DNA of 64,000 nt from an uncultured Flavobacteriales bacterium. Lineage in GTDB: Bacteria > Bacteroidota > Bacteroidia > Flavobacteriales_F > PHOS-HE28. Below are positions 1-64,000 of the stretch, one piece after another. The stretch covers positions 1 through 64,000 of the forward strand of contig CALMPI010000031.1 in NCBI GenBank assembly GCA_937872175.1, written 5' to 3'. A model generated the notes under the pieces. That model saw only the letters and a list, made by a program, of their open reading frames with translations, searched no databases and was not told where the DNA came from. The first letter of the stretch is position 1; each line of letters starts with the position of its first letter. Made by a program: the position numbers and the translations under genes.

Positions 1-53
1 AGGTAGTACGCTGCGTGGGCGATGCACCCGGTGTAGATCTGTTTGATGGTCAT
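1..53 (-). CDS. MBL-fold metallo-hydrolase, 5' fragment (partial)
   Basis: Only the first 17 codons, read leftwards from an ATG at 53, lie in the window. The peptide MTIKQIYTGCIAHAAYYL matches the typical N-terminus of MBL-fold hydrolases of the persulfide dioxygenase/rhodanese-linked type, which begin with a pattern like (K/E)QIYTGCLAxxxYY. The metal-binding HxHxDH motif would lie outside the window, so function is inferred from the N-terminal signature alone. The gene is divergent from the glycosylase gene that follows. Confidence 0.6.
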   Translation of the reverse strand, partial: MTIKQIYTGCIAHAAYY

Positions 54-148
54 GGTGCGGGATCGTTGGGCCACCCGGGATGGGATGGTGATGCAAAGCT
101 GCGGCCGGCCCGGGTCCGGTCCCAGTGACAATGGTCACCCTCCCGCAC

Positions 149-157
149 TACCTTTTG
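149..157 (+). promoter_or_regulatory. Promoter -7 box for the glycosylase gene
   Basis: TACCTTTTG, the Bacteroidota TAnnTTTG box with one extra T, lies three bases before ATG 161. A start site only a few bases downstream would give a leaderless transcript. Confidence 0.55.
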
Positions 158-160
158 CCC

Positions 161-859
161 ATGCTCGCCGACCGCCTGCTCCGCCACGTGATGGACCTCA
201 GTCTGGACGGGGTGGTGCTGCCGCGCGGTGTGGGGGTGCTCGACCCCTTCAACGGCCCGAACGCCGACGAGGTGCGCCGCATCGTCACCGCCTTCCACCT
301 CAAGTACTACAGCGACGACCGGACGCGCACGCTCATGCTCGGCATCAACCCCGGCCGACTGGGGGCCGGCAGCACGGGCCTCTCCTTCACCGACACCAAG
401 CGCTGCGAAAGCGACCTGGGCATCCCCGTGCACGGCCTGCGCACCCACGAGCCCAGCAGCGACTTCTTCTACCGGATGGTCCGTGCAGCGGGCGGGGCCG
501 TAGCCTTCACCGGCCGGGTCTACGTGCATGCCATCTGCCCGCTGGGCTTCGTGAAGGTCGGTCCCAAAGGCTCGGCCATCAACCTGAACTACTACGACGA
601 CAAGGCGCTCGAACAGGCCGTGACACCCTTCGTGGAGCACTGGCTGCGCACGCTGGTGGGCTGCGGCATGCGCACCGACACGGTGCTCTGCATCGGAACC
701 GGGAAGAACGCGGCCTACTTCAGCAAGCTGAACGAACGCCTGGGCCTGTTCGAGCGGATCATCGCGCTGGAGCACCCGCGCTATGTGATGCAGTACAAGG
801 CGCGGAGCATCGAGGTCTACGTCGACAAGTACCTGAAGGCCCTGGCCGAGGTGGGGTGA
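161..859 (+). CDS. SMUG-type uracil-DNA glycosylase family protein (DUF4918-like)
   Basis: This 232-residue protein resembles the small uracil-DNA glycosylase group of Bacteroidota that is related to SMUG1. The active-site region GINPGRLGAGSTGLSFTDTK and the distal HPRYVMQYK segment correspond to the first and last motifs of the UDG fold. It would excise uracil or other damaged bases in the cytoplasm. In-frame starts exist at GTG 125 and ATG 131. I chose ATG 161 because a TACCTTTTG box ends at 157 and because family members begin with a helix just before the (V/L)xPF segment. It runs convergently into an amidohydrolase gene six bases away. Substrate specificity cannot be told from sequence. 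Confidence 0.8.
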   Translation: MLADRLLRHVMDLSLDGVVLPRGVGVLDPFNGPNADEVRRIVTAFHLKYYSDDRTRTLMLGINPGRLGAGSTGLSFTDTKRCESDLGIPVHGLRTHEPSSDFFYRMVRAAGGAVAFTGRVYVHAICPLGFVKVGPKGSAINLNYYDDKALEQAVTPFVEHWLRTLVGCGMRTDTVLCIGTGKNAAYFSKLNERLGLFERIIALEHPRYVMQYKARSIEVYVDKYLKALAEVG

Positions 860-865
860 GCGGCC

Positions 866-2173
866 TCACCGGATGTCCTTCACCACCTTCCCGTTCTTGA
901 TGATCACCGTGAGGTTGCGCTCCGGATCGGCCAGCAGTTCCAGGTCGCGCAACGGGTCGCCGTTCACCAGCAGCAGGTCGGCCCAGGCGCCGGGTTCGAT
1001 CACACCGAGCCTGCCGGGATAGGGATCGCGCGCGCCGGAGAGCTTCATCAGTTCGCCGTTGTCGGCCGTGGCCATCTTCAACACCTCGAAGGGCGTGTAC
1101 CACCGCGTCATCTTCACCAATTGCGCCCCCTGGTTCGAGGCGCCCGTGGGGCTGTGCATCACGTCCGTGCCCCAGGCGGTCTTCACCTTGTACTTCTTCG
1201 CCAGGACATAGGCGCGGTCGGTGCCCTCGGAGACCAGCAGCTGCTTCTTCCGCGACTCGCCGGTCTTGGGGTTGGCGTGCTCATCGTTCAGGAAGGGCTG
1301 CAGGCTCCACCACACCCCTTTGGCGGCCATCAGCTTCACCACCTCCTCGTCGGCCAGCTGCCCGTGCTCGATGCACTTCACGCCGTTCTCGATGGCGAAG
1401 CGGATGGCCCGCGGTGTGTAGGCGTGCACGGTGACATAGGTGCCCCAATTCTCCGCCGCCTCCACCGCCACACGGAACTCCTCCGGGGTGTATTGGGTCA
1501 CGTCCAACGGGTCGTACAGCGAGGACACACCGCCACCGGCCATCAACTTGATCTGCGAAGCCCCCAGCGCCAGCTGCTCCCGTACGCGTTGGCGCACGGC
1601 ATCGGGCCCATCCGCGATCATGGCGATGCCCTCCTTCTCGATGAGCGCGGGCGACGAACCGCAGCCGTCCACGATCTCGTGCGGCATGCGGAAGTCGCCA
1701 TGCCCTCCGGTCTGCGAGATCATGGCACCGCTGGGATAGATGCGCGGACCCTTCAGCAGTCCCTGGTCCACGGCCATCTTCAACCCCAGCGTGGGGCCGC
1801 CCACATCGCGCACGGTGGTGAAGCCGCGCATCAGCGTGGCCTCGGCCTCCCTGCCGCTCACGTGGTGCATGTAGGAGGGGGGCGCGGTCATGGCCGCCAC
1901 CATGGGGATGGCCGCGACGGTGAGGTGTACATGCGCATCGATCAGCCCCGGCATCAGCGTGCGGCCTCCGCCATCCAGCACCACCATGCCCTGGGTGGGG
2001 TTGAGCCCGGAACCCATCTGCGCGATCCTGCCTTCCACGACCAGCACACTTCCCTCCCGCACCTCCGGCGAGGTGCCGGTGAAGATGCGGACGTTGGTGA
2101 TGAGCAGGCTGTCCTGGGCGCGGAGGCACAGGGAAGCGAGGAGCAGGCAGCAGATCGGGACCAATGGACGCAT
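866..2173 (-). CDS. Secreted amidohydrolase (imidazolonepropionase-like)
   Basis: The 435-residue protein starts with a signal peptide (MRPLVPICCLLLASLCLRAQ) and continues as a metal-dependent amidohydrolase. Metal ligands are visible in GLIDAHVHL (HxH), the lysine of IKLMAGGGV (carbamylation candidate), VTVHAYT, CIEHG and WGTDVMHS, in the expected order. The family hydrolyses amide or peptide-like bonds, including X-Pro dipeptides, in the periplasm; the substrate here is unknown. ATG 2173 puts the hydrophobic segment at the N-terminus; ATG 2185 four codons upstream is equally possible. A TACCTTCC box lies at 2219-2212. The gene is divergent from the acyl-CoA synthetase gene. Confidence 0.85.
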   Translation of the reverse strand: MRPLVPICCLLLASLCLRAQDSLLITNVRIFTGTSPEVREGSVLVVEGRIAQMGSGLNPTQGMVVLDGGGRTLMPGLIDAHVHLTVAAIPMVAAMTAPPSYMHHVSGREAEATLMRGFTTVRDVGGPTLGLKMAVDQGLLKGPRIYPSGAMISQTGGHGDFRMPHEIVDGCGSSPALIEKEGIAMIADGPDAVRQRVREQLALGASQIKLMAGGGVSSLYDPLDVTQYTPEEFRVAVEAAENWGTYVTVHAYTPRAIRFAIENGVKCIEHGQLADEEVVKLMAAKGVWWSLQPFLNDEHANPKTGESRKKQLLVSEGTDRAYVLAKKYKVKTAWGTDVMHSPTGASNQGAQLVKMTRWYTPFEVLKMATADNGELMKLSGARDPYPGRLGVIEPGAWADLLLVNGDPLRDLELLADPERNLTVIIKNGKVVKDIR

Positions 2174-2288
2174 GTGTCGCAGCATGATGAGGAACGGTGT
2201 GGAAGCGGTCCGGAAGGTAGGCCGCAGCAGCGGCGAACGGGATCCGCGTCCGTTTTGTGCGATCTTCGGGACCACAGGCCCACCCCTC

Positions 2289-4052
2289 ATGACCGTCACC
2301 CGCCTCTTCGACGTCCCCGAGCACCAGCTCCTCCGCTTTCCCAAGGACAAGGCCATCGCCACCAAGGAGGGTGGCCAATGGCGGGGCTACAGCACCCAGG
2401 AGCTGATCGACACCGCTGAACGGATCGCCCTCGGGCTCATGGCCCTGGGCGTGAAGCCCGGCGACACGGTGGCCATCGCCAGCGGCAACCGCAGTGAATG
2501 GTGCCTTGTGGACCAGGCCGTGCTGCGCATCGGCGCCATCGGCGTGCCCATCTACCCCACCAGCAGCGCGGAGGACTATGCGTATGTGCTGATGCACAGC
2601 GGCAGCCGCGTGTGCTTCAGCGCCAACGCCGAGATCCACGCCAAGGCGCTGGCGGCCATGACCACCGCCCCCGCCCTGGAACACCTCTTCACCTTCGACC
2701 GCGTGGACGGCGCCCGCCACTGGTCCGAGGTGCCCGCCCTGGCCCGCGAGGATGACCGATCCACGCTGCAGGCCTACAAGGATCGCGTGAAGGCCGATGA
2801 CCTGGCCACCATCATCTACACCAGCGGCACCACCGGTAGGCCCAAGGGGGTGATGCTCACCCATCACAACATCCTCAGCAACGCCATCGCCAGCACCACC
2901 CGGTTCCCGGTGGACCACCACGCGCGCGCGATCAGCTTCCTGCCCCTGTCGCACATCTACGAGCGGATGCTGATGTACCTCTACATGTACACCGGGGTCA
3001 GCATCCACTTCCAGGAATCGCTGGACGACCTGGGCGACCGCATCCGCGAGGTGGCGCCCGACGTGTTCACCGCCGTGCCGCGCCTGCTGGAGAAGATCTA
3101 CGACAAGATCGTGGCCAAGGGCGAAACGCTCACGGGCATCAAGCGGAAGCTCTTCTTCTGGGCCCTGGAGCTGGGCCACCGCTACGAGGTGCATGGGCGC
3201 GGGCCGTGGTACGACCTGCAGCTGGCCGTGGCACGCAGGCTCATCTTCAGCAAGTGGCAGGCCGCGCTGGGCGGAAAGGTGCGCGTGGTGGCCAGCGGCA
3301 GCGCCGCACTGCAGCCCCGCCTGGCCCGTGTGTTCAACGCCGCCGGCATCGCCGTCATGGAGGGCTACGGCCTCACCGAGAGCAGCCCCGTGGTGAGCGT
3401 GAACGACCTGCGGAACGACGGCCTTCGCTTCGGCACCGTGGGACGGCCCATCCCCGGGGTGCATGTGCGCATCGCCGGCGACGGCGAGATCCTCGTGCAG
3501 GGCCCCAACATCATGCAGGGCTATTACAAGGAGCCCGCGCTCACGGCCGAGGCCATCGACGCCGAAGGCTGGCTACACACCGGCGACATCGGCGAGATCA
3601 CCAAGGAGGGCTTCCTGCGCATCACCGACCGCAAGAAGGAGATCTTCAAGACCAGCGGTGGCAAGTACGTGGCCCCCCAGGTGATGGAGAACAAGCTCAA
3701 GGCCTCCCGCTTCGTGGAACAGGTGATGGTGATCGGGGAGGCGCGCAAGTTCCCCGCCGCCCTCATCGTGCCCAACTTCGGCTTCCTGCAGGACTACTGC
3801 GCCCTGAAGGGCATCCCCTACGGCGACCGGGCAAGTGTGGTGCGTGAGCCCCGCATCCACGACCGCATCATGGCCGAGGTGGAGAAGGCCAACCAGGGCC
3901 TGGGCCAGTGGGAGCAGGTGAAGAAGATCGCCCTGCTCACCGCCGAATGGACCGTCGACGGCGGGGAGCTCACCCCCACCCTCAAGCTGCGCCGCAAGCC
4001 CATCCTGGCCAAGTATGCGCGGGAGGTGGAGGACCTTTACGCCGGCAGCTGA
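2289..4052 (+). CDS. Long-chain acyl-CoA synthetase (AMP-binding)
   Basis: A 587-residue adenylate-forming enzyme that activates long fatty acids to acyl-CoA using ATP and CoA. The P-loop-like YTSGTTGRPKGVMLTH lies near residue 180, GYGLTESSP near 360, and the hinge DRKKEIFKTSGGKYV near 450; together they identify the FadD15/FAA group. The length is normal. ATG 2289 is preceded by GATCTTCG at 2261-2268, a degenerate form of the local promoter box. The open frame extends further upstream, but that part overlaps the divergent amidohydrolase gene and shows no homology. The next gene starts after a short gap with its own possible box. Confidence 0.9.
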   Translation: MTVTRLFDVPEHQLLRFPKDKAIATKEGGQWRGYSTQELIDTAERIALGLMALGVKPGDTVAIASGNRSEWCLVDQAVLRIGAIGVPIYPTSSAEDYAYVLMHSGSRVCFSANAEIHAKALAAMTTAPALEHLFTFDRVDGARHWSEVPALAREDDRSTLQAYKDRVKADDLATIIYTSGTTGRPKGVMLTHHNILSNAIASTTRFPVDHHARAISFLPLSHIYERMLMYLYMYTGVSIHFQESLDDLGDRIREVAPDVFTAVPRLLEKIYDKIVAKGETLTGIKRKLFFWALELGHRYEVHGRGPWYDLQLAVARRLIFSKWQAALGGKVRVVASGSAALQPRLARVFNAAGIAVMEGYGLTESSPVVSVNDLRNDGLRFGTVGRPIPGVHVRIAGDGEILVQGPNIMQGYYKEPALTAEAIDAEGWLHTGDIGEITKEGFLRITDRKKEIFKTSGGKYVAPQVMENKLKASRFVEQVMVIGEARKFPAALIVPNFGFLQDYCALKGIPYGDRASVVREPRIHDRIMAEVEKANQGLGQWEQVKKIALLTAEWTVDGGELTPTLKLRRKPILAKYAREVEDLYAGS

Positions 4053-4086
4053 ACGCCGGTCCTTTACGATCGCTTAACATCGCGGC

Positions 4087-4485
4087 ATGCGCGCCGCCCC
4101 CCCCTTCCTGCTCGCCTGCCTCACCCTGCTTTCCGCCTGCTCCAAGGAGCCGGGGGAGGGTGGCAAGGCCCTCATCCGCGGACAGGTCTACGCCGTGGGC
4201 TACAACGACAACACCGGCCAACCCACGGGGGATGCGTACTACATCCCCGAGTACCGCGTGTACATCCGCTACGGTGACGGTTCGTTCTACGACGACGACA
4301 CCCGCACCGGACCCTCTGGCGAGTATGAGTTCCGCTGGCTGCGACCGGGCAGCTACACCATCTTCACCTACAGCGAGTGCCCCAACGACTGCGAGAGCGG
4401 TGTGGAGCTGGTGTCACGCACGGTGGAGATCGGTGGCAACCGGGACGCCGTGGACGTGCCCCTCATCACCGTGGAGGTCTGGTGA
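4087..4485 (+). CDS. Small lipoprotein with a Cna-B/SdrD-like domain
   Basis: The 132-residue product has a lipoprotein signal peptide with lipobox LLSAC (lipid-modified Cys around residue 19). The rest looks like one beta-sandwich of the Cna-B or carboxypeptidase-regulatory type, with the pattern GEYEFRWLRPGSYTIFTYSE. Four bases before ATG 4087 lies TAACATCG, one mismatch from the local promoter box. The stop codon overlaps the start of the DUF2490 gene by one base (TGATG), so the two are probably translated together. Function unknown; surface or periplasmic location is inferred from the lipobox. Confidence 0.75.
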   Translation: MRAAPPFLLACLTLLSACSKEPGEGGKALIRGQVYAVGYNDNTGQPTGDAYYIPEYRVYIRYGDGSFYDDDTRTGPSGEYEFRWLRPGSYTIFTYSECPNDCESGVELVSRTVEIGGNRDAVDVPLITVEVW

Positions 4486-5189
4486 TGCACGTGCTGCGCC
4501 TGCTCTGCGCCCTGGCCCTTGTGCTGCCGGCGGTGAACACTGCGGCCCAGGAGCGTTCGCCCCTGCGCCCCCGCCTGCTCGGCGAGGCCTGGGGCTCGAT
4601 CGGCGTGCAGTTCCGCCCCTTCCGCAACAACACCCGGGTGAAGGAGCCGGACTTCAACAAGCGCTTTCGCATGGGCGTGGAAGCGGGCTATCGCAGCGAC
4701 GAGAACCTCAGCGGCGGCCGGCAGGTCTACCTCGACCTCGGCGCCCGCTACAAGTTCCACGATCTGCTGCGCGTGAGCCTCGAGCATCGCTTCAGCTTCC
4801 GCGGCGCCGACCGGCGGAACAGCCAGCGCACCTCGGTGCAGGTGCAGTCCTCCCAGGACCTGGGGCGCTTCACAGCGGAATACCGGTTCCGCTATCAGCA
4901 TGAGTTCCTGGACCCGGGCGAGGTGCGCGACCAGCTCCGCAACCGCCTCGGATTGGTGTACGACATCCGCAAATGGAAGCTGGATCCCGAGGTGTCCGTG
5001 GAGTTCTTCACCTGGGCCGGGAACCTCGGCTGGCGCTACATCGGCACCCGGTACTCCGTCGGCACCACCTGGCGCCCCGGCAAGAAGCACGAGGTGGGCG
5101 TCAACGTGATGCACGACCGGGAGCGTTACGTTTACGCACCGTCCTACCGCTTCATCTACGCCCTCAGCTACACCCTTGAGCTCAACTGA
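4485..5189 (+). CDS. DUF2490-like outer-membrane protein
   Basis: A 234-residue protein with a signal peptide (ending near PAVNTAAQ) followed by alternating hydrophobic/polar strands rich in aromatic residues, as in a small outer-membrane beta barrel. Patterns such as LDLGARYKFHDLLRVSLEHRF and a C-terminus ending YALSYTLELN fit the DUF2490 family, whose function is not known. The start overlaps the upstream lipoprotein stop by one base, and the 3' end overlaps the SCO gene by 14 bases, which makes a tight three-gene run. Confidence 0.7.
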   Translation: MHVLRLLCALALVLPAVNTAAQERSPLRPRLLGEAWGSIGVQFRPFRNNTRVKEPDFNKRFRMGVEAGYRSDENLSGGRQVYLDLGARYKFHDLLRVSLEHRFSFRGADRRNSQRTSVQVQSSQDLGRFTAEYRFRYQHEFLDPGEVRDQLRNRLGLVYDIRKWKLDPEVSVEFFTWAGNLGWRYIGTRYSVGTTWRPGKKHEVGVNVMHDRERYVYAPSYRFIYALSYTLELN

Positions 5190-5865
5190 ACCCGATCCCG
5201 ACCGCGGCCGTCCGCTGCTGGTCCGGCTCGTCCTCTTCGCAGCCATCTTCCTGATCGCCGTGGTGGCCGGCTATTTCCTGCTCCGTGGCGACGACCACCT
5301 GCCCGTCTTCCACCCCGCCCAGCTCGATCCCCGCCTGGTGGACCCCGCCGTGCGCCGCGCCGAGGGCGAGCACCACATCAGCGATTTCGCTTTGGTGGAC
5401 CAGTCGGGTGACACCCTGCGGCTCGCCGATCTCGAGGGCCGCATCGTGGTGGCCGACTTCTTCTTCACCACCTGCGCCACCATCTGCCCCAAGATGAGCA
5501 TGCAGATGGCCCGTGTGCAGGAGGCCTACCGCGAGGAACCCCGCGTCGTCCTGCTCAGCCATTCGGTGACCCCGGAAATGGACAGTGTGCCCGTGCTCGC
5601 CGGGTATGCCCAACGCCATGGCGCACTGCCCGGCCGCTGGCACTTCCTCACCGGCGACCGCCGGCAGATCTACGCCCTCGCCCGTCGCAGCTACTTCGCC
5701 GCACTGGACCAGGGCGACGGCGGCCCGGACGACTTCGTGCACACGGAGAACTTCGTGCTGGTGGACCCGCAGCACCGCATCCGCGGCTTCTATGATGGCA
5801 CCAGCACCGCCGACGTGGACCGCCTGATCGCCGACCTGCGGAAGTTGCTGGCGGAAACGCCCTGA
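5176..5865 (+). CDS. SCO1/SenC family copper chaperone / thioredoxin-like protein
   Basis: The 229-residue protein has an N-terminal membrane anchor (about residues 14-36) and a periplasmic SCO domain. C100 and C104 in TTCATICPK form the CxxxC copper/redox site, and H189 in FVHTENFVL is the conserved third ligand. SCO proteins help load copper into the CuA site of cytochrome oxidase or act as thiol reductants. The start is unusual: the only in-frame codon that keeps the anchor is TTG 5176, inside the end of the DUF2490 gene. This suggests translational coupling. No oxidase genes are in the window. Confidence 0.88.
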   Translation: MSSTEPDPDRGRPLLVRLVLFAAIFLIAVVAGYFLLRGDDHLPVFHPAQLDPRLVDPAVRRAEGEHHISDFALVDQSGDTLRLADLEGRIVVADFFFTTCATICPKMSMQMARVQEAYREEPRVVLLSHSVTPEMDSVPVLAGYAQRHGALPGRWHFLTGDRRQIYALARRSYFAALDQGDGGPDDFVHTENFVLVDPQHRIRGFYDGTSTADVDRLIADLRKLLAETP

Positions 5866-5884
5866 CCGGCGCGGTGGACCGGCC

Positions 5885-5892
5885 TACCTTTG
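5885..5892 (+). promoter_or_regulatory. Promoter -7 box upstream of the PhyH gene
   Basis: TACCTTTG is a perfect match to TAnnTTTG, 21 bases before ATG 5914. Confidence 0.6.
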
Positions 5893-5913
5893 CCGCCGCT
5901 TCAGGCGACCCCC

Positions 5914-6888
5914 ATGCGCAAGTGGCTCGATCGATACTACGGCAGGCTTCGCACCATCAAGGCGAACTATGTGCTGCTGAACCTGCTGAACTACCGGCGG
6001 CTCGGCCATGCGCGGCGCATGTACCGCCACTACGGCGTGGTGCGCAGCCCCCTGCTGCCGGTCTCCAGCAGCGACATGCCCAAGCGCCCCGGTGAGATCC
6101 CCTGGCTGGACCGGCCCGATGCCCGGACGCGCCTCCTGGCCGACCCCCGTGTGCAGGCCCTGCCCGAACCGCTTCGGCAGGGCGTGATCGACTGGCCCGA
6201 CAAGGGCTACCTCATCCTGCGCGGCGTGTTCAGCACCGCGGAGGTCGAACGCGTGAACAGCGAGCTCCAGCAGCTGATCGATACCGGCGCGGTGGACTTC
6301 AACTTCACCGGCCGCAAGGTGATGTTCGCCTTCCGGCAGAGCCCGGCCATCAAGGCCATGGCCACCGACCGCCGCATCCTCGACGTTCTCGACCTGCTGC
6401 TCGGCCGCCGCATGCACGTGTTCCAGACCATCAACTTCCAGACCGGCAGCGAGCAGGCCGCACACTCGGACAGCATCCACATGACCACCTACCCCCTGGG
6501 CTACCTGGCGGCCGCCTGGGTGGCCCTGGAGCCCATCACCGCCGACAACGGCCCCCTGATGTACTTCCCCGGCAGCCACAAGCTGCCCTACCTGCTCAAT
6601 GAAGGCTTCGACCATGGCGGTGGGCGCTTCACCATCGGCGAGGACGCCTACGCGCACTACGAGGCGGCCGTGCAGCGCAGCATCGAGGACGGCCGCTTCA
6701 CCCCGCATGAGTTCCATGCAGGACCGGGCGACGTGCTCATCTGGCATGCGAACCTGCTGCACGGCGGCAAGAAGATGACCACCCCCAACGCCAGCCGCAG
6801 GAGCATGGCCGTGCACTACTTCGCCGAGGACGTCCTCTGCTACCACGAGCTCACCCAGCGCGTGGCCATGATCGACGAGGACCACTGA
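5914..6888 (+). CDS. Phytanoyl-CoA dioxygenase (PhyH) family protein
   Basis: A 324-residue Fe(II)/2-oxoglutarate oxygenase. The HxD pair appears in QAAHSDSIHM, the distal His in LIWHANLLHGG, and a possible 2-oxoglutarate-binding Arg in NASRRSMAVHYF. An FPGSHKLPYL segment, typical of PhyH, precedes the distal His. The substrate is unknown; the family hydroxylates lipids, acyl-CoA derivatives and secondary metabolites. The ATG follows a perfect promoter box; a TTG at 5890 inside that box is rejected as start. The ABC-F gene follows 16 bases downstream without its own box, so the two may share a transcript. Confidence 0.85.
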   Translation: MRKWLDRYYGRLRTIKANYVLLNLLNYRRLGHARRMYRHYGVVRSPLLPVSSSDMPKRPGEIPWLDRPDARTRLLADPRVQALPEPLRQGVIDWPDKGYLILRGVFSTAEVERVNSELQQLIDTGAVDFNFTGRKVMFAFRQSPAIKAMATDRRILDVLDLLLGRRMHVFQTINFQTGSEQAAHSDSIHMTTYPLGYLAAAWVALEPITADNGPLMYFPGSHKLPYLLNEGFDHGGGRFTIGEDAYAHYEAAVQRSIEDGRFTPHEFHAGPGDVLIWHANLLHGGKKMTTPNASRRSMAVHYFAEDVLCYHELTQRVAMIDEDH

Positions 6889-6904
6889 GCCGGCGACCGA
6901 TCCC

Positions 6905-8812
6905 ATGAACGTCCTTTCCGTCGAGAAGCTCGGAAAACGCTACGGTCCCCGCCAGCTGTTCGAGAACGTGAGCTTCGGCCTGGAGAAGGGCCAGAAGACC
7001 GCCATCGTGGCGCGCAACGGAACGGGCAAGAGCACCCTGTTGAAGTGCATCGCCGGTGTGGAGAAACCCGACAGCGGCATCGTGACCTTCAACAAGGGCA
7101 TCCGCACAGGCTACCTCGACCAGAACGTGCTGATGACCAGCGCCCGCAGCGTGGTGGACGAGATGCTGGACCGCGACGACCCCGTGAGCGCGGCGATCAA
7201 GGCGTATGAGCATGCGCTGGCCCAGCACGCGGAGGGCAGGGCGCTGCAGCAGGCCATCGACCGCATGGAGGAACTGAAGGCCTGGGACCATGAGGCCCGC
7301 GTGAAGGCCCTCGCCCACCGCTTCGGCCTGCACGACCTGGAGCAATCCGTGAACACGCTGAGCGGTGGACAGCAGAAGCGCCTGGCCATGGCCAAGGTGC
7401 TCATCGACATGCCCGATGTGCTCATCCTGGACGAGCCCACCAACCACCTCGACCTCACCATGATCGAGCAGCTGGAGGAGGAGCTCAACAAGCCCGGCAT
7501 CACCCTGCTGCTGGTGACCCACGACCGCTACTTCCTGGACAACGTCTGCGACGAGATCATCGAGATGGAGTTCGGCACCTTCACGCGCTACAAGGGCAAC
7601 TACACCTGGTACCTGGAGAAGAAGGCCCTGGCCGAAGAGGTGCGCGAAGCCACCCAGCAGCACCTGCGGGGCCTGATGAAACGCGAGCTCGAATGGGTGC
7701 GCAAGATGCCCCGCGCCCGCGGCACCAAGAGCAAGAGCCGGCTGGACAAGTTCGAGGACATCAAGGCCGCGGCCACCCGCCGCTTCGACCGCGACGAGGT
7801 GAAGTTGGAGGTGAAGACCGACCGCCTCGGCGGCAAGGTCATCGAGGCCCGCAACCTCACCAAGGCGTTCGGTTCACCGGAAAAGCCGGGGTCCTACCGG
7901 CCCATCGTATCCCACTTCAGCTATTCGCTCAAGCGCGGCGACCGCGTCGGCATCGTGGGGCCCAACGGCATCGGGAAAAGCACCTTCATCGAACTGCTCG
8001 TGGGCCGCATGCGCCCCGACCAGGGAACGGTGAGCATCGGCGACACCGTGGTGCTGGGCACCTTCGGACAACTGATGCCACCCTTCAAGGAGGACCAGCG
8101 CATCATCGAGGCCGTGCGCGACATCGCCGAGGTGATCCCCCTCAACAAGGGCCGGACCCTGAGCGCCTCGCAGCTCCTGGAACGCTTCCTCTTCGACAAG
8201 GAACAGCAGTACCAGCGCATCGACACGCTCAGCGGGGGTGAGCGCCGGCGCCTCTACCTGTGCACCGTCCTGATGCGCAACCCCAATGTGCTCATCCTCG
8301 ATGAGCCGACCAACGACCTCGACATCCCCACCCTGAACGCGCTGGAGGATTTCCTCATGGACCTCGACGCGTGTCAGCTGATCGTGAGCCACGATCGCTT
8401 CTTCATGGACAAGCTGTGCACCAAGCTCCTGGTGTTCAAAGGCGACGGCCTGATCACCGAATGGGTGGGCAGCTACACGGAACTGCGCGAGGCCGAGCGG
8501 GATGCCCGGGTGAACGAGGAGAAGGGCAAGGCCGACAAAGGCCGGCGGAAGGGGCAGGATGCCGAGCCCCCCAGGCCGGACGCCCCCGCCGGCGTGAAGA
8601 AGCTCACCTACGCCGAACGCCTCGAACTGCAGCGCATCGACAAGGAGATGCCCAAGCTGGAGGCCCGCAAAGAGGAGTTGCTCGCCATCATGGCCGCCGG
8701 TGGCACCGACCATCATGCGATGATGGCCCACAGCATCGAACTGGAGAAGGCCATCAAGGACCTGGACCGGATGACGGACCGATGGCTGGAGCTCTCCGAG
8801 CGTGCGGGATGA
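6905..8812 (+). CDS. ABC-F family ATP-binding protein (Uup/EttA-like)
   Basis: A 635-residue soluble protein with two ABC ATPase domains and no membrane segments. Walker A motifs are ARNGTGKST (K42) and GPNGIGKST (near 356), signatures LSGGQQKRLA and LSGGERRRLYL, and Walker B DEPTNHLD and DEPTNDLD. The linker between the domains matches the ABC-F interdomain region. The charged C-terminus (about 540-635) looks like the coiled-coil extension of Uup. ABC-F proteins act on ribosomes or, for Uup, in DNA branch metabolism. The gene ends six bases from the convergent porP gene. Confidence 0.92.
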   Translation: MNVLSVEKLGKRYGPRQLFENVSFGLEKGQKTAIVARNGTGKSTLLKCIAGVEKPDSGIVTFNKGIRTGYLDQNVLMTSARSVVDEMLDRDDPVSAAIKAYEHALAQHAEGRALQQAIDRMEELKAWDHEARVKALAHRFGLHDLEQSVNTLSGGQQKRLAMAKVLIDMPDVLILDEPTNHLDLTMIEQLEEELNKPGITLLLVTHDRYFLDNVCDEIIEMEFGTFTRYKGNYTWYLEKKALAEEVREATQQHLRGLMKRELEWVRKMPRARGTKSKSRLDKFEDIKAAATRRFDRDEVKLEVKTDRLGGKVIEARNLTKAFGSPEKPGSYRPIVSHFSYSLKRGDRVGIVGPNGIGKSTFIELLVGRMRPDQGTVSIGDTVVLGTFGQLMPPFKEDQRIIEAVRDIAEVIPLNKGRTLSASQLLERFLFDKEQQYQRIDTLSGGERRRLYLCTVLMRNPNVLILDEPTNDLDIPTLNALEDFLMDLDACQLIVSHDRFFMDKLCTKLLVFKGDGLITEWVGSYTELREAERDARVNEEKGKADKGRRKGQDAEPPRPDAPAGVKKLTYAERLELQRIDKEMPKLEARKEELLAIMAAGGTDHHAMMAHSIELEKAIKDLDRMTDRWLELSERAG

Positions 8813-8818
8813 TCGCGG

Positions 8819-9823
8819 TCAGAACTTGGCGCAGGGCACCACACGCCGCTTGGCGACGGACCGCTTGCGGCGACGGTCGGCCAGTTCGTACCCGAGGGTG
8901 ATCTCGTGCGCACCGCCCGTGCGCCCGGCCAGGCGGGAGAGCGTGAGGTCGTAGCTGTAGCCCACCCGCAGGTCCTTCACCACGAAGCCCAGGAGAACGG
9001 CCAGCGCATCGGTGTTGCCATAACCCGGTGCATACGCCTTGAACACCGGGATCCCCCGGTACCACAACCCGGCGAAGAAGGGCTCACGCTCATAGTAGGC
9101 GCCGATGTCCAGCTGGTCGTAGCGGCCCTGGGCCCGGTAGTTGAACGCCAGCACCACATGCTCGGCGTGCTCCTTGATCACCCGGCCCAAGATGCGCATG
9201 CGGTAACCGCCGTGCAGGCTGAACTTCCGCGGCACCTTGCTTTCGTTCAACAGCAGCGACTGGTTGGGCTCGTTCAGGTGGTGCATCGAGGCGCCCAGCC
9301 AGAGCTTCGGGGTGAAGAAGAGCACACCCGCACCGATGTCGCCGTAGCGGATGCTGCGCCCATCGGCGTACTCCTGGGTGGGGACCGCACCACCGCGGGC
9401 CAGCTGGTCGCCGAAGGTGAGCTTGCTGAGGTCCACCGCGTGGTTCACGAAGCCGAACTGCATCGCCGGCCGGATGAACACCTTGCGCTTGAGCTCGATC
9501 TCGTAGGCGTACTGGGCCGCCACGCTGGTGTACCGCAGTGCGCCCGTGCCCGCGCGGTCGTGCGTCATCAGCAGACCGACCCCGCTGTTGAGGTTCTGCA
9601 TGTAGTGGTCCCACGCGGCGTTGTAGCTCACAAAGGCCCCCGGAATGCTGGGCCATTGGTCGCGCCAGGCCAGCCCGAACCGGCTTTGCAACCCCGTGCC
9701 CGCAAAGGCCGGGCTCACGTAGGTGGGCATGGCGTAGAACTGGGTGAACTGCGGGTCCTGCGCATGCGCGCAAGCCGCAGTGCCCATCAGAAGGGCCAGC
9801 AGCGTGGATCGCTTACCGCTCAT
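8819..9823 (-). CDS. PorP/SprF family type IX secretion system outer-membrane protein
   Basis: A 334-residue protein with signal peptide and the family N-terminus QDPQFTQFYAMPTYVSPAFAG, followed by beta-barrel-like strands. PorP/SprF proteins are needed for secretion or surface placement of large type IX cargo, and each tends to be encoded beside its own adhesin. Here the start overlaps the end of the TPR/PD40 gene by 11 bases, and that gene overlaps the giant PKD gene by 4. The three therefore form one operon read leftwards. This PorP is inferred to serve the PKD protein. Confidence 0.92.
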   Translation of the reverse strand: MSGKRSTLLALLMGTAACAHAQDPQFTQFYAMPTYVSPAFAGTGLQSRFGLAWRDQWPSIPGAFVSYNAAWDHYMQNLNSGVGLLMTHDRAGTGALRYTSVAAQYAYEIELKRKVFIRPAMQFGFVNHAVDLSKLTFGDQLARGGAVPTQEYADGRSIRYGDIGAGVLFFTPKLWLGASMHHLNEPNQSLLLNESKVPRKFSLHGGYRMRILGRVIKEHAEHVVLAFNYRAQGRYDQLDIGAYYEREPFFAGLWYRGIPVFKAYAPGYGNTDALAVLLGFVVKDLRVGYSYDLTLSRLAGRTGGAHEITLGYELADRRRKRSVAKRRVVPCAKF

Positions 9824-11426
9824 TCCGGGTCATGCCTTCCACCTGCTCCAGGGGCAGCAGCTGGGTCTCCTTGCTGACCTCGCGACCGTGGTCCGGTGCC
9901 GTGGCCGTCAACACCTCCTCCACCACCGCATGACCCTCGGCCTCGGTGCGCAGGTGGTACCGTTCGCCGGGCTTCAGCACCATCAGGTAGCGGCCGGTGG
10001 ACGCGTGGGTGTTGTAGACCCCGACGATCTCCTCACGCGCCTCATCCTCCACCACGATCCGTGCCCGCAAGGGCTCGTCGCGATGGTCCGCCACGATGCC
10101 GCGCACAATGAAGAACTCCAGCTGGCTGGAGGGGAAGATGACCTGGTAAATGTCCTGTGCGCCCAGTCCACCGGGCCGCTCCGAGGAGAAATAGCCGGTG
10201 GTTCCGTCCTCGCTCAGGCAGAAATAGATGTCGTCGTTCACCGTGTTCAACGGGTAGCCCATGTTCTCCGGATCACCCCAGCTGCATTGGTCGTGGTCCA
10301 GCATCACGCTCTTGAAGATGTCGTATCCGCCCATCGTGCCATGTCCGTTCGAGCTGAAGAAAAGCGTCGACCCGTCGCTGTGCAGGAAGGGCGCGTCCTC
10401 ATCGAACGGCGTGTTGATGGTGGGTCCCAGGTTCAGCGGCAGGCTCCATTCCCCGTTCGGCAGGCGGCGGATCCGGTACAGGTCGCGGCCACCGAAACCG
10501 CCGGGCCGGTCGCTCGTGAAGTAGATCTCCTCACCGTCCGGGCTCAGGGTGGCGCTCGGCTCGTGGTGCTCGCTGTTGATGCGCTCGGTCATCAGCTCCG
10601 GCATGTTCCACAGGGCCACCGACCGCCTGCTCTCGAACAGGTCGCCGCTCACCAGGCCCTGTCCCGTGCGGTAGATGATCATGCTCGTGCCATCGGCGGA
10701 CAGACCCACCGTGGCGTCCTGAAGGGCGGTGTTCAGCGGTACGCCGGCGTTCACTGCGTTCGACCAGACCTCGTCCACGCGCCGCGCCATGTAGATGTCC
10801 TCGAACCACTGGCCGTTCGGGTCCTTCAGGCCGCCGGTGGTCCCCTCGCGGCGCGAGGTGAAGTACATCGTGTTCCCGTCGGCGGTCACCAGCGGGCAGT
10901 AGTCGTGCGCTGGCGAGTTGATCAAGGCGCCGAGGTTGCGCACCGTCAGGTCCACCGGGGTGCGCACCAGTGCCTTGGCGTTGCGGCAGATGATGACCGA
11001 CCGGTCCACCTCCGCATCGCCCACCAGCCTGTGCTTGGTGGCTTTGTAGTGGTTGAGCAGATCGATGGCCTCGTCGAAGCGCTCCTGGCGGTGCCGCGCG
11101 AGCCCAAGGTGGTAGAGCGCTTCAGGGTGACCGTTCCGCAACGCGCGCTCGAAGAGCGGCGCGGCCTTGTGCCGAAGGCCGGGGATCTGGGCGTAGCACA
11201 GACCCAGTTCGTGCGCCACCTCGGCGAAGGTGGTGTCCACGTTCTCCAGCCGCCGGTAGATCTTGGCCGCCTCCACATGGTCCTCCACGGCCAGCAACAT
11301 CTTGGCCTCGTCCAGCATGCGGTTGTGCACACGGGTGTAATTGGCCTGGCCCCATGTGGTGAGCGGGGCGGTCGAGAGCAGCAATACGGGGATCAGGTAG
11401 CGTTCGCGCATGCGTTCAAGGTTCAT
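9813..11426 (-). CDS. TPR/PD40-repeat periplasmic protein, PorE-like but without an OmpA domain
   Basis: A 537-residue protein with a signal peptide (ending near TTWGQ). Residues about 25-160 resemble TPR repeats (EAAKIYRRLENVD, HPEALYHLGLARHRQERFDEAI). Residues about 170-420 hold PD40 beta-propeller blades (TMYFTSRREG, EIYFTSDRPGG, TLFFSSNGHG, TGYFSSERPGG). Residues about 430-510 look like a carboxypeptidase-regulatory or Cna-B sandwich (VRGIVADHRDEPL). In PorE-type proteins an OmpA peptidoglycan-binding domain would follow, but this protein ends in a short polar tail instead. ATG 11426 overlaps the adhesin stop as ATGA. It is inferred to assist secretion or anchoring of the adjacent PKD protein. 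Confidence 0.85.
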   Translation of the reverse strand: MNLERMRERYLIPVLLLSTAPLTTWGQANYTRVHNRMLDEAKMLLAVEDHVEAAKIYRRLENVDTTFAEVAHELGLCYAQIPGLRHKAAPLFERALRNGHPEALYHLGLARHRQERFDEAIDLLNHYKATKHRLVGDAEVDRSVIICRNAKALVRTPVDLTVRNLGALINSPAHDYCPLVTADGNTMYFTSRREGTTGGLKDPNGQWFEDIYMARRVDEVWSNAVNAGVPLNTALQDATVGLSADGTSMIIYRTGQGLVSGDLFESRRSVALWNMPELMTERINSEHHEPSATLSPDGEEIYFTSDRPGGFGGRDLYRIRRLPNGEWSLPLNLGPTINTPFDEDAPFLHSDGSTLFFSSNGHGTMGGYDIFKSVMLDHDQCSWGDPENMGYPLNTVNDDIYFCLSEDGTTGYFSSERPGGLGAQDIYQVIFPSSQLEFFIVRGIVADHRDEPLRARIVVEDEAREEIVGVYNTHASTGRYLMVLKPGERYHLRTEAEGHAVVEEVLTATAPDHGREVSKETQLLPLEQVEGMTRNER

Positions 11427-14400
11427 CGGATGAGGGTCACATCGCCTTTCAACATCTCTTCGCGGCCGTCGCTGAAGCGGGCACGCGCCTTCCAGGCGTA
11501 GACGTCCTGCTTGGCGGGCTGGCCCCGGTAGAAGCCGTCCCAGCCCTGCTTCACATCGAACGTCTCGAAGACGAGCTCGCCCCAGCGGTTGAAGACCTGG
11601 AGGTGGTAGTCCTCCACGCCCTCCTGCACGGGGAAGAAGAAGTCGTTGCTCATCGAGCTCGGGTCGTACAGGCCATCCGTGGGCCCGTCGTTGTTCGGGG
11701 TGAACGCGTTCGGGAAGGCGATGGCCCCTGATGCAATGCCGGTCACCGCATCGGCCACCACGAAGGTGTCCGGGCAGTTCCAGGCGTTGTTGGCGATCAG
11801 GCTCACGGTGTAGCTGCCCGGGTCGGTGTAGGTGTGCACCGGGTTCAGCACCGTGCTGGTGGTGCCGTCGCCGAAGTCCCACCAGTAGCTGTCCGCGTTG
11901 CCGCTCAGGTTGTAGCCATACACCGGTTGACCCGGCACCACCACTTCCTCGGGCTGAAGCACGAAGTAGGCGGTGGCGCTGGGATGCACCACGATCGAAT
12001 CCACGTGCACGGTGGTGTTCACCGTGCCCCCCGGACCATAGGCCGTGAGCATCACGGTGTAGGTGCCCGGCAGGGTGTAGGTGTACACCGGGCTGTCCGC
12101 TGTGCTCGAACCGCCGTCGCCGAAGTTCCACAGGTAGCCTTCGCCGAGCAGGGAGGTGTTCGTGAACTGAACCGTGAGCGGCGCACAGCCCTCGCCCGAT
12201 CCGATGAACGCGGCCGTCGGATACGGCGGCTCGATGGTCACCACCTGCGTCGCCGTGTCACTGCACACGTTGTCGGTCACCACCAGCATGATGGTGAACT
12301 GACCCCAGCTCGCATAGGTGTACGCACCCGGCTGCTGCCCGGTGAGCGCTCCGCCATCCCCCATGCTCCACGTGTGCGACCAAGGTCCCGGACCTGTGTT
12401 GTTGATCAAGGTGACCGTGGAGGCCGGGAACTGCTGCGTGAACGGCGTGGCCTGGAACTGGGCCGTCGGTGATGGACGCACCGTCACGGTATGCTGGGCC
12501 GTATCCGTGCAACCCCAGGCGGATGTGGCCGTGAGCGTCACTGTCCAGGTCTGGTTCGCGGGTGTGCCGTTCACATACGTGTGCGTGGGGGCACTGCCCA
12601 CGAGCGTGACGCCGTCGCCCATGTCCCACAGGTAGCTCGACGCCCCTGTGCTCGTGCTCACCGGCGCATAGGCGAGCGGCGAACAGCCATCGGCCGGGGC
12701 GGTGAACGCGGCCGTCACGGCAGGGTACACCTGCACCGCCGCCTGCGCGGTATCCGTGCAGCCGTGCACGCTGGTGCCCACCTGGGTGATGGTGAAGGAT
12801 ACCGGTACACTGTCGGCATGGGCATAGGTGTGCGTGGCGTTGCCCGGTGCCCCGCTCTGCTGCGTGCCATCGCCCCAGGTCCAGGTCACCGAGAGGGCCC
12901 CGATGGAGAGGTCCTGCACGCTTACCGGGAAGGGCTGGCAGCCCGCGAGAGCGCTGGGGACGAACTGGGCGATCGGAGCCGGATGCACCAGCACATCCAC
13001 TTGGGCCGTATCGCTGCAGCCGTAGGAGGAGGTGGCCACCAGCGTGGGGGTGAAGACCACGTCGTTCAGCCCCTGGTTCAGGTACGTGTGCGCCGGGCTC
13101 GCCAGTGAACTCGCCCCGCCGTCCCCGAAGGTCCAGAAGTAGCTCGTGGCCCCGATGGAGAGGTTGGCGAGGTCCGGGTCGAAGGGCGCGCAGCCCACCG
13201 TGTCCGCCGTGAACTGGGCGATCACCGCCGGGAACACCTGCACCTGGCCGCTGGCCACCGCGCTGCATCCGTGCACGTTCGTGGCCGTCAACCCGATGGT
13301 GTACGTCTGGGGCGTGCTCTGGAAGTTCGACCACGTATGCGGGTGCACGGCGGCGGTGGTGTCCGACAAGCTGCCGTCGCCATAGGTCCACGCGTAGTCC
13401 ACTGCACCCAGGCTCGTGTTGGCGAGCTGTGCGGTGAGCGGATGGCAGCCCTGCTGAAGGTCCGTCGTGAACGCCGCCGAAGGCACGGGGAACACCGTGA
13501 CCTGGTCGTAGGTGGTGTCGACGCAGCCGAAGGCATTGGCCCCGATCATCGTCACCGGGTAGGTGACCGGGGCGGATGTGGTGTTGAGGTAGTTGTGCGT
13601 CGGCGAGGCCCCGGTCCCGGTGCTGCCGTCGCCGAAATCCCATTGGTGGCTCACAGCACCGACAATGGTGGGGAAGGTGACCGTGAGCGGGGAACAGCCG
13701 CTGTCAGGCTGCGTCACGAACGTGAACTGGGGCATCGGGTACACCAGCAGCGTGGCCGTGGCCGTATCCGCGCAGCCTGCGGCCGAGGTGGCGATCAGTT
13801 GCACGGTGTTCGTCTGCAGGAACAGGGTGTTGTTCACGTACTGGTGCGCGGGCGATACCGCCGTGCTCGTGCCCCCGTCACCGAAGCTCCATGCATAGGA
13901 GCCCGCTCCGGTGCTGGTGTTGGTGAACTGCACATCCAGCGGCGCGCAGCCCGGCAGCCCGTTGTGCGTGAACCCGGCCACCACCGGAGGCGCCACGGTG
14001 ATCAGTGCGGTGGCCGTGTCCGCGCAACCGAACAAGGTGCTCGCGATCAGCGTCACGGTGTCCACCACATCGATGGGGCCCGCGTTGATGAAGGTGTGCA
14101 GTGGTGCGGTGGCCGTGCTGGTGCCGCCATCCCCGAAGTCCCAGGCATAGCTCACGGCACCGGTGCTGGTATTGGTGAACTGGACGTCCAGCGGCGAACA
14201 CCCGATGCTCGGCACCGGCAGGAACGCCGCCGTGGGCAGGGCTTCCACCAGTACGTTCTGGAACCCCGTGCCTCCGCAGTAAGGCGTGGTCACCGTCAAC
14301 GTCACCGTGTAGCCGCCGTTGCCGGCATACAGATGCGTCGGATCCTCCAGGGTGGAGGTGCTGCCATCCCCGAAGTCCCAGACCCATTGCGTCACCGGGT

Positions 14401-15952
14401 TGCCCGGCTCGGTCACCGTCTGGTCCGAGAACTGAGCTGCCACGCCTTCGCATACGTTCTGCGCGCCGATCTGTACGCTAGGCGGGGCGTACACGTGGAT
14501 GTCGTGCGTATGGGTGTCCTGGCAGCCGTCGACGTTGGTCACCGTCAGCGTCACCGTGTACGTGCCCGGCGCGCCGTAGAAATGTGGCGGGGGCTCGAAG
14601 GCGGTGATGACCGTGCCGTCACCCAGGTCCCACACATGGCTGATCGCGTTCACCGAGGTGTTGGTGAAGGCCACCGTGAGCGAATCGCAGGCGGCGTCCT
14701 GGTCAACGGTGAAGTCCGCGGTGGGGCTCGGCAGCACCACGACGGTCACGGATGCGGTGTCGGCGCAGCCCGCCGTGGCGCCTTGAATGCTGGCGGCGTA
14801 GGAGACCACGAAGGTGCCCGCCGTTCCGTAGGTATGCGTCTGGTCGCCGGCGCCCGTCCATTGGAACCCGGCGCCCGTGCCGAAATCCCACTCGAAGAAG
14901 TTGGCCCCGCCCCCCGTGGTCTCGTCGAAGGCGATGGTGCCCCCGGCACATACCGTGTCCGGCGTGGCGCTGAGCGCGACGTTCGGGGGAGGCACGATGG
15001 TGATCTGCACATAGGCCGTGTCGATCCCGCAATAGTTGCTGTCCAGCAGCATCACCTCGTAGGTGCCGATGCCGGGATATTCGATGGTGCGCGGGAACGT
15101 GGGCGGCCAGGGCGCCCAGTCGATGATCGAGTCCTGGCCCTGGCCCCAATAGTCGCCGAAGTTCCAGTATTCGAAGCGCTGATAGATGTTGCCCTGCTGC
15201 AGGCAGTTGCGGTCGGTGACGTTCAGGAAGGTCACCGTGCGGTCCGGCCAGCATAACAGCGTCGCGCTCGGGGCGATCTGTGCACTGTCGATGTCCCACA
15301 CCCGGATCGGATTGAAGGTGGCCACGCTCGGTCCGCCCTGAAGGGTGTTGCACACGTTCTCCGCGTAGAGCCGCACCGTGGTCTCGCAGCTTACCGTGCC
15401 CGGCATGTACGTGTGCGTCACCGTCTGCCCCAGGTTGGTGTGGTCGTACACCAGCTGTGTGCTCGCATCGCCGAAGTCCCAGGTGAACACCGTGTTGGGT
15501 GAGACGTTGGTGCTGGAGTTGATGAAATCGACCGCTTGTGGGGCGCACACCTGCGTGAGGCCGCCCACGGGGATCTGGATCGAGGCGCTCGTGCTCTCCT
15601 CCATGATCACCGTGCCGGTGACCACGCATCCGCTCACCAGTTCCGTGAAGGTCACGGTGTATTCCGCGACGGCCGGAGCGTACACATGCGTCACGGTGGC
15701 CGGCGCGATCAGCGAACCGCCCACATGGAGCGGGCTGCCGTCGCCCCAGTTGATGGTGAAGCCGCCGACGATGTTCTGCGGGGAGGCGATCACCAGCGTG
15801 AAGGGACCGCCCGAACAGCTGTACCACTCGGCGGTGTCGCTCGGGTTGCCCCAATAGTCGTAGAGCTGCGGGCACTGCGCCTGGCCCCGGCCCGCCAGGG
15901 ACAGGGCCGCCAGCAGGCCGGCCACGCGCACGAAGCTCCTCTTGGTCCGCAT
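11423..15952 (-). CDS. Giant PKD-repeat surface protein with gliding-type C-terminal sorting domain (T9SS CTD type B)
   Basis: The 1509-residue protein begins with a signal peptide (MRTKRSFVRVAGLLAALSLAG) and is then almost entirely PKD-like modules. I count about 14-16 copies of the (W/Y)xxGDG core, such as WDFGDGSTST and WSFGDGGTST. Many are preceded by GCxPLxVQFTNTS and spaced 80-90 residues apart. The last ~95 residues (FPNAFTPNNDG, FNRWGELVFET, GWDG, VYAWK) form the gliding-motility C-terminal domain that directs type IX secretion. A role as a surface adhesin is inferred. ATG 15955 is an alternative start. A weak box, TATCCTTCG, lies at 15992-15984. Confidence 0.93.
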   Translation of the reverse strand: MRTKRSFVRVAGLLAALSLAGRGQAQCPQLYDYWGNPSDTAEWYSCSGGPFTLVIASPQNIVGGFTINWGDGSPLHVGGSLIAPATVTHVYAPAVAEYTVTFTELVSGCVVTGTVIMEESTSASIQIPVGGLTQVCAPQAVDFINSSTNVSPNTVFTWDFGDASTQLVYDHTNLGQTVTHTYMPGTVSCETTVRLYAENVCNTLQGGPSVATFNPIRVWDIDSAQIAPSATLLCWPDRTVTFLNVTDRNCLQQGNIYQRFEYWNFGDYWGQGQDSIIDWAPWPPTFPRTIEYPGIGTYEVMLLDSNYCGIDTAYVQITIVPPPNVALSATPDTVCAGGTIAFDETTGGGANFFEWDFGTGAGFQWTGAGDQTHTYGTAGTFVVSYAASIQGATAGCADTASVTVVVLPSPTADFTVDQDAACDSLTVAFTNTSVNAISHVWDLGDGTVITAFEPPPHFYGAPGTYTVTLTVTNVDGCQDTHTHDIHVYAPPSVQIGAQNVCEGVAAQFSDQTVTEPGNPVTQWVWDFGDGSTSTLEDPTHLYAGNGGYTVTLTVTTPYCGGTGFQNVLVEALPTAAFLPVPSIGCSPLDVQFTNTSTGAVSYAWDFGDGGTSTATAPLHTFINAGPIDVVDTVTLIASTLFGCADTATALITVAPPVVAGFTHNGLPGCAPLDVQFTNTSTGAGSYAWSFGDGGTSTAVSPAHQYVNNTLFLQTNTVQLIATSAAGCADTATATLLVYPMPQFTFVTQPDSGCSPLTVTFPTIVGAVSHQWDFGDGSTGTGASPTHNYLNTTSAPVTYPVTMIGANAFGCVDTTYDQVTVFPVPSAAFTTDLQQGCHPLTAQLANTSLGAVDYAWTYGDGSLSDTTAAVHPHTWSNFQSTPQTYTIGLTATNVHGCSAVASGQVQVFPAVIAQFTADTVGCAPFDPDLANLSIGATSYFWTFGDGGASSLASPAHTYLNQGLNDVVFTPTLVATSSYGCSDTAQVDVLVHPAPIAQFVPSALAGCQPFPVSVQDLSIGALSVTWTWGDGTQQSGAPGNATHTYAHADSVPVSFTITQVGTSVHGCTDTAQAAVQVYPAVTAAFTAPADGCSPLAYAPVSTSTGASSYLWDMGDGVTLVGSAPTHTYVNGTPANQTWTVTLTATSAWGCTDTAQHTVTVRPSPTAQFQATPFTQQFPASTVTLINNTGPGPWSHTWSMGDGGALTGQQPGAYTYASWGQFTIMLVVTDNVCSDTATQVVTIEPPYPTAAFIGSGEGCAPLTVQFTNTSLLGEGYLWNFGDGGSSTADSPVYTYTLPGTYTVMLTAYGPGGTVNTTVHVDSIVVHPSATAYFVLQPEEVVVPGQPVYGYNLSGNADSYWWDFGDGTTSTVLNPVHTYTDPGSYTVSLIANNAWNCPDTFVVADAVTGIASGAIAFPNAFTPNNDGPTDGLYDPSSMSNDFFFPVQEGVEDYHLQVFNRWGELVFETFDVKQGWDGFYRGQPAKQDVYAWKARARFSDGREEMLKGDVTLIR
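11750..15900 (-). repeat. Tandem PKD-module repeat region
   Basis: DNA of the PKD modules repeats with a period near 260 bases. A recurrent core encodes WxFGDGG/S and a second block encodes GC(S/A)PLxVQFTN. The copies have diverged and indels are not obvious. Confidence 0.75.
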
Positions 15953-16050
15953 CATTCCGCCCCTTCCTACGGCGACCGCCGGGCGAAGGATACCCGCGAA
16001 CCCTGGCCTTCGACCGGCGTACAACGGGCATCGACCACCTCCCCTCCCTC

Positions 16051-17532
16051 ATGGAACGATACGACCTGTGCGTCATCGGTGGCGGCCCCGCCGGATACGC
16101 GGCCGCCATGCGCGCCATCGACCTTGGCCTGCGCACCCTGCTGGTGGAGAAGGACCGCATCGGAGGCACCGGCATCTACAACGGGGCACTGATGTCCAAA
16201 ACGCTGTGGGAGATCGCCCAGCGCGTGGCCGGCACCAATGCCATGGTGCGCACCCGCGGCATCCCGCCCTTCCAGCCCTCATGGTCGGGCATCACCCGCG
16301 CGGTGAACGAGGCGGTGTTCGAGCGCAAGTACCTCTATGCGTGCCACATGCAGCTTCTGGAGGGCCAGGGCCGCCTGTTCCAGCACGCCCGTGGCAACGC
16401 GTCCTTCATCGGACCGCACCACGTGGCCATCGACCTGGCCGGCCAGCGCCGGGTGATCGAGGCGGACCATGTGGTGATCGCCACCGGATCCAAGCCACGC
16501 TCACTGCCCGGCCTGGCCGCCGATGAACAGCGCATCCTCACCAGCGACGGCATCTTCCAGCTCGAGGAGCTGCCGGAGAGCATCGTCATCGTGGGCGCCG
16601 GGGTCATCGGCTGCGAGTTCGCCACCATCCTCAGCCACCTGGGCCGCACACGCGTGCACCTCATCGACCGCACCGAGCGCATCCTGCCGTTCGAGGACGC
16701 CGACATCAGCGAACTGGTGGCCGGTAATCTGGAGCGCAACGGCGTGGTGATCCACCGATCCGCCAAGCTGGAGCGTCTGGAAGCGATGCCCCACGGCGTG
16801 GAGTATGACCTGAGCTACGCCGACGGCACCACCGAGCGTGTCACCGTGGAGAAGGCGCTGCTGTCCGTGGGCCGTTCACCCAGCCTGCAGGGCCTGGGCC
16901 TGGACCGGGCCGGCCTCGCGGTGGATCCGCGCACCGGCGCATTGGCCGTGGACGGCATCCGCACCGCCCAGCAGCACATCCTGGTCGTGGGCGACGCCAC
17001 CGGAAGCAACATGCTGGTGAACCTCGGCGAGCTGGAGGGCCGGCATGCCGCCGAGCTCATCGCCGGCCGGCGCCCCGCGCCGATCAGCTACGGACAGGTC
17101 AGCACGATCATGTTCCTCGATCCGGAAGTGGCCGGGGTGGGGCTCAACGAACAGGAATGCCGCCGGCAAGGCATCGCGCACCGGGTGGCCCGCATCGACT
17201 ACAGCTGCCTGGCCCGCGCCATCGCCATGCGCCGCACCCAGGGCTTCTTCAAGGTGATCGTCACGGACGACGAGCACATGCGCATCCTGGGCATGCGCGC
17301 GGTGGGCGAGCACGCCTCCAGCGCCATCGAGGCCGTGGCCCTGCTCATGCACATGGGTCAGGGCATCCAGCACCTGGCCGAGCTCGTGCATCCCCACCCC
17401 AGCATCATCGAGGGGGTTCAGGAATGCGCGCGCATCCTGATGGGCACCAGCATCTTCAAACCCGAAGTGTTCGCCGATCGCATGCAGAGCCGCAGCTGGC
17501 GGCCACCCACGGCCGTGGAACAGGCCGCCTGA
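16051..17532 (+). CDS. FAD/NAD(P)-dependent oxidoreductase, dihydrolipoamide-dehydrogenase-like, lacking the redox disulfide
   Basis: The 493-residue protein has the full class I pyridine-nucleotide-disulfide fold: FAD-binding CVIGGGPAGYAAA, the ATGSKPRSLPG segment, NAD(P)-binding VIVGAGVIGCEFA, the second FAD motif ILVVGDATG, and a C-terminal dimerisation domain with HPHPSIIEG (H449, E454). The place of the active-site GGTCxxxxCIPSK instead reads GGTGIYNGALMSK, so the two cysteines are G41 and A46. Dithiol chemistry is therefore impossible. An NAD(P)H oxidase/dehydrogenase or SthA-like transhydrogenase role is possible but unproven. The next gene is convergent and abuts it directly. Confidence 0.85.
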   Translation: MERYDLCVIGGGPAGYAAAMRAIDLGLRTLLVEKDRIGGTGIYNGALMSKTLWEIAQRVAGTNAMVRTRGIPPFQPSWSGITRAVNEAVFERKYLYACHMQLLEGQGRLFQHARGNASFIGPHHVAIDLAGQRRVIEADHVVIATGSKPRSLPGLAADEQRILTSDGIFQLEELPESIVIVGAGVIGCEFATILSHLGRTRVHLIDRTERILPFEDADISELVAGNLERNGVVIHRSAKLERLEAMPHGVEYDLSYADGTTERVTVEKALLSVGRSPSLQGLGLDRAGLAVDPRTGALAVDGIRTAQQHILVVGDATGSNMLVNLGELEGRHAAELIAGRRPAPISYGQVSTIMFLDPEVAGVGLNEQECRRQGIAHRVARIDYSCLARAIAMRRTQGFFKVIVTDDEHMRILGMRAVGEHASSAIEAVALLMHMGQGIQHLAELVHPHPSIIEGVQECARILMGTSIFKPEVFADRMQSRSWRPPTAVEQAA

Positions 17533-18669
17533 TCACGGGGTGCCCGGGTCCTGGAAGCGCGGGTCGTTCACGAAGTCCTGGTCCGTGAGCGCGTTCAGGA
17601 AGGCCACCAGCGCCGCCTTGTCCGCCGCAGGCAATTGCAAGCCACCCTGCGTGTGCTTCATGAAGGTGCTGATGGTCTCCGACGGGATCCCGCCCGAGTT
17701 GTAGTGCTCGATCACCTCCTCCAGGGTCTGGAACCGACCATCGTGCATGTAGGGACCGGATAGCGCCACGTTGCGCAGGGTGGGCACCTTGAATTTGGCG
17801 CGGTCCAGGGGGTCGCCGGTCACCTCGTAGCGCCCCAGGTCCGTGAAGATGGAATCCAGGCCGTTGTTCTCGAACTGACCGTTGGTGAAGAGTCCACCCA
17901 CCTGGGTGTGGCAGTGGAAGCAGTCCGCGCCCCACTGGCCACCCTGGCCGTCGGCCGGGTCGCCGCCCTCGAGCTGCGTAAGGATGAAACCGCGCTGCTC
18001 CTGCTGGGTGAACACCGCTTCGCCCCGGGCCACCTTGTCCACCTTGGAGTTGGCGCTGATCATTGTGCGCAGGAACTGGGCCATGGCCTTGGCCACCAAG
18101 GTGCTGTCGATCACCTCGGTGTTGAAGGCCTGGATGAAGAGCGCCCGGTACGCGCTGTCCGCCTGCAGCTTCGCCACGGCGTTGGGCCATGTCTCGTGCA
18201 TCTCGATCGGGTCGATCACCGGCTGAAGGATCTGCTCCTCCAAGGTGGCCTTGCGTCCGTCCCAGAAGAAACTCGTCTCCCAACCGAGGTTCATCAACGC
18301 CATGCTGTTGCGTCGACCTTCGATGCCGTCGATACCCGTGCTGAACGCGTTCGGGCCATCGCTGAAGGCCGTGGCCGGCGCGTGGCAGCTCGAACAGCTT
18401 TGTGTATTGTCGCCGCTCAAGCGCTCCTCATAGAAGAGGTAGCGGCCCAGTTCCACACCCTTCACCGTGATCGGGTTGTCCGCCGGGATCACCATCGGCG
18501 GGAAGTTCGCGGGCGTCACCAGCGGATAGGGCGTGGGGTCGTAGACCGGCTCATTGCTGCCACCGCCACCACCTCCCGTTGGCGGGTCCGGGCCGGGCTT
18601 GCGGCAACTGGCGATGGCCATCACCCCGAAGGCGATGGCGGCAAGGATGCGGGTGCGTGTTCCGATCAT
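17533..18669 (-). CDS. Di-heme cytochrome c peroxidase / MauG-MbnH-like lipoprotein (first copy)
   Basis: A 378-residue lipoprotein (lipobox IASC, Cys22) with a glycine-rich linker, then two c-type heme sites: CSSCH (residues 92-96) and CFHCH (about 249-253). Motifs of the CcpA/MauG family are clear: VELGRYLFYEERLS, FWDGR, KVPTLRNVALSGPYMHDGR. Such enzymes oxidise partner proteins or reduce peroxide in the periplasm. Its start overlaps the end of the second copy by 4 bases, and that gene overlaps mbnP, so all three are one operon. The partner is probably MbnP. The two copies differ enough not to be a recent duplication. Confidence 0.9.
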   Translation of the reverse strand: MIGTRTRILAAIAFGVMAIASCRKPGPDPPTGGGGGGSNEPVYDPTPYPLVTPANFPPMVIPADNPITVKGVELGRYLFYEERLSGDNTQSCSSCHAPATAFSDGPNAFSTGIDGIEGRRNSMALMNLGWETSFFWDGRKATLEEQILQPVIDPIEMHETWPNAVAKLQADSAYRALFIQAFNTEVIDSTLVAKAMAQFLRTMISANSKVDKVARGEAVFTQQEQRGFILTQLEGGDPADGQGGQWGADCFHCHTQVGGLFTNGQFENNGLDSIFTDLGRYEVTGDPLDRAKFKVPTLRNVALSGPYMHDGRFQTLEEVIEHYNSGGIPSETISTFMKHTQGGLQLPAADKAALVAFLNALTDQDFVNDPRFQDPGTP

Positions 18670-19679
18670 GGCACTTGATCGAGGCTGCGTTCGTCCGTCA
18701 GGGCGTTCAGGAAGGCCAGCAGGTCGGCACGCTCCTGGGCCGTGAGGGTGAATGGCGTCATCAGCGGGTCCTTGTTGGGGTGCGCCACGCCGCCGGAGGC
18801 GAAGTGGTCCACCACCTCACCCAACGTGGCCATGGCCCCGTCGTGCATGTACGGGGCGGTGAGCGCGATGTTGCGCAGCGTCGGCACCTTGAACTTGCCC
18901 TCGTCGGCCGGGTCGAGGGAGATCCGCGCCCGGCCGGGGTCCGTATAGGTGCTGTACTGGCCCACGTTGCGGAAGCTGTGGTCGCTGAGGTCGAAGCCAC
19001 CGTGGCACGCCGTGCAGCCCGCCACCGGGCCGGAGAACAGCTCCCAGCCGCGTACCTCGCTCTCGGTGAGCGCCGAGGCCTCGCCCTGGTACATGTAGCG
19101 GTCGAAGCGCGACCAGCCACTGATCAGCGTGCGCTCGTAGTTGGCGATGGCGCGAGTGATGACATAGGGATCGAGCGGACGCCCATAGGCCTGCTGGCTC
19201 AGGCTCCGGTAGGGTTCTTCGTCCCTCAGTTCATCGGCCACGGTGAGGATGCTGTGGTCCATCTCCAGGTCGTCGTGGATGGGCGCCAGCACCTGCAGCT
19301 CCAAGGTGGGCACACCGCCATCCCGGAAAAGGGCCGGATGGTAGGCCACATTGGCGAGCGTGGGCGAATTGCGCAAACCGGGCTGCTGGGCCACCCCGAG
19401 GCTCAAGGCCACCGTATCGCTGAACGCCCGGTCCGTGAAATGGCAACCGGCGCAGCTCAAGGTGCCCGTGCGCGACAAGCGCGGTTCGAAGAACAGGTGC
19501 CTGCCCAGTTCCACGCTGGGCCTGGTGAGCGGATTGTCCGCCGGCACCGGTGGGGCAGGCATCCAGGCAGGCAGGTCCAGCATGAAAGGCTCCACCGGGC
19601 CGTCCTGCAGCAGCGGTTCATCCTTCCGGCAGCCCGCCAGCCCGACCACCAGCAACGCTATCGCCAGCCGACCCTTCAC
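18666..19679 (-). CDS. Di-heme cytochrome c peroxidase / MauG-MbnH-like lipoprotein (second copy)
   Basis: A 337-residue lipoprotein (GLAGC, Cys17) with heme sites CAGCH (76-80) and CTACH (about 221-225). VELGRHLFFEPRLS, LFRDGG and KVPTLRNIALTAPYMHDGA align with the first copy. Directly after mbnP, with a 4-base overlap, it holds the position usually occupied by MbnH, the enzyme that in methanotrophs converts a tryptophan of MbnP to kynurenine. That reaction is established for MbnH; its occurrence here is inferred. Confidence 0.9.
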   Translation of the reverse strand: MKGRLAIALLVVGLAGCRKDEPLLQDGPVEPFMLDLPAWMPAPPVPADNPLTRPSVELGRHLFFEPRLSRTGTLSCAGCHFTDRAFSDTVALSLGVAQQPGLRNSPTLANVAYHPALFRDGGVPTLELQVLAPIHDDLEMDHSILTVADELRDEEPYRSLSQQAYGRPLDPYVITRAIANYERTLISGWSRFDRYMYQGEASALTESEVRGWELFSGPVAGCTACHGGFDLSDHSFRNVGQYSTYTDPGRARISLDPADEGKFKVPTLRNIALTAPYMHDGAMATLGEVVDHFASGGVAHPNKDPLMTPFTLTAQERADLLAFLNALTDERSLDQVP

Positions 19680-20428
19680 TCCACCTCGATGCTGTTGAGC
19701 ACGTTGTCCGTGAACCGCATGGCCAGAGGCATGTTGTCGCCATGCGCCTGATGATCCACGGCCAGGTCCAAGGTGTCCACCGCATTGTAGAAGAACCGGT
19801 CGACCGCGACCCGAAGGACCAGATCCGTGGTGTCACCTCCCTCCACAGTGAAGGGTGCGGCGAAGTCCAGATCGCGCACCCGGTAACAGGGCGCCATACC
19901 GGTGTGGATGGAGAACAGGCTCATGGGGGTTCCCGTGCCGTTCGGATCGGTATCGTAACGCCCATCCAACATCACGAACCGGTAGCCGGTGGCCCAGGTC
20001 CAGTAGGTGCCGTTGCTCACGCTCAACGGGTGACCCACGGGATAGAGCACCGGGTCCGAGGTGTTGAGGTCGTCCGGCACGCCCAGGCCGAAGTGCAAGC
20101 CGCTGTACGCGCCGGCCTCAGCGGGATAAACGAACGCATCACCACCGTTCAACGCATCGAACAGGGCGATGTCGGTCAGGGCGGATGCTCCACCGGGTCC
20201 GGTGAGTCGCAGCTCGGCCAGGTAGAGCTTCAACGCCTCCACTTGGGTGCGGTAGTTGCTCACGTTCAGATGCACTTCTCCGGCCTGGAGGGGCTGCCCC
20301 TGCCAGGTGGCCTCCACCTTCAGCCGGACATAGCCTTCAGGTCCGTCCACCGTGTACGGTTTGTGGCAGCCGGCCAGCAGCATGGCCGGGCCGACGAGCA
20401 ACGCGGAGGTGCGAAGAATGGGATGCAT
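19676..20428 (-). CDS. MbnP family copper-binding lipoprotein
   Basis: A 250-residue lipoprotein (lipobox LLAGC, Cys21). The MbnP family is recognised by LYLAELRLTG, LFDALNGG, SGLHFGLGVPDDLN, the Trp-rich YWTWATGYRFVMLDGRY and the C-terminal DRFFYNA/VDHQAHGDNM region. Methanotroph MbnP binds copper and carries a kynurenine made by the di-heme enzyme MbnH; the tryptophans in YWTWATGY are the obvious candidates here. It heads a three-gene operon with two di-heme enzymes. ATG 20428 gives the lipoprotein signal; a perfect TACCTTTG box lies 56 bases upstream. No methanobactin precursor gene is visible nearby. Confidence 0.88.
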   Translation of the reverse strand: MHPILRTSALLVGPAMLLAGCHKPYTVDGPEGYVRLKVEATWQGQPLQAGEVHLNVSNYRTQVEALKLYLAELRLTGPGGASALTDIALFDALNGGDAFVYPAEAGAYSGLHFGLGVPDDLNTSDPVLYPVGHPLSVSNGTYWTWATGYRFVMLDGRYDTDPNGTGTPMSLFSIHTGMAPCYRVRDLDFAAPFTVEGGDTTDLVLRVAVDRFFYNAVDTLDLAVDHQAHGDNMPLAMRFTDNVLNSIEVE

Positions 20429-20484
20429 GGGTGATCGGTTCTGGTGGTTGGATGCGTTCGGACAGCGGTCCGTTGCCCGACCTT

Positions 20485-20492
20485 CAAAGGTA
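20485..20492 (-). promoter_or_regulatory. Promoter -7 box for the mbnP operon
   Basis: TACCTTTG on the minus strand, 56 bases before ATG 20428. It is one of few boxes here that leaves a true 5' leader. Confidence 0.6.
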
Positions 20493-20633
20493 TGACCCGG
20501 CAGGGCCGGTCCAGGGTGAGCTTGGTCACGTTCGGGGGATCCCAACGAGCAACGGCCGGACCGCCCGAACGGTTCTGGAGACGGCCTGGCCCGCTCAAGG
20601 TGACCGCCATGGTGCTCCCCTGGTCCCGCTTCC

Positions 20634-20680
20634 CGCTTTCTTTCCTGGTTCAGCTTTCCTGCTTCCGCTTTCCGCTTTCC
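20634..20680 (+). repeat. GCTTTCC short direct repeats in a pyrimidine tract
   Basis: GCTTTCC occurs at 20653-20659, 20667-20673 and 20674-20680, with near copies at 20634 (GCTTTC) and 20661 (GCTTCC), inside a long C/T-rich stretch just before the AddA-like gene. Confidence 0.7.
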
Positions 20681-20716
20681 TCTTGGCTCGCCGCAGCCTT
20701 GGCGCAGCCGTCCTTT

Positions 20717-20724
20717 TACCTTCG
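20717..20724 (+). promoter_or_regulatory. Promoter -7 box for the AddA-like gene
   Basis: TACCTTCG, six bases before ATG 20731. Confidence 0.5.
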
Positions 20725-20730
20725 AACCCC

Positions 20731-23700
20731 ATGTTCCAGGTGCTGCACAGCTCCGCCGGCTCCGGCAAGACCCACGCCCTGGTGAAGCGCTACCTGGTGC
20801 TGGCCCTCCGCCCCGACCGGCCCACCGCCTACCGCGGCATCCTCGCCCTCACCTTCACCAACAAGGCCGCCGGGGAGATGAAGGAGCGCGTGCTGCACTA
20901 CCTGCGCCTGCTCGCCGACGGCGCCCACGACGACGCCCGCATCGCCGACCTGTTGCAGGCCCTCCGCGCCGAGCACGGCCTGGATCCCGAGGCCGCGGCC
21001 GCCGGGGCCGCCACCGTGCTGCATCACATGCTGCACCACTGGTCGGACCTGTCGATCACCACCATCGACGCCTTCGTGCGCCGCCTGGTGCGCCCCTTCG
21101 CGCGCGACCTGCAACTGGATCACGAGCTGCGCATGACCACCGACCAGGACTGGTACCGGGACCGTGCCGTGGACCTGTTGCTGGAGGCCGCCGGCCGCGA
21201 CCCCGCGCTCACCGAAGTGCTGGTGGCGGCGTGCAGCCGTCTGGTGGAGGATGAGGCGCGGTGGAACCCTTCGGCACCTTTCTCCGAACTGGCGAAGATG
21301 CTCGATGACGAGGAGGCCGTGCGCCACCTGGAACAGTTGTCCACCGTGAGCGCAGAGGCCCTGCTCCGCACGGATGCCGCCCTGCGTGCCGCCATTCACG
21401 CGTTCCGCCGGGAGGCCCGCATGCTGGGCCGCGCCGCCCTGGACGCACTGGCGGCAGCTCACCTGGAGCTCGAGGATCTCGCGCACACGAGATCGGGGTT
21501 CCGGTCGGTCCTGACCAAGCTGTCCGACTTCAAGGATGATCCGATCGAGGTGGGCACGAACGCAACGAAGCCGCTGGCCACCGGCGTGTGGTGGAGCAGC
21601 AAAGCCTCCACGCCCGCACGCGAAGCCCTGCAACACCTGGCCCCGCTTCTGGAGCGCACCCTCACCACCGTGCAGCGCTGGCAGCAGGAAGGCCGCTTCA
21701 CCGACCACTGGCTGCGGATCCTGATCCGCCGCGACCTGATGGCGATGGGCGGCATGCGCGCCCTGGCCGATGCGCTGCGCACCGCCAAGGACGAGGATGG
21801 CGTCACCTTCTTCCAGGACCTCACCCGCGCCGTGGAACGCGTGGTGCGTGAAGAGCCCGTGCCCTTCCTCTATGAGCGCCTGGGCCAACGCTTCCAGCAC
21901 TTCCTCATCGACGAGTTCCAGGACACCTCGGTGATGCAGTGGCACGCGCTTCTGCCGTTAGCGGAGAACGCCCTGGCCAATGGCGGCTCGGTGCTCCTGG
22001 TGGGCGACGCCAAGCAGGCCATCTACCGCTGGCGCAATGGAGAGGTCCGTCAGTTCAAGGCGCTGCCCGCGCTGCATGGACGCGACCAACTGGCCGACGG
22101 AGCCCGCCGCGAGGCCTTCCTGAAGGCTTCCGCCCTGCCCATCGAACCCCTGCGCGACAACCACCGTTCCTCGGCCACCATCGTGGCGTTCAACAACGCG
22201 CTCTTCGACCGGCTGCGCGAGCTGCTGCCCGAGGCCCTGCGCCCCATCTACGACGAGCAGGCACAGACGGCACGCAAACCACCGGGCGGACTCGTGCGCA
22301 TGGACGTGGTGCCGCCTAACAAGGAGGACACGGAGGATATGCCTTGGACCGAAGCCTGGCTGCTGCGTGGCGTGGCCGAATGCCTCGAGGATGGGCACCG
22401 CGCCGGCGACATCGCCGTGCTCGTGAGGTCCGGCACTCAGGGTTCGCAGGTCGCCCGCGCCCTGAGCCGGGCGGGGTACGCAGTGATCAGTCCCGACGGT
22501 CTGCGGCTGAAGGGCGATGCCGCGGTCGACCTGGTGCTGGCGCTGCTTCGTCTGGATGTGCGCGCGGACGACCACACGGCCCTGCAAGCCCTGGCCGCGG
22601 CCGTGGAGGCCGGCGTGCTGCCACTGGAACGGATGAACCCTCCCGCGGACACGGGACCCGGCACCGCGCTGCATCGTCTGCACAACTGCCTGCCTCCTGG
22701 CCAGCGAGCGGCCGCCACCCTGCTGGACCGGGTGCTGGGCCATGTGGAGCGCTGCGGCCTTGACCCTGCTGCCGATGCCTTCCTGAACGCGCTTCTGGAG
22801 GCGGTGCGCGAACACCAGCAGACGCACGGCCACGACCCCGCGGGCTTCCTGGAGCACTGGGAACGCGGTTACGCCGGTCGTTCCATCACCGCCCCGGCCG
22901 GGCTGGACGCCATCCAGGTGATGACCATCCACAAGGCCAAGGGCCTGCAGTTCCCCGTGGTCCTCCTGCCCTTCACCAAGATGTCCGGCGGGGGACACAC
23001 GAGCACCAGCGTGTGGACCAGCCCCGGCGGCCTGGCACCGGAGCTCCCCACCGCTCGGCTCACCTTCAAGGGACGCAAAGCCCCCGATCTTTCCGCCGTG
23101 GCGGACGAGCTGGCGATGCAGGACCTGGACGCGCTCGATCTGCTGTACGTGGCCTTCACCCGCCCCGAACAGCGCCTGTACGCGGCCGTTCCGCAAAGCC
23201 ACGGCGACACCCTCACCAAGGCCCTGCTGGAGCACCTGGTGGCGATGGGCGGCGCGCTGGCAACGGGGCTCACCATCGGGAAGCGGACCACTGCCCGCGC
23301 ATCATCGCGCTCTGAGACCCACGATCCGGTGCTGCGGCCGCTTCCGCCCGGCGGAGGTGTCCAGCTGCTGGTGCGCGACACGGTGCGCGATCACGATCCG
23401 ATCGGGGCGGATGACCGGAGGAAGACCGGTGAAGCCCTCCACCACCTGCTGGCGCAGGTGCGCACGGCGGCCGACGTGGAGGCGGCGTTGATCGCGGCGG
23501 TGGCCTGCGGCGACCTGCGGCCCGACGAGCGTGACCACTGGCAGCCCCGCCTCGCGGCCTTGCTGGACCGATCGGACCTCGCTCCGTGGTTCGGACCCGG
23601 GCTCGACGTGCTCACGGAAACACCGCTGATCCTTGGCGAGGGGCGCAGTGCCCGTCCGGACCGGCTGGTGCGCACCGCACACGGCTGGGGGGTGCTCGAC

Positions 23701-23838
23701 ATCAAGACCGGGCATCCGCACCCCGCACACGCCGAGCAGGTGCGCGGGTACATGGACGTGCTGCGCACAGTGACCGGTTCGCCCGTGCACGGGGCACTGC
23801 TCTACCTCGCCACCGGAACCCTCGAACCCATCGCATGA
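20731..23838 (+). CDS. UvrD/RecB-type helicase-nuclease (AddA-like)
   Basis: A 1035-residue SF1A helicase with a C-terminal PD-(D/E)XK nuclease. Walker A is SSAGSGKT (K13), motif Ia LALTFTNKAAGEM, motif II FLIDEFQDTS (near 390), motif III LVGDAKQAIYRWR, motif V VMTIHKAKGLQFPVV and motif VI LYVAFTRPEQRLY (near 805). The nuclease core is RPDRLVR...GVLDIKTG (near 990). It would process double-strand DNA ends as the AddA half of an AddAB-type recombination enzyme. The AddB-like partner lies 2.9 kb downstream. ATG 20731 follows a promoter box; the longer open frame upstream is non-coding. The stop overlaps the ElaA start as ATGA. Confidence 0.9.
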   Translation: MFQVLHSSAGSGKTHALVKRYLVLALRPDRPTAYRGILALTFTNKAAGEMKERVLHYLRLLADGAHDDARIADLLQALRAEHGLDPEAAAAGAATVLHHMLHHWSDLSITTIDAFVRRLVRPFARDLQLDHELRMTTDQDWYRDRAVDLLLEAAGRDPALTEVLVAACSRLVEDEARWNPSAPFSELAKMLDDEEAVRHLEQLSTVSAEALLRTDAALRAAIHAFRREARMLGRAALDALAAAHLELEDLAHTRSGFRSVLTKLSDFKDDPIEVGTNATKPLATGVWWSSKASTPAREALQHLAPLLERTLTTVQRWQQEGRFTDHWLRILIRRDLMAMGGMRALADALRTAKDEDGVTFFQDLTRAVERVVREEPVPFLYERLGQRFQHFLIDEFQDTSVMQWHALLPLAENALANGGSVLLVGDAKQAIYRWRNGEVRQFKALPALHGRDQLADGARREAFLKASALPIEPLRDNHRSSATIVAFNNALFDRLRELLPEALRPIYDEQAQTARKPPGGLVRMDVVPPNKEDTEDMPWTEAWLLRGVAECLEDGHRAGDIAVLVRSGTQGSQVARALSRAGYAVISPDGLRLKGDAAVDLVLALLRLDVRADDHTALQALAAAVEAGVLPLERMNPPADTGPGTALHRLHNCLPPGQRAAATLLDRVLGHVERCGLDPAADAFLNALLEAVREHQQTHGHDPAGFLEHWERGYAGRSITAPAGLDAIQVMTIHKAKGLQFPVVLLPFTKMSGGGHTSTSVWTSPGGLAPELPTARLTFKGRKAPDLSAVADELAMQDLDALDLLYVAFTRPEQRLYAAVPQSHGDTLTKALLEHLVAMGGALATGLTIGKRTTARASSRSETHDPVLRPLPPGGGVQLLVRDTVRDHDPIGADDRRKTGEALHHLLAQVRTAADVEAALIAAVACGDLRPDERDHWQPRLAALLDRSDLAPWFGPGLDVLTETPLILGEGRSARPDRLVRTAHGWGVLDIKTGHPHPAHAEQVRGYMDVLRTVTGSPVHGALLYLATGTLEPIA

Positions 23839-24296
23839 ACACCACGGTCACCTGGCGGACACACCCGTTCAACGCGCTCGATGTGGACACCCTGTACGCG
23901 CTGCTGCGCCTGCGCACCGACGTGTTCGTGGTGGAGCAGAACTGCCCGTACCCCGAACTGGACGACCGCGATCAGGGCGCCCTGCATGTGATCGGCCGGG
24001 ATGCGTCGGACCGGGTGGTGGCCTACGCGCGCATCCTTCCGCCAGGCGAGGATGGCCTGCCTGCCGTGGGACGTGTGGTGGTGGACAGCGGCCACCGCGG
24101 CACCGGCCTAGGCCATGAGCTCATGCGTGAAGTGATCGCCGTGCTCAGGCACACCTACGGAAAGATCGACAGTCGCATGTCCGCGCAGGCCCACTTGGAG
24201 CGCTTCTACGCTGCGCATGGCTACCAACGTCAGGGTGATGTCTTCGACCTGGACGGCATTCCCCACATCGCGATGCGCCTCAGCGCACCAGCGTGA
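23835..24296 (+). CDS. ElaA-like GNAT acetyltransferase
   Basis: A 153-residue N-acetyltransferase of the ElaA group. The N-terminal LYALLRLRTDVFVVEQNCPYPELDDRD is diagnostic, and the acetyl-CoA loop appears as GRVVVDSGHRGTGLGHELM. The ending FLDLDGIPHI-type segment (here VFDLDGIPHIAM) is also typical. The substrate is unknown. It is translationally coupled to the helicase gene by a 4-base overlap, and its last 17 bases overlap the convergent PKD gene. Confidence 0.9.
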   Translation: MNTTVTWRTHPFNALDVDTLYALLRLRTDVFVVEQNCPYPELDDRDQGALHVIGRDASDRVVAYARILPPGEDGLPAVGRVVVDSGHRGTGLGHELMREVIAVLRHTYGKIDSRMSAQAHLERFYAAHGYQRQGDVFDLDGIPHIAMRLSAPA

Positions 24297-26406
24297 TGGA
24301 GCCGACGAACTCGTAGCGCTCCGGCCCGTGCTCGGCCAGCCACGCCTTGTACGTGTACACCCCGATCGGCAGTCCGGCGCCATCCCAGCCCGCCTTGGGG
24401 TCCTGCGTGTGGAAGAGGCGCGTGCCCCAACGGTCGAAGATGGCCAGGTCATACTCCCGCGCACCGATCACCACCGGCAGCCAGAGGTCGTTCAGGCCAT
24501 CCCCATCCGGAGTGAACGCGTTCGGGGCATGGAACAGCGATCCGGTGACGATCACGCGGATGCTGGTGGTATCGCGACAGCCCAGCCCGCTCGTCACCAC
24601 CTGCACCACCTCGAAGGTGCCCGCCTCCTGGAAGGCATACGTGAAGCTGGGCGTGGTGAAGGTGTTCCCCTCCACCGTGTACAGCCAGCTGTCCGCATCC
24701 ACCGAGGCATCGTTGATCGTCACATCGGGATCGAGCACATCCACCACCGGTGTGCTGGTGTACAGGCCCGCGGTGGGTGGAACCCAGACCTGGATCGCCG
24801 AGGGCCGCAGCAGGCTCACCGTATCGATGCAGCCGCTGTCGGTCATCACCGTCAGGCGCACGTCGTACTGCCCTTCCACCGTGTAGGTATGAACCGGCAG
24901 GCTGTCCGTGCTGGTGGTTCCGTCGCCCAGGTCCCAGGCGTACGTCATGGGCGTCCACGCCGTGCTCTGGTTGTTGAAGCGCACCTCCAATGGCAGACAG
25001 CCCATCGTGTCCGTGGTGAACAAAGGCACCGGAGGCGGGAACACCTTCACCGTGTCCGTGTAACTGTCGGTGCAGCCGTGGTCCGTGAGCGTGACGGTGA
25101 CCACCTGGTCGCCCGGTTGCACGAAGGTGGCGCCGATGGAGGGGCCGTTCATCTGCTGCGGCGCGGCTCCCGGCCCAAGGTCCCACAGCACGCCCGCCTG
25201 CGGGGTGAAGTTGCCGGTAACGGTCAGGGGCACCGGTCCGCTGCCGAGGCATTGGATGGGCGGCGGGGTGAACGCCGGTTGCAGGGGCGGATAGATCTCG
25301 AACGATGCGAAGGATGTGTCGCCGCAAGGCCATCCGGGATTCACGATCAGCATCACGCTGTACACGCCCGTATCACCGTACGTGTAGGTGGGGGCGAACT
25401 GGCTGCTGGTGTCCGTGGTGCTGTTGGGATCGCCGAAGTCCCAGAGGTAGCTGCTGCCACCAATGCTCTGGTTCACCATGTTCACCTGGTAGCCATCACA
25501 AAAGACCTGCTGCTGCTGGATGGAGCTGAGGATCGTGACCACGCAGGGTACCGCGTCGAAGCGGAAGTCTCGCCGCACCTCGCTGAGCAGGACACCCGCC
25601 CTGTACTCCTTCACGCATACGCCCACCACATAGCTGCCCACCTGGCTGGGCGTCACCGTCAGCAGGCCCGTCACCGGATCGACGGCCAACGGCGGGTTGG
25701 CATCCATCTGATAGGCCTGCGAATACCCCGGTGCCCAGAGCACCGGCGTGTACGGCGGCCCGGCAGGCGGGGTGGGCATCGGGTTGAAGGGGTCACCACC
25801 GGTGAACGGGGTGCACAGCTCGTACACCAGCAGATCGCCATCGGGGTCCGTCGCCGAATGGTCGAAGACCATGTTCTGCCCCACGCACAGGGCGATCGGC
25901 GGATATGCGTTGAACACCGGGCTCGAGTTGGCCCCGGTCTGGTTGACATCGGGCACCGCCACGGTGCAGGTGAGCCCCTCGTCGCCCGGGTTGGCCACGT
26001 TGAGGATGCTGGGCGTGCGGCAGCAGCGTTGGTAGCTCACGACGTAACCACCCGGGATGGGCGGGAGGTCCAGCACGATGCTGTACTCGGCCTCCTCCAC
26101 GCAGATGGTGGGCGGCGCGGTTAGGCAGGGGTTGTTGAGCACCACCGGCACCGGCGTGGATCCGGGGAACGGAATGAACTCCGAGAACAGGTAGGTGCCC
26201 GATGCGTCGAAGATGCCCAGCTCGGCCTGCGCGTCGAAACCGGTGCCGTTCACGTTGTTGGGGCCGCAGTCCCGGTACAGCTGCAGGGTGAAGAGGTAGC
26301 TGTCGCCCCCCTGGTGCACGTAGTACAGCTCGCCACCGATGATGTGCGTGGCCAGGGCCGGCAGGGCCTGCCACACCATCCCGATCAGCACGAGCGTACG
26401 CATCAT
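24280..26406 (-). CDS. PKD-domain secreted protein with gliding-type C-terminal sorting domain (T9SS CTD type B)
   Basis: The 708-residue protein has a signal peptide and then the N-terminal domain ATHIIGGELYYVHQGGDSYLF..LYRDCG, common in Bacteroidota gliding-CTD proteins. Several PKD-like modules follow (YLWDFGDPNS, YAWDLGDGTTST). The last ~85 residues (FHAPNAFTPDGDGLNDLW, AIFDRWGTRLFHT, GWDG, GVYTYKAW) form the type B sorting domain. ATG 26406 and 26403 are adjacent candidate starts; a TTG at 26424 lies in the promoter box and is rejected. It should be exported by the type IX system to the surface. No dedicated PorP gene adjoins it. Confidence 0.9.
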   Translation of the reverse strand: MMRTLVLIGMVWQALPALATHIIGGELYYVHQGGDSYLFTLQLYRDCGPNNVNGTGFDAQAELGIFDASGTYLFSEFIPFPGSTPVPVVLNNPCLTAPPTICVEEAEYSIVLDLPPIPGGYVVSYQRCCRTPSILNVANPGDEGLTCTVAVPDVNQTGANSSPVFNAYPPIALCVGQNMVFDHSATDPDGDLLVYELCTPFTGGDPFNPMPTPPAGPPYTPVLWAPGYSQAYQMDANPPLAVDPVTGLLTVTPSQVGSYVVGVCVKEYRAGVLLSEVRRDFRFDAVPCVVTILSSIQQQQVFCDGYQVNMVNQSIGGSSYLWDFGDPNSTTDTSSQFAPTYTYGDTGVYSVMLIVNPGWPCGDTSFASFEIYPPLQPAFTPPPIQCLGSGPVPLTVTGNFTPQAGVLWDLGPGAAPQQMNGPSIGATFVQPGDQVVTVTLTDHGCTDSYTDTVKVFPPPVPLFTTDTMGCLPLEVRFNNQSTAWTPMTYAWDLGDGTTSTDSLPVHTYTVEGQYDVRLTVMTDSGCIDTVSLLRPSAIQVWVPPTAGLYTSTPVVDVLDPDVTINDASVDADSWLYTVEGNTFTTPSFTYAFQEAGTFEVVQVVTSGLGCRDTTSIRVIVTGSLFHAPNAFTPDGDGLNDLWLPVVIGAREYDLAIFDRWGTRLFHTQDPKAGWDGAGLPIGVYTYKAWLAEHGPERYEFVGSITLVR

Positions 26407-26420
26407 CCGAGGGAATGACG

Positions 26421-26428
26421 ACAAGGTA
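26421..26428 (-). promoter_or_regulatory. Possible -7 box for the PKD gene
   Basis: TACCTTGT on the minus strand, 14 bases before ATG 26406; a partial match. Confidence 0.35.
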
Positions 26429-26472
26429 AGCCCCCCGGTTGTTCGGACCAGCGACCGGACGAGGAACGGCGA

Positions 26473-26715
26473 TCAATCAAGCGAACGCGAGGCAAGGGCC
26501 TCGTACTCGCTCGCGGCCACGGGCAGATAAGCCCCGTCAGCACCCTCCAGCATCTCCATCACCCGCACGCGCTCGGGATAGGCACGGGCCTCCACCCGAT
26601 GCCGAAGCACCCTGCTCCCGATGAGCTGCAGCTCCTCGAAGCGGTCCTCCGCTTCGATGCGATAGTAGTTCGTGCCATGGGCCGAACGCCGGTACTGGGG
26701 AAAGTCGATGTGCAT
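26473..26715 (-). CDS. Small protein of unknown function (80 aa)
   Basis: An 80-residue soluble, charged protein (MHIDFPQYRRSAHGTNYYRI...) with no signal peptide and no membrane segment. I do not recognise a named family. It has balanced composition (many E, R, Y, F), unlike the Ala/Gly/Arg-rich shadow frames of this GC-rich DNA, and fills the gap between two divergent genes, which supports it being real. It is divergent from the AddB-like gene, with 38 bases between the two starts. Confidence 0.6.
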   Translation of the reverse strand: MHIDFPQYRRSAHGTNYYRIEAEDRFEELQLIGSRVLRHRVEARAYPERVRVMEMLEGADGAYLPVAASEYEALASRSLD

Positions 26716-26737
26716 GCCGGGTCGCCGAACGCTCCGC

Positions 26738-26744
26738 TAATTTG
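26738..26744 (+). promoter_or_regulatory. Variant -7 box for the AddB-like gene
   Basis: TAATTTG, the box with one base fewer, nine bases before ATG 26754. Confidence 0.4.
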
Positions 26745-26753
26745 CACACCCCC

Positions 26754-29441
26754 ATGGCATTCCTGCGCCTGCTGGCCGAGCGGCTCCTCCACGATCATGG
26801 CGCCGATCTCGCGCGCGTGGCCGTGGTGCTGCCCAGCCGGCGCGCAGGCTTGCATCTCCAACGGCACCTGGCCCGCGCGCAAGGAAGCCCGCTCTGGAGC
26901 CCCGATCTGCTGACCCCGGACGGTTTCCTGGAGCGGCTGTCCGGCCTGCGTGAACAACCTGTTCACCTCACGCTGCTTGAGCTGTATGCGGTGCATCGCG
27001 ACCTGAAGGGCCCGGCCGCCGACGACCTCCACACCTTTCTGGGCTGGGCGCCCACCACCCTGCACGACATGAACGAGGTGGACGAGCACCTGTTGGACCG
27101 CGATGTGGCCTATCGCGACCTGCGGCACATCGAGGAGATCGACGCGTGGAGCTTCCGCGGTGGCTCCCTGAGCGAAGGCCAAATGCGGCTGGCACACCAT
27201 TGGGCGCACCACGCCGCGCTGCACCGGGGTCTGGAGGAGCGCCTGTTGCCCGAGCGCGTCGGTACCCGCGGGCTCGTGGCGCGCATGGCGGCCTCGCTCG
27301 TTCCGCACGCGGCCCGGCCCCTGCCCTGGACACAGGTGTGGTTCGCCGGGCTCAACGCCCTGTCCCCGGCGATGCACCGCGTGATGGATGCCCTGCGGCA
27401 GCGCGGCGTGGCCCGCTTCGCCTGGGATGCCGACGCCCACTACCTCAACGATCCCCTGCAGGAGGCGGGCCGTGCCCTCCGGGACGCCATCGCACGCCAC
27501 GGGCCGGGCGAAGTTCCCGTCAGCACGCGCATCTCCGCCGATCCCCCCGCTGTGCACACCATCGCCCTGCCCAATGCCATGGCGATGGTGCATGCCGCGG
27601 TGCACCAGGTGATCGAGCTCAGCGAGGAGGAGCGGGCCCGCACCTGTGTGCTGCTCGCCGACCCGCACGCCCTGCTGCCCTTCCTCAGCCTGCTTCCGGC
27701 ATCCTGCGCGCCGGTGAACGTCACCATGGGCCTGCCGCTGACCCAGCTGCCGCTCCACGGTCTGTTCGTGCTGCATGCCCGGCTGCGCAGCGGCCGTTCA
27801 GGACCCACCCTGCGCTCCCGCGATCTGTCGGCCTTCCTCGAGCACCCCGCCTGGGCCGATGCGGGCCCCATCGCCCATCTCCGCACGTGGACCCGGAACG
27901 AACGTCGTTCGCAGCTGGCCGTGGATGACATCCTGCTAGGGCTTGAGGGCGAGCTCCCGGCGGCCCTTCACCGGGCGCTCACCCTGGAGGAGGGCCACGC
28001 CCGCTCCGCCCTTGTGGATGCCGTGATCCTGGCGAACCCGGACCCGTTCGTGCAGGAACAGGCCCGCCGCATCGCATTGGTGCATGACCAGGCGGCGACC
28101 GCGCTGGCCTGGAGCGGTGATCGGCCCGGCCGGGATGGTGCGCTCGGTCTGGAGGAACGCCTGCTGCGGCAGGCCCGCGTGGATCTCCGGGGAGAACCCA
28201 TGGCGGGCCTGCAGGTGATGGGCATGCTCGAGTCGCGCGCCACGGACCATGCCCGCGTGATCATCGTGGGTGCCAATGAAGGAAGCCTTCCCCCGGCCGA
28301 CCCCCCGCAGAGCTTCATCCCCGGAGAGCTGCGCCACGCCCTCGGCCTGCCCCTGCGGGCCGATACCGACGCCGTGGTCGCGCACACCTTCATGCGGCTG
28401 CTTCATCATGCCCGGGAGATCACACTGCTGCACGTTTCGGGCGGCGATGTGGAGCAGGAGCGCAGCCGCTTCGTCCTTCAGCTCGAGCATGAACTGCCCG
28501 GCATCCTGCGCGCTTCCAGCCTTCGGCCGTCCATGCCCGCCCGATCCGATGCACCCTTGCGGCTGCCGCTCACGCCCGAGCTGCGGCAACACTTCCGGCG
28601 CAAGGCCGAACGGGGCCTGAGCCCGACAGCGCTCACCGACCTGTTGACCTGCCCGCTGAACTTCGTGTTCCGCCACGGATGGGGTGTCAGCGAGGAACCG
28701 GCGCCCGGCGCGGCCCTGGCCGACAATGAGCTGGGCACCCTGGTGCATGCCACCTTCGAATCCCTCTATGGCCCCTTCGTGGGAGCCCTCATCGACCCGG
28801 ACGCCCTGCTTGCCGCCCTGCCCGCGGCCTTGCACACCCTGGAAGCCGCCCTGCCCGCTGGGTTGAACGCGACAGAAGGCCCGGTGCTGCTTCAGCTCAG
28901 CATGGCCCGCCAGGCCATCGAGCGCGCGGTGCGCCTTGAGGCGTCCACCATCCGAAGCGGCAGCTCCATCGCGCTGGTCGGCCTTGAGACCCGACTGTCC
29001 GCGGAACTGCCGGCCACCGCGCATGGCCAGACCCATCCGGTGCGGCTGCACGGCCGGGTGGACCGGATCGACCGGCGTAGCGGGCATGTGCACCTGGTGG
29101 ACCTGAAGACCGGTCGCGTGGCCCCGAAGGACCTCAAGCTCGATCTGCCTGGACCGCTCACCGCCGATCATGGCAAGGCCGTTCAGCTCCTCACCTATTC
29201 CTGGCTGTGGCTCGCGCACGATCCCGGGTGCGCTTCGGTGACCGCCGAACTGCGGCCCCTGCGCAGCAGCGAGGCCGCTGCGGGGCTTCCCTTGATCCTG
29301 AACGGCAGCTCCGTGATCCGAAGGGAGGACGCTCCGCTGATCGAGGAAGCGCTGGGCGCGCTCATCCGGACGCTCTTCGATCCGTCCACGGTGTTCGGCC
29401 ATCGGCCCAAGAGCGCCTACTGCACCATCTGCCGCGCCTGA
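26754..29441 (+). CDS. PD-(D/E)XK nuclease family protein (AddB-like)
   Basis: An 895-residue protein of the AddB-like type found in Bacteroidota. The N-terminus (VAVVLPSRRAGLHLQRHLA) corresponds to the inactive helicase domain and lacks a Walker A lysine motif, as is common in this group. SRATDHARVIIVGANEGSLP matches the conserved central segment. The C-terminal nuclease has LTCPLNFVFRHGW, GTLVHATFE and VHLVDLKTG, and ends SAYCTICRA. Those cysteines recall the iron-sulfur staple of AddB, although I can identify only three. It probably pairs with the AddA-like protein at 20.7 kb. A perfect hairpin follows the stop. Confidence 0.82.
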   Translation: MAFLRLLAERLLHDHGADLARVAVVLPSRRAGLHLQRHLARAQGSPLWSPDLLTPDGFLERLSGLREQPVHLTLLELYAVHRDLKGPAADDLHTFLGWAPTTLHDMNEVDEHLLDRDVAYRDLRHIEEIDAWSFRGGSLSEGQMRLAHHWAHHAALHRGLEERLLPERVGTRGLVARMAASLVPHAARPLPWTQVWFAGLNALSPAMHRVMDALRQRGVARFAWDADAHYLNDPLQEAGRALRDAIARHGPGEVPVSTRISADPPAVHTIALPNAMAMVHAAVHQVIELSEEERARTCVLLADPHALLPFLSLLPASCAPVNVTMGLPLTQLPLHGLFVLHARLRSGRSGPTLRSRDLSAFLEHPAWADAGPIAHLRTWTRNERRSQLAVDDILLGLEGELPAALHRALTLEEGHARSALVDAVILANPDPFVQEQARRIALVHDQAATALAWSGDRPGRDGALGLEERLLRQARVDLRGEPMAGLQVMGMLESRATDHARVIIVGANEGSLPPADPPQSFIPGELRHALGLPLRADTDAVVAHTFMRLLHHAREITLLHVSGGDVEQERSRFVLQLEHELPGILRASSLRPSMPARSDAPLRLPLTPELRQHFRRKAERGLSPTALTDLLTCPLNFVFRHGWGVSEEPAPGAALADNELGTLVHATFESLYGPFVGALIDPDALLAALPAALHTLEAALPAGLNATEGPVLLQLSMARQAIERAVRLEASTIRSGSSIALVGLETRLSAELPATAHGQTHPVRLHGRVDRIDRRSGHVHLVDLKTGRVAPKDLKLDLPGPLTADHGKAVQLLTYSWLWLAHDPGCASVTAELRPLRSSEAAAGLPLILNGSSVIRREDAPLIEEALGALIRTLFDPSTVFGHRPKSAYCTICRA

Positions 29442-29453
29442 GCCCGGAACGAA

Positions 29454-29477
29454 CAAAGGGTGCCGAAGCACCCTTTG
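29454..29477. terminator. Bidirectional terminator hairpin
   Basis: A perfect 10-bp stem (29454-29463 with 29468-29477, CAAAGGGTGC/GCACCCTTTG) and a CGAA tetraloop lie between the convergent AddB-like and sorted-protein genes. Each strand ends the stem in CCCTTTG. Confidence 0.75.
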
Positions 29478-29498
29478 CCCATGAGGTCCGTGGACCGG

Positions 29499-30281
29499 TC
29501 AGCGGTACACGATCTTGTGCACGTCAGTAGTGCCGTTGCGCGTGATCTTCAGGTAGTAGATGCCGTTGCTGGAGGTGCGCAGGTCCATTTCCTTGCGGTA
29601 GGTGCCCTCGAAGCCGCGCAGCAGGTCGGTGAAGACGCTCTGCCCGAGGGTGTTCACCACCTCCACCTGGATGTCCGACGGTGTGGCCACCAGGAAGGAG
29701 AAGACGAACTGACCATCATTGGGGTTCGGAAGGATGGTGACCGCGCCGTCGAGCTCGCTGGCGTTGATCGACTTCTGATAGATGGTGCCGGTGCGGTCCA
29801 CACCACCCAGGGACAGGTAGTAATCGGCATTGTTCAGCGTTTCGCCCGTCCAGCTGTCGTTCAGCAGTTCCACGGCCGCCTCACCGGTGAAGGGGATGCT
29901 CAGCACGGTGTATTCACGGCCACCTTCCCAGTTGGCGCCGGTGTTGCGGATGGCCTCGAAGCCGAAACCCGCATACACCTGATAGTTGTACGAACCGCTC
30001 TCGCGCACGCCGCCGGAGGGGGCGATGGGGATGTAGGTGCGCGGACCTTCCGGCTGGGTGGCTTCTCCCAACTGAACGTTCGCACTGCGGTCCCAGCGCA
30101 GCGTGAAGACCACGGAACTGAAGATGCCGTCGAAATCCGCCGTGGGGCGGACGCGGACCTCCAACTGGCCGTTGTTGGCGAAAAGGCCGATATCGACCGG
30201 GCTCTGGGCCTGGACCATCGCGGCGGCGCCCAGCATCAAGGCCAGGCCGGTGGAACGAAGAGTAGTGGTGCTCATGCGCAT
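29499..30281 (-). CDS. Secreted protein with T9SS type A sorting domain
   Basis: A 260-residue protein with a signal peptide (ALMLGAAAMVQAQ), a beta-rich body of unknown function (VDIGLFANNGQLEVRVRPTA, cohesin- or Ig-like in feel), and a type A sorting domain over the last ~75 residues (LPNPNDGQFVF, VEVVNTLGQSV, GIYYLKITRNG, HKIVYR). ATG 30281 and 30275 are both possible starts. A TACTTTCG box 62 bases upstream implies a real 5' leader. It is a single-gene unit between two hairpins. Confidence 0.85.
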   Translation of the reverse strand: MRMSTTTLRSTGLALMLGAAAMVQAQSPVDIGLFANNGQLEVRVRPTADFDGIFSSVVFTLRWDRSANVQLGEATQPEGPRTYIPIAPSGGVRESGSYNYQVYAGFGFEAIRNTGANWEGGREYTVLSIPFTGEAAVELLNDSWTGETLNNADYYLSLGGVDRTGTIYQKSINASELDGAVTILPNPNDGQFVFSFLVATPSDIQVEVVNTLGQSVFTDLLRGFEGTYRKEMDLRTSSNGIYYLKITRNGTTDVHKIVYR

Positions 30282-30343
30282 GCGGAGTTCAAAGTGGTGT
30301 TCTGGACCTCGGCGACCGGATCCCGCCGGTCCCATGGACGAGA

Positions 30344-30351
30344 CGAAAGTA
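30344..30351 (-). promoter_or_regulatory. Promoter -7 box for the type A sorted protein
   Basis: TACTTTCG on the minus strand, with a possible TTG -33 element 21 bases upstream (30375-30373). It implies a leader of roughly 55-60 bases. Confidence 0.45.
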
Positions 30352-30462
30352 AGGCGATCGGGATGCCTCGCGCAAGCCCAAACGTTCCGTTCGGGGTCCG
30401 ATCACGCCGATCGCCGACGAACGGCCGACGAAACAGCCGGAACGCACGGCCGGAGAACCGAA

Positions 30463-30485
30463 CAGGGGCCCGTTGTGGGCCCCTG
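30463..30485 (-). terminator. Hairpin downstream of the response-regulator gene
   Basis: A perfect 9-bp stem (CAGGGGCCC with GGGCCCCTG) and a 5-base loop, about 110 bases past the regulator stop. Only a weak T-bias follows on the minus strand, so termination is inferred from stem strength and position. Confidence 0.5.
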
Positions 30486-30595
30486 CGCGGTAAACCTGCA
30501 AGGAATAGGATGGAACCAACGTCAGGGGTGGAAGAATTTCCCGCTGACATCTTCAAGACGCGGGCCCGTGCGGAGGGTTGCCTGCCCCCCGGACC

Positions 30596-31294
30596 TCAGA
30601 ACATGAATTTGTACCCCACGCCGCGGATGCTCAGGAAATGAACCGGGTTCCGTGGGTCGGGCTCGAACAGCTTGCGGAAGGCCACGATGAAGTTGTCGAT
30701 GGTCCGGGTGGTGGGGAACACATCATAGCCCCAGACCTTGTGGAGGATATCCTCCCGGGAGACCACCTCGCCGGCATGTTCGATCAGCAGGCGCAACAAC
30801 ATCACCTCGCGTTGGGAGAGGGTCCGCCCTCCTCCGATCCCGCGGGCCTCGAAGGCCACCAGGTCGACCTCGTTGGGCCCGAAGCGGACCTTATCCGGCA
30901 GCGCGGCGGGTGGACGCTCGTCCGACCGGGCCACCAGCTTGGCCACACGCAGCATCAGCTCCTCCAGGTCGAAGGGCTTGCCCAGGTGATCGTCACCCGT
31001 ACGCAGTCCACGCACGCGGTCGGCCGTTGTGGTGCGTGCGGTCAGAAAGAGCACCGGCGTCCGGTCGCCCTCCAGGCGGGCCTTTTCGCACACGCTGAAC
31101 CCGTCCATCCCGGGCAGCATCACATCCATCACCGCTGCATCGAACCGTGCGCCCCGCAACCGCTCCAAGGCCTCCGGACCCGTGGCCGCGGTGGTGACAT
31201 GGTACCCTTCCATCTCCAGGTTCAGGCGCAGGGTATGGCGCAGGCTCTCCTCATCCTCCACGAGCAACACCCGGGGTTTGGCGGCTTTTTGCAT
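30596..31294 (-). CDS. OmpR/PhoB-family response regulator (orphan)
   Basis: A 232-residue two-domain regulator. The receiver has the acidic pair in LLVEDEES, phospho-acceptor Asp in VMDVMLPGMDG, the Thr switch in FLTART and Lys in LGKPF; the usual GADDYLTKPF reads GDDHLGKPF. The C-terminal winged helix has SQREVMLLRLL, VVSREDILHKVWGYDVF and the typical ending IRGVGYKFMF. No histidine kinase adjoins it. The target genes are unknown; it is divergent from the menaquinone operon, with 34 bases between the starts, so regulation of that operon or autoregulation is possible. ATG 31294 sits six bases after GAACTTTG. Confidence 0.9.
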   Translation of the reverse strand: MQKAAKPRVLLVEDEESLRHTLRLNLEMEGYHVTTAATGPEALERLRGARFDAAVMDVMLPGMDGFSVCEKARLEGDRTPVLFLTARTTTADRVRGLRTGDDHLGKPFDLEELMLRVAKLVARSDERPPAALPDKVRFGPNEVDLVAFEARGIGGGRTLSQREVMLLRLLIEHAGEVVSREDILHKVWGYDVFPTTRTIDNFIVAFRKLFEPDPRNPVHFLSIRGVGYKFMF

Positions 31295-31300
31295 CGGGCG

Positions 31301-31308
31301 CAAAGTTC
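31301..31308 (-). promoter_or_regulatory. Promoter -7-like box for the response regulator
   Basis: GAACTTTG on the minus strand (one mismatch at the first base), six bases before ATG 31294. Confidence 0.45.
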
Positions 31309-31316
31309 GGCACCGG

Positions 31317-31324
31317 TACCTTTG
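31317..31324 (+). promoter_or_regulatory. Promoter -7 box for the menaquinone operon
   Basis: TACCTTTG, a perfect match, four bases before ATG 31329; leaderless transcription expected. Confidence 0.65.
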
Positions 31325-31328
31325 GCCC

Positions 31329-31766
31329 ATGCGTTTCACCGCGGAACACGTTGGACAGGCCGATCACCTGCGCGCAGGAACGCTCTCGGAGCACCTCGAC
31401 ATCCGGTTCGGCGTGGATGCGGATGGTCGGCTCACGGCCTCCATGCCGGTGGACGCCCGCACCGTGCAACCCATGGGCCTGCTCCACGGCGGCGCCACCG
31501 CAGCGCTGGCCGAAACGCTGGGCAGCGTCGCTTCCGCCCTTCTTGTGATGCCCGAAGGCCGCCAGGTGGTGGGCATCGAGGTGAACGCCAACCATCTGAA
31601 AGGTGTGCGCGAAGGCCGGGTGACCGCCACGGCGGAAGCCCTGCACCTGGGCCGTACCACCCATGTGTGGGACATCCGGGTGCGCAACGCCGCCGGCGCG
31701 CTTTGTGCCGTGTGCAGACTGACCAACGTGGTGCTGCCCGCCGCCACCTCAACGCCCTCCGCATGA
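31329..31766 (+). CDS. menI: Hotdog thioesterase, probable 1,4-dihydroxy-2-naphthoyl-CoA hydrolase
   Basis: The 145-residue protein closely follows the YdiI/PaaI hotdog pattern: ASMPVDARTVQPMGLLHGG, then ALAETLGSVAS with the catalytic Glu, and VVGIEVNANHLKGVREGRV. E. coli YdiI (MenI) hydrolyses DHNA-CoA, the product of MenB. Its place as first gene of the men operon, with a 4-base ATGA overlap into menF, makes MenI the best call. Hotdog thioesterases are often promiscuous, so the substrate is inferred mainly from context. Confidence 0.85.
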   Translation: MRFTAEHVGQADHLRAGTLSEHLDIRFGVDADGRLTASMPVDARTVQPMGLLHGGATAALAETLGSVASALLVMPEGRQVVGIEVNANHLKGVREGRVTATAEALHLGRTTHVWDIRVRNAAGALCAVCRLTNVVLPAATSTPSA

Positions 31767-32890
31767 GCACCACCAGCCCCCTGCACCAGGCCCTCAGTCT
31801 TTGCCTCGAACGTCGGTTCACCTTCGCGGCGTTCCGCGTCCCCAATGGACCGGTGACCCTGTGGGCGCAACGCAACCCCGAACTGGAGCCCGTGGACGCC
31901 GCCTATCTCGGCCGGCTCAACGAGGTCTTCCTGGTGGCGCCGTTCACGTATGACCCCCAGGCCACCTACTTCGTGCGCAATGACGTGGAACTGACCTTTG
32001 GAGAGCTGCCCGTGTCGCTGGACCCCCTTCACAGCTGCATCGGCGCCCTGCGCGCGGAACGCCCGATGCCTCATGATGCCGACCGATCAGTGTTCGAGGA
32101 CCTCGTTCGGAACGCCAAAGCCTCCATCGCCGCCGGCTCCCTGGACAAGGTGGTGGTCTCCCGCACGCTGACCATGCCGTTGGAACGGGCCCACGTGGCC
32201 ACTTTGTTCGAGGACGCGCTGGACCGCATGCCCCATGCCTTCGTGGCCCTGTTGAACACCGCGGAGCACGGCACCTGGCTCGGCGCATCACCGGAGCGGT
32301 TGCTGACGGCCGAGGACGAACTGGTGGGCCTGGATGCCCTGGCGGGCACACGACCCCGTTCCGACGCCCCTGCCAATGCCGAGGACTGGAGCCCCAAGGA
32401 GCGGCGCGAACAGGCCCTCGTCACGCGGGAGATCGTGGGCCGGCTGATCGAGCTCGGCCTGCCGCGTATCGCGCTCCGGGGGCCGCACCCGGTGGAGGCC
32501 GGCGGCGTGAGCCACCTGCGCACCGAAGTGGAGGCCGACCTCGGGAACCGCTCGCTGGACGAAGTGCTGGTGGCCGTGCACCCCACGCCGGCCGTGTGCG
32601 GGACCCCCCGCCAGGCCGCGAACGCCTTCATCGCCGCGCACGACGGGCCCGAACGCGGCCTCTATACCGGGTTCTGGGGTCCGTGGAACGCGGACGGCCG
32701 CACGGAGGTCTTCGTGAACATCCGGTGCCTGGAGGCCTTCGACGAGGCGGTGGCCCTGCACGTGGGCGCCGGGGTCACCGAGGGTTCCGAGCCGGAAGCG
32801 GAGTGGCGCGAGACCGAAGCGAAGGCGGCGGCGTGGACCGCGGCCATCCGATCGCTGCACACCGCCCGGGTATCTTCGCCGGCCCGATGA
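31763..32890 (+). CDS. menF: Isochorismate synthase
   Basis: A 375-residue chorismate-binding enzyme that converts chorismate to isochorismate, the entry step to menaquinone. Visible motifs are SLDKVVVSRT, GASPERLL, LAGTRPR, SHLRTEVEADL, VHPTPAVCGTP, GFWGPW and the C-terminal VGAGVTEGSEPEAEWRETEAK. It overlaps both neighbours by four bases (ATGA). The length is at the short end of the family but all motifs are present. It could be confused with other chorismate enzymes, but the men context settles it. Confidence 0.93.
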   Translation: MSTTSPLHQALSLCLERRFTFAAFRVPNGPVTLWAQRNPELEPVDAAYLGRLNEVFLVAPFTYDPQATYFVRNDVELTFGELPVSLDPLHSCIGALRAERPMPHDADRSVFEDLVRNAKASIAAGSLDKVVVSRTLTMPLERAHVATLFEDALDRMPHAFVALLNTAEHGTWLGASPERLLTAEDELVGLDALAGTRPRSDAPANAEDWSPKERREQALVTREIVGRLIELGLPRIALRGPHPVEAGGVSHLRTEVEADLGNRSLDEVLVAVHPTPAVCGTPRQAANAFIAAHDGPERGLYTGFWGPWNADGRTEVFVNIRCLEAFDEAVALHVGAGVTEGSEPEAEWRETEAKAAAWTAAIRSLHTARVSSPAR

Positions 32891-34578
32891 CCTCCGACCA
32901 CTTCGCCGCCGCAGAGCTCGCCCGGCTCTGTGCCGCCAAGGGTGTCCGCCATGCCGTCATCAGCCCCGGTTCGCGCAGTGCGCCACTGGTGATCGCCTTC
33001 AACAGGCACCCCGACATCACCTGCCTTCAGGTGATCGATGAACGCAGCGCGGCCTTCTTCGCCCTCGGCATGGCGCAGGAGCTGCACGCGCCCGTGGCCC
33101 TCATCTGCACCAGCGGCAGCGCCGTGCTCAACTACGGCCCGGCGATCGCGGAGGCGTTCTACCAGCGCGTGCCCCTGCTCGTGATCACCGCCGACCGTCC
33201 CGAGGAATGGGTGGATCAGGGCGAAGGGCAGGCGATCCGTCAGCAGGGCGTGCTCGCGCTGCACATGAAGCGCAGCGTGCAGCTTCCACGCCTCACGAGC
33301 GACGAGCTCGCCCGTTGGCATTGCGGCCGCCTGATCAACGAGGCCATCGACGCCACGCTGCTGCCCGTGCCCGGCCCGGTGCATGTGAACGTGCCTTTCG
33401 CGGAACCGCTGTACGGGCAGATCGACGAGGGACAGGCAGGAAGCCTGTCCAACCTCATCGCCCCGGTGATGACCGAGCCCTTCATCCTGCCCGACCATGC
33501 GCACTGGCTCATCGGCCAGGTGAGCGCGTGCAAGAAGGTGATGGTGCTCGCAGGCCAGGGCCGATGGAGCGACGGGCTGAAGGCACAGTTGAAGCGGCTC
33601 GCCTCATTGCCGCAGGTCACGGTGCACACCGAGGCCACCAGCAATCTCGACGACCCGGGCTTCATCACCTGCATCGACCGCGCGATCGAGGGTGTTCACG
33701 CCGCGAACGAGAACGACCTGAAGCCCGACCTGCTGATCACCTTCGGCGGGGCCGTGGTGAGCAAACGGATCAAGACGCTGCTGCGGAAGTGGCGACCGCT
33801 GCAGCACTGGAACGTGGATGCCGGCCAGCGGCATTATGACACCTACCAGAGCCTCACGCACGACATCGCCGTGAGCCCCGAGATCTTCTTCGCGCAGGTC
33901 ATGAACGGGGCCCAGGCCAGCGAGAGCATCTACGGCGATGCCTGGCGCATGGTGGATGAGCGCACACGTGGCCTCCACAACCGCCTGGTGAGCGAGGCGC
34001 CCTTCTGCGACCTCACCGTCTTCAACACGCTCATCGACCGGATCCCCGGCGACAGCGATGTGCACGTGGCCAACAGCACGCCGGCCCGCTATGTGCAGCT
34101 CTTCGACCGCGTGCGCGGGCTCCGCTGGTTCAGCAACCGCGGCACCAGCGGCATCGACGGGTGCACCAGCACCGCCGTGGGCGCGGCCCACGCCACCGGA
34201 AGGATCACCACGTTGATCACCGGCGACACCGCCTTCTGTTACGACAGCAACGCGTTCTGGAACAACCACCTGTCCCCGTTGTTGAAGGTGATCGTGATCG
34301 ACAACGGCGGCGGCAACATCTTCCGGTACATCGATGGTCCTGACAAGGACGGCGAGCTGCTGCCCTGGTTCGAGGCGCCGCACACGCGCAGCATCGAGAA
34401 GTTGGTGAAGAGCTTCGAGCTCCCTTACTACCACGCCAACGACCAGGCTTCCCTCGAGGCCGGACTGGACAAGCTGTACGCGCAGCATGAGCGCCCCGCC
34501 GTGCTGCACATCACCACCGACGCGCTCACTTCGCCGAAGGTGCTGCGCAACTACTTCATCCAACTCCGCACAACATGA
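32887..34578 (+). CDS. menD: 2-succinyl-5-enolpyruvyl-6-hydroxy-3-cyclohexene-1-carboxylate synthase (SEPHCHC synthase)
   Basis: A 563-residue thiamine-diphosphate enzyme that joins isochorismate with 2-oxoglutarate. The N-terminal [13 protein letters not shown] and [17 protein letters not shown] segments are MenD signatures. [20 protein letters not shown] and [11 protein letters not shown] belong to the cofactor-binding domain. ATG 32887 overlaps the menF stop as ATGA. A 52-base gap separates it from menB, the widest inside the operon apart from the menB-menA gap. MenH, the lyase that normally follows, is not in this cluster. Confidence 0.95.
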
Positions 34579-34630
34579 CCGTTGCGCATCCCTTGCGTCC
34601 GTCGCGTCGTTGTGGTCCACCCGCATTCCC

Positions 34631-35452
34631 ATGAGCACCCGCAACTGGAGCACCATCAAGGAGTACACCGACATCCGCTTCGAGTTCTTCGAAGGCATCG
34701 CCAAGATCACGATCGACCGGCCGGAGGTGTACAACGCCTTCCGTCCGGACACGAACAAGGAGATGATCGATGCGATGGACATCGCGCGCGAGGACCCGAA
34801 CATCGGCGTGGTGGTGCTCACCGGCGCGGGCGACAAGGCCTTCTGCAGCGGCGGCGACCAGAACGTGAAGGGCCGCGGCGGCTACATCGGCACCGACGGT
34901 GTGCCGCGCCTCAACGTGCTCGATCTGCACAAGCGCATCCGCGAACTGCCCAAGCCCGTGGTGGCCATGGTGAACGGCTACGCCATCGGCGGCGGCCACG
35001 TGCTGCACGTGGTGTGCGACCTCACCATCGCCGCGGACCACGCCCGCTTCGGGCAGACCGGTCCCAAGGTGGGCAGCTTCGACGCAGGCTTCGGCAGCAA
35101 CTACCTGGCGCGCCACGTGGGCCAGAAGAAGGCGCGCGAGATCTGGTTCCTGTGCCTGCAGTACTCCGCGCAGGAGGCGCTGGACATGGGCATGGTGAAC
35201 AAGGTGGTGCCGCTGGCCGAGCTGGAGGACACCACGGTGGAATGGTGCAGGATCATGATGCAGCGCAGCCCGCTCGCCCTGCGCATGATCAAGCGAGGCC
35301 TGAACGCCGAGCTCGACGGCCAGCGTGGCCTGATGGAGTTCGCCGGCGATGCCACGCTGATGTACTACCTGATGGACGAGGCGCAGGAGGGCCGCAACGC
35401 CTTCCTCGAGAAGCGCGCGCCCGATTTCCAGAAGTTCCCGAAGTTTCCGTGA
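34631..35452 (+). CDS. menB: 1,4-dihydroxy-2-naphthoyl-CoA synthase
   Basis: A 273-residue crotonase-fold enzyme that cyclises o-succinylbenzoyl-CoA. The oxyanion-hole segments FCSGGDQN and [19 protein letters not shown], and the MenB signature [20 protein letters not shown], are all present. The C-terminus ([17 protein letters not shown]) is the standard MenB ending. The start at ATG 34631 matches the family N-terminus. It lacks a promoter box of its own and is read as part of the men operon. Confidence 0.96.
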
Positions 35453-35499
35453 CACGGAAGAAACGCTGAGGCGCAGAGAACGTGAAGGTTCCCCGAGGG

Positions 35500-36426
35500 A
35501 TGAAGCACTGGCTGCACGCCTTCCGCCTGCGTACCCTGCCCTTGGCGGTGAGCAGCATCATCGTGGGGAGCGCGTTGGCCTGGTATGGCCGTAAGGCTGT
35601 GATGCAGTATGATGCGTTCAGCAGGCCGGTGCTCTGGCTTGCACTTCTAACCGCCGTTCTTCTCCAGATCCTCAGCAACCTCGCCAACGACCTTGGAGAT
35701 CACCAACACGGGACCGACAACCAGGACCGCGTGGGCCCACAGCGGGCCGTGCAGAGCGGTGCCATCACACCGGCACAGATGAAGCGCGCCATGATCATCT
35801 GCGGCCTGCTGGCCTTCACTAGCGGCTGCACACTGATCACCGTGGCATTGGGCCTCACGTTGCAGACGCTGCTTTTCCTGCTGCTCGGACTTGCAGCGAT
35901 CGGTGCGGCGGTGAAGTACACCTTCGGGAGCAACCCTTACGGATATGCGGGCCTTGGTGACATCAGTGTGTTCCTCTTCTTTGGCATCGTTGGTGTGTGC
36001 GGGACATTCTACTTGCATACTAGGGGATTCGTGCCTCTGGACCTGTGGTGGGCTTTGCTGCTCCCTTCAGTCGCTTTTGGATCCCTCAGTGCCGGCGTGC
36101 TCAACGTGAACAACATGCGCGACATCCGGAACGACGCGGCGAGCGGCAAGCGCACGCTCGTGGTGCGGATGGGAAGTGCCAATGCCCGCATCTATCACAC
36201 GGTGCTGGTACTTGGCGGCGTTGCCTGCCTGGTCGCGTTCGCGTTGATGGGAGATCAAGGCTGGGTGTCCTGGCTCTTCCTTTTGACCGCGCCCGTGTTC
36301 CTGATGCACTTGAAGCGCGTGTGGTCGGCCGTCGAACCACGCAGCCTCGATCCCCAACTTAAGGTGCTAGCGATGTCCACCTTCCTCACCGCGCTCCTCT
36401 TCTCGCTGGGCCTTATCCTTGCGTGA
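35500..36426 (+). CDS. menA: 1,4-dihydroxy-2-naphthoate polyprenyltransferase
   Basis: A 308-residue integral membrane UbiA-family prenyltransferase that attaches the isoprenoid tail to DHNA. The first Asp-rich motif is NDLGDHQHGTDNQDR and the second NNMRDIRND; about eight or nine hydrophobic helices surround them. ATG 35500 gives the family start MKHWLHAFRLRTLPLA; GTG 35482 is possible but adds residues not seen in relatives. G+C is visibly lower than in neighbours: 32 of 60 bases at 35941-36000 against 40 of 60 in menB at 35101-35160. The stop overlaps menC by one base. Confidence 0.94.
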   Translation: MKHWLHAFRLRTLPLAVSSIIVGSALAWYGRKAVMQYDAFSRPVLWLALLTAVLLQILSNLANDLGDHQHGTDNQDRVGPQRAVQSGAITPAQMKRAMIICGLLAFTSGCTLITVALGLTLQTLLFLLLGLAAIGAAVKYTFGSNPYGYAGLGDISVFLFFGIVGVCGTFYLHTRGFVPLDLWWALLLPSVAFGSLSAGVLNVNNMRDIRNDAASGKRTLVVRMGSANARIYHTVLVLGGVACLVAFALMGDQGWVSWLFLLTAPVFLMHLKRVWSAVEPRSLDPQLKVLAMSTFLTALLFSLGLILA

Positions 36427-37478
36427 TGCTGCGCGCGCGCTGGATCGAACGCACCCTGGAGCCCCGCTTTGAGCTGGGCACCAGCAAGGGCACCATCTCC
36501 GCGCGCACGGTTTGGTACCTCATCGCCTGGCATCGCGACAGGCCCGAGGTGATGGGCATCGGCGAGGCCGCGCTCTTCCACGGCCACAGCAAGGAGTTCC
36601 CCGCCGACGTGCGCACCAAGCTGCTGGAGCTGTGCATGGAGACCGGCGACTGGACGAAGCGGCTGAACGACGACCTCGTGGACGTCCCCAGCGTGCGCTT
36701 CGCCGTGGAGCAATGCCTGAAGGACCTGGAGGCGGGCGGCACCAAGACGCTCTTTCCCTCCGCGTTCACGCTCGGTCGGCAGGCCATCCCCATCAACGGC
36801 CTCGTCTGGATGGGCGACAAGGCCACCATGAAGCAGCGCATCCGTGAGCAGCTCGACGGCGGCTTCACCACCGTGAAGATGAAGATCGGCGCCATCGGCA
36901 TCGATGACGAATTGGAGCTGCTCAAGGCGGTGCGCGCTGAATACGGTCCGGATGACATCATCCTGCGGGTGGATGCCAACGGCGCTTTCACAGCCCTTCA
37001 GGCCCCGGACGTGCTGAAGCGCCTGGCCGACCTGCAGGTGCACAGCATCGAGCAGCCCGTGCCGCCCGGTCAGTACGAGGTGATGGCCGAGCTCTGCGCG
37101 GACACGCCGATCCCCATCGCGCTGGACGAGGACCTCATTGGCCACAACACGCCCGACGCGAAGGTGGACCTGCTCGATACCGTGCGTCCGCAGTTCATCG
37201 TGATCAAACCAAGTTTGGTGGGCGGCTGGGCGGCCACGCAGGAGTGGATCGATCGGGCGAAGGCACGCGGTATCGGCTGGTGGATCACCTCGGCCCTGGA
37301 GAGCAGCGTCGGTCTCAACGCCATCGCCCAGTACACGGCCACGCTCAACCCTTCCCTCGCCCAGGGCCTCGGCACCGGGCAGGTCTACGCCAACAACATC
37401 CCCTCGCCCCTGCTCGCCGAGCGCGGCCTGCTGCGCTACCGGCCCGAGGTCGAATGGGACCTCAGTTCATTGCGGTGA
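36426..37478 (+). CDS. menC: o-Succinylbenzoate synthase (enolase superfamily)
   Basis: A 350-residue dehydratase that converts SHCHC to o-succinylbenzoate. The catalytic KxK is in TVKMKIG. Metal ligands are in RVDANGAF (Asp), SIEQPV (Glu) and ALDEDL (Asp), and the second catalytic Lys in FIVIKPSLVGG. ATG 36426 overlaps the menA stop (TGATG). Enolase-superfamily enzymes can also be dipeptide epimerases, but position between menA and menE supports OSB synthase. Confidence 0.92.
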   Translation: MLRARWIERTLEPRFELGTSKGTISARTVWYLIAWHRDRPEVMGIGEAALFHGHSKEFPADVRTKLLELCMETGDWTKRLNDDLVDVPSVRFAVEQCLKDLEAGGTKTLFPSAFTLGRQAIPINGLVWMGDKATMKQRIREQLDGGFTTVKMKIGAIGIDDELELLKAVRAEYGPDDIILRVDANGAFTALQAPDVLKRLADLQVHSIEQPVPPGQYEVMAELCADTPIPIALDEDLIGHNTPDAKVDLLDTVRPQFIVIKPSLVGGWAATQEWIDRAKARGIGWWITSALESSVGLNAIAQYTATLNPSLAQGLGTGQVYANNIPSPLLAERGLLRYRPEVEWDLSSLR

Positions 37479-38539
37479 ACCCCTTCACGCGGCTCACGGT
37501 GGACGGCACGACGCTGGAGGGCGACGCCCTGCGGCGCTGGGCCGATGCGCTGGTGGCGCGCCATGACGACGATCCGGAGGGTGCGCAAGCCCTGCGTGCC
37601 ACGGTGCTTGAGCTGATGCGCGGCGAAGGGCTCGCGGTCACCACCAGCGGCACCACGGGACCGCCCAAGCGGATCACCCTGCCGGTGGAGGACCTGGTGG
37701 CCAGCGCGGAACTGACCGGGCGCGTGTTCGGTCTGGGCGTGGGCGAGCGTGTGCTGCACTGCCTGCCCGGCGCCTTCGTCGCCGGCAAGCTGATGCTCGT
37801 GCGGGCCTTCGTGCTGGGGCTCGACCTGCATGTCATCAGCGCGCGGGGCAGCGTGCTGGCAAAGCTCGACCGGCAGGACCGGTTCCGATTCGCCGCCATG
37901 GTGCCCCTGCAGCTGGCGCGCGCCCTGGACGAGGACCCTGCGCGCGTGGAGGACCTGTTCCACACGGTGCTGCTGGGCGGCGGGCCCGTGAGCGAAGCGC
38001 TCGAGAAGCGCGTGGCCGACCTGCGGACCGAGGTGTTCCTGGGCTACGGCAGCACGGAGACCGTGACCCATGTGGCGGTGCGCCGCCTCAATGGACCGGA
38101 CGCTTCGCCGGTGTTCACGGCCGTGGGCGATTGCCACTTCGCGCGCGATCCGCGCGGCTGCCTGGTGATCTACACGCCGCACCTCAGCACCTTCCAGCAG
38201 GTGACCAACGACCTGGTGGAACTGGTGGACGACACGCACTTCCGCTGGTTGGGTCGCCACGACAACGTGATCCTGAGCGGGGGCCGCAAGGTGCACCCCG
38301 AGCAGCTGGAGGCCCGCACGACCGCGCTGATCGATGAGCCGCACTATTTCAGCGGCACACCGGACGCGCTGCTCGGCCAGGCCGTGGTGCTGACCATCGA
38401 AACGGACCGCCCGCAGGAGGAGGTCGTGCCCGCGGTGATGGCCCGGCTGCTGCTCGTGCTGCATCCGCACGAAATGCCGCGGCACATCCGCACCCTGCCC
38501 CGCCTGGAGCGCACCGTCAGCGGCAAGATCAGGCGTTGA
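37475..38539 (+). CDS. menE: o-Succinylbenzoate-CoA ligase (AMP-binding)
   Basis: A 354-residue, compact adenylate-forming enzyme. The phosphate loop is TTSGTTGPPKRITL, the central motif GYGSTETVTH, the hinge LGRHDNVILSGGRKVHPEQLE, and the catalytic C-terminal Lys is in SGKIRR. It activates OSB with ATP and CoA for MenB. GTG 37475 overlaps the menC stop as GTGA, echoing other junctions in this operon; ATG 37454 is an alternative that adds seven residues. The short form is usual in Bacteroidota. Its last 11 bases overlap the convergent rluD-like gene. Confidence 0.9.
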   Translation: MNPFTRLTVDGTTLEGDALRRWADALVARHDDDPEGAQALRATVLELMRGEGLAVTTSGTTGPPKRITLPVEDLVASAELTGRVFGLGVGERVLHCLPGAFVAGKLMLVRAFVLGLDLHVISARGSVLAKLDRQDRFRFAAMVPLQLARALDEDPARVEDLFHTVLLGGGPVSEALEKRVADLRTEVFLGYGSTETVTHVAVRRLNGPDASPVFTAVGDCHFARDPRGCLVIYTPHLSTFQQVTNDLVELVDDTHFRWLGRHDNVILSGGRKVHPEQLEARTTALIDEPHYFSGTPDALLGQAVVLTIETDRPQEEVVPAVMARLLLVLHPHEMPRHIRTLPRLERTVSGKIRR

Positions 38540-39611
38540 GCCCCTCGTCCTCCTCGGTCTCCTCCTCCATCGGACGGGCCCCGGTGTAGGTGCGCCACTT
38601 CGCCAGCACCGCCTCCATGTCGGCCGGCAGCGGGCTCTCGAACCGCATCCGCGCACCCGTGGCGGGATGATCGAACTCCAGCGTGCGGGCGTGCAGCGCC
38701 TGGCGGGGCAGCAGCGCGAAGCAGTTCTCCACGAACTGCCGGTACTTGGTGAAGGTGGTGCCCTTCAGTACGCGATCCCCGCCATAGGCCGCGTCGTTGA
38801 ACAGGGGGTGACCGGTCCACTGCATGTGCACCCGGATCTGGTGCGTGCGGCCGGTCTCCAGCTTGCACTCCACCAGGGTGACGTACCGGAATCGTTCGAT
38901 CACCCGCCAGTGCGTCACAGCGGCCTTGCCCTGGTCGCCCTCGGGAAAGATGTACTGCACCGTGCGGTCTTTGGGGCTCCGGCCGATGTGGGCCTCGATG
39001 GTGCCTTCCTCATCCGCGAAGTCCCCCCACACCAGCGCCTGGTACCGGCGGTCGCTCGTGCGCTCGAAGAACTGCCGGGCGAGGTGTGTCAAGGCCTCCT
39101 CGTTCTTGCCCACCACCATCACTCCGCTCGTGTCCTTGTCCAGCCGGTGCACCAATCCGGGACGGGGGATCTCCGCTCCCGGCACCGCCGGCAGCCGTCC
39201 GAAGTGGAACAGCAGCGCGTTCACCAGCGTGCCGGTCCAGTTGCCATGGCCCGGGTGCACCACCAGCCCCGCCGGCTTGTCGATCACCACCACGTGCTCG
39301 TCCTCGTACAGCACCTTCAGCGGGATGTCCTCCGGCTGCAGCTCCACCTCCCGCTGGGGGTAGGGCAGCACGATGCTGACGACGTCGCCGGGCTTCACCT
39401 TCTGGCTGGGCTTCGCCGGCCGGTCGTTCACGCGCACATTGCCGGCGCGCGCGGCCACCTGGATGCGGTTGCGTGAGGTGTTGGCGAGGCGGTCGAAGAG
39501 GAACTTGTCCAGCCGCACGAGCGTCTGCCCCGGATCGCACACGATGCGATGATGCTCGTAGAGCTCCTGCTCCTCGCCGCCCTCGGGCTCCAACACGTCC
39601 GTGCCCGCCAT
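38529..39611 (-). CDS. RluA/RluD family 23S rRNA pseudouridine synthase
   Basis: A 360-residue enzyme with an N-terminal S4 RNA-binding domain (VRLDKFLFDRLANTSRNRIQ) and a catalytic domain with HRLDKDTSG (catalytic Asp near 155). KPAGLVVHPG and ETGRTHQIRVHM are further family motifs. It is most like RluD, which modifies helix 69. An acidic tail (EEETEEDEG) extends past the domain. The start overlaps the upstream sorted-protein stop by one base, so it is the last gene of a PASTA/sorted protein/rluD operon. Confidence 0.92.
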   Translation of the reverse strand: MAGTDVLEPEGGEEQELYEHHRIVCDPGQTLVRLDKFLFDRLANTSRNRIQVAARAGNVRVNDRPAKPSQKVKPGDVVSIVLPYPQREVELQPEDIPLKVLYEDEHVVVIDKPAGLVVHPGHGNWTGTLVNALLFHFGRLPAVPGAEIPRPGLVHRLDKDTSGVMVVGKNEEALTHLARQFFERTSDRRYQALVWGDFADEEGTIEAHIGRSPKDRTVQYIFPEGDQGKAAVTHWRVIERFRYVTLVECKLETGRTHQIRVHMQWTGHPLFNDAAYGGDRVLKGTTFTKYRQFVENCFALLPRQALHARTLEFDHPATGARMRFESPLPADMEAVLAKWRTYTGARPMEEETEEDEGLNA

Positions 39612-41830
39612 CACCGTTGCACCATCAACCGGGCATGCCCGAGCACCAAGCCCTGGGGATCCACGACCCGGACGATGTAGGGACCGGGCGCCGCCCCGGC
39701 CAGATCGATGGGCGCGTCCCTCCTGTACGGTTCGCGAAGGAGCAGGCGTCCGGTGGCGTCCCACAGCTCCACACTGCCCACGGCCCCGTCCAAGCGCACC
39801 CACAGGTCGTTCGCGGCCGGATTGGGCCAGAGGCCGAGCTCCTGGTCCGGCGCATCATCCACGCCGGTGAACGGGTCCACGGCGGCCACGAGCACCGGCC
39901 GGATCATCAGCGAACCCTCCTGCGTGGTGTTGGTGAACGAACCCGTGGTGTTGTAGAAGATGCGGGACTGACTGTTCGTGTTCTTGTCGAAGCCCACGTT
40001 CATGAAGGTGGCCGTGGTCTGCACGAAGCCGACATAGAAGGTGGACGGCACCCAGACGGTGGAATCCAGTGGATACTCCACGAACTTGTTCAGCCCGTGA
40101 GGCCGGTAGTCCGGATCGCTGAAGCTGAAGTTCTGGTGGATGATGGTCTCCGGGCTGAGCGAGCTCCAGACCGTGAGCAGGAAGCTGGCGTTCTCGGGGC
40201 TGGCCGGGAAGAAGATGGGGTCGAAATAGATCCGCACGGCCCGCAGGGAATCGGCCTGCTGCATGTCGAACCGCACCGCCACCTTGCCGCCCGGCGCATT
40301 GGTGAGGCCATAGCCCGCCTCCGCGCTGCCGTCGTCCAGCGCGTAGTAATTGCTCAGCTCCTGCACGAACCGCATGGTGTCGTTGTACCGGTTGATGTCC
40401 GGGGTGACATCGATGGCGAAGGTGTTGCGCCAGAACGCCGCACCGGTGCTGAGCGACGGATCGTAGGCGAAGGGCGCCACCGCATGCGTGCTCGTGAAGG
40501 TGCTGTTCGCGTTGTTGATGATGTTGCTGCCCGCTCCGAAGGTGGCCACCGGCGCCCCGCCGTCGAGGCCCGAGCTCGCCTCCCAAGTGATGAAGCGGTC
40601 CTGGTCGGCGAGGTTCTTCTGCAGCAGATCCACCGAGGTCGCCATGAACGAGGCGGGGGCATTGCTGAAGTGCGTGAAGGGCACCGCGGTATAGGTGTTC
40701 AGCAGGGTGTTGCCGGGGTACACCCAGGCCACATCCACCAACAGAGTGTCGTCGTAGGCACGCTGCCGGGCCAGCCGTACATAGTCGATGTGCCAGTGGT
40801 CCAGCGCGCCGCTGCGCGTGCCGTAGTTCAGGAAGCGGAACCGGAAGTCGGGCTTCAGGAAGCGGAAGTCCGTGATGGGCAGCATCACCTGCTCGAAGGG
40901 AGCGAGCGCCGTGTACGGCGTGCTCCACCGACGGATCCACGCGTCGTCATCCGGCGCGTAGAACTCCAGCACCAGGCTGTCCTGCGTCTGCACCTCGGTA
41001 TCACCGCTGCGTCCCTGCGGCTGATGGAAGAAGCTCAGGTAGATGGAATCACCAGGCGGATAGGCCATGTTGATCGGCACCGTGGTGAGGTGGTCGTTGA
41101 TCCCGTAGGCCGTGGGCGCGTTGGTGACGTACGGCAGGCCCGTGCGGTCCACGCCATCGAAGGTGGCCACACCGATGGTGGGGGGGTCGATCGGATAGGT
41201 GCCGTTGATGTGCGCGTCATCGTCGGCCCACAGGATGAGCGGCACATCCACCCCGTTCTGCTCGTAGGTGCGCGGGTCGGCCGGCACGGTGTACACCTCC
41301 AGCGAATCCTGCAGCAGGTCGGCCGCCGGCACGGCCAGCGTGTCGCTGAACGGATCGGTGAGCGTATCGTAGATGGTGTAGGGCGGCCAGGCGGACTGTG
41401 AGATGGAGGTGGACGGATAGGTCGACAGATCGAAGAGCTCGATGGTGATGATGGGGTTCGCCTCCCGCCAGGTGCTGTCCACCCCCACGGTGTCCGTGTA
41501 GAAATGAAAGGTGGTGTCGGAATAGAAAGCCATGTCCGGGGTGGAGATACCGCCCACGGCGATGCGGTACACCACATCGGTGAGCGTCACGCCGGGATCG
41601 TCGGGCGCGGCGTTGAGGTGACGTGTGCGGTCAATGGAGAAATCATCCATCAGCGGCAGCTGCTGGGTGGCGTTCTCGTAGAGGTAGAACGTGTTCTCCG
41701 CAGCACGTTGCAGCGCGCGTTCGTTCTCCGGGCGCGATTGCCCGTTCAGCGGGAAGAGGGCCTCGTGCTGCGCCAGGGTGGTGGTGGCGAGCAGGACGGT
41801 GCCGAGGAGGACAAGGTCACGGTTCCGCAT
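39611..41830 (-). CDS. Large secreted protein with T9SS type A sorting domain
   Basis: A 739-residue protein with signal peptide (ending near TTTLAQ), a long beta-rich body with Asp- and Thr-rich segments (VTLTDVVYRIAVGG, ITIELFDLSTYPS) and a C-terminal type A sorting domain (LWPNPAANDLWV, VELWDATGRLLL, GPYIVRVVDPQG). I recognise no catalytic motif. It overlaps the PASTA gene by 14 bases and rluD by one, so its expression is tied to cell-wall and ribosome genes. The function is unknown; secretion across the outer membrane is inferred from the sorting domain. Confidence 0.85.
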   Translation of the reverse strand: MRNRDLVLLGTVLLATTTLAQHEALFPLNGQSRPENERALQRAAENTFYLYENATQQLPLMDDFSIDRTRHLNAAPDDPGVTLTDVVYRIAVGGISTPDMAFYSDTTFHFYTDTVGVDSTWREANPIITIELFDLSTYPSTSISQSAWPPYTIYDTLTDPFSDTLAVPAADLLQDSLEVYTVPADPRTYEQNGVDVPLILWADDDAHINGTYPIDPPTIGVATFDGVDRTGLPYVTNAPTAYGINDHLTTVPINMAYPPGDSIYLSFFHQPQGRSGDTEVQTQDSLVLEFYAPDDDAWIRRWSTPYTALAPFEQVMLPITDFRFLKPDFRFRFLNYGTRSGALDHWHIDYVRLARQRAYDDTLLVDVAWVYPGNTLLNTYTAVPFTHFSNAPASFMATSVDLLQKNLADQDRFITWEASSGLDGGAPVATFGAGSNIINNANSTFTSTHAVAPFAYDPSLSTGAAFWRNTFAIDVTPDINRYNDTMRFVQELSNYYALDDGSAEAGYGLTNAPGGKVAVRFDMQQADSLRAVRIYFDPIFFPASPENASFLLTVWSSLSPETIIHQNFSFSDPDYRPHGLNKFVEYPLDSTVWVPSTFYVGFVQTTATFMNVGFDKNTNSQSRIFYNTTGSFTNTTQEGSLMIRPVLVAAVDPFTGVDDAPDQELGLWPNPAANDLWVRLDGAVGSVELWDATGRLLLREPYRRDAPIDLAGAAPGPYIVRVVDPQGLVLGHARLMVQR

Positions 41831-42635
41831 CCGGGGCGTTCGGTTCGTGGATGGTGGTATCGGGCAGGTCGCGCGGTGCACCCGGTCCGGCCGTATCGGT
41901 GGTGAGCCAGATGTCCACGAGACCGCCCATGCTGATGCTGTTGCTCTCGGTGGCCTGTGGCGACTGCCTGAACACCCTCGCCAACGTGGAATCCGCGCGG
42001 GTATTGCAGCCTTCACAGACCACTACGGCGCCCAGGTTCAACGAGGCCATGTTGAGGATCGCAGCCACCTCGGCGTAGCTCCAGCCGGTGAGGTCCGGAA
42101 CAGGGACGCGCTCACCACCCTCCCCGCTGCCCAGCACGAGCACGATGGCGCCCCCCCGCTCAATGCCGGTGCCGGCTATGATGGTGCGCCCTTGATGCAA
42201 CTGGTCCACCACGCAGTCCACGCACGCGTCGGGGCGGTACCGCAGCTCGGCCACTTTCAGGCCCACGATCTCCGCCACGCTGATCGCCTGCCGTTTGCTG
42301 AGATCGACCAGGGCGGGCATGTCGATCAGCTTGGGCCGGGTGGCGTTGACGATCAGGTACACCGTGCGGTCGGGCTTCACCCCGGCGCCCGCATCAGGGT
42401 CCTGGTCCACCACGGTGCCCTTCGGTGCCGAATCGGTGTGCACGGAATCCACCACTTCCACATGGAGGCCCAGCGGACCGACGGCGGCCTTGGCCTCGGC
42501 CACCGAGAGCCGCGTAAGGTCGGGCACCTCCACCACCACGCCATGCCGGGTGTAGTGGCGCACCCAGGACCATCCGCCCAGCAGGAGCAGTGCGCTGAAC
42601 AGCACGGGGAGAAGGAGCGGGAGGGCGCGGCGCAT
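41817..42635 (-). CDS. PASTA-domain membrane protein
   Basis: A 272-residue protein with one N-terminal membrane helix (about residues 5-25) and three PASTA-like repeats outside it (VEVPDLTRLSVAEAKAAV, MPALVDLSKRQAISVAEIVG, VPVPDLTGWSYAEVAAIL). PASTA domains bind peptidoglycan fragments or stabilise division proteins. No kinase or transpeptidase domain is attached. ATG 42635 was preferred over GTG 42638. A TATCTTCG box lies 34 bases upstream. Divergent from ddl, an arrangement that fits a shared cell-wall role. Confidence 0.88.
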   Translation of the reverse strand: MRRALPLLLPVLFSALLLLGGWSWVRHYTRHGVVVEVPDLTRLSVAEAKAAVGPLGLHVEVVDSVHTDSAPKGTVVDQDPDAGAGVKPDRTVYLIVNATRPKLIDMPALVDLSKRQAISVAEIVGLKVAELRYRPDACVDCVVDQLHQGRTIIAGTGIERGGAIVLVLGSGEGGERVPVPDLTGWSYAEVAAILNMASLNLGAVVVCEGCNTRADSTLARVFRQSPQATESNSISMGGLVDIWLTTDTAGPGAPRDLPDTTIHEPNAPDAEP

Positions 42636-42669
42636 CACAAGGGCGGCCTACGGGCCGCGCGGAGCGCGG

Positions 42670-42677
42670 CGAAGATA
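42670..42677 (-). promoter_or_regulatory. Promoter -7 box for the PASTA operon
   Basis: TATCTTCG on the minus strand, 34 bases before ATG 42635. Confidence 0.45.
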
Positions 42678-42707
42678 GCCCTTCAACCCGGGGTGATAAG
42701 GCCCCGC

Positions 42708-42715
42708 TACCTTCG
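42708..42715 (+). promoter_or_regulatory. Promoter -7 box for ddl
   Basis: TACCTTCG, six bases before ATG 42722. Confidence 0.5.
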
Positions 42716-42721
42716 CCCGCC

Positions 42722-43729
42722 ATGGACCCCCGTCCCCCCATCGCCGTGGTTCGCGGCGGCTATTCGGGCGAATCGGTGATCAGCCACCAGAGCGCCCAAC
42801 GCATGCTTTCGGCCATCGACAGCGCCCGCTTCGATCCGTTCTTCGTCACCATCACGCGCGATGGATGGAGCTGCGAGCGTGCTGATGGATCGGCGCTGCC
42901 CTTCGACCGCGCCGGCTTCCGCCTGGACCGGGGGAACGGCCTGGAGCGCTTCGCCGTGGCCCTCATCGCCATCCACGGTCCGCCCGGCGAGGACGGCAAG
43001 CTGCAGGGCTACCTGGACATGCTGGGCGTGCCCTACCAGACCGGCGGGGTGCTGCCCATGGCGCTCAGCTTCAGCAAGTACGGCACCACCGCCCTGCTGC
43101 GCCAGCTGGGCTTCCGTGTGTCGCCCTCGGTGCTTTGGCACCGCGACCTGGTGGGCGACCGGCACGTGCTCCCGGAAGGCATCGGCTACCCCTGCTTCGT
43201 GAAGCCCGACGAGAGCGGCAGCAGCCTGGGCGTCACCAAGGTGAAACGGCCTGCTGACCTGCCCGCCGCTCTGGCGGCGGCCTTCCGCGAATGCGCGCGC
43301 GTGATGGTGGAAGCGGCGGTGAGCGGCCGCGAGCTCACCTGCGGCGTCATCCGGCTCAACGGTCACGTGCGGGCGCTGCCCGTGTGCGAGATCCGGACCC
43401 CGCGCGAGTTCTTCGACTACGAGGCCAAGTACCACGCCACCGACACCGAGGAGATCGTGCCCGCGCCCCTCAGCCCGGCCGTGACAGCCCTGGTGCAGCA
43501 CCGTTCGGTGGCCATCTACACCGCGCTGGACCTGCGCGGCATGGTGCGCGTGGACCACTTTTGGAGCGGCGGGGAGGAGGCCATGGAGGACGCGCTGGTC
43601 ACCATCGAGGTGAACACCACACCGGGGTTCAGCCAGGCGAGCATCTTCCCCAAGATGCTGGAGGCGAGCGGCCTGGGCGTGCCCGCGGCGGTGAACGGTC
43701 TTCTCGAGGAGTGCCTCGCGAGGCGCTAG
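42722..43729 (+). CDS. ddl: D-alanine-D-alanine ligase
   Basis: A 335-residue ATP-grasp enzyme that makes the D-Ala-D-Ala dipeptide for peptidoglycan. Key segments are AVVRGGYSGESVIS (the usual GGxSxE loop), IHGPPGEDGKLQG, CFVKPDESGSSLGVTKV, AVSGRELTCGVI, VRVDHFW and IEVNTTPGFSQAS. The stop codon overlaps that of the convergent rdgB gene in a shared CTAG palindrome (43726-43729). Confidence 0.95.
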   Translation: MDPRPPIAVVRGGYSGESVISHQSAQRMLSAIDSARFDPFFVTITRDGWSCERADGSALPFDRAGFRLDRGNGLERFAVALIAIHGPPGEDGKLQGYLDMLGVPYQTGGVLPMALSFSKYGTTALLRQLGFRVSPSVLWHRDLVGDRHVLPEGIGYPCFVKPDESGSSLGVTKVKRPADLPAALAAAFRECARVMVEAAVSGRELTCGVIRLNGHVRALPVCEIRTPREFFDYEAKYHATDTEEIVPAPLSPAVTALVQHRSVAIYTALDLRGMVRVDHFWSGGEEAMEDALVTIEVNTTPGFSQASIFPKMLEASGLGVPAAVNGLLEECLARR

Positions 43730-44301
43730 CGTGCGCGCAGGTGTTCGAGCAGGGCGGCCGTGGCCCGAGCGCGGTGGCTGATGCGGTTCTTCTCCTCCGC
43801 TGTCATTTCAGCGAAACTGCGCTCCTCCCCTTCCGGCGCGAAGAGGGGATCATAGCCGAAGCCGCCCGTGCCGCGGGGTGTGCTGAGGATGCGCCCCTCG
43901 ACCACGCCGTGGAACAGCTGCTCCCTGCCGTCCTCGATGAGGGCGATCACCGTGCGGAAGCGCGCCGTGCGGTCACTGCGACCCTCCAGGGCATGCAGCA
44001 GCTTGCGCATGTTCGCCCGCGGATCGCGGTCCTCCCCGGCGTACCTCGCGCTGTGCACGCCAGGCGCGCCGTTCAACGCGTCCACCTCCAGGCCCGTGTC
44101 GTCCGCGATGCAGGGCAGTCCGCAGCGGTCGTGAACCCACCGGGCCTTCTGCACGGCGTTGGCCTCCAGGGTGTCACCGGTCTCCGGCAGTTCCCCGCTC
44201 ACGCCCACCTCGTCGGGGCCGAGCACGCGGCAGGTGGAAGGAAGCAGGGCGGCCAGCTCGGCCACCTTGCCCGGATTGCGGGTGCACAGCACAAGTTCCA
44301 T
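43726..44301 (-). CDS. rdgB: RdgB/HAM1 family non-canonical purine NTP pyrophosphatase (XTP/dITP)
   Basis: A 191-residue enzyme that removes ITP, dITP and XTP from the nucleotide pool. Family motifs are CTRNPGKVAEL, the catalytic IADDTGLEVDALNGAPGV, GGFGYDPLF, MTAEEKNRISHRARA. ATG 44301 gives the standard N-terminus MELVLCTRNPGK and is four bases after a degenerate CATCTTCG box. It is convergent with ddl and divergent from the flippase gene. Confidence 0.94.
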   Translation of the reverse strand: MELVLCTRNPGKVAELAALLPSTCRVLGPDEVGVSGELPETGDTLEANAVQKARWVHDRCGLPCIADDTGLEVDALNGAPGVHSARYAGEDRDPRANMRKLLHALEGRSDRTARFRTVIALIEDGREQLFHGVVEGRILSTPRGTGGFGYDPLFAPEGEERSFAEMTAEEKNRISHRARATAALLEHLRAR

Positions 44302-44344
44302 CGGGCGAAGATGCACATCCCCTGAACGGCCCGACCCGCCCGGT

Positions 44345-44352
44345 TACCTTTG
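44345..44352 (+). promoter_or_regulatory. Promoter -7 box at the head of the glycan locus
   Basis: TACCTTTG, a perfect match, 19 bases before the flippase GTG 44372. Confidence 0.55.
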
Positions 44353-44371
44353 GCCGCACCACTTCATCGCA

Positions 44372-45781
44372 GTGCCCCTTCGTCGCGCCGTCCATCAGTT
44401 CCGCCAGGACCTGCGCCGCATCCGCACCGAAGGCAGCTTCGCCCGGCACTCGTTCCAGGTCTTCTCCGGCAACGCGCTGGCCATGGCCAGCCAGCTGGTG
44501 CTGACGCCGCTGCTGGGCCGCATCTACGGGCCGGAGGCCTACGGGGTGTACGGCATCTTCATGGCGCTGATGATGAACCTGTCGTACGTGGCGGACATGG
44601 GCCTGTCCACCGCCTACGTGCTGCCTCGGGATGAGGAGACCTTCCGCGACCTGTTCCGCATCAACCTCACCACCGCGGTGGGCATCTGCGCCCTGACGGC
44701 CGTCGCCGCGCTTTTCGCGGAGCACTTCTATGCGCTGGTGCCGAGCTGGAGCGCGTTGGGCGGCTGGGTGCACTTCGTGGGTCCGGCCGCGCTGCTCTAT
44801 GCGCTCAGTGTGTATTTCACCCAGTGGCTCACCCGCGCCAAGCTCTTCAAGGTGAGCGCCTTCACCGGGGCCACCCTGGACCTCAGCACGCGCCTGTTCA
44901 ACCTGGTGTACGGGGTGGTGAGCAGTACCCGCGCGCTGGGGCTGATCCTGGGCGATGCCGTGGTGCGCACGGCCATCATCCCCGTTTACGTGCGCCCGCT
45001 GATGAAGCATGGCATGCGCGAGGTGTTCACGCGGTGGAACTGGCGCCGCATGCGCGGCACTCTGCGCGAATACCGCCGCTATCCGCTGATGGTCTTCCCC
45101 GAGCGCTGGGTGGCGAGCCTGGGCCTGCAACTGCCGGTGTTCGCCCTCAGCAGCGACCTGGCCGCCGTGGGACACTTCTCGCTCGGGGCGAGCCTGCTGC
45201 TGATTCCGTTGCGCCTCTTCGGCTTCTCCTTCAGCACCGTGTACATGCAGAAGGCCGCGGAGCTCAGCGAGCGCACCGACGAGCTCCGCCGCATCACACT
45301 TGGCCTGTACAAGCGGCTCTATGGCGTGGGGATCCTGCCCTTCCTGCTGCTGACCTTCTTCGCCGATGCGGCCTTCGCCCTGCTCTTCGGTGGCCCCTGG
45401 CGTGACGCGGGCGTGTTCACCGCCTACATGGGCGGTTTCTTCTTCTTCCGCCTGCTGAGCGACCCGATGGTCTCGCTGTTCAACGTGCAGCGCCGCGAAC
45501 ATGTGAACCTCGTGTTCCAGGTGGTGCTCACGGTGGCCCGTGTGGCGGCCATGGCCATCGTGGGCTTCATGGGCCTGGGCTCCGGTGCCATCATGCTCAG
45601 CTATGCGCTGGTGAGCATGGCAGGCTACATGGTGTTGTCCACGCAACTGCTGTCCTCCGTGGGGCTGGCCGGTCTCCGGATCACGCTGAAGTATGCCGCC
45701 CTGCTTGCGGTGGCCGCCGCCGCCATGGCCGCCCTTCGCTTCGTGCTGCTGGGCAGCTGGTTCCCCAACTACGGCGGCTGA
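44372..45781 (+). CDS. Lipopolysaccharide/polysaccharide flippase (Wzx-like, MATE/MVF superfamily)
   Basis: A 469-residue membrane protein with about twelve hydrophobic helices, beginning SFARHSFQVFSGNALAMASQLVLTPLLGR, typical of oligosaccharide flippases that translocate lipid-linked glycan repeat units. GTG 44372 follows a perfect promoter box and is the first start after it; no in-frame ATG occurs before residue 43. It opens the surface-glycan locus; methyltransferase and glycosyltransferase genes follow on the same strand. Confidence 0.85.
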   Translation: MPLRRAVHQFRQDLRRIRTEGSFARHSFQVFSGNALAMASQLVLTPLLGRIYGPEAYGVYGIFMALMMNLSYVADMGLSTAYVLPRDEETFRDLFRINLTTAVGICALTAVAALFAEHFYALVPSWSALGGWVHFVGPAALLYALSVYFTQWLTRAKLFKVSAFTGATLDLSTRLFNLVYGVVSSTRALGLILGDAVVRTAIIPVYVRPLMKHGMREVFTRWNWRRMRGTLREYRRYPLMVFPERWVASLGLQLPVFALSSDLAAVGHFSLGASLLLIPLRLFGFSFSTVYMQKAAELSERTDELRRITLGLYKRLYGVGILPFLLLTFFADAAFALLFGGPWRDAGVFTAYMGGFFFFRLLSDPMVSLFNVQRREHVNLVFQVVLTVARVAAMAIVGFMGLGSGAIMLSYALVSMAGYMVLSTQLLSSVGLAGLRITLKYAALLAVAAAAMAALRFVLLGSWFPNYGG

Positions 45782-45801
45782 GGACCGTTGAAAGGCGCGT
45801 C

Positions 45802-45809
45802 TATCTTTG
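45802..45809 (+). promoter_or_regulatory. Internal promoter -7 box before the methyltransferase gene
   Basis: TATCTTTG, five bases before ATG 45815. Confidence 0.5.
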
Positions 45810-45814
45810 GCCGC

Positions 45815-46606
45815 ATGGGGCAGTTCGACCCGGAGGCTTACTGGGAGAAGCGTCTGCGCGCGAGCACCGGGCTCACGGGCGTGGGCTATCTCGGTCTCGG
45901 CGAACCGTTCAATCGCTGGATGTACCGCGTGAGGCAGGCGGTCTTCGCGCGTGTGGCCCGCACCCATCTGCCGCGGATCGCAGGCCTGGATGTGCTGGAC
46001 ATCGGCTCCGGGACCGGCCAGTATCTCGACGCTTGGCGATCGCTCGGCGCGGCGCGCATCGTGGGCAGTGACCTCACCGTCACCGCCGTGGAACGCCTCT
46101 CCCAAGCGATGCCGGACGTCCGTGTGCTGCGCATGGACATCAGCGACAGCGCCGCACTGCCCGATGACCGCTTCGACGCCATCACCTGCATGGACGTCTT
46201 GTTCCATGTGGTGGATGACGCCAAGCTGGAGCAGGCGCTCGCCAACCTGAAGCGGCTGCTCAAGCCGGGAGGCGTGCTCTTCCTCTCGGACATCTTCGTG
46301 CACGGGCAGGACCACAAGCAGGAGCACTTCACCACCCGATCGCTGGCCACCTACACGGCGGCCCTGGAGCGGAACGGGCTGCGCGTGGTGCAACGTCACC
46401 CCGTGTTCCACCTGCTGAACCGGCCGCTGGACTCCGACTCGCCCCTGCTGCACCGCTGGTGGGGGCTCGTAATGCGCCTGTGCAAGCTGCATCCGGGCCT
46501 GGGCGGAGCCCTGGCGGCCGCGGTGTATCCGCTCGAGCTCCTCCTGGTCCGGCTGCGTCGTGAAGGGGTCTCCGCGGAGATCATGGTGTGCGTTCCGCAA
46601 GCCTGA
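45815..46606 (+). CDS. Class I SAM-dependent methyltransferase
   Basis: A 263-residue Rossmann methyltransferase. Motif I is VLDIGSGTGQYLDAW, then GSDLTVTAVERL, and motif post-II DAITCMDVLFHVVDD; LLKPGGVLFLSD follows. The substrate is unknown; the place between a flippase and a glycosyltransferase suggests glycan or lipid-linked sugar methylation. Although same-stranded with its neighbours, it has its own promoter box, so a TTG at 45788 upstream of that box is rejected. Confidence 0.82.
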   Translation: MGQFDPEAYWEKRLRASTGLTGVGYLGLGEPFNRWMYRVRQAVFARVARTHLPRIAGLDVLDIGSGTGQYLDAWRSLGAARIVGSDLTVTAVERLSQAMPDVRVLRMDISDSAALPDDRFDAITCMDVLFHVVDDAKLEQALANLKRLLKPGGVLFLSDIFVHGQDHKQEHFTTRSLATYTAALERNGLRVVQRHPVFHLLNRPLDSDSPLLHRWWGLVMRLCKLHPGLGGALAAAVYPLELLLVRLRREGVSAEIMVCVPQA

Positions 46607-46612
46607 TCCCGC

Positions 46613-47773
46613 ATGCACGTCCTGCACATCGTGGGCTGGTACCCCAACCACCTCAAGCCGTTCGAGACGCCGTTCATCGAGCGGCATGTGCGCGCCCTGG
46701 ACCCGCTGTGCTCGAACACCGTGTGGCAGCTGGATGTGCGACAGGGCGACCGGTGGTCGCTCCATCGCCGCAGCCTGAAGGCCGATCGCACCGTGATCCT
46801 TTCCACCCCGTTGCGCCGCTGGTTGCTGCTGGAGTGGCTGGCCACGGGGCTCATCCTCTGGGCCTGGCTCACGCGGGATCGCCGGCGGCACTACGACGTG
46901 GTCAACTTCCACATCGCCTATCCGAACTGCGCGCGCCTGGGCCTGCTGCGCCGTGTGATGCGCCGGCCGATGGTGATCACCGAGCACTGGAGCATCTACC
47001 GGCTCGGTTTCAAGTCCGGCGCCAAGGGTCTCGGCCGCATCCGGCGCATCTTCCACCTCGGGGTGCCGCTGATCACCGTGTCCCGCGCCCTGGCGGACGA
47101 TATCCTCACCTTCGCCGGGCCGCCATCTCCGCCGGTGCATCTGGTGGCCAACGCCGTGGACCTGGATGTGTTCGCCCCTCCGGTCGCCGGAGCTCCTCAC
47201 ACCTCCAGGGAGCCCGGTCGCTTCTTCGCCATCGCCACGTGGAGGTATCCCAAACGCCCGGTGGTGCTGGTGGAGACCATCGCGCTACTGCGCAAGATGG
47301 GTCGCGACGCCAGCCTGCGCATCGCTGGCGGAGGCGCCGAGCTTCCGGCCATCGAGGAGGCCATCGCACGCACCGGGATGCGTGGGCATGTGACCCTCAT
47401 CGGGCAGACCACGCCCGAAGCGGCCGCGGAGGAGATGCGACGGTCGCACGCCTTGCTGCACGCCAGCGACTACGAGACCTTCTCGGCCGTGTGCGCCGAA
47501 GCCCTCTGCTGCGGAACGCCCGTGGTGGCCTCGCATGTGGGCGGGATCCGCGAGTACCTCACGCCGGCGCTGGGCCTTCCCGTGATGGAGAACGCCCCCG
47601 ATGCCTGGGCAGCGGCCATCGACCGGGACTGGGACCGCCTGCTGGCCCTGAGCCCCGCCGTGCTGTCGGAGGCCATCCGCCCCCTGGTGGACGCGCGCCT
47701 GGTGGCCGAGCGCTATGCCGCCGTGCTGCGGTCCGTGGCCGGGGAGCGCGGAACGAACACGACACCGCGATGA
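46613..47773 (+). CDS. Glycosyltransferase, GT4-like (GT-B fold)
   Basis: A 386-residue enzyme with N-terminal HIVGWYPNHLKPFETPFIERHV, a pattern common in Bacteroidota GT4 enzymes. The donor-binding half has FFAIATWRYPKRPV, LRIAGGGAEL and HASDYETFSAVCAEALCCGTPVVAS, with the conserved EX7E region. It transfers an activated sugar in the cytoplasm during assembly of the surface glycan; donor and acceptor cannot be read from sequence. It starts six bases after the methyltransferase and overlaps the next gene as ATGA. Confidence 0.88.
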   Translation: MHVLHIVGWYPNHLKPFETPFIERHVRALDPLCSNTVWQLDVRQGDRWSLHRRSLKADRTVILSTPLRRWLLLEWLATGLILWAWLTRDRRRHYDVVNFHIAYPNCARLGLLRRVMRRPMVITEHWSIYRLGFKSGAKGLGRIRRIFHLGVPLITVSRALADDILTFAGPPSPPVHLVANAVDLDVFAPPVAGAPHTSREPGRFFAIATWRYPKRPVVLVETIALLRKMGRDASLRIAGGGAELPAIEEAIARTGMRGHVTLIGQTTPEAAAEEMRRSHALLHASDYETFSAVCAEALCCGTPVVASHVGGIREYLTPALGLPVMENAPDAWAAAIDRDWDRLLALSPAVLSEAIRPLVDARLVAERYAAVLRSVAGERGTNTTPR

Positions 47774-49098
47774 AGGTCCTGTTCATCACCCATCAGTTCC
47801 CGCCGCTGAACATCGGCGGCTCGCACCGTCCGTTCAAGTTCGTGAAGCACCTGCACCGCTCGGGCATCACCCCGGTGGTGATCACCCCGGAGGCTGCCGC
47901 GCATCGCGGGGCCGCGTTGGACAAGGAGGTGGCCGGGCTCGAGGGGCATGCCGTGATCATCCGCACGGCGGTGGACCCGCCCACCTGGATGGACCGGATC
48001 CGCGGCTCGTACTACCTGAACACGCTCGATCCCGAGGGGCGGCGCTGGCGGCGGCATCTGCTGGCCGCTGCAGAACAGGCCGCCCGCGATCACGACCTGA
48101 AGGCCGTGATCATCTCCATCCCCCCGTTCAGCACCGGCGCCCTCGGGGTGGAGGTGGCCCGCCGCCTGAAGCTGCCCCTGCTGGTGGACCTGCGGGATGC
48201 ATGGAGCCTCTGGCTGATCACCCCCTACGTGAGCCGCCTGCATTTCCTCTGGCGCAAAGCGCACGAGCGGCGTGTATTGCGGGCGGCGGACGCCATCACC
48301 GTCACCTCCCCGCAGACCATCGCCGACCTGCAGGCCCTGCACCCCATGGTGCCGGCAGAGCGCTTCCATCTGGTGACCAACGGCTACGATCAGCCCCCGC
48401 CGGTGGTGCCGGACAGGATCCAGCTGCCGCCCGCCACACCGCAGCGGCCGTTCACCATCGGCTACGTCGGCAGCTTCTACTACACACCCTATCAGCGCGA
48501 CCTGATGTTCAAGCCCTGGTGGCGCAAGAAGCCGTGGCAGTGGCCGCAGTACGCCCCACGACGGGAGGACTGGCGCTACCGGTCGCCCTGGGCCTTCTTC
48601 AGCGCGCTGCAGGAACTGCGGAGGCGCCGACCGGACCTCTATGAGCTCCTTAACGTCGAGCTCGTCGGCGACGTGCCGGGCTGGCTCACCGACATGGTGA
48701 AGGAGCACGGCCTGGAAGGCAAGGTGAAGCTGCACGGGCGCGTGGACCACGACGCTTCCATCCGTTTTCAGGCCTCCTGCGACGCCCTGCTGATCACGTC
48801 CTCCAAGGTGGTGGGGGGACGGGACTACAGCATCGCGGGCAAGACGTTCGAGTACGTCGCACAGGCGAAGCCGATGCTGGCCTTCGTGTGCGAAGGCGCG
48901 CAGCGCGACCTGCTTGCGCGCACCGGACTCTCCATCGCCTGTCCACCGGACGATCCCGCGGCCGCGGCGGAGCGCATCATCGAACTCCTCGAGGGCCGGT
49001 GCGTGCTGAAGCCCGACAGGGCGGTCATCCAGGACCTGCACATCGAGCGCGTCACCGGACGCTTCGCGCGCATCGTGCAACGCATCGCCCTTCCATGA
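47770..49098 (+). CDS. Glycosyltransferase, GT-B fold
   Basis: A 442-residue protein starting KVLFITHQFPPLNIGGSHRPFKFVKHL. It has LLVDLRDAWSLW, ITVTSPQTIADLQ and the donor site GKTFEYVAQAKPMLAFV. A tryptophan-rich insert (MFKPWWRKKPWQWPQYAPRR) sits mid-protein and recurs in Bacteroidota relatives. Coupled to both neighbours by 4-base overlaps. Sugar specificity unknown. Confidence 0.85.
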   Translation: MKVLFITHQFPPLNIGGSHRPFKFVKHLHRSGITPVVITPEAAAHRGAALDKEVAGLEGHAVIIRTAVDPPTWMDRIRGSYYLNTLDPEGRRWRRHLLAAAEQAARDHDLKAVIISIPPFSTGALGVEVARRLKLPLLVDLRDAWSLWLITPYVSRLHFLWRKAHERRVLRAADAITVTSPQTIADLQALHPMVPAERFHLVTNGYDQPPPVVPDRIQLPPATPQRPFTIGYVGSFYYTPYQRDLMFKPWWRKKPWQWPQYAPRREDWRYRSPWAFFSALQELRRRRPDLYELLNVELVGDVPGWLTDMVKEHGLEGKVKLHGRVDHDASIRFQASCDALLITSSKVVGGRDYSIAGKTFEYVAQAKPMLAFVCEGAQRDLLARTGLSIACPPDDPAAAAERIIELLEGRCVLKPDRAVIQDLHIERVTGRFARIVQRIALP

Positions 49099-49913
49099 CC
49101 GCACGCAAGGGACCGATCGTCAGCATCGTGATGCCCGCGTACAACGTGGAGCGCTACATCGGCGAGGCGGTGCGTTCGGTGCTGGAACAGACCCTGACCG
49201 ATTGGGAACTGATCATCGTGGACGACGGCAGCACGGATGGGACCGCTGCCTTCATCGAGGGCCTTCGTGACCCGCGCATCACCATCATGCATAAATCCAA
49301 CGGGGGCATCGGGAGCGCGCGGAACATGGCCCTTGACGTGGCCCGCGGCACCTTCCTCTGCTTCCTGGACGCCGACGATGTGATGCCTCCCCGGAGCCTG
49401 GAGGCACGCGTGGCCGAGTTCCGCAGGGATCCCGCACTGGGCATGGTGGACGGCCGGGTGCGGGTGATGGACGCCCGATTAGAGAACGAGCTCCGTGTAT
49501 TCATGCCGAAGCCCACGGACAATGCCTTCCACGAGCTGGTCACCTTCAGCGGCCGCTGCTTCATGGGTCCGAGCTGGATGCTGCGCTGGGAGCTTGATCG
49601 GAGGCTCCGTTTCGAGGAGGGCATCACGCACGCGGAGGACCTGTTCTACTTCCTCTGTTTCTGCAAGGGCAGGCGGTACGGGTTCACCACGGAGAACATC
49701 CTGCTCTACCGGCGCACGGGGCACAGCTCGATGACCACCAACCTGGAAGGCATGGAGCGTTCCATGATCTGGATCGGCCGGGAACTGCGTCGCAGGGGCC
49801 TCGCCTCGGCTCCGGAGCTGCTGACCTACGCGATCAAGCGCAAACGGATGATGGCCGGCTCGTACCGGCAACGGGGCCGATACCTCAGTGCGGTGCTGGC
49901 CCTGATGCGCTGA
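49095..49913 (+). CDS. Family 2 glycosyltransferase (GT-A fold)
   Basis: A 272-residue GT2 enzyme: IVSIVMPAYNVERYIGEAV at the N-terminus, IIVDDGSTDGT for nucleotide binding, CFLDADDVM with the DxD metal site, and ITHAEDLFYF with the catalytic base (ED). It follows the previous gene by ATGA overlap and ends six bases before a convergent methyltransferase gene. Confidence 0.9.
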   Translation: MTARKGPIVSIVMPAYNVERYIGEAVRSVLEQTLTDWELIIVDDGSTDGTAAFIEGLRDPRITIMHKSNGGIGSARNMALDVARGTFLCFLDADDVMPPRSLEARVAEFRRDPALGMVDGRVRVMDARLENELRVFMPKPTDNAFHELVTFSGRCFMGPSWMLRWELDRRLRFEEGITHAEDLFYFLCFCKGRRYGFTTENILLYRRTGHSSMTTNLEGMERSMIWIGRELRRRGLASAPELLTYAIKRKRMMAGSYRQRGRYLSAVLALMR

Positions 49914-49919
49914 GCCCGG

Positions 49920-50561
49920 TCACTTCACGGCCTCCACGTACAACGATTCGCGGCTCCGCACCTCCGAATCGTTGATCAGGGCCGCTTCGTGGCCCTGCTT
50001 GTAGGCCATCCGCTCCACGTTCCGGAAGCCGCTCCGCTCCAGCAGCAGCTTCATCGTCTCCAGGTCGTAGATGAACAGATGGCCATGGTTCCTGAACACG
50101 CCGTTGATGCACTGCATCATCGTGTCGTAGCCGTCCTCGTGCGGCATGCGCCGCGACCCACCGTTCCTGCGGTCCTTGTAGATGTCGATGAGCATCTCAC
50201 CGTCGGGCACCACGATCCGCACCCGGCCTCCGGGCTTCAGCATGCGGTGGAACTCACGCAGGTTCCGTTCACAGGCCTCCAAGGGGATGTGCTCCAGGCA
50301 ATGCTCGGTGTAGATCCCCTCGAAACGCCCATCGGGGAACGGATAGGTGCGCCGCACGATGTCCCAGCACACATCGATCCCCGGGCTCCAGATGTAATCC
50401 AGATTGACGAACTCCGCATGGGTGTTGGTGCCGCAGCCCACATCGAGGAAGCGTTTGCCGGCCGGGACACGGCGCACCTGCCATCCGGCGTTGCGGATGA
50501 GCGCGGAGATGGTGAGCTGCACCTTGTACCGGTCGATGAGCCTGCGGCGGGCGGTCGCCAT
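49920..50561 (-). CDS. Class I SAM-dependent methyltransferase
   Basis: A 213-residue methyltransferase: FLDVGCGTNTHAEFVNLDY as motif I, FEGIYTEHCLEHIPLE, and LKPGGRVRIVVPDGEM. This matches the PredSAM-type methyltransferases found beside glycosyltransferases. ATG 50561 is conventional. GTG 50603, eight bases after a perfect TATCTTTG box, would fit the leaderless pattern seen elsewhere and add 14 residues. Confidence 0.8.
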   Translation of the reverse strand: MATARRRLIDRYKVQLTISALIRNAGWQVRRVPAGKRFLDVGCGTNTHAEFVNLDYIWSPGIDVCWDIVRRTYPFPDGRFEGIYTEHCLEHIPLEACERNLREFHRMLKPGGRVRIVVPDGEMLIDIYKDRRNGGSRRMPHEDGYDTMMQCINGVFRNHGHLFIYDLETMKLLLERSGFRNVERMAYKQGHEAALINDSEVRSRESLYVEAVK

Positions 50562-50611
50562 ATGGAGCGGGGTTCGTTGCGTGCCGGAAGGCCGGGAGGC
50601 CACGCTGCGGC

Positions 50612-50619
50612 CAAAGATA
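50612..50619 (-). promoter_or_regulatory. Promoter -7 box for the methyltransferase at 49.9 kb
   Basis: TATCTTTG on the minus strand, eight bases before GTG 50603 and 50 before ATG 50561. Confidence 0.5.
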
Positions 50620-50637
50620 GCCGCGGCACGATGCGCA

Positions 50638-51885
50638 TCACCGACCCGGCCTCCGCGGTGGAACGGGGATCAGCCGGGCGAGCAGGTCCACCATGTGACC
50701 GGTGTCGCGCAGGCGCATGGCCACCTCCACGCAACGTGCCCGCAGCACGTCCACCGGCGTGGAGCGAAGACGGGCAAGGCCGGCCCTGAGGTCCTCCCCC
50801 GTCATGGTCGGAAGGTCCTTCACCACGATGCCTACGGCTTCATCCCGCGCGATCCACCAGTCGTCGGCCACGCCTTCGGGGATCAGGATCGGCACGCCCG
50901 CCGCCCAATACAGGGCGGTCTTCACCGGCGACCGGAAGCGCTGGGACGGGGTGGGCGGCACGGCGATGACGCCCAGGTCGGCCGCCGAGAGGTACGGACG
51001 CAAGGCCTCGGGCGCCATGGGCCCCAGCACGGTGGTGCGGGCCTCCACTTCGGACCAGCCCGGAGCCTGGAGCAACGGGGCCCGGTGCTCCTCATGGGTG
51101 ATGATGAGGTGATGCACCGTGGGATCGGCCGCGCACGCGGTACGCATGAAGGCCACGTACTCCGCCTCGCTGTAATAGATGCCCTGGAACTTGCCGATGT
51201 AGAGCAGCACCGTGCGGCCCTCCAGCGCGAGGCGACGACGGACCTCCGCACCGGCGGCGGTGTTCCGTGCGTTCGCCGGCACATCGATGGTGACGGCCTG
51301 CAGGTGCATCTCCACATCGGGGCGGATGGCGCGCACGTGCTCCATCACCGCCGTCGCCGGCGCCACGATCACATCGGCCTTCCGGACCTCGAGGTCCTCG
51401 GACCAGCGCACCACGCGGTACTTCATCGACCGCTCGGACCACAACCCGAGCTCGCGCATGTACTGGCTGTGCGGCTCGAAATTGACCACCACCAGTCGCT
51501 GGAAGCCGAAGGGCCGCACCAGCGTGGCATAGGCGCTGGCCATGGACAGGAAGCCCACGACGGTGCGCTCCGCATAGCCGCGCGTGAACCGCCAGGACCA
51601 CCAGGCCAGCCGGGCGATGTTGCGGATGCGCTGCAGGAACTGCGCGCCCTTGATCTCGTAGCGGAGCGGCCGCCATGTGATGCGTGCACGGCGCATCCGT
51701 TCGGCCAGCCCGGGCTCCAGCACCGTGGGGCCCGGCTCCTCGGTCACCAGCAGGATGTCCAGCCCCCCGCCCCGCTCCTGCAGCCGCAGTGCATAGTCCA
51801 GCATCAGGGTGGACATCAGCGGATCGCGGATGCTCTGGATGCTGAGCACCAGCGCGCAGGCCCGGTTCCCTGATGCCTTCCTCAT
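50638..51885 (-). CDS. Glycosyltransferase-like protein (GT-B fold)
   Basis: A 415-residue protein starting ACALVLSIQSIRDPLMSTLMLDYALRL. The C-terminal half resembles GT4: TVLLYIGKFQGIYYSEA, LLQAPGWSEVEARTTVLG, PYLSAADLGVIAV, SPVKTALYWAAGVPILI. Start ATG 51885 overlaps the end of the membrane-protein gene as ATGA, so the two form an operon read leftwards. Donor and acceptor unknown. Confidence 0.78.
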   Translation of the reverse strand: MRKASGNRACALVLSIQSIRDPLMSTLMLDYALRLQERGGGLDILLVTEEPGPTVLEPGLAERMRRARITWRPLRYEIKGAQFLQRIRNIARLAWWSWRFTRGYAERTVVGFLSMASAYATLVRPFGFQRLVVVNFEPHSQYMRELGLWSERSMKYRVVRWSEDLEVRKADVIVAPATAVMEHVRAIRPDVEMHLQAVTIDVPANARNTAAGAEVRRRLALEGRTVLLYIGKFQGIYYSEAEYVAFMRTACAADPTVHHLIITHEEHRAPLLQAPGWSEVEARTTVLGPMAPEALRPYLSAADLGVIAVPPTPSQRFRSPVKTALYWAAGVPILIPEGVADDWWIARDEAVGIVVKDLPTMTGEDLRAGLARLRSTPVDVLRARCVEVAMRLRDTGHMVDLLARLIPVPPRRPGR

Positions 51886-53360
51886 GCCCGTTGCACGATG
51901 CGTTTCCGCTTGGCCAACGCCTCCTTGTTCATCAGTCCCTCGGCCCCGGTCTCGCCCGTGCGGTACTTCTTGAGGTCGAACACCCGGTTGTGCATCTTCG
52001 CCCACAGCCGCTCGCGGTTCAGGTAGCCGATGATGAAGAGGGCGGAGACCATCAGCGGGATCAGCGGGATCTTGAAGCGGACCAGGGCGCCGAAGTTCGG
52101 GGTGGAGATGCCGATCGCGAAGCCGAAGAGCAGGGTGAACACGAAGCACATCAGCACCACCGGGTTGCCCCCCACGCAGCGCAGGAAGAACAGCACCCTG
52201 GTGCGCCAGAGCATCAACAGCGTCAGGCCGAGCAGCCACAGGTTCTCCAATGCGCTGAGGGCCACCACCACCGAGCGGGACTCCCAGAGGTAGGGACGGA
52301 ACAGCGCCGCATTGGTGGCCACGGGGAACTTGGAGAGCAGGCTGCTCAAGGTGCCGTCCATCGGTCCCACATCGAAGTAGTTGCTTCCATATTGCTCGGC
52401 CCGCGACATGTCCGTCTGCAGCACCATCACGGTATCCACCACCTTGTCCAGCGAGAACTTGTCCAGGTTGTCGCCCAACCAACTGAGCACGGTGACCGAG
52501 AGAAAGAGCATGGTGGCCAGGGCGAGGGGGAGCACCACGAACCGGATCAGGGCGTTCTTCATGCGCGCCACCCGGTTGAACATCAGCCAGATCATCGACA
52601 CCGGGAAGATGGACATGAAGATGTACGGCTTCATCACCACCAGGATGATGGCGGCCAGCACCATGCCGATGAAGTTGCCGGCCATCGACCTTCGCTTGAA
52701 GAAGAACTGCACGAAGCAGTGGATCCACCAGCACACCGCGCTCATGGTGAAGGTGTCCTTCATGATCCCCGACCCCCAGAACACCACCGAGGGCATGTAC
52801 AGGAAGGCCACGGCGAACTTGTCCGTCAGCGATGGGAACATGGCCACGAACGTGCGGAAGCACTTCCAGATGCCCACGTAGGACATGCTGGCCAGCAGCA
52901 CCGTGGTGATGAGGTAGCTGTTGAAGGTGAGGATCACCAGCGGGCTGATCAACCGGATGACGAAGTACGCCCGGGGGTCGAAGTACATGTAGCCATAGGG
53001 GTAGCCCGTCTCCATGCTGAACCGGGCCAGGTTCTCCGGACTGTTGGGGCCGGTCACGATGTCGAAATAGGTCATCGGGTCCAGCTTGAACATGTTGCTC
53101 ATCGCCACCGCCGAATAGAAGTACATGATGGTGTCCCCGCCCTTGTAGTAGTAGAAATAGATGAGGCTGAACCCCAGCCCGCCGATCATCTTGGCGAAGA
53201 AGCCCCAGAGCAGATGCCTGTACTCGGGATGCTTCTTGATGGCCATCGTCTTGGCCCGCGAGAAGTAGACGTAGATCACCACCAGGTAGATGGACCCCAC
53301 CAGGTACTCCCAGTAGGAGATGTCCACATCGCCGTAGTAGTAGATCCACACCAACGACAT
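51882..53360 (-). CDS. Polytopic membrane protein, possible O-antigen/glycan polymerase
   Basis: A 492-residue protein with about ten to twelve hydrophobic helices and aromatic-rich loops (IYFYYYKGGDTIMYFYSA, MPSVVFWGSGIMKDT). The YYxGGD and FWGSGxxKD motifs occur in a Bacteroidota membrane family near glycan genes. The long periplasmic-looking loop fits a Wzy-type polymerase, but I cannot identify the family firmly. ATG 53360 lies four bases after GACCTTTG. It is divergent from a methyltransferase gene with a matching box, so both promoters sit in 77 bases. Confidence 0.7.
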   Translation of the reverse strand: MSLVWIYYYGDVDISYWEYLVGSIYLVVIYVYFSRAKTMAIKKHPEYRHLLWGFFAKMIGGLGFSLIYFYYYKGGDTIMYFYSAVAMSNMFKLDPMTYFDIVTGPNSPENLARFSMETGYPYGYMYFDPRAYFVIRLISPLVILTFNSYLITTVLLASMSYVGIWKCFRTFVAMFPSLTDKFAVAFLYMPSVVFWGSGIMKDTFTMSAVCWWIHCFVQFFFKRRSMAGNFIGMVLAAIILVVMKPYIFMSIFPVSMIWLMFNRVARMKNALIRFVVLPLALATMLFLSVTVLSWLGDNLDKFSLDKVVDTVMVLQTDMSRAEQYGSNYFDVGPMDGTLSSLLSKFPVATNAALFRPYLWESRSVVVALSALENLWLLGLTLLMLWRTRVLFFLRCVGGNPVVLMCFVFTLLFGFAIGISTPNFGALVRFKIPLIPLMVSALFIIGYLNRERLWAKMHNRVFDLKKYRTGETGAEGLMNKEALAKRKRIVQRA

Positions 53361-53364
53361 GCGC

Positions 53365-53372
53365 CAAAGGTC
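53365..53372 (-). promoter_or_regulatory. Promoter -7-like box for the polymerase-like gene
   Basis: GACCTTTG on the minus strand (first base mismatched), four bases before ATG 53360. Confidence 0.45.
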
Positions 53373-53424
53373 GGCATTGGCCCTGCATGCCATCCGCCCC
53401 ACGGAGCGAGCGCCGATCGCGTGC

Positions 53425-53432
53425 TACGTTTG
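53425..53432 (+). promoter_or_regulatory. Promoter -7 box for the zinc-ribbon methyltransferase
   Basis: TACGTTTG, a perfect match, five bases before ATG 53438. Confidence 0.55.
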
Positions 53433-53437
53433 CGCCC

Positions 53438-54319
53438 ATGCCCAAGCGCGGCCCACGCCCCTGTCCCGTCTGCGGGGCCATCGATCACCGGCCGATCGTC
53501 GAGCGCGCGAAGGACCATCTGGTGCGTTGCGGGGCCTGCGGCATGGTGTTCACCGGGCTGGAGCCCACCATGGAGGAGCTCGCCGCCTACTACGGCGACT
53601 ATCCGGTGCATGAGCACCTCTCCCCGGTCACCATCAAGCGATACGATGAACTGGTGGAGGCCTTCGCCCGCTATCGGCGCACCGGGCGCATGCTTGATGT
53701 GGGATGCGGGGCCGGCATCTTCCTGGAGCGCGCCCGCCTGAAAGGCTGGGAGGTGCATGGCACGGAGTTCGGCCAGCGGGCGCTCGCCTCGTGCCGCTCC
53801 CGCGGCATCGCCATCATCGAAGGGCCGCTCGACCCTGCGAACTATCCGGCGGCCTCCTTCGATGTGGTCTGCTCCTTCGAGGTGATGGAGCACCTCACCG
53901 ACCCCGGTGCGGAGCTGCGGCGCATGGCATCCCTGCTGCGGCCCGGTGGCGCGGTGTACATCACCACGCCCAACTACCGCTCGACGGGCCGCTTCCTCGC
54001 CGGCCGGGCCTGGAACGTGGTGAACTACCCCGAGCACCTCAACTACTTCACGCCGCGCACCCTCACCCGGCTCGCCGAACGGTGCGGCCTGCGCCCGCGA
54101 TGGGTGCGCACCACCGGGGTGAGCATTCAGCGTGTGCTCACCCGTGGGTCCCAGGACCCCTCACGCCGCAGGAGCGCCTCGGCCGTGCAGGAGGACCTGC
54201 GCGAACGCCTGGAGCGCAACGTCCTCAACCGTGCCGTGAAGCGGCTGGCCGACCGCACGCTCGATCTGCTGAAGGTGGGTGACACGATCAAGGCCGTCTA
54301 CGAGCGGCCGGCTCAGTGA
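53438..54319 (+). CDS. SAM-dependent methyltransferase with N-terminal zinc ribbon
   Basis: A 293-residue protein. The first 40 residues carry CPVCG and CGACG, a likely zinc site as in C-methyltransferases and related Methyltransf_23 proteins. Motif I is MLDVGCGAGIFLERA, then VVCSFEVMEHLTDPG and LLRPGGAVYITTPN. Its glycan-locus context suggests sugar modification. It ends with a 7-base convergent overlap into rlmH. Confidence 0.82.
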   Translation: MPKRGPRPCPVCGAIDHRPIVERAKDHLVRCGACGMVFTGLEPTMEELAAYYGDYPVHEHLSPVTIKRYDELVEAFARYRRTGRMLDVGCGAGIFLERARLKGWEVHGTEFGQRALASCRSRGIAIIEGPLDPANYPAASFDVVCSFEVMEHLTDPGAELRRMASLLRPGGAVYITTPNYRSTGRFLAGRAWNVVNYPEHLNYFTPRTLTRLAERCGLRPRWVRTTGVSIQRVLTRGSQDPSRRRSASAVQEDLRERLERNVLNRAVKRLADRTLDLLKVGDTIKAVYERPAQ

Positions 54320-54774
54320 TGGTAGCCGCTTCCGCGCAGGATCTCCGACGCACGGTACAACTGCTCGGCCAGCACCAACCGCACCATCTGGTGGGTGAAG
54401 GTCATGGGCGAAAGGGCGATGACCTGCGAGGCGCGGGCCCGCAGGCGGTCGTCCACCCCGTAGGCCCCGCCGATGACGAAGGCCACCTGGCGGGCCCCCT
54501 GATCGCGCCACCGCCCGAGGCGTGCCGCGAAGGCCGTGGAAGCGAGACCCTCTCCGCGCTCGTCGAGCAGCACCACCAGGGTGTCCTTCTCCAGGGCTTT
54601 CAACAACCGGTCGGTGCCCTCGCGCCGCTTCCGTTCGGGATCGGTGCCGGGCGGATCGGCGACCACCACCTGCTCCACGGGGAACGAACGCTGCAGCCGG
54701 CCGAGCATCTCCTCGAAGGCGTCGGTGAGCGGGCCGGGCGCGTTGCGGCCCACCATGACCATACGGATGCGCAT
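54313..54774 (-). CDS. rlmH: 23S rRNA (pseudouridine-1915 N3)-methyltransferase
   Basis: A 153-residue SPOUT methyltransferase. The knot region has VVLLDERGEGLAS and AFVIGGAYGVDDRLRARA, and the C-terminus LSPMTFTHQMVRLVLAEQLYRA...GSGYHH is diagnostic for RlmH. ATG 54774 gives the family N-terminus MRIRMVMVG. Divergent from DUF4783/nadC, an arrangement often seen in Bacteroidota. Confidence 0.95.
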   Translation of the reverse strand: MRIRMVMVGRNAPGPLTDAFEEMLGRLQRSFPVEQVVVADPPGTDPERKRREGTDRLLKALEKDTLVVLLDERGEGLASTAFAARLGRWRDQGARQVAFVIGGAYGVDDRLRARASQVIALSPMTFTHQMVRLVLAEQLYRASEILRGSGYHH

Positions 54775-54822
54775 GCCGGGGATGTTGACAAGTACGAGGC
54801 CCCGAAGATGCCACACTGGCCC

Positions 54823-54830
54823 GATGTTTG
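54823..54830 (+). promoter_or_regulatory. Possible -7 box for the DUF4783-nadC operon
   Basis: GATGTTTG (first base mismatched), 33 bases before ATG 54864. Confidence 0.35.
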
Positions 54831-54863
54831 CGAAATTGGCCGCACCATCCTGAACCGCCGGAC

Positions 54864-55265
54864 ATGATGAAGCACCTTTCCCTGGCCCTTGCGATCGCCG
54901 TGCACGCCCTGCCCGGGCTGGCACAGGATGCCGTGAAGGACCGTGTGGTGGCCGCCCTCGGCACAGGCAACTCCAAGGAGCTGGCCCAGCACTTCATCCC
55001 CAACATCGACCTCACGGTGGGGGGCTCCAGCGACGTGTACAGCAAGGCCCAGGCCGAGCAGATCCTGCGGCGCTTCTTCGATGAGAACCCGCCCGTGGGC
55101 ATGGTGGTGGAGCACCAGGGCCAGAGCAAGCTGGGCGATCAGTACTACATCGGCATCCTGCGCACCCGCGCCGGCCACTTCCGCGTGACCTTCTTTCTGA
55201 AACGCACCAACGAGCTGCTGCAGGTCAAGCAGTTGCGCATCGAGGCGGGCCGAAGCGACCACTGA
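54864..55265 (+). CDS. DUF4783 family secreted protein
   Basis: A 133-residue protein with signal peptide (LSLALAIAVHALPGLAQ) and an NTF2-like body (QHFIPNIDLTVGG, QAEQILRRFFDENPP, YIGILRTRAGHFRVTFFLK). DUF4783 is conserved in Bacteroidota and usually sits beside nadC, as here with a 2-base gap. Function unknown. ATG 54864 and 54867 are adjacent starts. Confidence 0.88.
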   Translation: MMKHLSLALAIAVHALPGLAQDAVKDRVVAALGTGNSKELAQHFIPNIDLTVGGSSDVYSKAQAEQILRRFFDENPPVGMVVEHQGQSKLGDQYYIGILRTRAGHFRVTFFLKRTNELLQVKQLRIEAGRSDH

Positions 55266-55267
55266 TC

Positions 55268-56110
55268 GTGCTCCCCCCAGGAACCGACGCCCTGATCGCC
55301 GCGGCCCTCGCGGAGGACATCGGCGACGGCGACCATACCACGCGCAGCACCATCCCCCCCGGGGCCCGGGGGGGGATGCGGCTGCTGGTGAAGCAGGACG
55401 GTGTGCTCGCCGGGGTCGAACTGGCGCGCGCCATCTGCGCCAAGGCCCATCCCGACCTGCACCTGCGCCCCCTGCTGGAGGACGGTGCCCATGTGAAGGC
55501 CGGCGATGTGGCCTTCACCCTCTCCGGACCGGTGCATGCCCTGCTCTCCACCGAGCGCGTGCTGCTCAACTTCATGCAGCGCCTCAGCGGCATCGCCACC
55601 CTCACCCGCCGCTTCGTGGACGCCCTTGAGGGCACCGGATGCCGCGTGCTGGACACGCGCAAGACCACCCCCACCCTGCGCGCCCTGGAGAAGTGGGCGG
55701 TGCGCATCGGCGGTGGCGAGAACCACCGCCATGGCCTGTACGACATGATCCTCATCAAGGACAACCATGTGGACTTCGCCGGCGGGGTGGGCCGGGCGAT
55801 CGAGGCCGCCCGCGACTACCTGAAGGCCCGGGACCTCCACATCCCGATCGAGGTGGAGGCCCGCACCCTCCAGGAGGTCGATGAGATCCTGGCCCATGGC
55901 GGCGCCGACCGCATCATGCTGGACAACTTCGGGACCGACGACCTGCGCAAGGCGGTGGCCATGATCGGGCGACGGCACCGGACCGAGGCCTCCGGCGGCA
56001 TCACACTGGCCAACGCACGGGCCTGCGCCGATTGCGGGGTGGACTACATCTCCGTGGGGGCGCTCACCCACAGTGCCACCAGCCTCGACCTGAGCCTCAA
56101 AGCCCTCTGA
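55268..56110 (+). CDS. nadC: Nicotinate-nucleotide pyrophosphorylase (carboxylating)
   Basis: A 280-residue quinolinate phosphoribosyltransferase, a step of de novo NAD synthesis. Motifs: EDIGDGDHTTRSTIP, VLLNFMQRLSGIATLT, DTRKTTPTLRALEKWAV, HRHGLYDMILIKDNH, EVEARTLQE, ASGGITL and DYISVGALTHS. It starts with GTG two bases after DUF4783; no upstream ATG fits. YihY follows six bases later. Confidence 0.95.
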   Translation: MLPPGTDALIAAALAEDIGDGDHTTRSTIPPGARGGMRLLVKQDGVLAGVELARAICAKAHPDLHLRPLLEDGAHVKAGDVAFTLSGPVHALLSTERVLLNFMQRLSGIATLTRRFVDALEGTGCRVLDTRKTTPTLRALEKWAVRIGGGENHRHGLYDMILIKDNHVDFAGGVGRAIEAARDYLKARDLHIPIEVEARTLQEVDEILAHGGADRIMLDNFGTDDLRKAVAMIGRRHRTEASGGITLANARACADCGVDYISVGALTHSATSLDLSLKAL

Positions 56111-56116
56111 CCCGCC

Positions 56117-57070
56117 ATGGTGGAGCGCCTCAAACGGAAGCTCCTGTTCTCGCGACCCTTCCGCAAGGTGGTGCGCTGGGCCCAACGCGTGCGCCTGCCC
56201 GGCTTCGGCGGCTTCAGCCTGTACGCCATCTCCCGCTTCTTCTTCCTGGCCCTGGCCACCGGACGCCTGGAGACCCGGGCCTCGGCCATCGCCTTCAAGC
56301 TCTTCGTCGCCTTCTTCCCCGCGGTGATCGTGCTGCTCACCCTCATCCCCTTCATCCCCATCGCCGACTTCCAGGTGAAGCTGCTCGCCACCTTCCAGGA
56401 GATGCTCCCGCTGGAGGTCTACCGGTTCATCGAGGGCACCCTCCACGACCTGGTGGTGAAGAAGCACGGCACCCTGCTGTCAGTGAGCTTCCTTGTGGGC
56501 GTGTACCTCGCCAGCAACAGCATCGACGCCATCCTCCACGGCTTCAGCGGCAGCACCAACCTCACCCACTGGCACAGCGCCCTCAAGCAGCGGCTGCTGA
56601 GCCTCGGCCTGTTGCTCGCCCTCACCATCCTGGTGGTGATCGCCATCCCCGTGCTCACCTTCAGCAACACGGTGATCGCGTGGCTGGAAACGCATGGACT
56701 GGTCACCGGATGGTTCGAGGTGGCCGGGCTCTTCGCCGCCAAATGGGGCATCAGCACCCTGCTCGTGCTCACCATGATCGCCCTGCTCTACAATGCCGGC
56801 GACCCCGCCAGCAGGCGCTTCCGCCTGATCACCCCCGGCGCCATCGTGGCCCTTGTCCTCATCCTGGTCCTCTCCCAGGCCCTGGCCTTCATCTTCGGCA
56901 ACATCACCGACTACAACGCGCTCTACGGCTCCATCGGCGCCATCCTCGCGGTGCAGTTCTGGATCTACCTCAACATGATCGCCCTGCTGGTGGGCTACGA
57001 GCTCAACATCAGCATCTCGCGCGCCCATCACGAGCACAGCACCGAGCTGCGGCCTGTGCGTCGTCCCTGA
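56117..57070 (+). CDS. YihY/BrkB family inner-membrane protein
   Basis: A 317-residue protein with about six membrane helices. RASAIAFKLFVAFFPAVIVLL, GVYLASNSIDAILHGFSGS and the C-terminal YGSIGAILAVQFWIYLNMIALLVGYELN are family hallmarks. Biochemical role not established; once called ribonuclease BN in error. Last gene of the DUF4783-nadC-yihY run. Confidence 0.93.
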   Translation: MVERLKRKLLFSRPFRKVVRWAQRVRLPGFGGFSLYAISRFFFLALATGRLETRASAIAFKLFVAFFPAVIVLLTLIPFIPIADFQVKLLATFQEMLPLEVYRFIEGTLHDLVVKKHGTLLSVSFLVGVYLASNSIDAILHGFSGSTNLTHWHSALKQRLLSLGLLLALTILVVIAIPVLTFSNTVIAWLETHGLVTGWFEVAGLFAAKWGISTLLVLTMIALLYNAGDPASRRFRLITPGAIVALVLILVLSQALAFIFGNITDYNALYGSIGAILAVQFWIYLNMIALLVGYELNISISRAHHEHSTELRPVRRP

Positions 57071-57079
57071 GCGATCCGG

Positions 57080-57087
57080 TACTTTCG
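57080..57087 (+). promoter_or_regulatory. Promoter -7 box for the M1 peptidase
   Basis: TACTTTCG, four bases before the GTG start at 57092. Confidence 0.5.
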
Positions 57088-57091
57088 GAGC

Positions 57092-60000
57092 GTGACGCAC
57101 CGGAACCTGACGCCCCTGGCGCTCCTGTGCCTGCTCGCCCCGGCCCTGGCGCAGCGCTTCGACGCCCTGCACCCGCCCAATACCTACCGCAACGCCGACA
57201 ATCCCCACTACTGGCGCAATCGCCCCCCGCACGAGGCCTACTGGCAGCAGGACGTGCATTACACCCTGAGCGCCCGCCTGGACGAGGTGGCCGACCGCAT
57301 CGAGGGGACGGGCAGCCTCGTCTACTGGAACAACAGCCCGGATACGCTTCGCCACGTCTTCTTCCACCTCTACCAGAACGCGTACAACGCCGGCTCGCAC
57401 GCCGACCTGATGGAGCACGGGCGCCCCACACGCGGTGACACCGTGGAGCACGGCACCACCCTGGCCTACCTGCGCATGGGCGCCATCGACCTGCGCACCG
57501 AGCTGGACAACACCGTGCTGAAGGTCTGGCTGCCCGAACCGCTCCCGCCCGGCGGCCGCCTCACCTTCACCATGGCCTTCACCACCCACTACGGAAGGGA
57601 CGTGCGGCGGCGCATGAAACTGTTCAATGCCTGGGGGTTCAAGCACTACGACGGCGTGCACTGGTATCCCCGCATCGCCGTGTACGATGCCCACATGGGC
57701 TGGGACACGCAACAACACCTGGGGCACGAGCTCTATGGGGACTTCGGCACCTTCGATGTCACCCTGGACATGCCCAACGACATGGTGGTGGAGGCCACCG
57801 GCTGGCTGCAGAACCGTGACGAGGTGCTGCCCCGCGACCTCCGCGAGCGGCTCGACCTCGCCCGCTTCGCCGACAAACCCTGGAACGAGGCTCCGAGCGT
57901 GGTGACGCCCTACGAACCCGGACGCCGCAAACGCTGGCGCTACCACGCCGAGAACGTGCACGACTTCGCCTTCACCGCCGACCCCACCTACCGCATCGGC
58001 GAGGCCTGGTGGAACGGCGTGCAGTGCATCGCGCTGGCCCAGGAACCCCACGCCGCCGGCTGGCAGAACGCCGCCGCCTACACCGCCCGCATCATCGAGA
58101 CCTTCAGCCGCGACATCGGCCCGTATGTGTACCCCAAGATGGTGGTGGCCGATGCGCGCGACGGCATGGAATACCCCATGCTGACGCTCGATGGGGGGCG
58201 GGAACCCGAATACCGCGGCCTGCTGGTGCACGAGGTGGGCCACAACTGGTTCTACGGCATGGTGGGCAACAACGAGACCTCCCGTGCCCTGCTGGACGAG
58301 GGCTTCACCCAGTTCCTCACCAGCTGGGGCCTGGAGCACATCGATGGCGATACGCTGGTGGAGGACGCGCCCAGAGGGCGCTACGTGTCCCGCTTCACCC
58401 GGCCGGAGCTCGTGCGCGAGTCCGAGGTGTACCGGGGCTACATGCGCGATGCGGTCCGCAACGAACTGCCGCACATCGACACGCACAGCGATGGCTTCGG
58501 TCCCGTGGAAGGACGCGGCGGCGGCTACGGCCACGTCTACTACAAAACGGCCACGATGCTGTACAACCTGCAATACCTGCTCGGCGACAGCGTGTTCCTC
58601 GATGCCCTGCAGCACTACTTCCGCCAGTGGACCCTCTGCCACCCCACCGTGGCCGACATGCGGCAGAGCTTCGTGCGCCGAACGGGTGTGGACCTCAACC
58701 CCTTCTTCGATGCCTGGCTGACGACGGACAAGCTGGTGGACCACCGGGTGTGCGGCATCACGCGCCGCATGCGCAGCGAAGGGCAGACCATCCGGCTGCG
58801 GCGGCGCGGCGGCATCGCCATGCCCATCGACCTGCAGGTGACCGCCCGCGATGGAACGGTGCACGACTTCCACATCCCCAACAGCTGGAGCGTGAAGTCG
58901 ACCACGGCCACCGTGCTGCCGCGCTGGACCGGCTGGGACAAGCTGCGGCGCACGTACGTGGCCCGCGTGGACATCCCCACGGGCATCGCCGCCGTCCGCA
59001 TCGACACCAGCCTGCGCCTGGCCGACGCCTACCAGCCGGACAACAGCCTGCCCCGCGCGGTGAGCATCGCCTTCGACCACCATGTGCGCAACCCGCCCGA
59101 TCGCCGCCACTATGAGGCCTTCGGTCGACCGGACCTGTGGTGGAACGGCTTCGACGGCCTCAAACTTGGCGCCCATCTCCACGGCAGCTACTTCCGCCAT
59201 ACGCACCAGCTGTGGATGTCCGCCTGGGTGAACACCGGCCTGGGCCAGGCCCTGCCCCACGGCGGGGGGGACACCCGCCACGACGCCCTCTCCTATGTGC
59301 TGCGCTACAGCACCGGCACCACGCGCCTGCTGAAGGGCTCCGGCATCCGCGTGCAGGCCCGGCACCTGGACGGCCTGGAATTGTACGGCGGTGGCGCGAG
59401 CTGGACCACGCCCGACGAGCGCACCACGGTGAGCGCCGACCTGCGCTACATGATCCGGCGGGACACCAGCGACCTCACCTACCTCCTGTATCCGGACGAG
59501 TGGACGCTGAACGCGCTCTCCGGTCTGCTGGACCTGGCCGTGGACCGCAGCTACCGCGCCGGTCCGCTGCGCGGCCGCGCGGAACTGCGTCTGCGACAAC
59601 CCGCTGTGGGCTCCGCGGACCAGGGCGCCCATGTGCGCATCACCACCCGCAACACCCTGCGCTTCGCCGGGCTCGACCTGCACCTGCGCGGGCTGGCCCA
59701 ATACGGCACCGGGACCAACAACCTGGAGACCGGGCTCTACCTGAACGGCGCCGCGCCTGAGGAACTCATGGAGAACAAGTTCACCCGCAGCATCGGTCCG
59801 GTGCCGAACGACTGGACGGGCGCCCATGGCGCGGAAGTGGGCCATTTCCACCACGGTGGCGGGCTCAACCTGCGCGGCTATGCGGGCTATCTGGCCCCGG
59901 AGACCACCGCCGATGGCGCCCAGGTGCTCACCTATCGCGGCAACACCGGCATGGCGCTCAACGCCGAGCTCGACCTCGATGGTCTGGTCCGGTTCCGCCC

Positions 60001-60286
60001 CAGGGGCCTGCATCGGTACCTGCACCTGGACGTGTACCTCTTCGGCGACGTGGGCAGCATGGGCTACCGCCGCACCGAAGGCGATGCCCAGCGCCTGGAG
60101 CTCGCTGCGCCCCGCGCTGATGCTGGTCTGGGCGCGGCCCTCACGATCAAGCGCTGGGGGCCGCTGGTGGACCTTGAACCGCTCACCCTCCGTTTCGACA
60201 TGCCTCTGGTGCTCTCCTCCATCCCGGTCGGAGAGTCGGAGCATGTCGCCTTCCGCTACGTGGTGGGCATCGGTCGTACCTTTTGA
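57092..60286 (+). CDS. M1 family metallopeptidase with beta-barrel-like C-terminal extension
   Basis: A 1064-residue protein with signal peptide (TPLALLCLLAPALAQ). The M1 catalytic domain spans about residues 50-600: H380, E381 and H384 in HEVGHNW and the third zinc ligand E403 in LLDEGFTQF give HExxH-x18-E. The GxMEN exopeptidase motif reads DGMEYPM. The remaining ~450 residues have alternating strands, a GGGLNLRGY segment like surface-antigen barrels, and end in GIGRTF with a terminal Phe, as in outer-membrane proteins. It may be an outer-membrane-anchored aminopeptidase. GTG 57092 sits four bases after a promoter box. Confidence 0.87.
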   Translation: MTHRNLTPLALLCLLAPALAQRFDALHPPNTYRNADNPHYWRNRPPHEAYWQQDVHYTLSARLDEVADRIEGTGSLVYWNNSPDTLRHVFFHLYQNAYNAGSHADLMEHGRPTRGDTVEHGTTLAYLRMGAIDLRTELDNTVLKVWLPEPLPPGGRLTFTMAFTTHYGRDVRRRMKLFNAWGFKHYDGVHWYPRIAVYDAHMGWDTQQHLGHELYGDFGTFDVTLDMPNDMVVEATGWLQNRDEVLPRDLRERLDLARFADKPWNEAPSVVTPYEPGRRKRWRYHAENVHDFAFTADPTYRIGEAWWNGVQCIALAQEPHAAGWQNAAAYTARIIETFSRDIGPYVYPKMVVADARDGMEYPMLTLDGGREPEYRGLLVHEVGHNWFYGMVGNNETSRALLDEGFTQFLTSWGLEHIDGDTLVEDAPRGRYVSRFTRPELVRESEVYRGYMRDAVRNELPHIDTHSDGFGPVEGRGGGYGHVYYKTATMLYNLQYLLGDSVFLDALQHYFRQWTLCHPTVADMRQSFVRRTGVDLNPFFDAWLTTDKLVDHRVCGITRRMRSEGQTIRLRRRGGIAMPIDLQVTARDGTVHDFHIPNSWSVKSTTATVLPRWTGWDKLRRTYVARVDIPTGIAAVRIDTSLRLADAYQPDNSLPRAVSIAFDHHVRNPPDRRHYEAFGRPDLWWNGFDGLKLGAHLHGSYFRHTHQLWMSAWVNTGLGQALPHGGGDTRHDALSYVLRYSTGTTRLLKGSGIRVQARHLDGLELYGGGASWTTPDERTTVSADLRYMIRRDTSDLTYLLYPDEWTLNALSGLLDLAVDRSYRAGPLRGRAELRLRQPAVGSADQGAHVRITTRNTLRFAGLDLHLRGLAQYGTGTNNLETGLYLNGAAPEELMENKFTRSIGPVPNDWTGAHGAEVGHFHHGGGLNLRGYAGYLAPETTADGAQVLTYRGNTGMALNAELDLDGLVRFRPRGLHRYLHLDVYLFGDVGSMGYRRTEGDAQRLELAAPRADAGLGAALTIKRWGPLVDLEPLTLRFDMPLVLSSIPVGESEHVAFRYVVGIGRTF
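60277..60285 (+). promoter_or_regulatory. Promoter -7 box overlapping the peptidase stop
   Basis: TACCTTTTG, four bases before ATG 60290, formed by the last codons and stop of the M1 gene. Confidence 0.45.
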
Positions 60287-60289
60287 CCC

Positions 60290-60727
60290 ATGCGTGCCTT
60301 GCTTCTTCCCTGCCTGCTTGCGGTCGCTCTGCCGCTGGCCGCCCAGCCCCCGCGCCCCGCCAACGACATCACCGGGCGCTGGTCATCCGTGGATGACATC
60401 ACCGGAAAGCCACGCAGCGTGGTGGAGATCACGGTGCGCAACGGCAAGGCCTACGGCCGCATCGTGGACCTCTACGACAAGACCAAGCTCGAGAAGGTGT
60501 GCGACCTCTGCCCCGGGGACCGCAAGAACCAGCGCATCCTGGGCCTGGAGGTGATCCGCGACATGGTGGCCGATGGCGATGAGTGGGACGATGGCACCAT
60601 CCTGGACCCGGAGAACGGCAAGGAATACAGCTGCAAGCTGTGGGTGGAGGACGGCACCCTGAAGGTGCGCGGTTACATCGCCTTCCTGTACCGCACGCAG
60701 ACCTGGGTGCGGGCCACCGGACGTTGA
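60290..60727 (+). CDS. DUF2147 family secreted protein
   Basis: A 145-residue protein with signal peptide (LLPCLLAVALPLAAQ) and a lipocalin-like DUF2147 domain: ITGRWSSVDD, then KVCDLCPGDRKNQRILGLEVI, and the end YIAFLYRTQTWVR. The CxxC-GxxKN pattern is the family mark. Function unknown; some relatives are stress-induced. Probably has its own promoter. Confidence 0.92.
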   Translation: MRALLLPCLLAVALPLAAQPPRPANDITGRWSSVDDITGKPRSVVEITVRNGKAYGRIVDLYDKTKLEKVCDLCPGDRKNQRILGLEVIRDMVADGDEWDDGTILDPENGKEYSCKLWVEDGTLKVRGYIAFLYRTQTWVRATGR

Positions 60728-60735
60728 GCGCAGGT

Positions 60736-62043
60736 TCAGTCGCGCACCAGCCGGGCCGTACCCACCAGCGCGTGGCCGCTCAGTCGCACCGTGTAGAGCC
60801 CGGCCGGAAGCGCGGCGACATCCAGTTCCACACGATCGGCGAAGCGCCGCACATCGGCCTGCACACGGGCGCCCCGGGCATCGATCAGTTCCACGGTCGT
60901 TGGGGCGGAAGGGCCAGGCCATCGCACGGTGGCCGTGGAGGTGGCGGGATTGGGGTGGAGGATGAGGGAGGTGGTGGCGGAGCGGTCGGGGAGGTTGAGC
61001 AGGCTTTCGCCCTCCTTTGCAAGGTAACGGACGACGTGGTTCTCCTTGTCACCGATGTAGGCATTTCCCCTTGTGTCCACCGCGATACCGTATGGTGCAT
61101 TGAACATGGCATCCAATACAGGTCCATCAAAATAGCCGACCTGCCCTGTTCCCGCGACGGTGGTGACCGAACCCTGAAGGGTGATCCTTCGGATCAGGTT
61201 GCCCATCCACTCAGCCACCATCAGTCCACCGGTCGGATCCCACGCCATGTAAGTCGGTCGTGTGAACGAAGCGGCAGCACCCAGGCCATCCACGCTCGCC
61301 TGATTGCCATTTCCGGCCAACAGACCGACCACACCGGTAGATGAGATCACTTTCACCTTGTGGTTCATTTGGTCCGCGACATAGAGATTGTCAAGGGTAT
61401 CGAACGCGATACCTGTGGGCCGGTTGAACCGTGCGTTCATGCCTGTACCCAGTTGGTCGCCTGAATTCCCGGGATCACCAGCGAACGTGGAAACCACGCC
61501 ATTCTCGATCTTTCGGATCGTGTGGTTCCCATAATCGGACACGAACACCACACCATCATGGCGCACGGCAACTTCCACGGGATTGTAGAACTTGGCGATG
61601 CTCCCCGGGCCGTTCGTCGTACCCGGTGCACCTGTTCCGGCAATGGTCACCACGTTGCCCTGTTGATCGATCCGCTTGACCTTGTGGTTGCCATTGTCCG
61701 TGACATACACATGTCCATCATGGTAGTAAACACCTGTCGGCACATAGAACCTGGCGTTCGCACCTTGACCATCCTGGTCACCTTGTGAACCGCTTCCCGC
61801 CAAGGTGGTCACACCACCGTTCTGGATGCGACGGATGCAGTGGTTCTGCGCGTCAGCCACATACATCACCCCTGCGCTATCGTCGATCGCGATGCCATAG
61901 GGTGCATGGAACCTGGCAACATCGACCGCTCCGTTCACAAGGCCGGGTGAGCCATCTCCGGCATACGTACCGACCCATGAATAATTCTGTGATACGGCGC
62001 CGATGGAAAACCCCAGGGCACAAGCAATGATCGGAGAACGCAT
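60736..62043 (-). CDS. NHL-repeat secreted protein with T9SS type A sorting domain
   Basis: A 435-residue protein with signal peptide, about six NHL beta-propeller blades (PYGIAIDDSAGVMYVADAQN, PTGIAFDTLDNLYVADQMN, VTTVAGTGQVGYFDG), and a type A sorting domain (ILHPNPATSTATVRW, VELIDARGARV, LPAGLYTVRL). NHL propellers mediate binding or carry lyase activity; no catalytic residues stand out. G+C is lower than average (29 of 60 bases at 61501-61560). ATG 62043 follows TAGCTTTG by 15 bases. Confidence 0.88.
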   Translation of the reverse strand: MRSPIIACALGFSIGAVSQNYSWVGTYAGDGSPGLVNGAVDVARFHAPYGIAIDDSAGVMYVADAQNHCIRRIQNGGVTTLAGSGSQGDQDGQGANARFYVPTGVYYHDGHVYVTDNGNHKVKRIDQQGNVVTIAGTGAPGTTNGPGSIAKFYNPVEVAVRHDGVVFVSDYGNHTIRKIENGVVSTFAGDPGNSGDQLGTGMNARFNRPTGIAFDTLDNLYVADQMNHKVKVISSTGVVGLLAGNGNQASVDGLGAAASFTRPTYMAWDPTGGLMVAEWMGNLIRRITLQGSVTTVAGTGQVGYFDGPVLDAMFNAPYGIAVDTRGNAYIGDKENHVVRYLAKEGESLLNLPDRSATTSLILHPNPATSTATVRWPGPSAPTTVELIDARGARVQADVRRFADRVELDVAALPAGLYTVRLSGHALVGTARLVRD

Positions 62044-62058
62044 GACCGCTCTTTTCTT

Positions 62059-62066
62059 CAAAGCTA
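62059..62066 (-). promoter_or_regulatory. Promoter -7 box for the NHL gene
   Basis: TAGCTTTG, a perfect match on the minus strand, 15 bases before ATG 62043. Confidence 0.55.
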
Positions 62067-62075
62067 ACGACTGTA

Positions 62076-62969
62076 CTACTTCGTCCCGATCGCGACAAGC
62101 GTATCGGTCAGGTCGGCCTTGTCCAACAAGGCCGCATAAGCCTCTTCCACGGGTCCCGACCTTAGATCCGGCCATCGCGCCTGGCCGCCAGGTGCTCCCT
62201 GCGATAACCAGAAAAGATGATTCGCAAGCGGATATCGCTGGATCCCGGACACCTGTATGTCCCTAAAGCCGGCCAATTCCAGGTAGCGAGCCAGACTGAG
62301 CCTTGTATGTAGCACCAGGTGCTCGCTCCAGAACGTGAAGTTCCTGAAGGGCATGCATGCATAGCGGGTGATCAGCGCGTCACCAGCGTGCGGAACCTCG
62401 ACGACGACCTTTCCTCCTGGGACCAGCAGTGCGTGGATGGCCTGAAGCTCCTTCAGCGGACAGGTCATATGCTCGAACACATGGAACAGCGATGCCAGTT
62501 CGAACCGCTCACCCGCTCCGGATAGCTCTTCAGCGCTGGCATGAACGGTATATCCCAGCTCCCGGAGCATTGAGGCGGCCTCTGCTTGGGGTTCCACAGC
62601 TGAGACCTTGGCCGCGATGGGCCTCACAAGATCCAGCACCCCACCAAGACCTGTACCTATGTCCACATAGCTTCGACCTGCGACAAGGTCAGAGAGCTGG
62701 CGCGCCCGACGCATGTCATCCTCCCGGGTGGCCACCAGCCCCTGAGCCCTGCCCTTGGGGTCCCAATAGGTCAGTCCCTCCTGCTCCGGATAATAGCCCG
62801 TACCGATGTGGTCGATCCGGTCGAGGAGAATGACCCCGCTTCGTTCACAGCGCCAGACCTCCACATCCGACCTGTCGCGCACTGATGGATGGAATCGCAC
62901 CAGCGTATCCTCGCTGATCAGCCCCATTCGGACCAGTTCATCAAAGAGGGCATGGGTGGGTTTGGCCAT
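62076..62969 (-). CDS. SAM-dependent methyltransferase (Methyltransf_23-like)
   Basis: A 297-residue protein with SYVDIGTGLGGVLDLV as motif I, FELASLFHVFEHMTCP, and LLVPGGKVVVEVPHAGDAL. The N-terminal VEVWRCERSGVILL looks like half of a zinc-binding lead-in; the second CxxC is missing. It is divergent from a flippase gene and likely belongs to a glycan locus beyond the window. Base composition is lower in G+C than upstream genes. Confidence 0.8.
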   Translation of the reverse strand: MAKPTHALFDELVRMGLISEDTLVRFHPSVRDRSDVEVWRCERSGVILLDRIDHIGTGYYPEQEGLTYWDPKGRAQGLVATREDDMRRARQLSDLVAGRSYVDIGTGLGGVLDLVRPIAAKVSAVEPQAEAASMLRELGYTVHASAEELSGAGERFELASLFHVFEHMTCPLKELQAIHALLVPGGKVVVEVPHAGDALITRYACMPFRNFTFWSEHLVLHTRLSLARYLELAGFRDIQVSGIQRYPLANHLFWLSQGAPGGQARWPDLRSGPVEEAYAALLDKADLTDTLVAIGTK

Positions 62970-62974
62970 GCCGG

Positions 62975-62981
62975 CAAAGTA
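62975..62981 (-). promoter_or_regulatory. Variant -7 box for the methyltransferase at 62 kb
   Basis: TACTTTG (one base short of the consensus), five bases before ATG 62969. Confidence 0.4.
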
Positions 62982-63005
62982 AACAGCTGGGCAGTGCCTC
63001 CACGC

Positions 63006-63013
63006 TACTTTCG
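63006..63013 (+). promoter_or_regulatory. Promoter -7 box for the second flippase
   Basis: TACTTTCG, 17 bases before ATG 63031. Confidence 0.45.
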
Positions 63014-63030
63014 TCCGATCAACGAAGCGC

Positions 63031-64000
63031 ATGGGTGAGGTAAAGAGGCAGGGGATCCGCAACACGCTCGTGGTCTATGTCGGCACATTGATCGGCGCGG
63101 TGAGTCTGCTGTATGTTCAGCCCGTTCTCTTGACGAAGGAGGAGCTGGGCCTCACCCGGCTCATCCTCTCGTTCGCCTCGGTGGTCGCCAGCCTGCTCTC
63201 CTTCGGGATCAGCTCGGTGACCGTTCGCTACCTGCCGAGGCTACACCATCCGGAAAGCGGGCATCGCGGGTTCTTCGGCTTCCTTGTCATGTACATGGCC
63301 ATCACCTTGTTGGTCGGAACATTCGCACTGTTCCTGGCCAGCCCGTTCCTGGAGGAGATGTACGGCACGGAAAGCGGCATCTTCTCACGCCATCTTCCAC
63401 ATGTGCTCATCCTGTCGGCGTCATACACGCTTGTGCTGGGCTTCAATGCCTACTGCTTGGCGCTCCTGAGGTCGGTATTCCCCACGGTGGTGAATGACAT
63501 CGTGCTACGCCTGATGTTCATCGCCGTCATCGTCATGTATTCCTTGGGGCTCTTCGGCGGCGGAACCTTCCTCTACCTGTTCGTGCTCACGTATACCGTT
63601 CAGGCCGCTCTGCTGCTCGCGTACATCCTCATGGTGGACAGGCCGCGGCTCATGCCCGACCTGGGCCATATCGATCGCGCGATCGGACTTCGCTCGATCC
63701 TCCGATACGCCTCGATCATTACGTTCACGTCGATCAACTCCGTCACCATCAAGTATATCGACTCCATCTTCGTTGGCCAGATCGCGGTGAGCGAGGTGGC
63801 GGTGTACAGCGTGGCGGCTTTCATCGGTCTGGTCATTGAGATCCCCTTGACAGCCTCGGAGCGCATCGCCAGTCCTGCGATCTCACATGCGTTGGCAACG
63901 AACGATCTTTCGGCGGTCCAGCGCATCTACTACCGTTCCGCTCATGGATTCCTGCTGCTCGGTGGGCTCATGTTCCTTCTTGTGGTGCTGAACGTGAAGG
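63031..64000 (+). CDS. Oligosaccharide flippase family protein (partial, 3' end missing)
   Basis: The frame is open from ATG 63031 to the window edge (323 codons). MGEVKRQGIRNTLVVYVGTL and LYVQPVLLTKEELGLTRLIL match the N-terminus of Bacteroidota polysaccharide flippases; nine or so hydrophobic helices are visible. G+C is low (30 of 60 bases at 63721-63780). It is unrelated in detail to the flippase at 44.4 kb and probably opens a second glycan locus. Confidence 0.85.
   Translation, partial: MGEVKRQGIRNTLVVYVGTLIGAVSLLYVQPVLLTKEELGLTRLILSFASVVASLLSFGISSVTVRYLPRLHHPESGHRGFFGFLVMYMAITLLVGTFALFLASPFLEEMYGTESGIFSRHLPHVLILSASYTLVLGFNAYCLALLRSVFPTVVNDIVLRLMFIAVIVMYSLGLFGGGTFLYLFVLTYTVQAALLLAYILMVDRPRLMPDLGHIDRAIGLRSILRYASIITFTSINSVTIKYIDSIFVGQIAVSEVAVYSVAAFIGLVIEIPLTASERIASPAISHALATNDLSAVQRIYYRSAHGFLLLGGLMFLLVVLNVK

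Follow-up and report, generated by a model that had tools for sequence, protein, structure and literature searches.

A family of dihydrolipoyl dehydrogenase-like flavoproteins in Bacteroidota that lacks both redox cysteines and keeps the His-Glu dyad

The microtubule-associated protein Irc15p of Saccharomyces cerevisiae has the fold of dihydrolipoyl dehydrogenase (Lpd) and its His-Glu dyad, with Tyr and Ala in place of the two redox cysteines. It is 40% identical to yeast Lpd1p and is reduced by NADH at 250 per s; ferricyanide, DCPIP and menadione serve as electron acceptors, it is inactive on lipoic acid, cystine and glutathione, and its conformation shifts with NADH and peroxide (PMC6296175). 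Its diaphorase/quinone activity was measured with artificial acceptors and may be non-physiological. The Lpd-like LpdA of Mycobacterium tuberculosis (Rv3303c; NF005883, PDB 1xdi) does not reduce disulfides and acts as a quinone reductase (PMC6296175). The soluble transhydrogenase SthA/UdhA (NF003585), also without the disulfide, passes hydride to NADP+; its C45A variant, with no motif cysteine left, still transhydrogenates with 62% coupling and a rate down about 10-fold, the uncoupled remainder going mostly to H2O2 (PMC9460512).

We analysed a 64 000-nucleotide stretch of DNA from an uncultured Flavobacteriales bacterium (contig CALMPI010000031.1), here called the window. Positions 16051-17529 (+), with the stop codon through 17532, encode a flavoprotein of 493 aa with two domains, a member of the disulfide-reductase superfamily, and its homologues form what we call the NGAL family. 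The Pfam domains are Pyr_redox_2 and Pyr_redox_dim. The AlphaFold2 model has a pLDDT of 89.4, and its top Foldseek matches are Lpd structures, the best being 6uzi (TM 0.88/0.93). The features of the gene are as follows.

16051-17532 (+), stop included: flavoprotein of 493 aa, cysteine-free at the redox motif (NGAL family), from its two Pfam domains, the AlphaFold2 model and Foldseek.
16078-16095 (+): FAD Rossmann motif GGGPAG, residues 10-15 of the translation; G10, G12 and G15 invariant.
16162-16200 (+): altered redox motif GGTGIYNGALMSK, residues 38-50, with G41 and A46 where both cysteines belong.
16594-16611 (+): NAD(P) Rossmann motif GAGVIG, residues 182-187; G182, G184 and G187 invariant.
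16666-16668 (+): D206, an acidic residue that the alignment puts where the second NAD strand ends; nearly all members carry D or E.
17395-17397 (+): H449, the dyad His, unchanged in every member compared.
17410-17412 (+): E454, Glu of the dyad, invariant in all compared members.
17437-17529 (+): C-terminal tail LxGxSxFKPxxF..., not present in Lpd; K470 invariant.

Where the superfamily has GGTCx4C this protein reads GGTGIYNGA, so that G41 (16171-16173) and A46 (16186-16188) occupy positions that hold Cys in every Lpd compared. The original prediction, that both redox cysteines are replaced while the two nucleotide-binding motifs and H449 and E454 remain, is borne out by the translation on each point. 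Its interval of 16170-16215 spans residues ~41-55; the motif itself lies at 16162-16200. In known relatives the dyad His works in the active site of the partner subunit. The D206 position holds the adenosine ribose in NADH-using Rossmann-fold relatives, and D206 therefore suggests a preference for NADH, which we favour as the donor.

A search of related genomes found the gene in 32 of the 35 genomes of the genus, own genome included. A 42-member profile picked it up in 103 of the 395 class genomes sampled, about a quarter, spread over many families, and it occurs also in two families of other classes within the phylum. (A first phylum-wide count of 8/395 came from a different sample, which under-represents the family relative to the class sample.) A wide gap separates members from Lpd, with E below 1e-145 for the former versus about 1e-79 for the latter. 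Searches of 398 Pseudomonadota genomes gave no match either with the single protein (E<=1e-75) or with the profile (1e-95), taking the best three candidates per genome and with no positive control; among plasmids, a Legionella Lpd was the sole match at E<1e-60.

The cysteine-free state is a property of the family. Neither cysteine occurs at any of the 49 loci inspected outside the genus or in any inspected member within it; the same double replacement is seen throughout, which puts it far beyond chance, and the motif is mostly GG[T/A][G/A]xx[N/D]GALxSK. Homologues restoring either cysteine, which the original prediction took as the sign of an isolated degenerate copy, were sought among these loci and none was seen. 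H449 and E454 are kept in every member with a readable C-terminus (loci L147 and L052 stop short of it). In an alignment of 34 diverse members, 84 positions are constant at 97% or more. Those held in common with Lpd include both nucleotide motifs, K50, G314-D315, H449, P450 and E454; the family-specific ones include A46, L47, W53, V323-N324 (Ala-His in Lpd), I353-M354, R394, R416, Q457, R461 and K470. We also considered a relocated disulfide or substitute cysteines elsewhere, which the alignment does not support: no Cys column is common to all 34 broadly sampled members, C188 (97%) and C459 (94%) being common and not universal.

Against the closest relatives dN/dS is about 0.07-0.15 by NG86 (YN00 values were unstable and are left out), and the family is under purifying selection. 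The original prediction had argued that a conserved catalytic frame without its disulfide implies different chemistry, and a loss fixed family-wide under such selection supports this. Most likely the window gene is no decayed copy but encodes a functional enzyme whose chemistry has changed. A deep separate subgroup at 42-44% identity, from small genomes of one family (L178, L179 and L180 of f92), has QPHPA/S instead of HPHPS and E for D206, and its substrate may have diverged.

No NCBIfam model claims the family, and every model listed for the window protein scores below its own cut-off. The best is the Lpd model TIGR01350 (352.2 bits, cut-off 408.8), naming a function that is impossible for this protein by dithiol exchange; the LpdA model NF005883 gives 244.5 bits by protein and 243.3 by genome (cut-off 479). 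The host genome (99.99% complete) carries one canonical Lpd (GGICLNWGCIPTK) elsewhere, separate from the window gene and about 29% identical to its product. A canonical Lpd-like enzyme was present in each of six family-bearing genomes searched for paralogues, so the work of Lpd is covered in them. The family resembles Lpd in fold, FAD and NAD motifs, K50, the His-Glu dyad and the two-Rossmann/dimerisation architecture, and differs in having G41/A46 for the CxxxxC of Lpd.

Maximum-likelihood trees, built from quick searches and taking in Lpd, SthA, GR, MerA and RclA, recovered the members as a single clade (SH-aLRT 100) whose long stem measures 1.4-1.5 changes per column and which is separate from Lpd, SthA, MerA and glutathione reductase. 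A sister relation to SthA (AU p 0.26) or to Lpd (p 0.14) was not rejected. SthA shares the nucleotide motif GAGVIGCEYASIF as well as the missing disulfide. It has CxxxxT, or SxxxxT in some members, where the NGAL family has GxxxxA, and 13/13 SthA proteins compared have Tyr (YxxxxE) in place of the dyad His. The SxxxxT form was seen in two Pseudomonadota SthA-like proteins (L184, L189), and the SthA cysteine itself is thus dispensable in nature. LpdA has one Cys and is without the His-Glu dyad; the NGAL family is the reverse on both. Defining features of each of Lpd, SthA and LpdA were tested and are lacking in the NGAL family, which therefore belongs to none of them. Irc15p is a single yeast protein, whereas the NGAL family is bacterial, forms its own deep branch and has Gly and Ala in a GxxNGAL-type motif. 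Given the 40% identity of Irc15p to Lpd1p, the two cysteine losses are likely to be convergent.

The window gene stands alone, divergent from the first of the neighbours below and convergent with the second, after which comes MbnP; this layout is preserved throughout the genus and echoed in other families. Both lines are given for context only. As had been predicted, no lipoyl-enzyme gene is among these immediate neighbours.

11426-15955 (-): large protein with PKD repeats and a CHU_C type IX secretion signal.
17533-19679 (-): two di-haem cytochrome c peroxidase (CCP_MauG) genes.

Elsewhere the gene lies beside pntAB, which encodes the membrane transhydrogenase. In two families that are non-sister in the larger tree it is first in a co-directional block with pntA1, pntA2 and pntB (L057 4955-9447 (-) and L058 3505-8067 (-)), and in a third it adjoins a convergent pntA-pntB (L145 526-5105); pntA is split in two genes in the former pair and unsplit in the latter. 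By rough reckoning, adjacency to one given operon would arise by chance at ~0.002 per genome, and three cases among some 30 families are unlikely to be chance. The adjacency connects the gene with NAD(P)H balance. An obligate pairing was considered and rejected: pntB is absent in 36/60 family-bearing genomes tested outside the genus and in the window's own genome, and pntAB is therefore a link and not a required partner, adjacency being a minority pattern.

With middling confidence we read the protein as an NAD(P)H-oxidising flavoenzyme in which FADH2 would hand its electrons straight to an acceptor other than a disulfide, a quinone-like one being favoured. For the NGAL enzyme we infer donor, acceptor, dimer, direction and role as follows. 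The Lpd fold and hydride transfer from NADH to FAD would be retained and the dithiol chemistry given up, and a homodimer is expected. NADH, the donor indicated by D206, would reduce FAD at one face. Because the disulfide is absent the known dithiol route is impossible, and electrons from NADH must therefore leave FADH2 directly; a small non-disulfide acceptor would receive them in the cavity vacated by the cysteines, and the H449'-E454' dyad of the other subunit would donate or take a proton. The acceptor would most likely be a quinone, which the original prediction had also tentatively raised, or a similar conjugated small molecule, quinone-like ahead of NADP+, and the role would be NAD(P)H redox balancing.

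Nicotinamide-nicotinamide hydride exchange needs no proton and SthA does without the His, so its invariance in the NGAL family favours an acceptor needing protonation, such as quinone. The active-site match to Irc15p likewise favours a quinone-like acceptor. Counting against the quinone reading, no quinone-binding or membrane-anchoring feature was identified in the protein, and the invariant N324, R331, R394, R416, R461 and K470 could equally serve to bind an anionic substrate instead.

The same comparisons bear on the foremost alternative, a soluble transhydrogenase like SthA, which would bind NADH and NADP+ (or the reverse) one after the other and exchange hydride through FAD. We consider it rather unlikely. 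It gains from the company of pntAB in three families, from a possible sisterhood with SthA, which the AU test does not reject, from the nucleotide motif and absent disulfide held in common, and from the transhydrogenation that SthA C45A still carries out (PMC9460512). Against it, the invariant dyad His is Tyr in SthA, the Thr of the SthA motif is Ala here, the SthA model NF003585 gives 257 against a cut-off of 465, D206 points to NADH over NADPH, and the family is a clade of its own.

Somewhat less likely again is the reverse direction, in which the enzyme would be a dehydrogenase oxidising an anionic small substrate with NAD+, the dyad His serving as base. The invariant dyad, the new invariant R394, R416, R461 and K470, not in Lpd, and the conserved extra C-terminal tail would all suit it, whereas no substrate or pathway genes recur beside the gene across families. 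A redox sensor or scaffold, non-catalytic or weakly so and altered in shape by NADH binding, has been suggested for Irc15p, whose conformation responds to NADH and peroxide (PMC6296175). For the NGAL family we think this improbable, as the dyad, K50 and the nucleotide motifs are invariant through wide divergence, pointing to catalysis. We reject an isolated, decaying Lpd paralogue, which would fit a cysteine loss in one sequence and nothing else, since the change is fixed family-wide in full-length genes of low dN/dS present in 32/35 genomes of the genus and 103/395 of the class.

Returning to the directly transferring flavoenzyme, its type of active site is already known from one yeast protein, Irc15p, and the large bacterial family is apparently undescribed, no bacterial Cys-free family of this kind having been found in the curated libraries or literature searched. 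It is possible, and we put it forward tentatively, that this widespread family combines direct hydride transfer from FADH2 to substrate, retained His-Glu acid/base catalysis and a dedicated physiological substrate, coupled to NAD(P)H transhydrogenation. If true, this would add another kind of active site to those of the flavoprotein disulfide reductase superfamily. The family is a natural experiment, the superfamily fold without its disulfide and with its acid-base pair, and may uncover a missing enzyme of NAD(P)H balance in bacteria without pntAB.

Several neighbours recur near the gene. The two CCP_MauG peroxidases and MbnP, in a row at 17533-20428 (-) of the window, are kept beside the flavoenzyme across the genus, and similar genes lie beside it in families f5 and f84. 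A PorP/SprF-like protein (type IX secretion-linked, named by eye) and PKD-repeat proteins turn up repeatedly in the gene's vicinity in several families (L057, L144, L145, L146, L150, L153, L154, L160 and L178). A small Cys-rich protein with a CLTCANCC motif, YkgJ-like by eye, is encoded divergently to the gene in five families (L152, L155, L156, L157, L161, L162 and L058).
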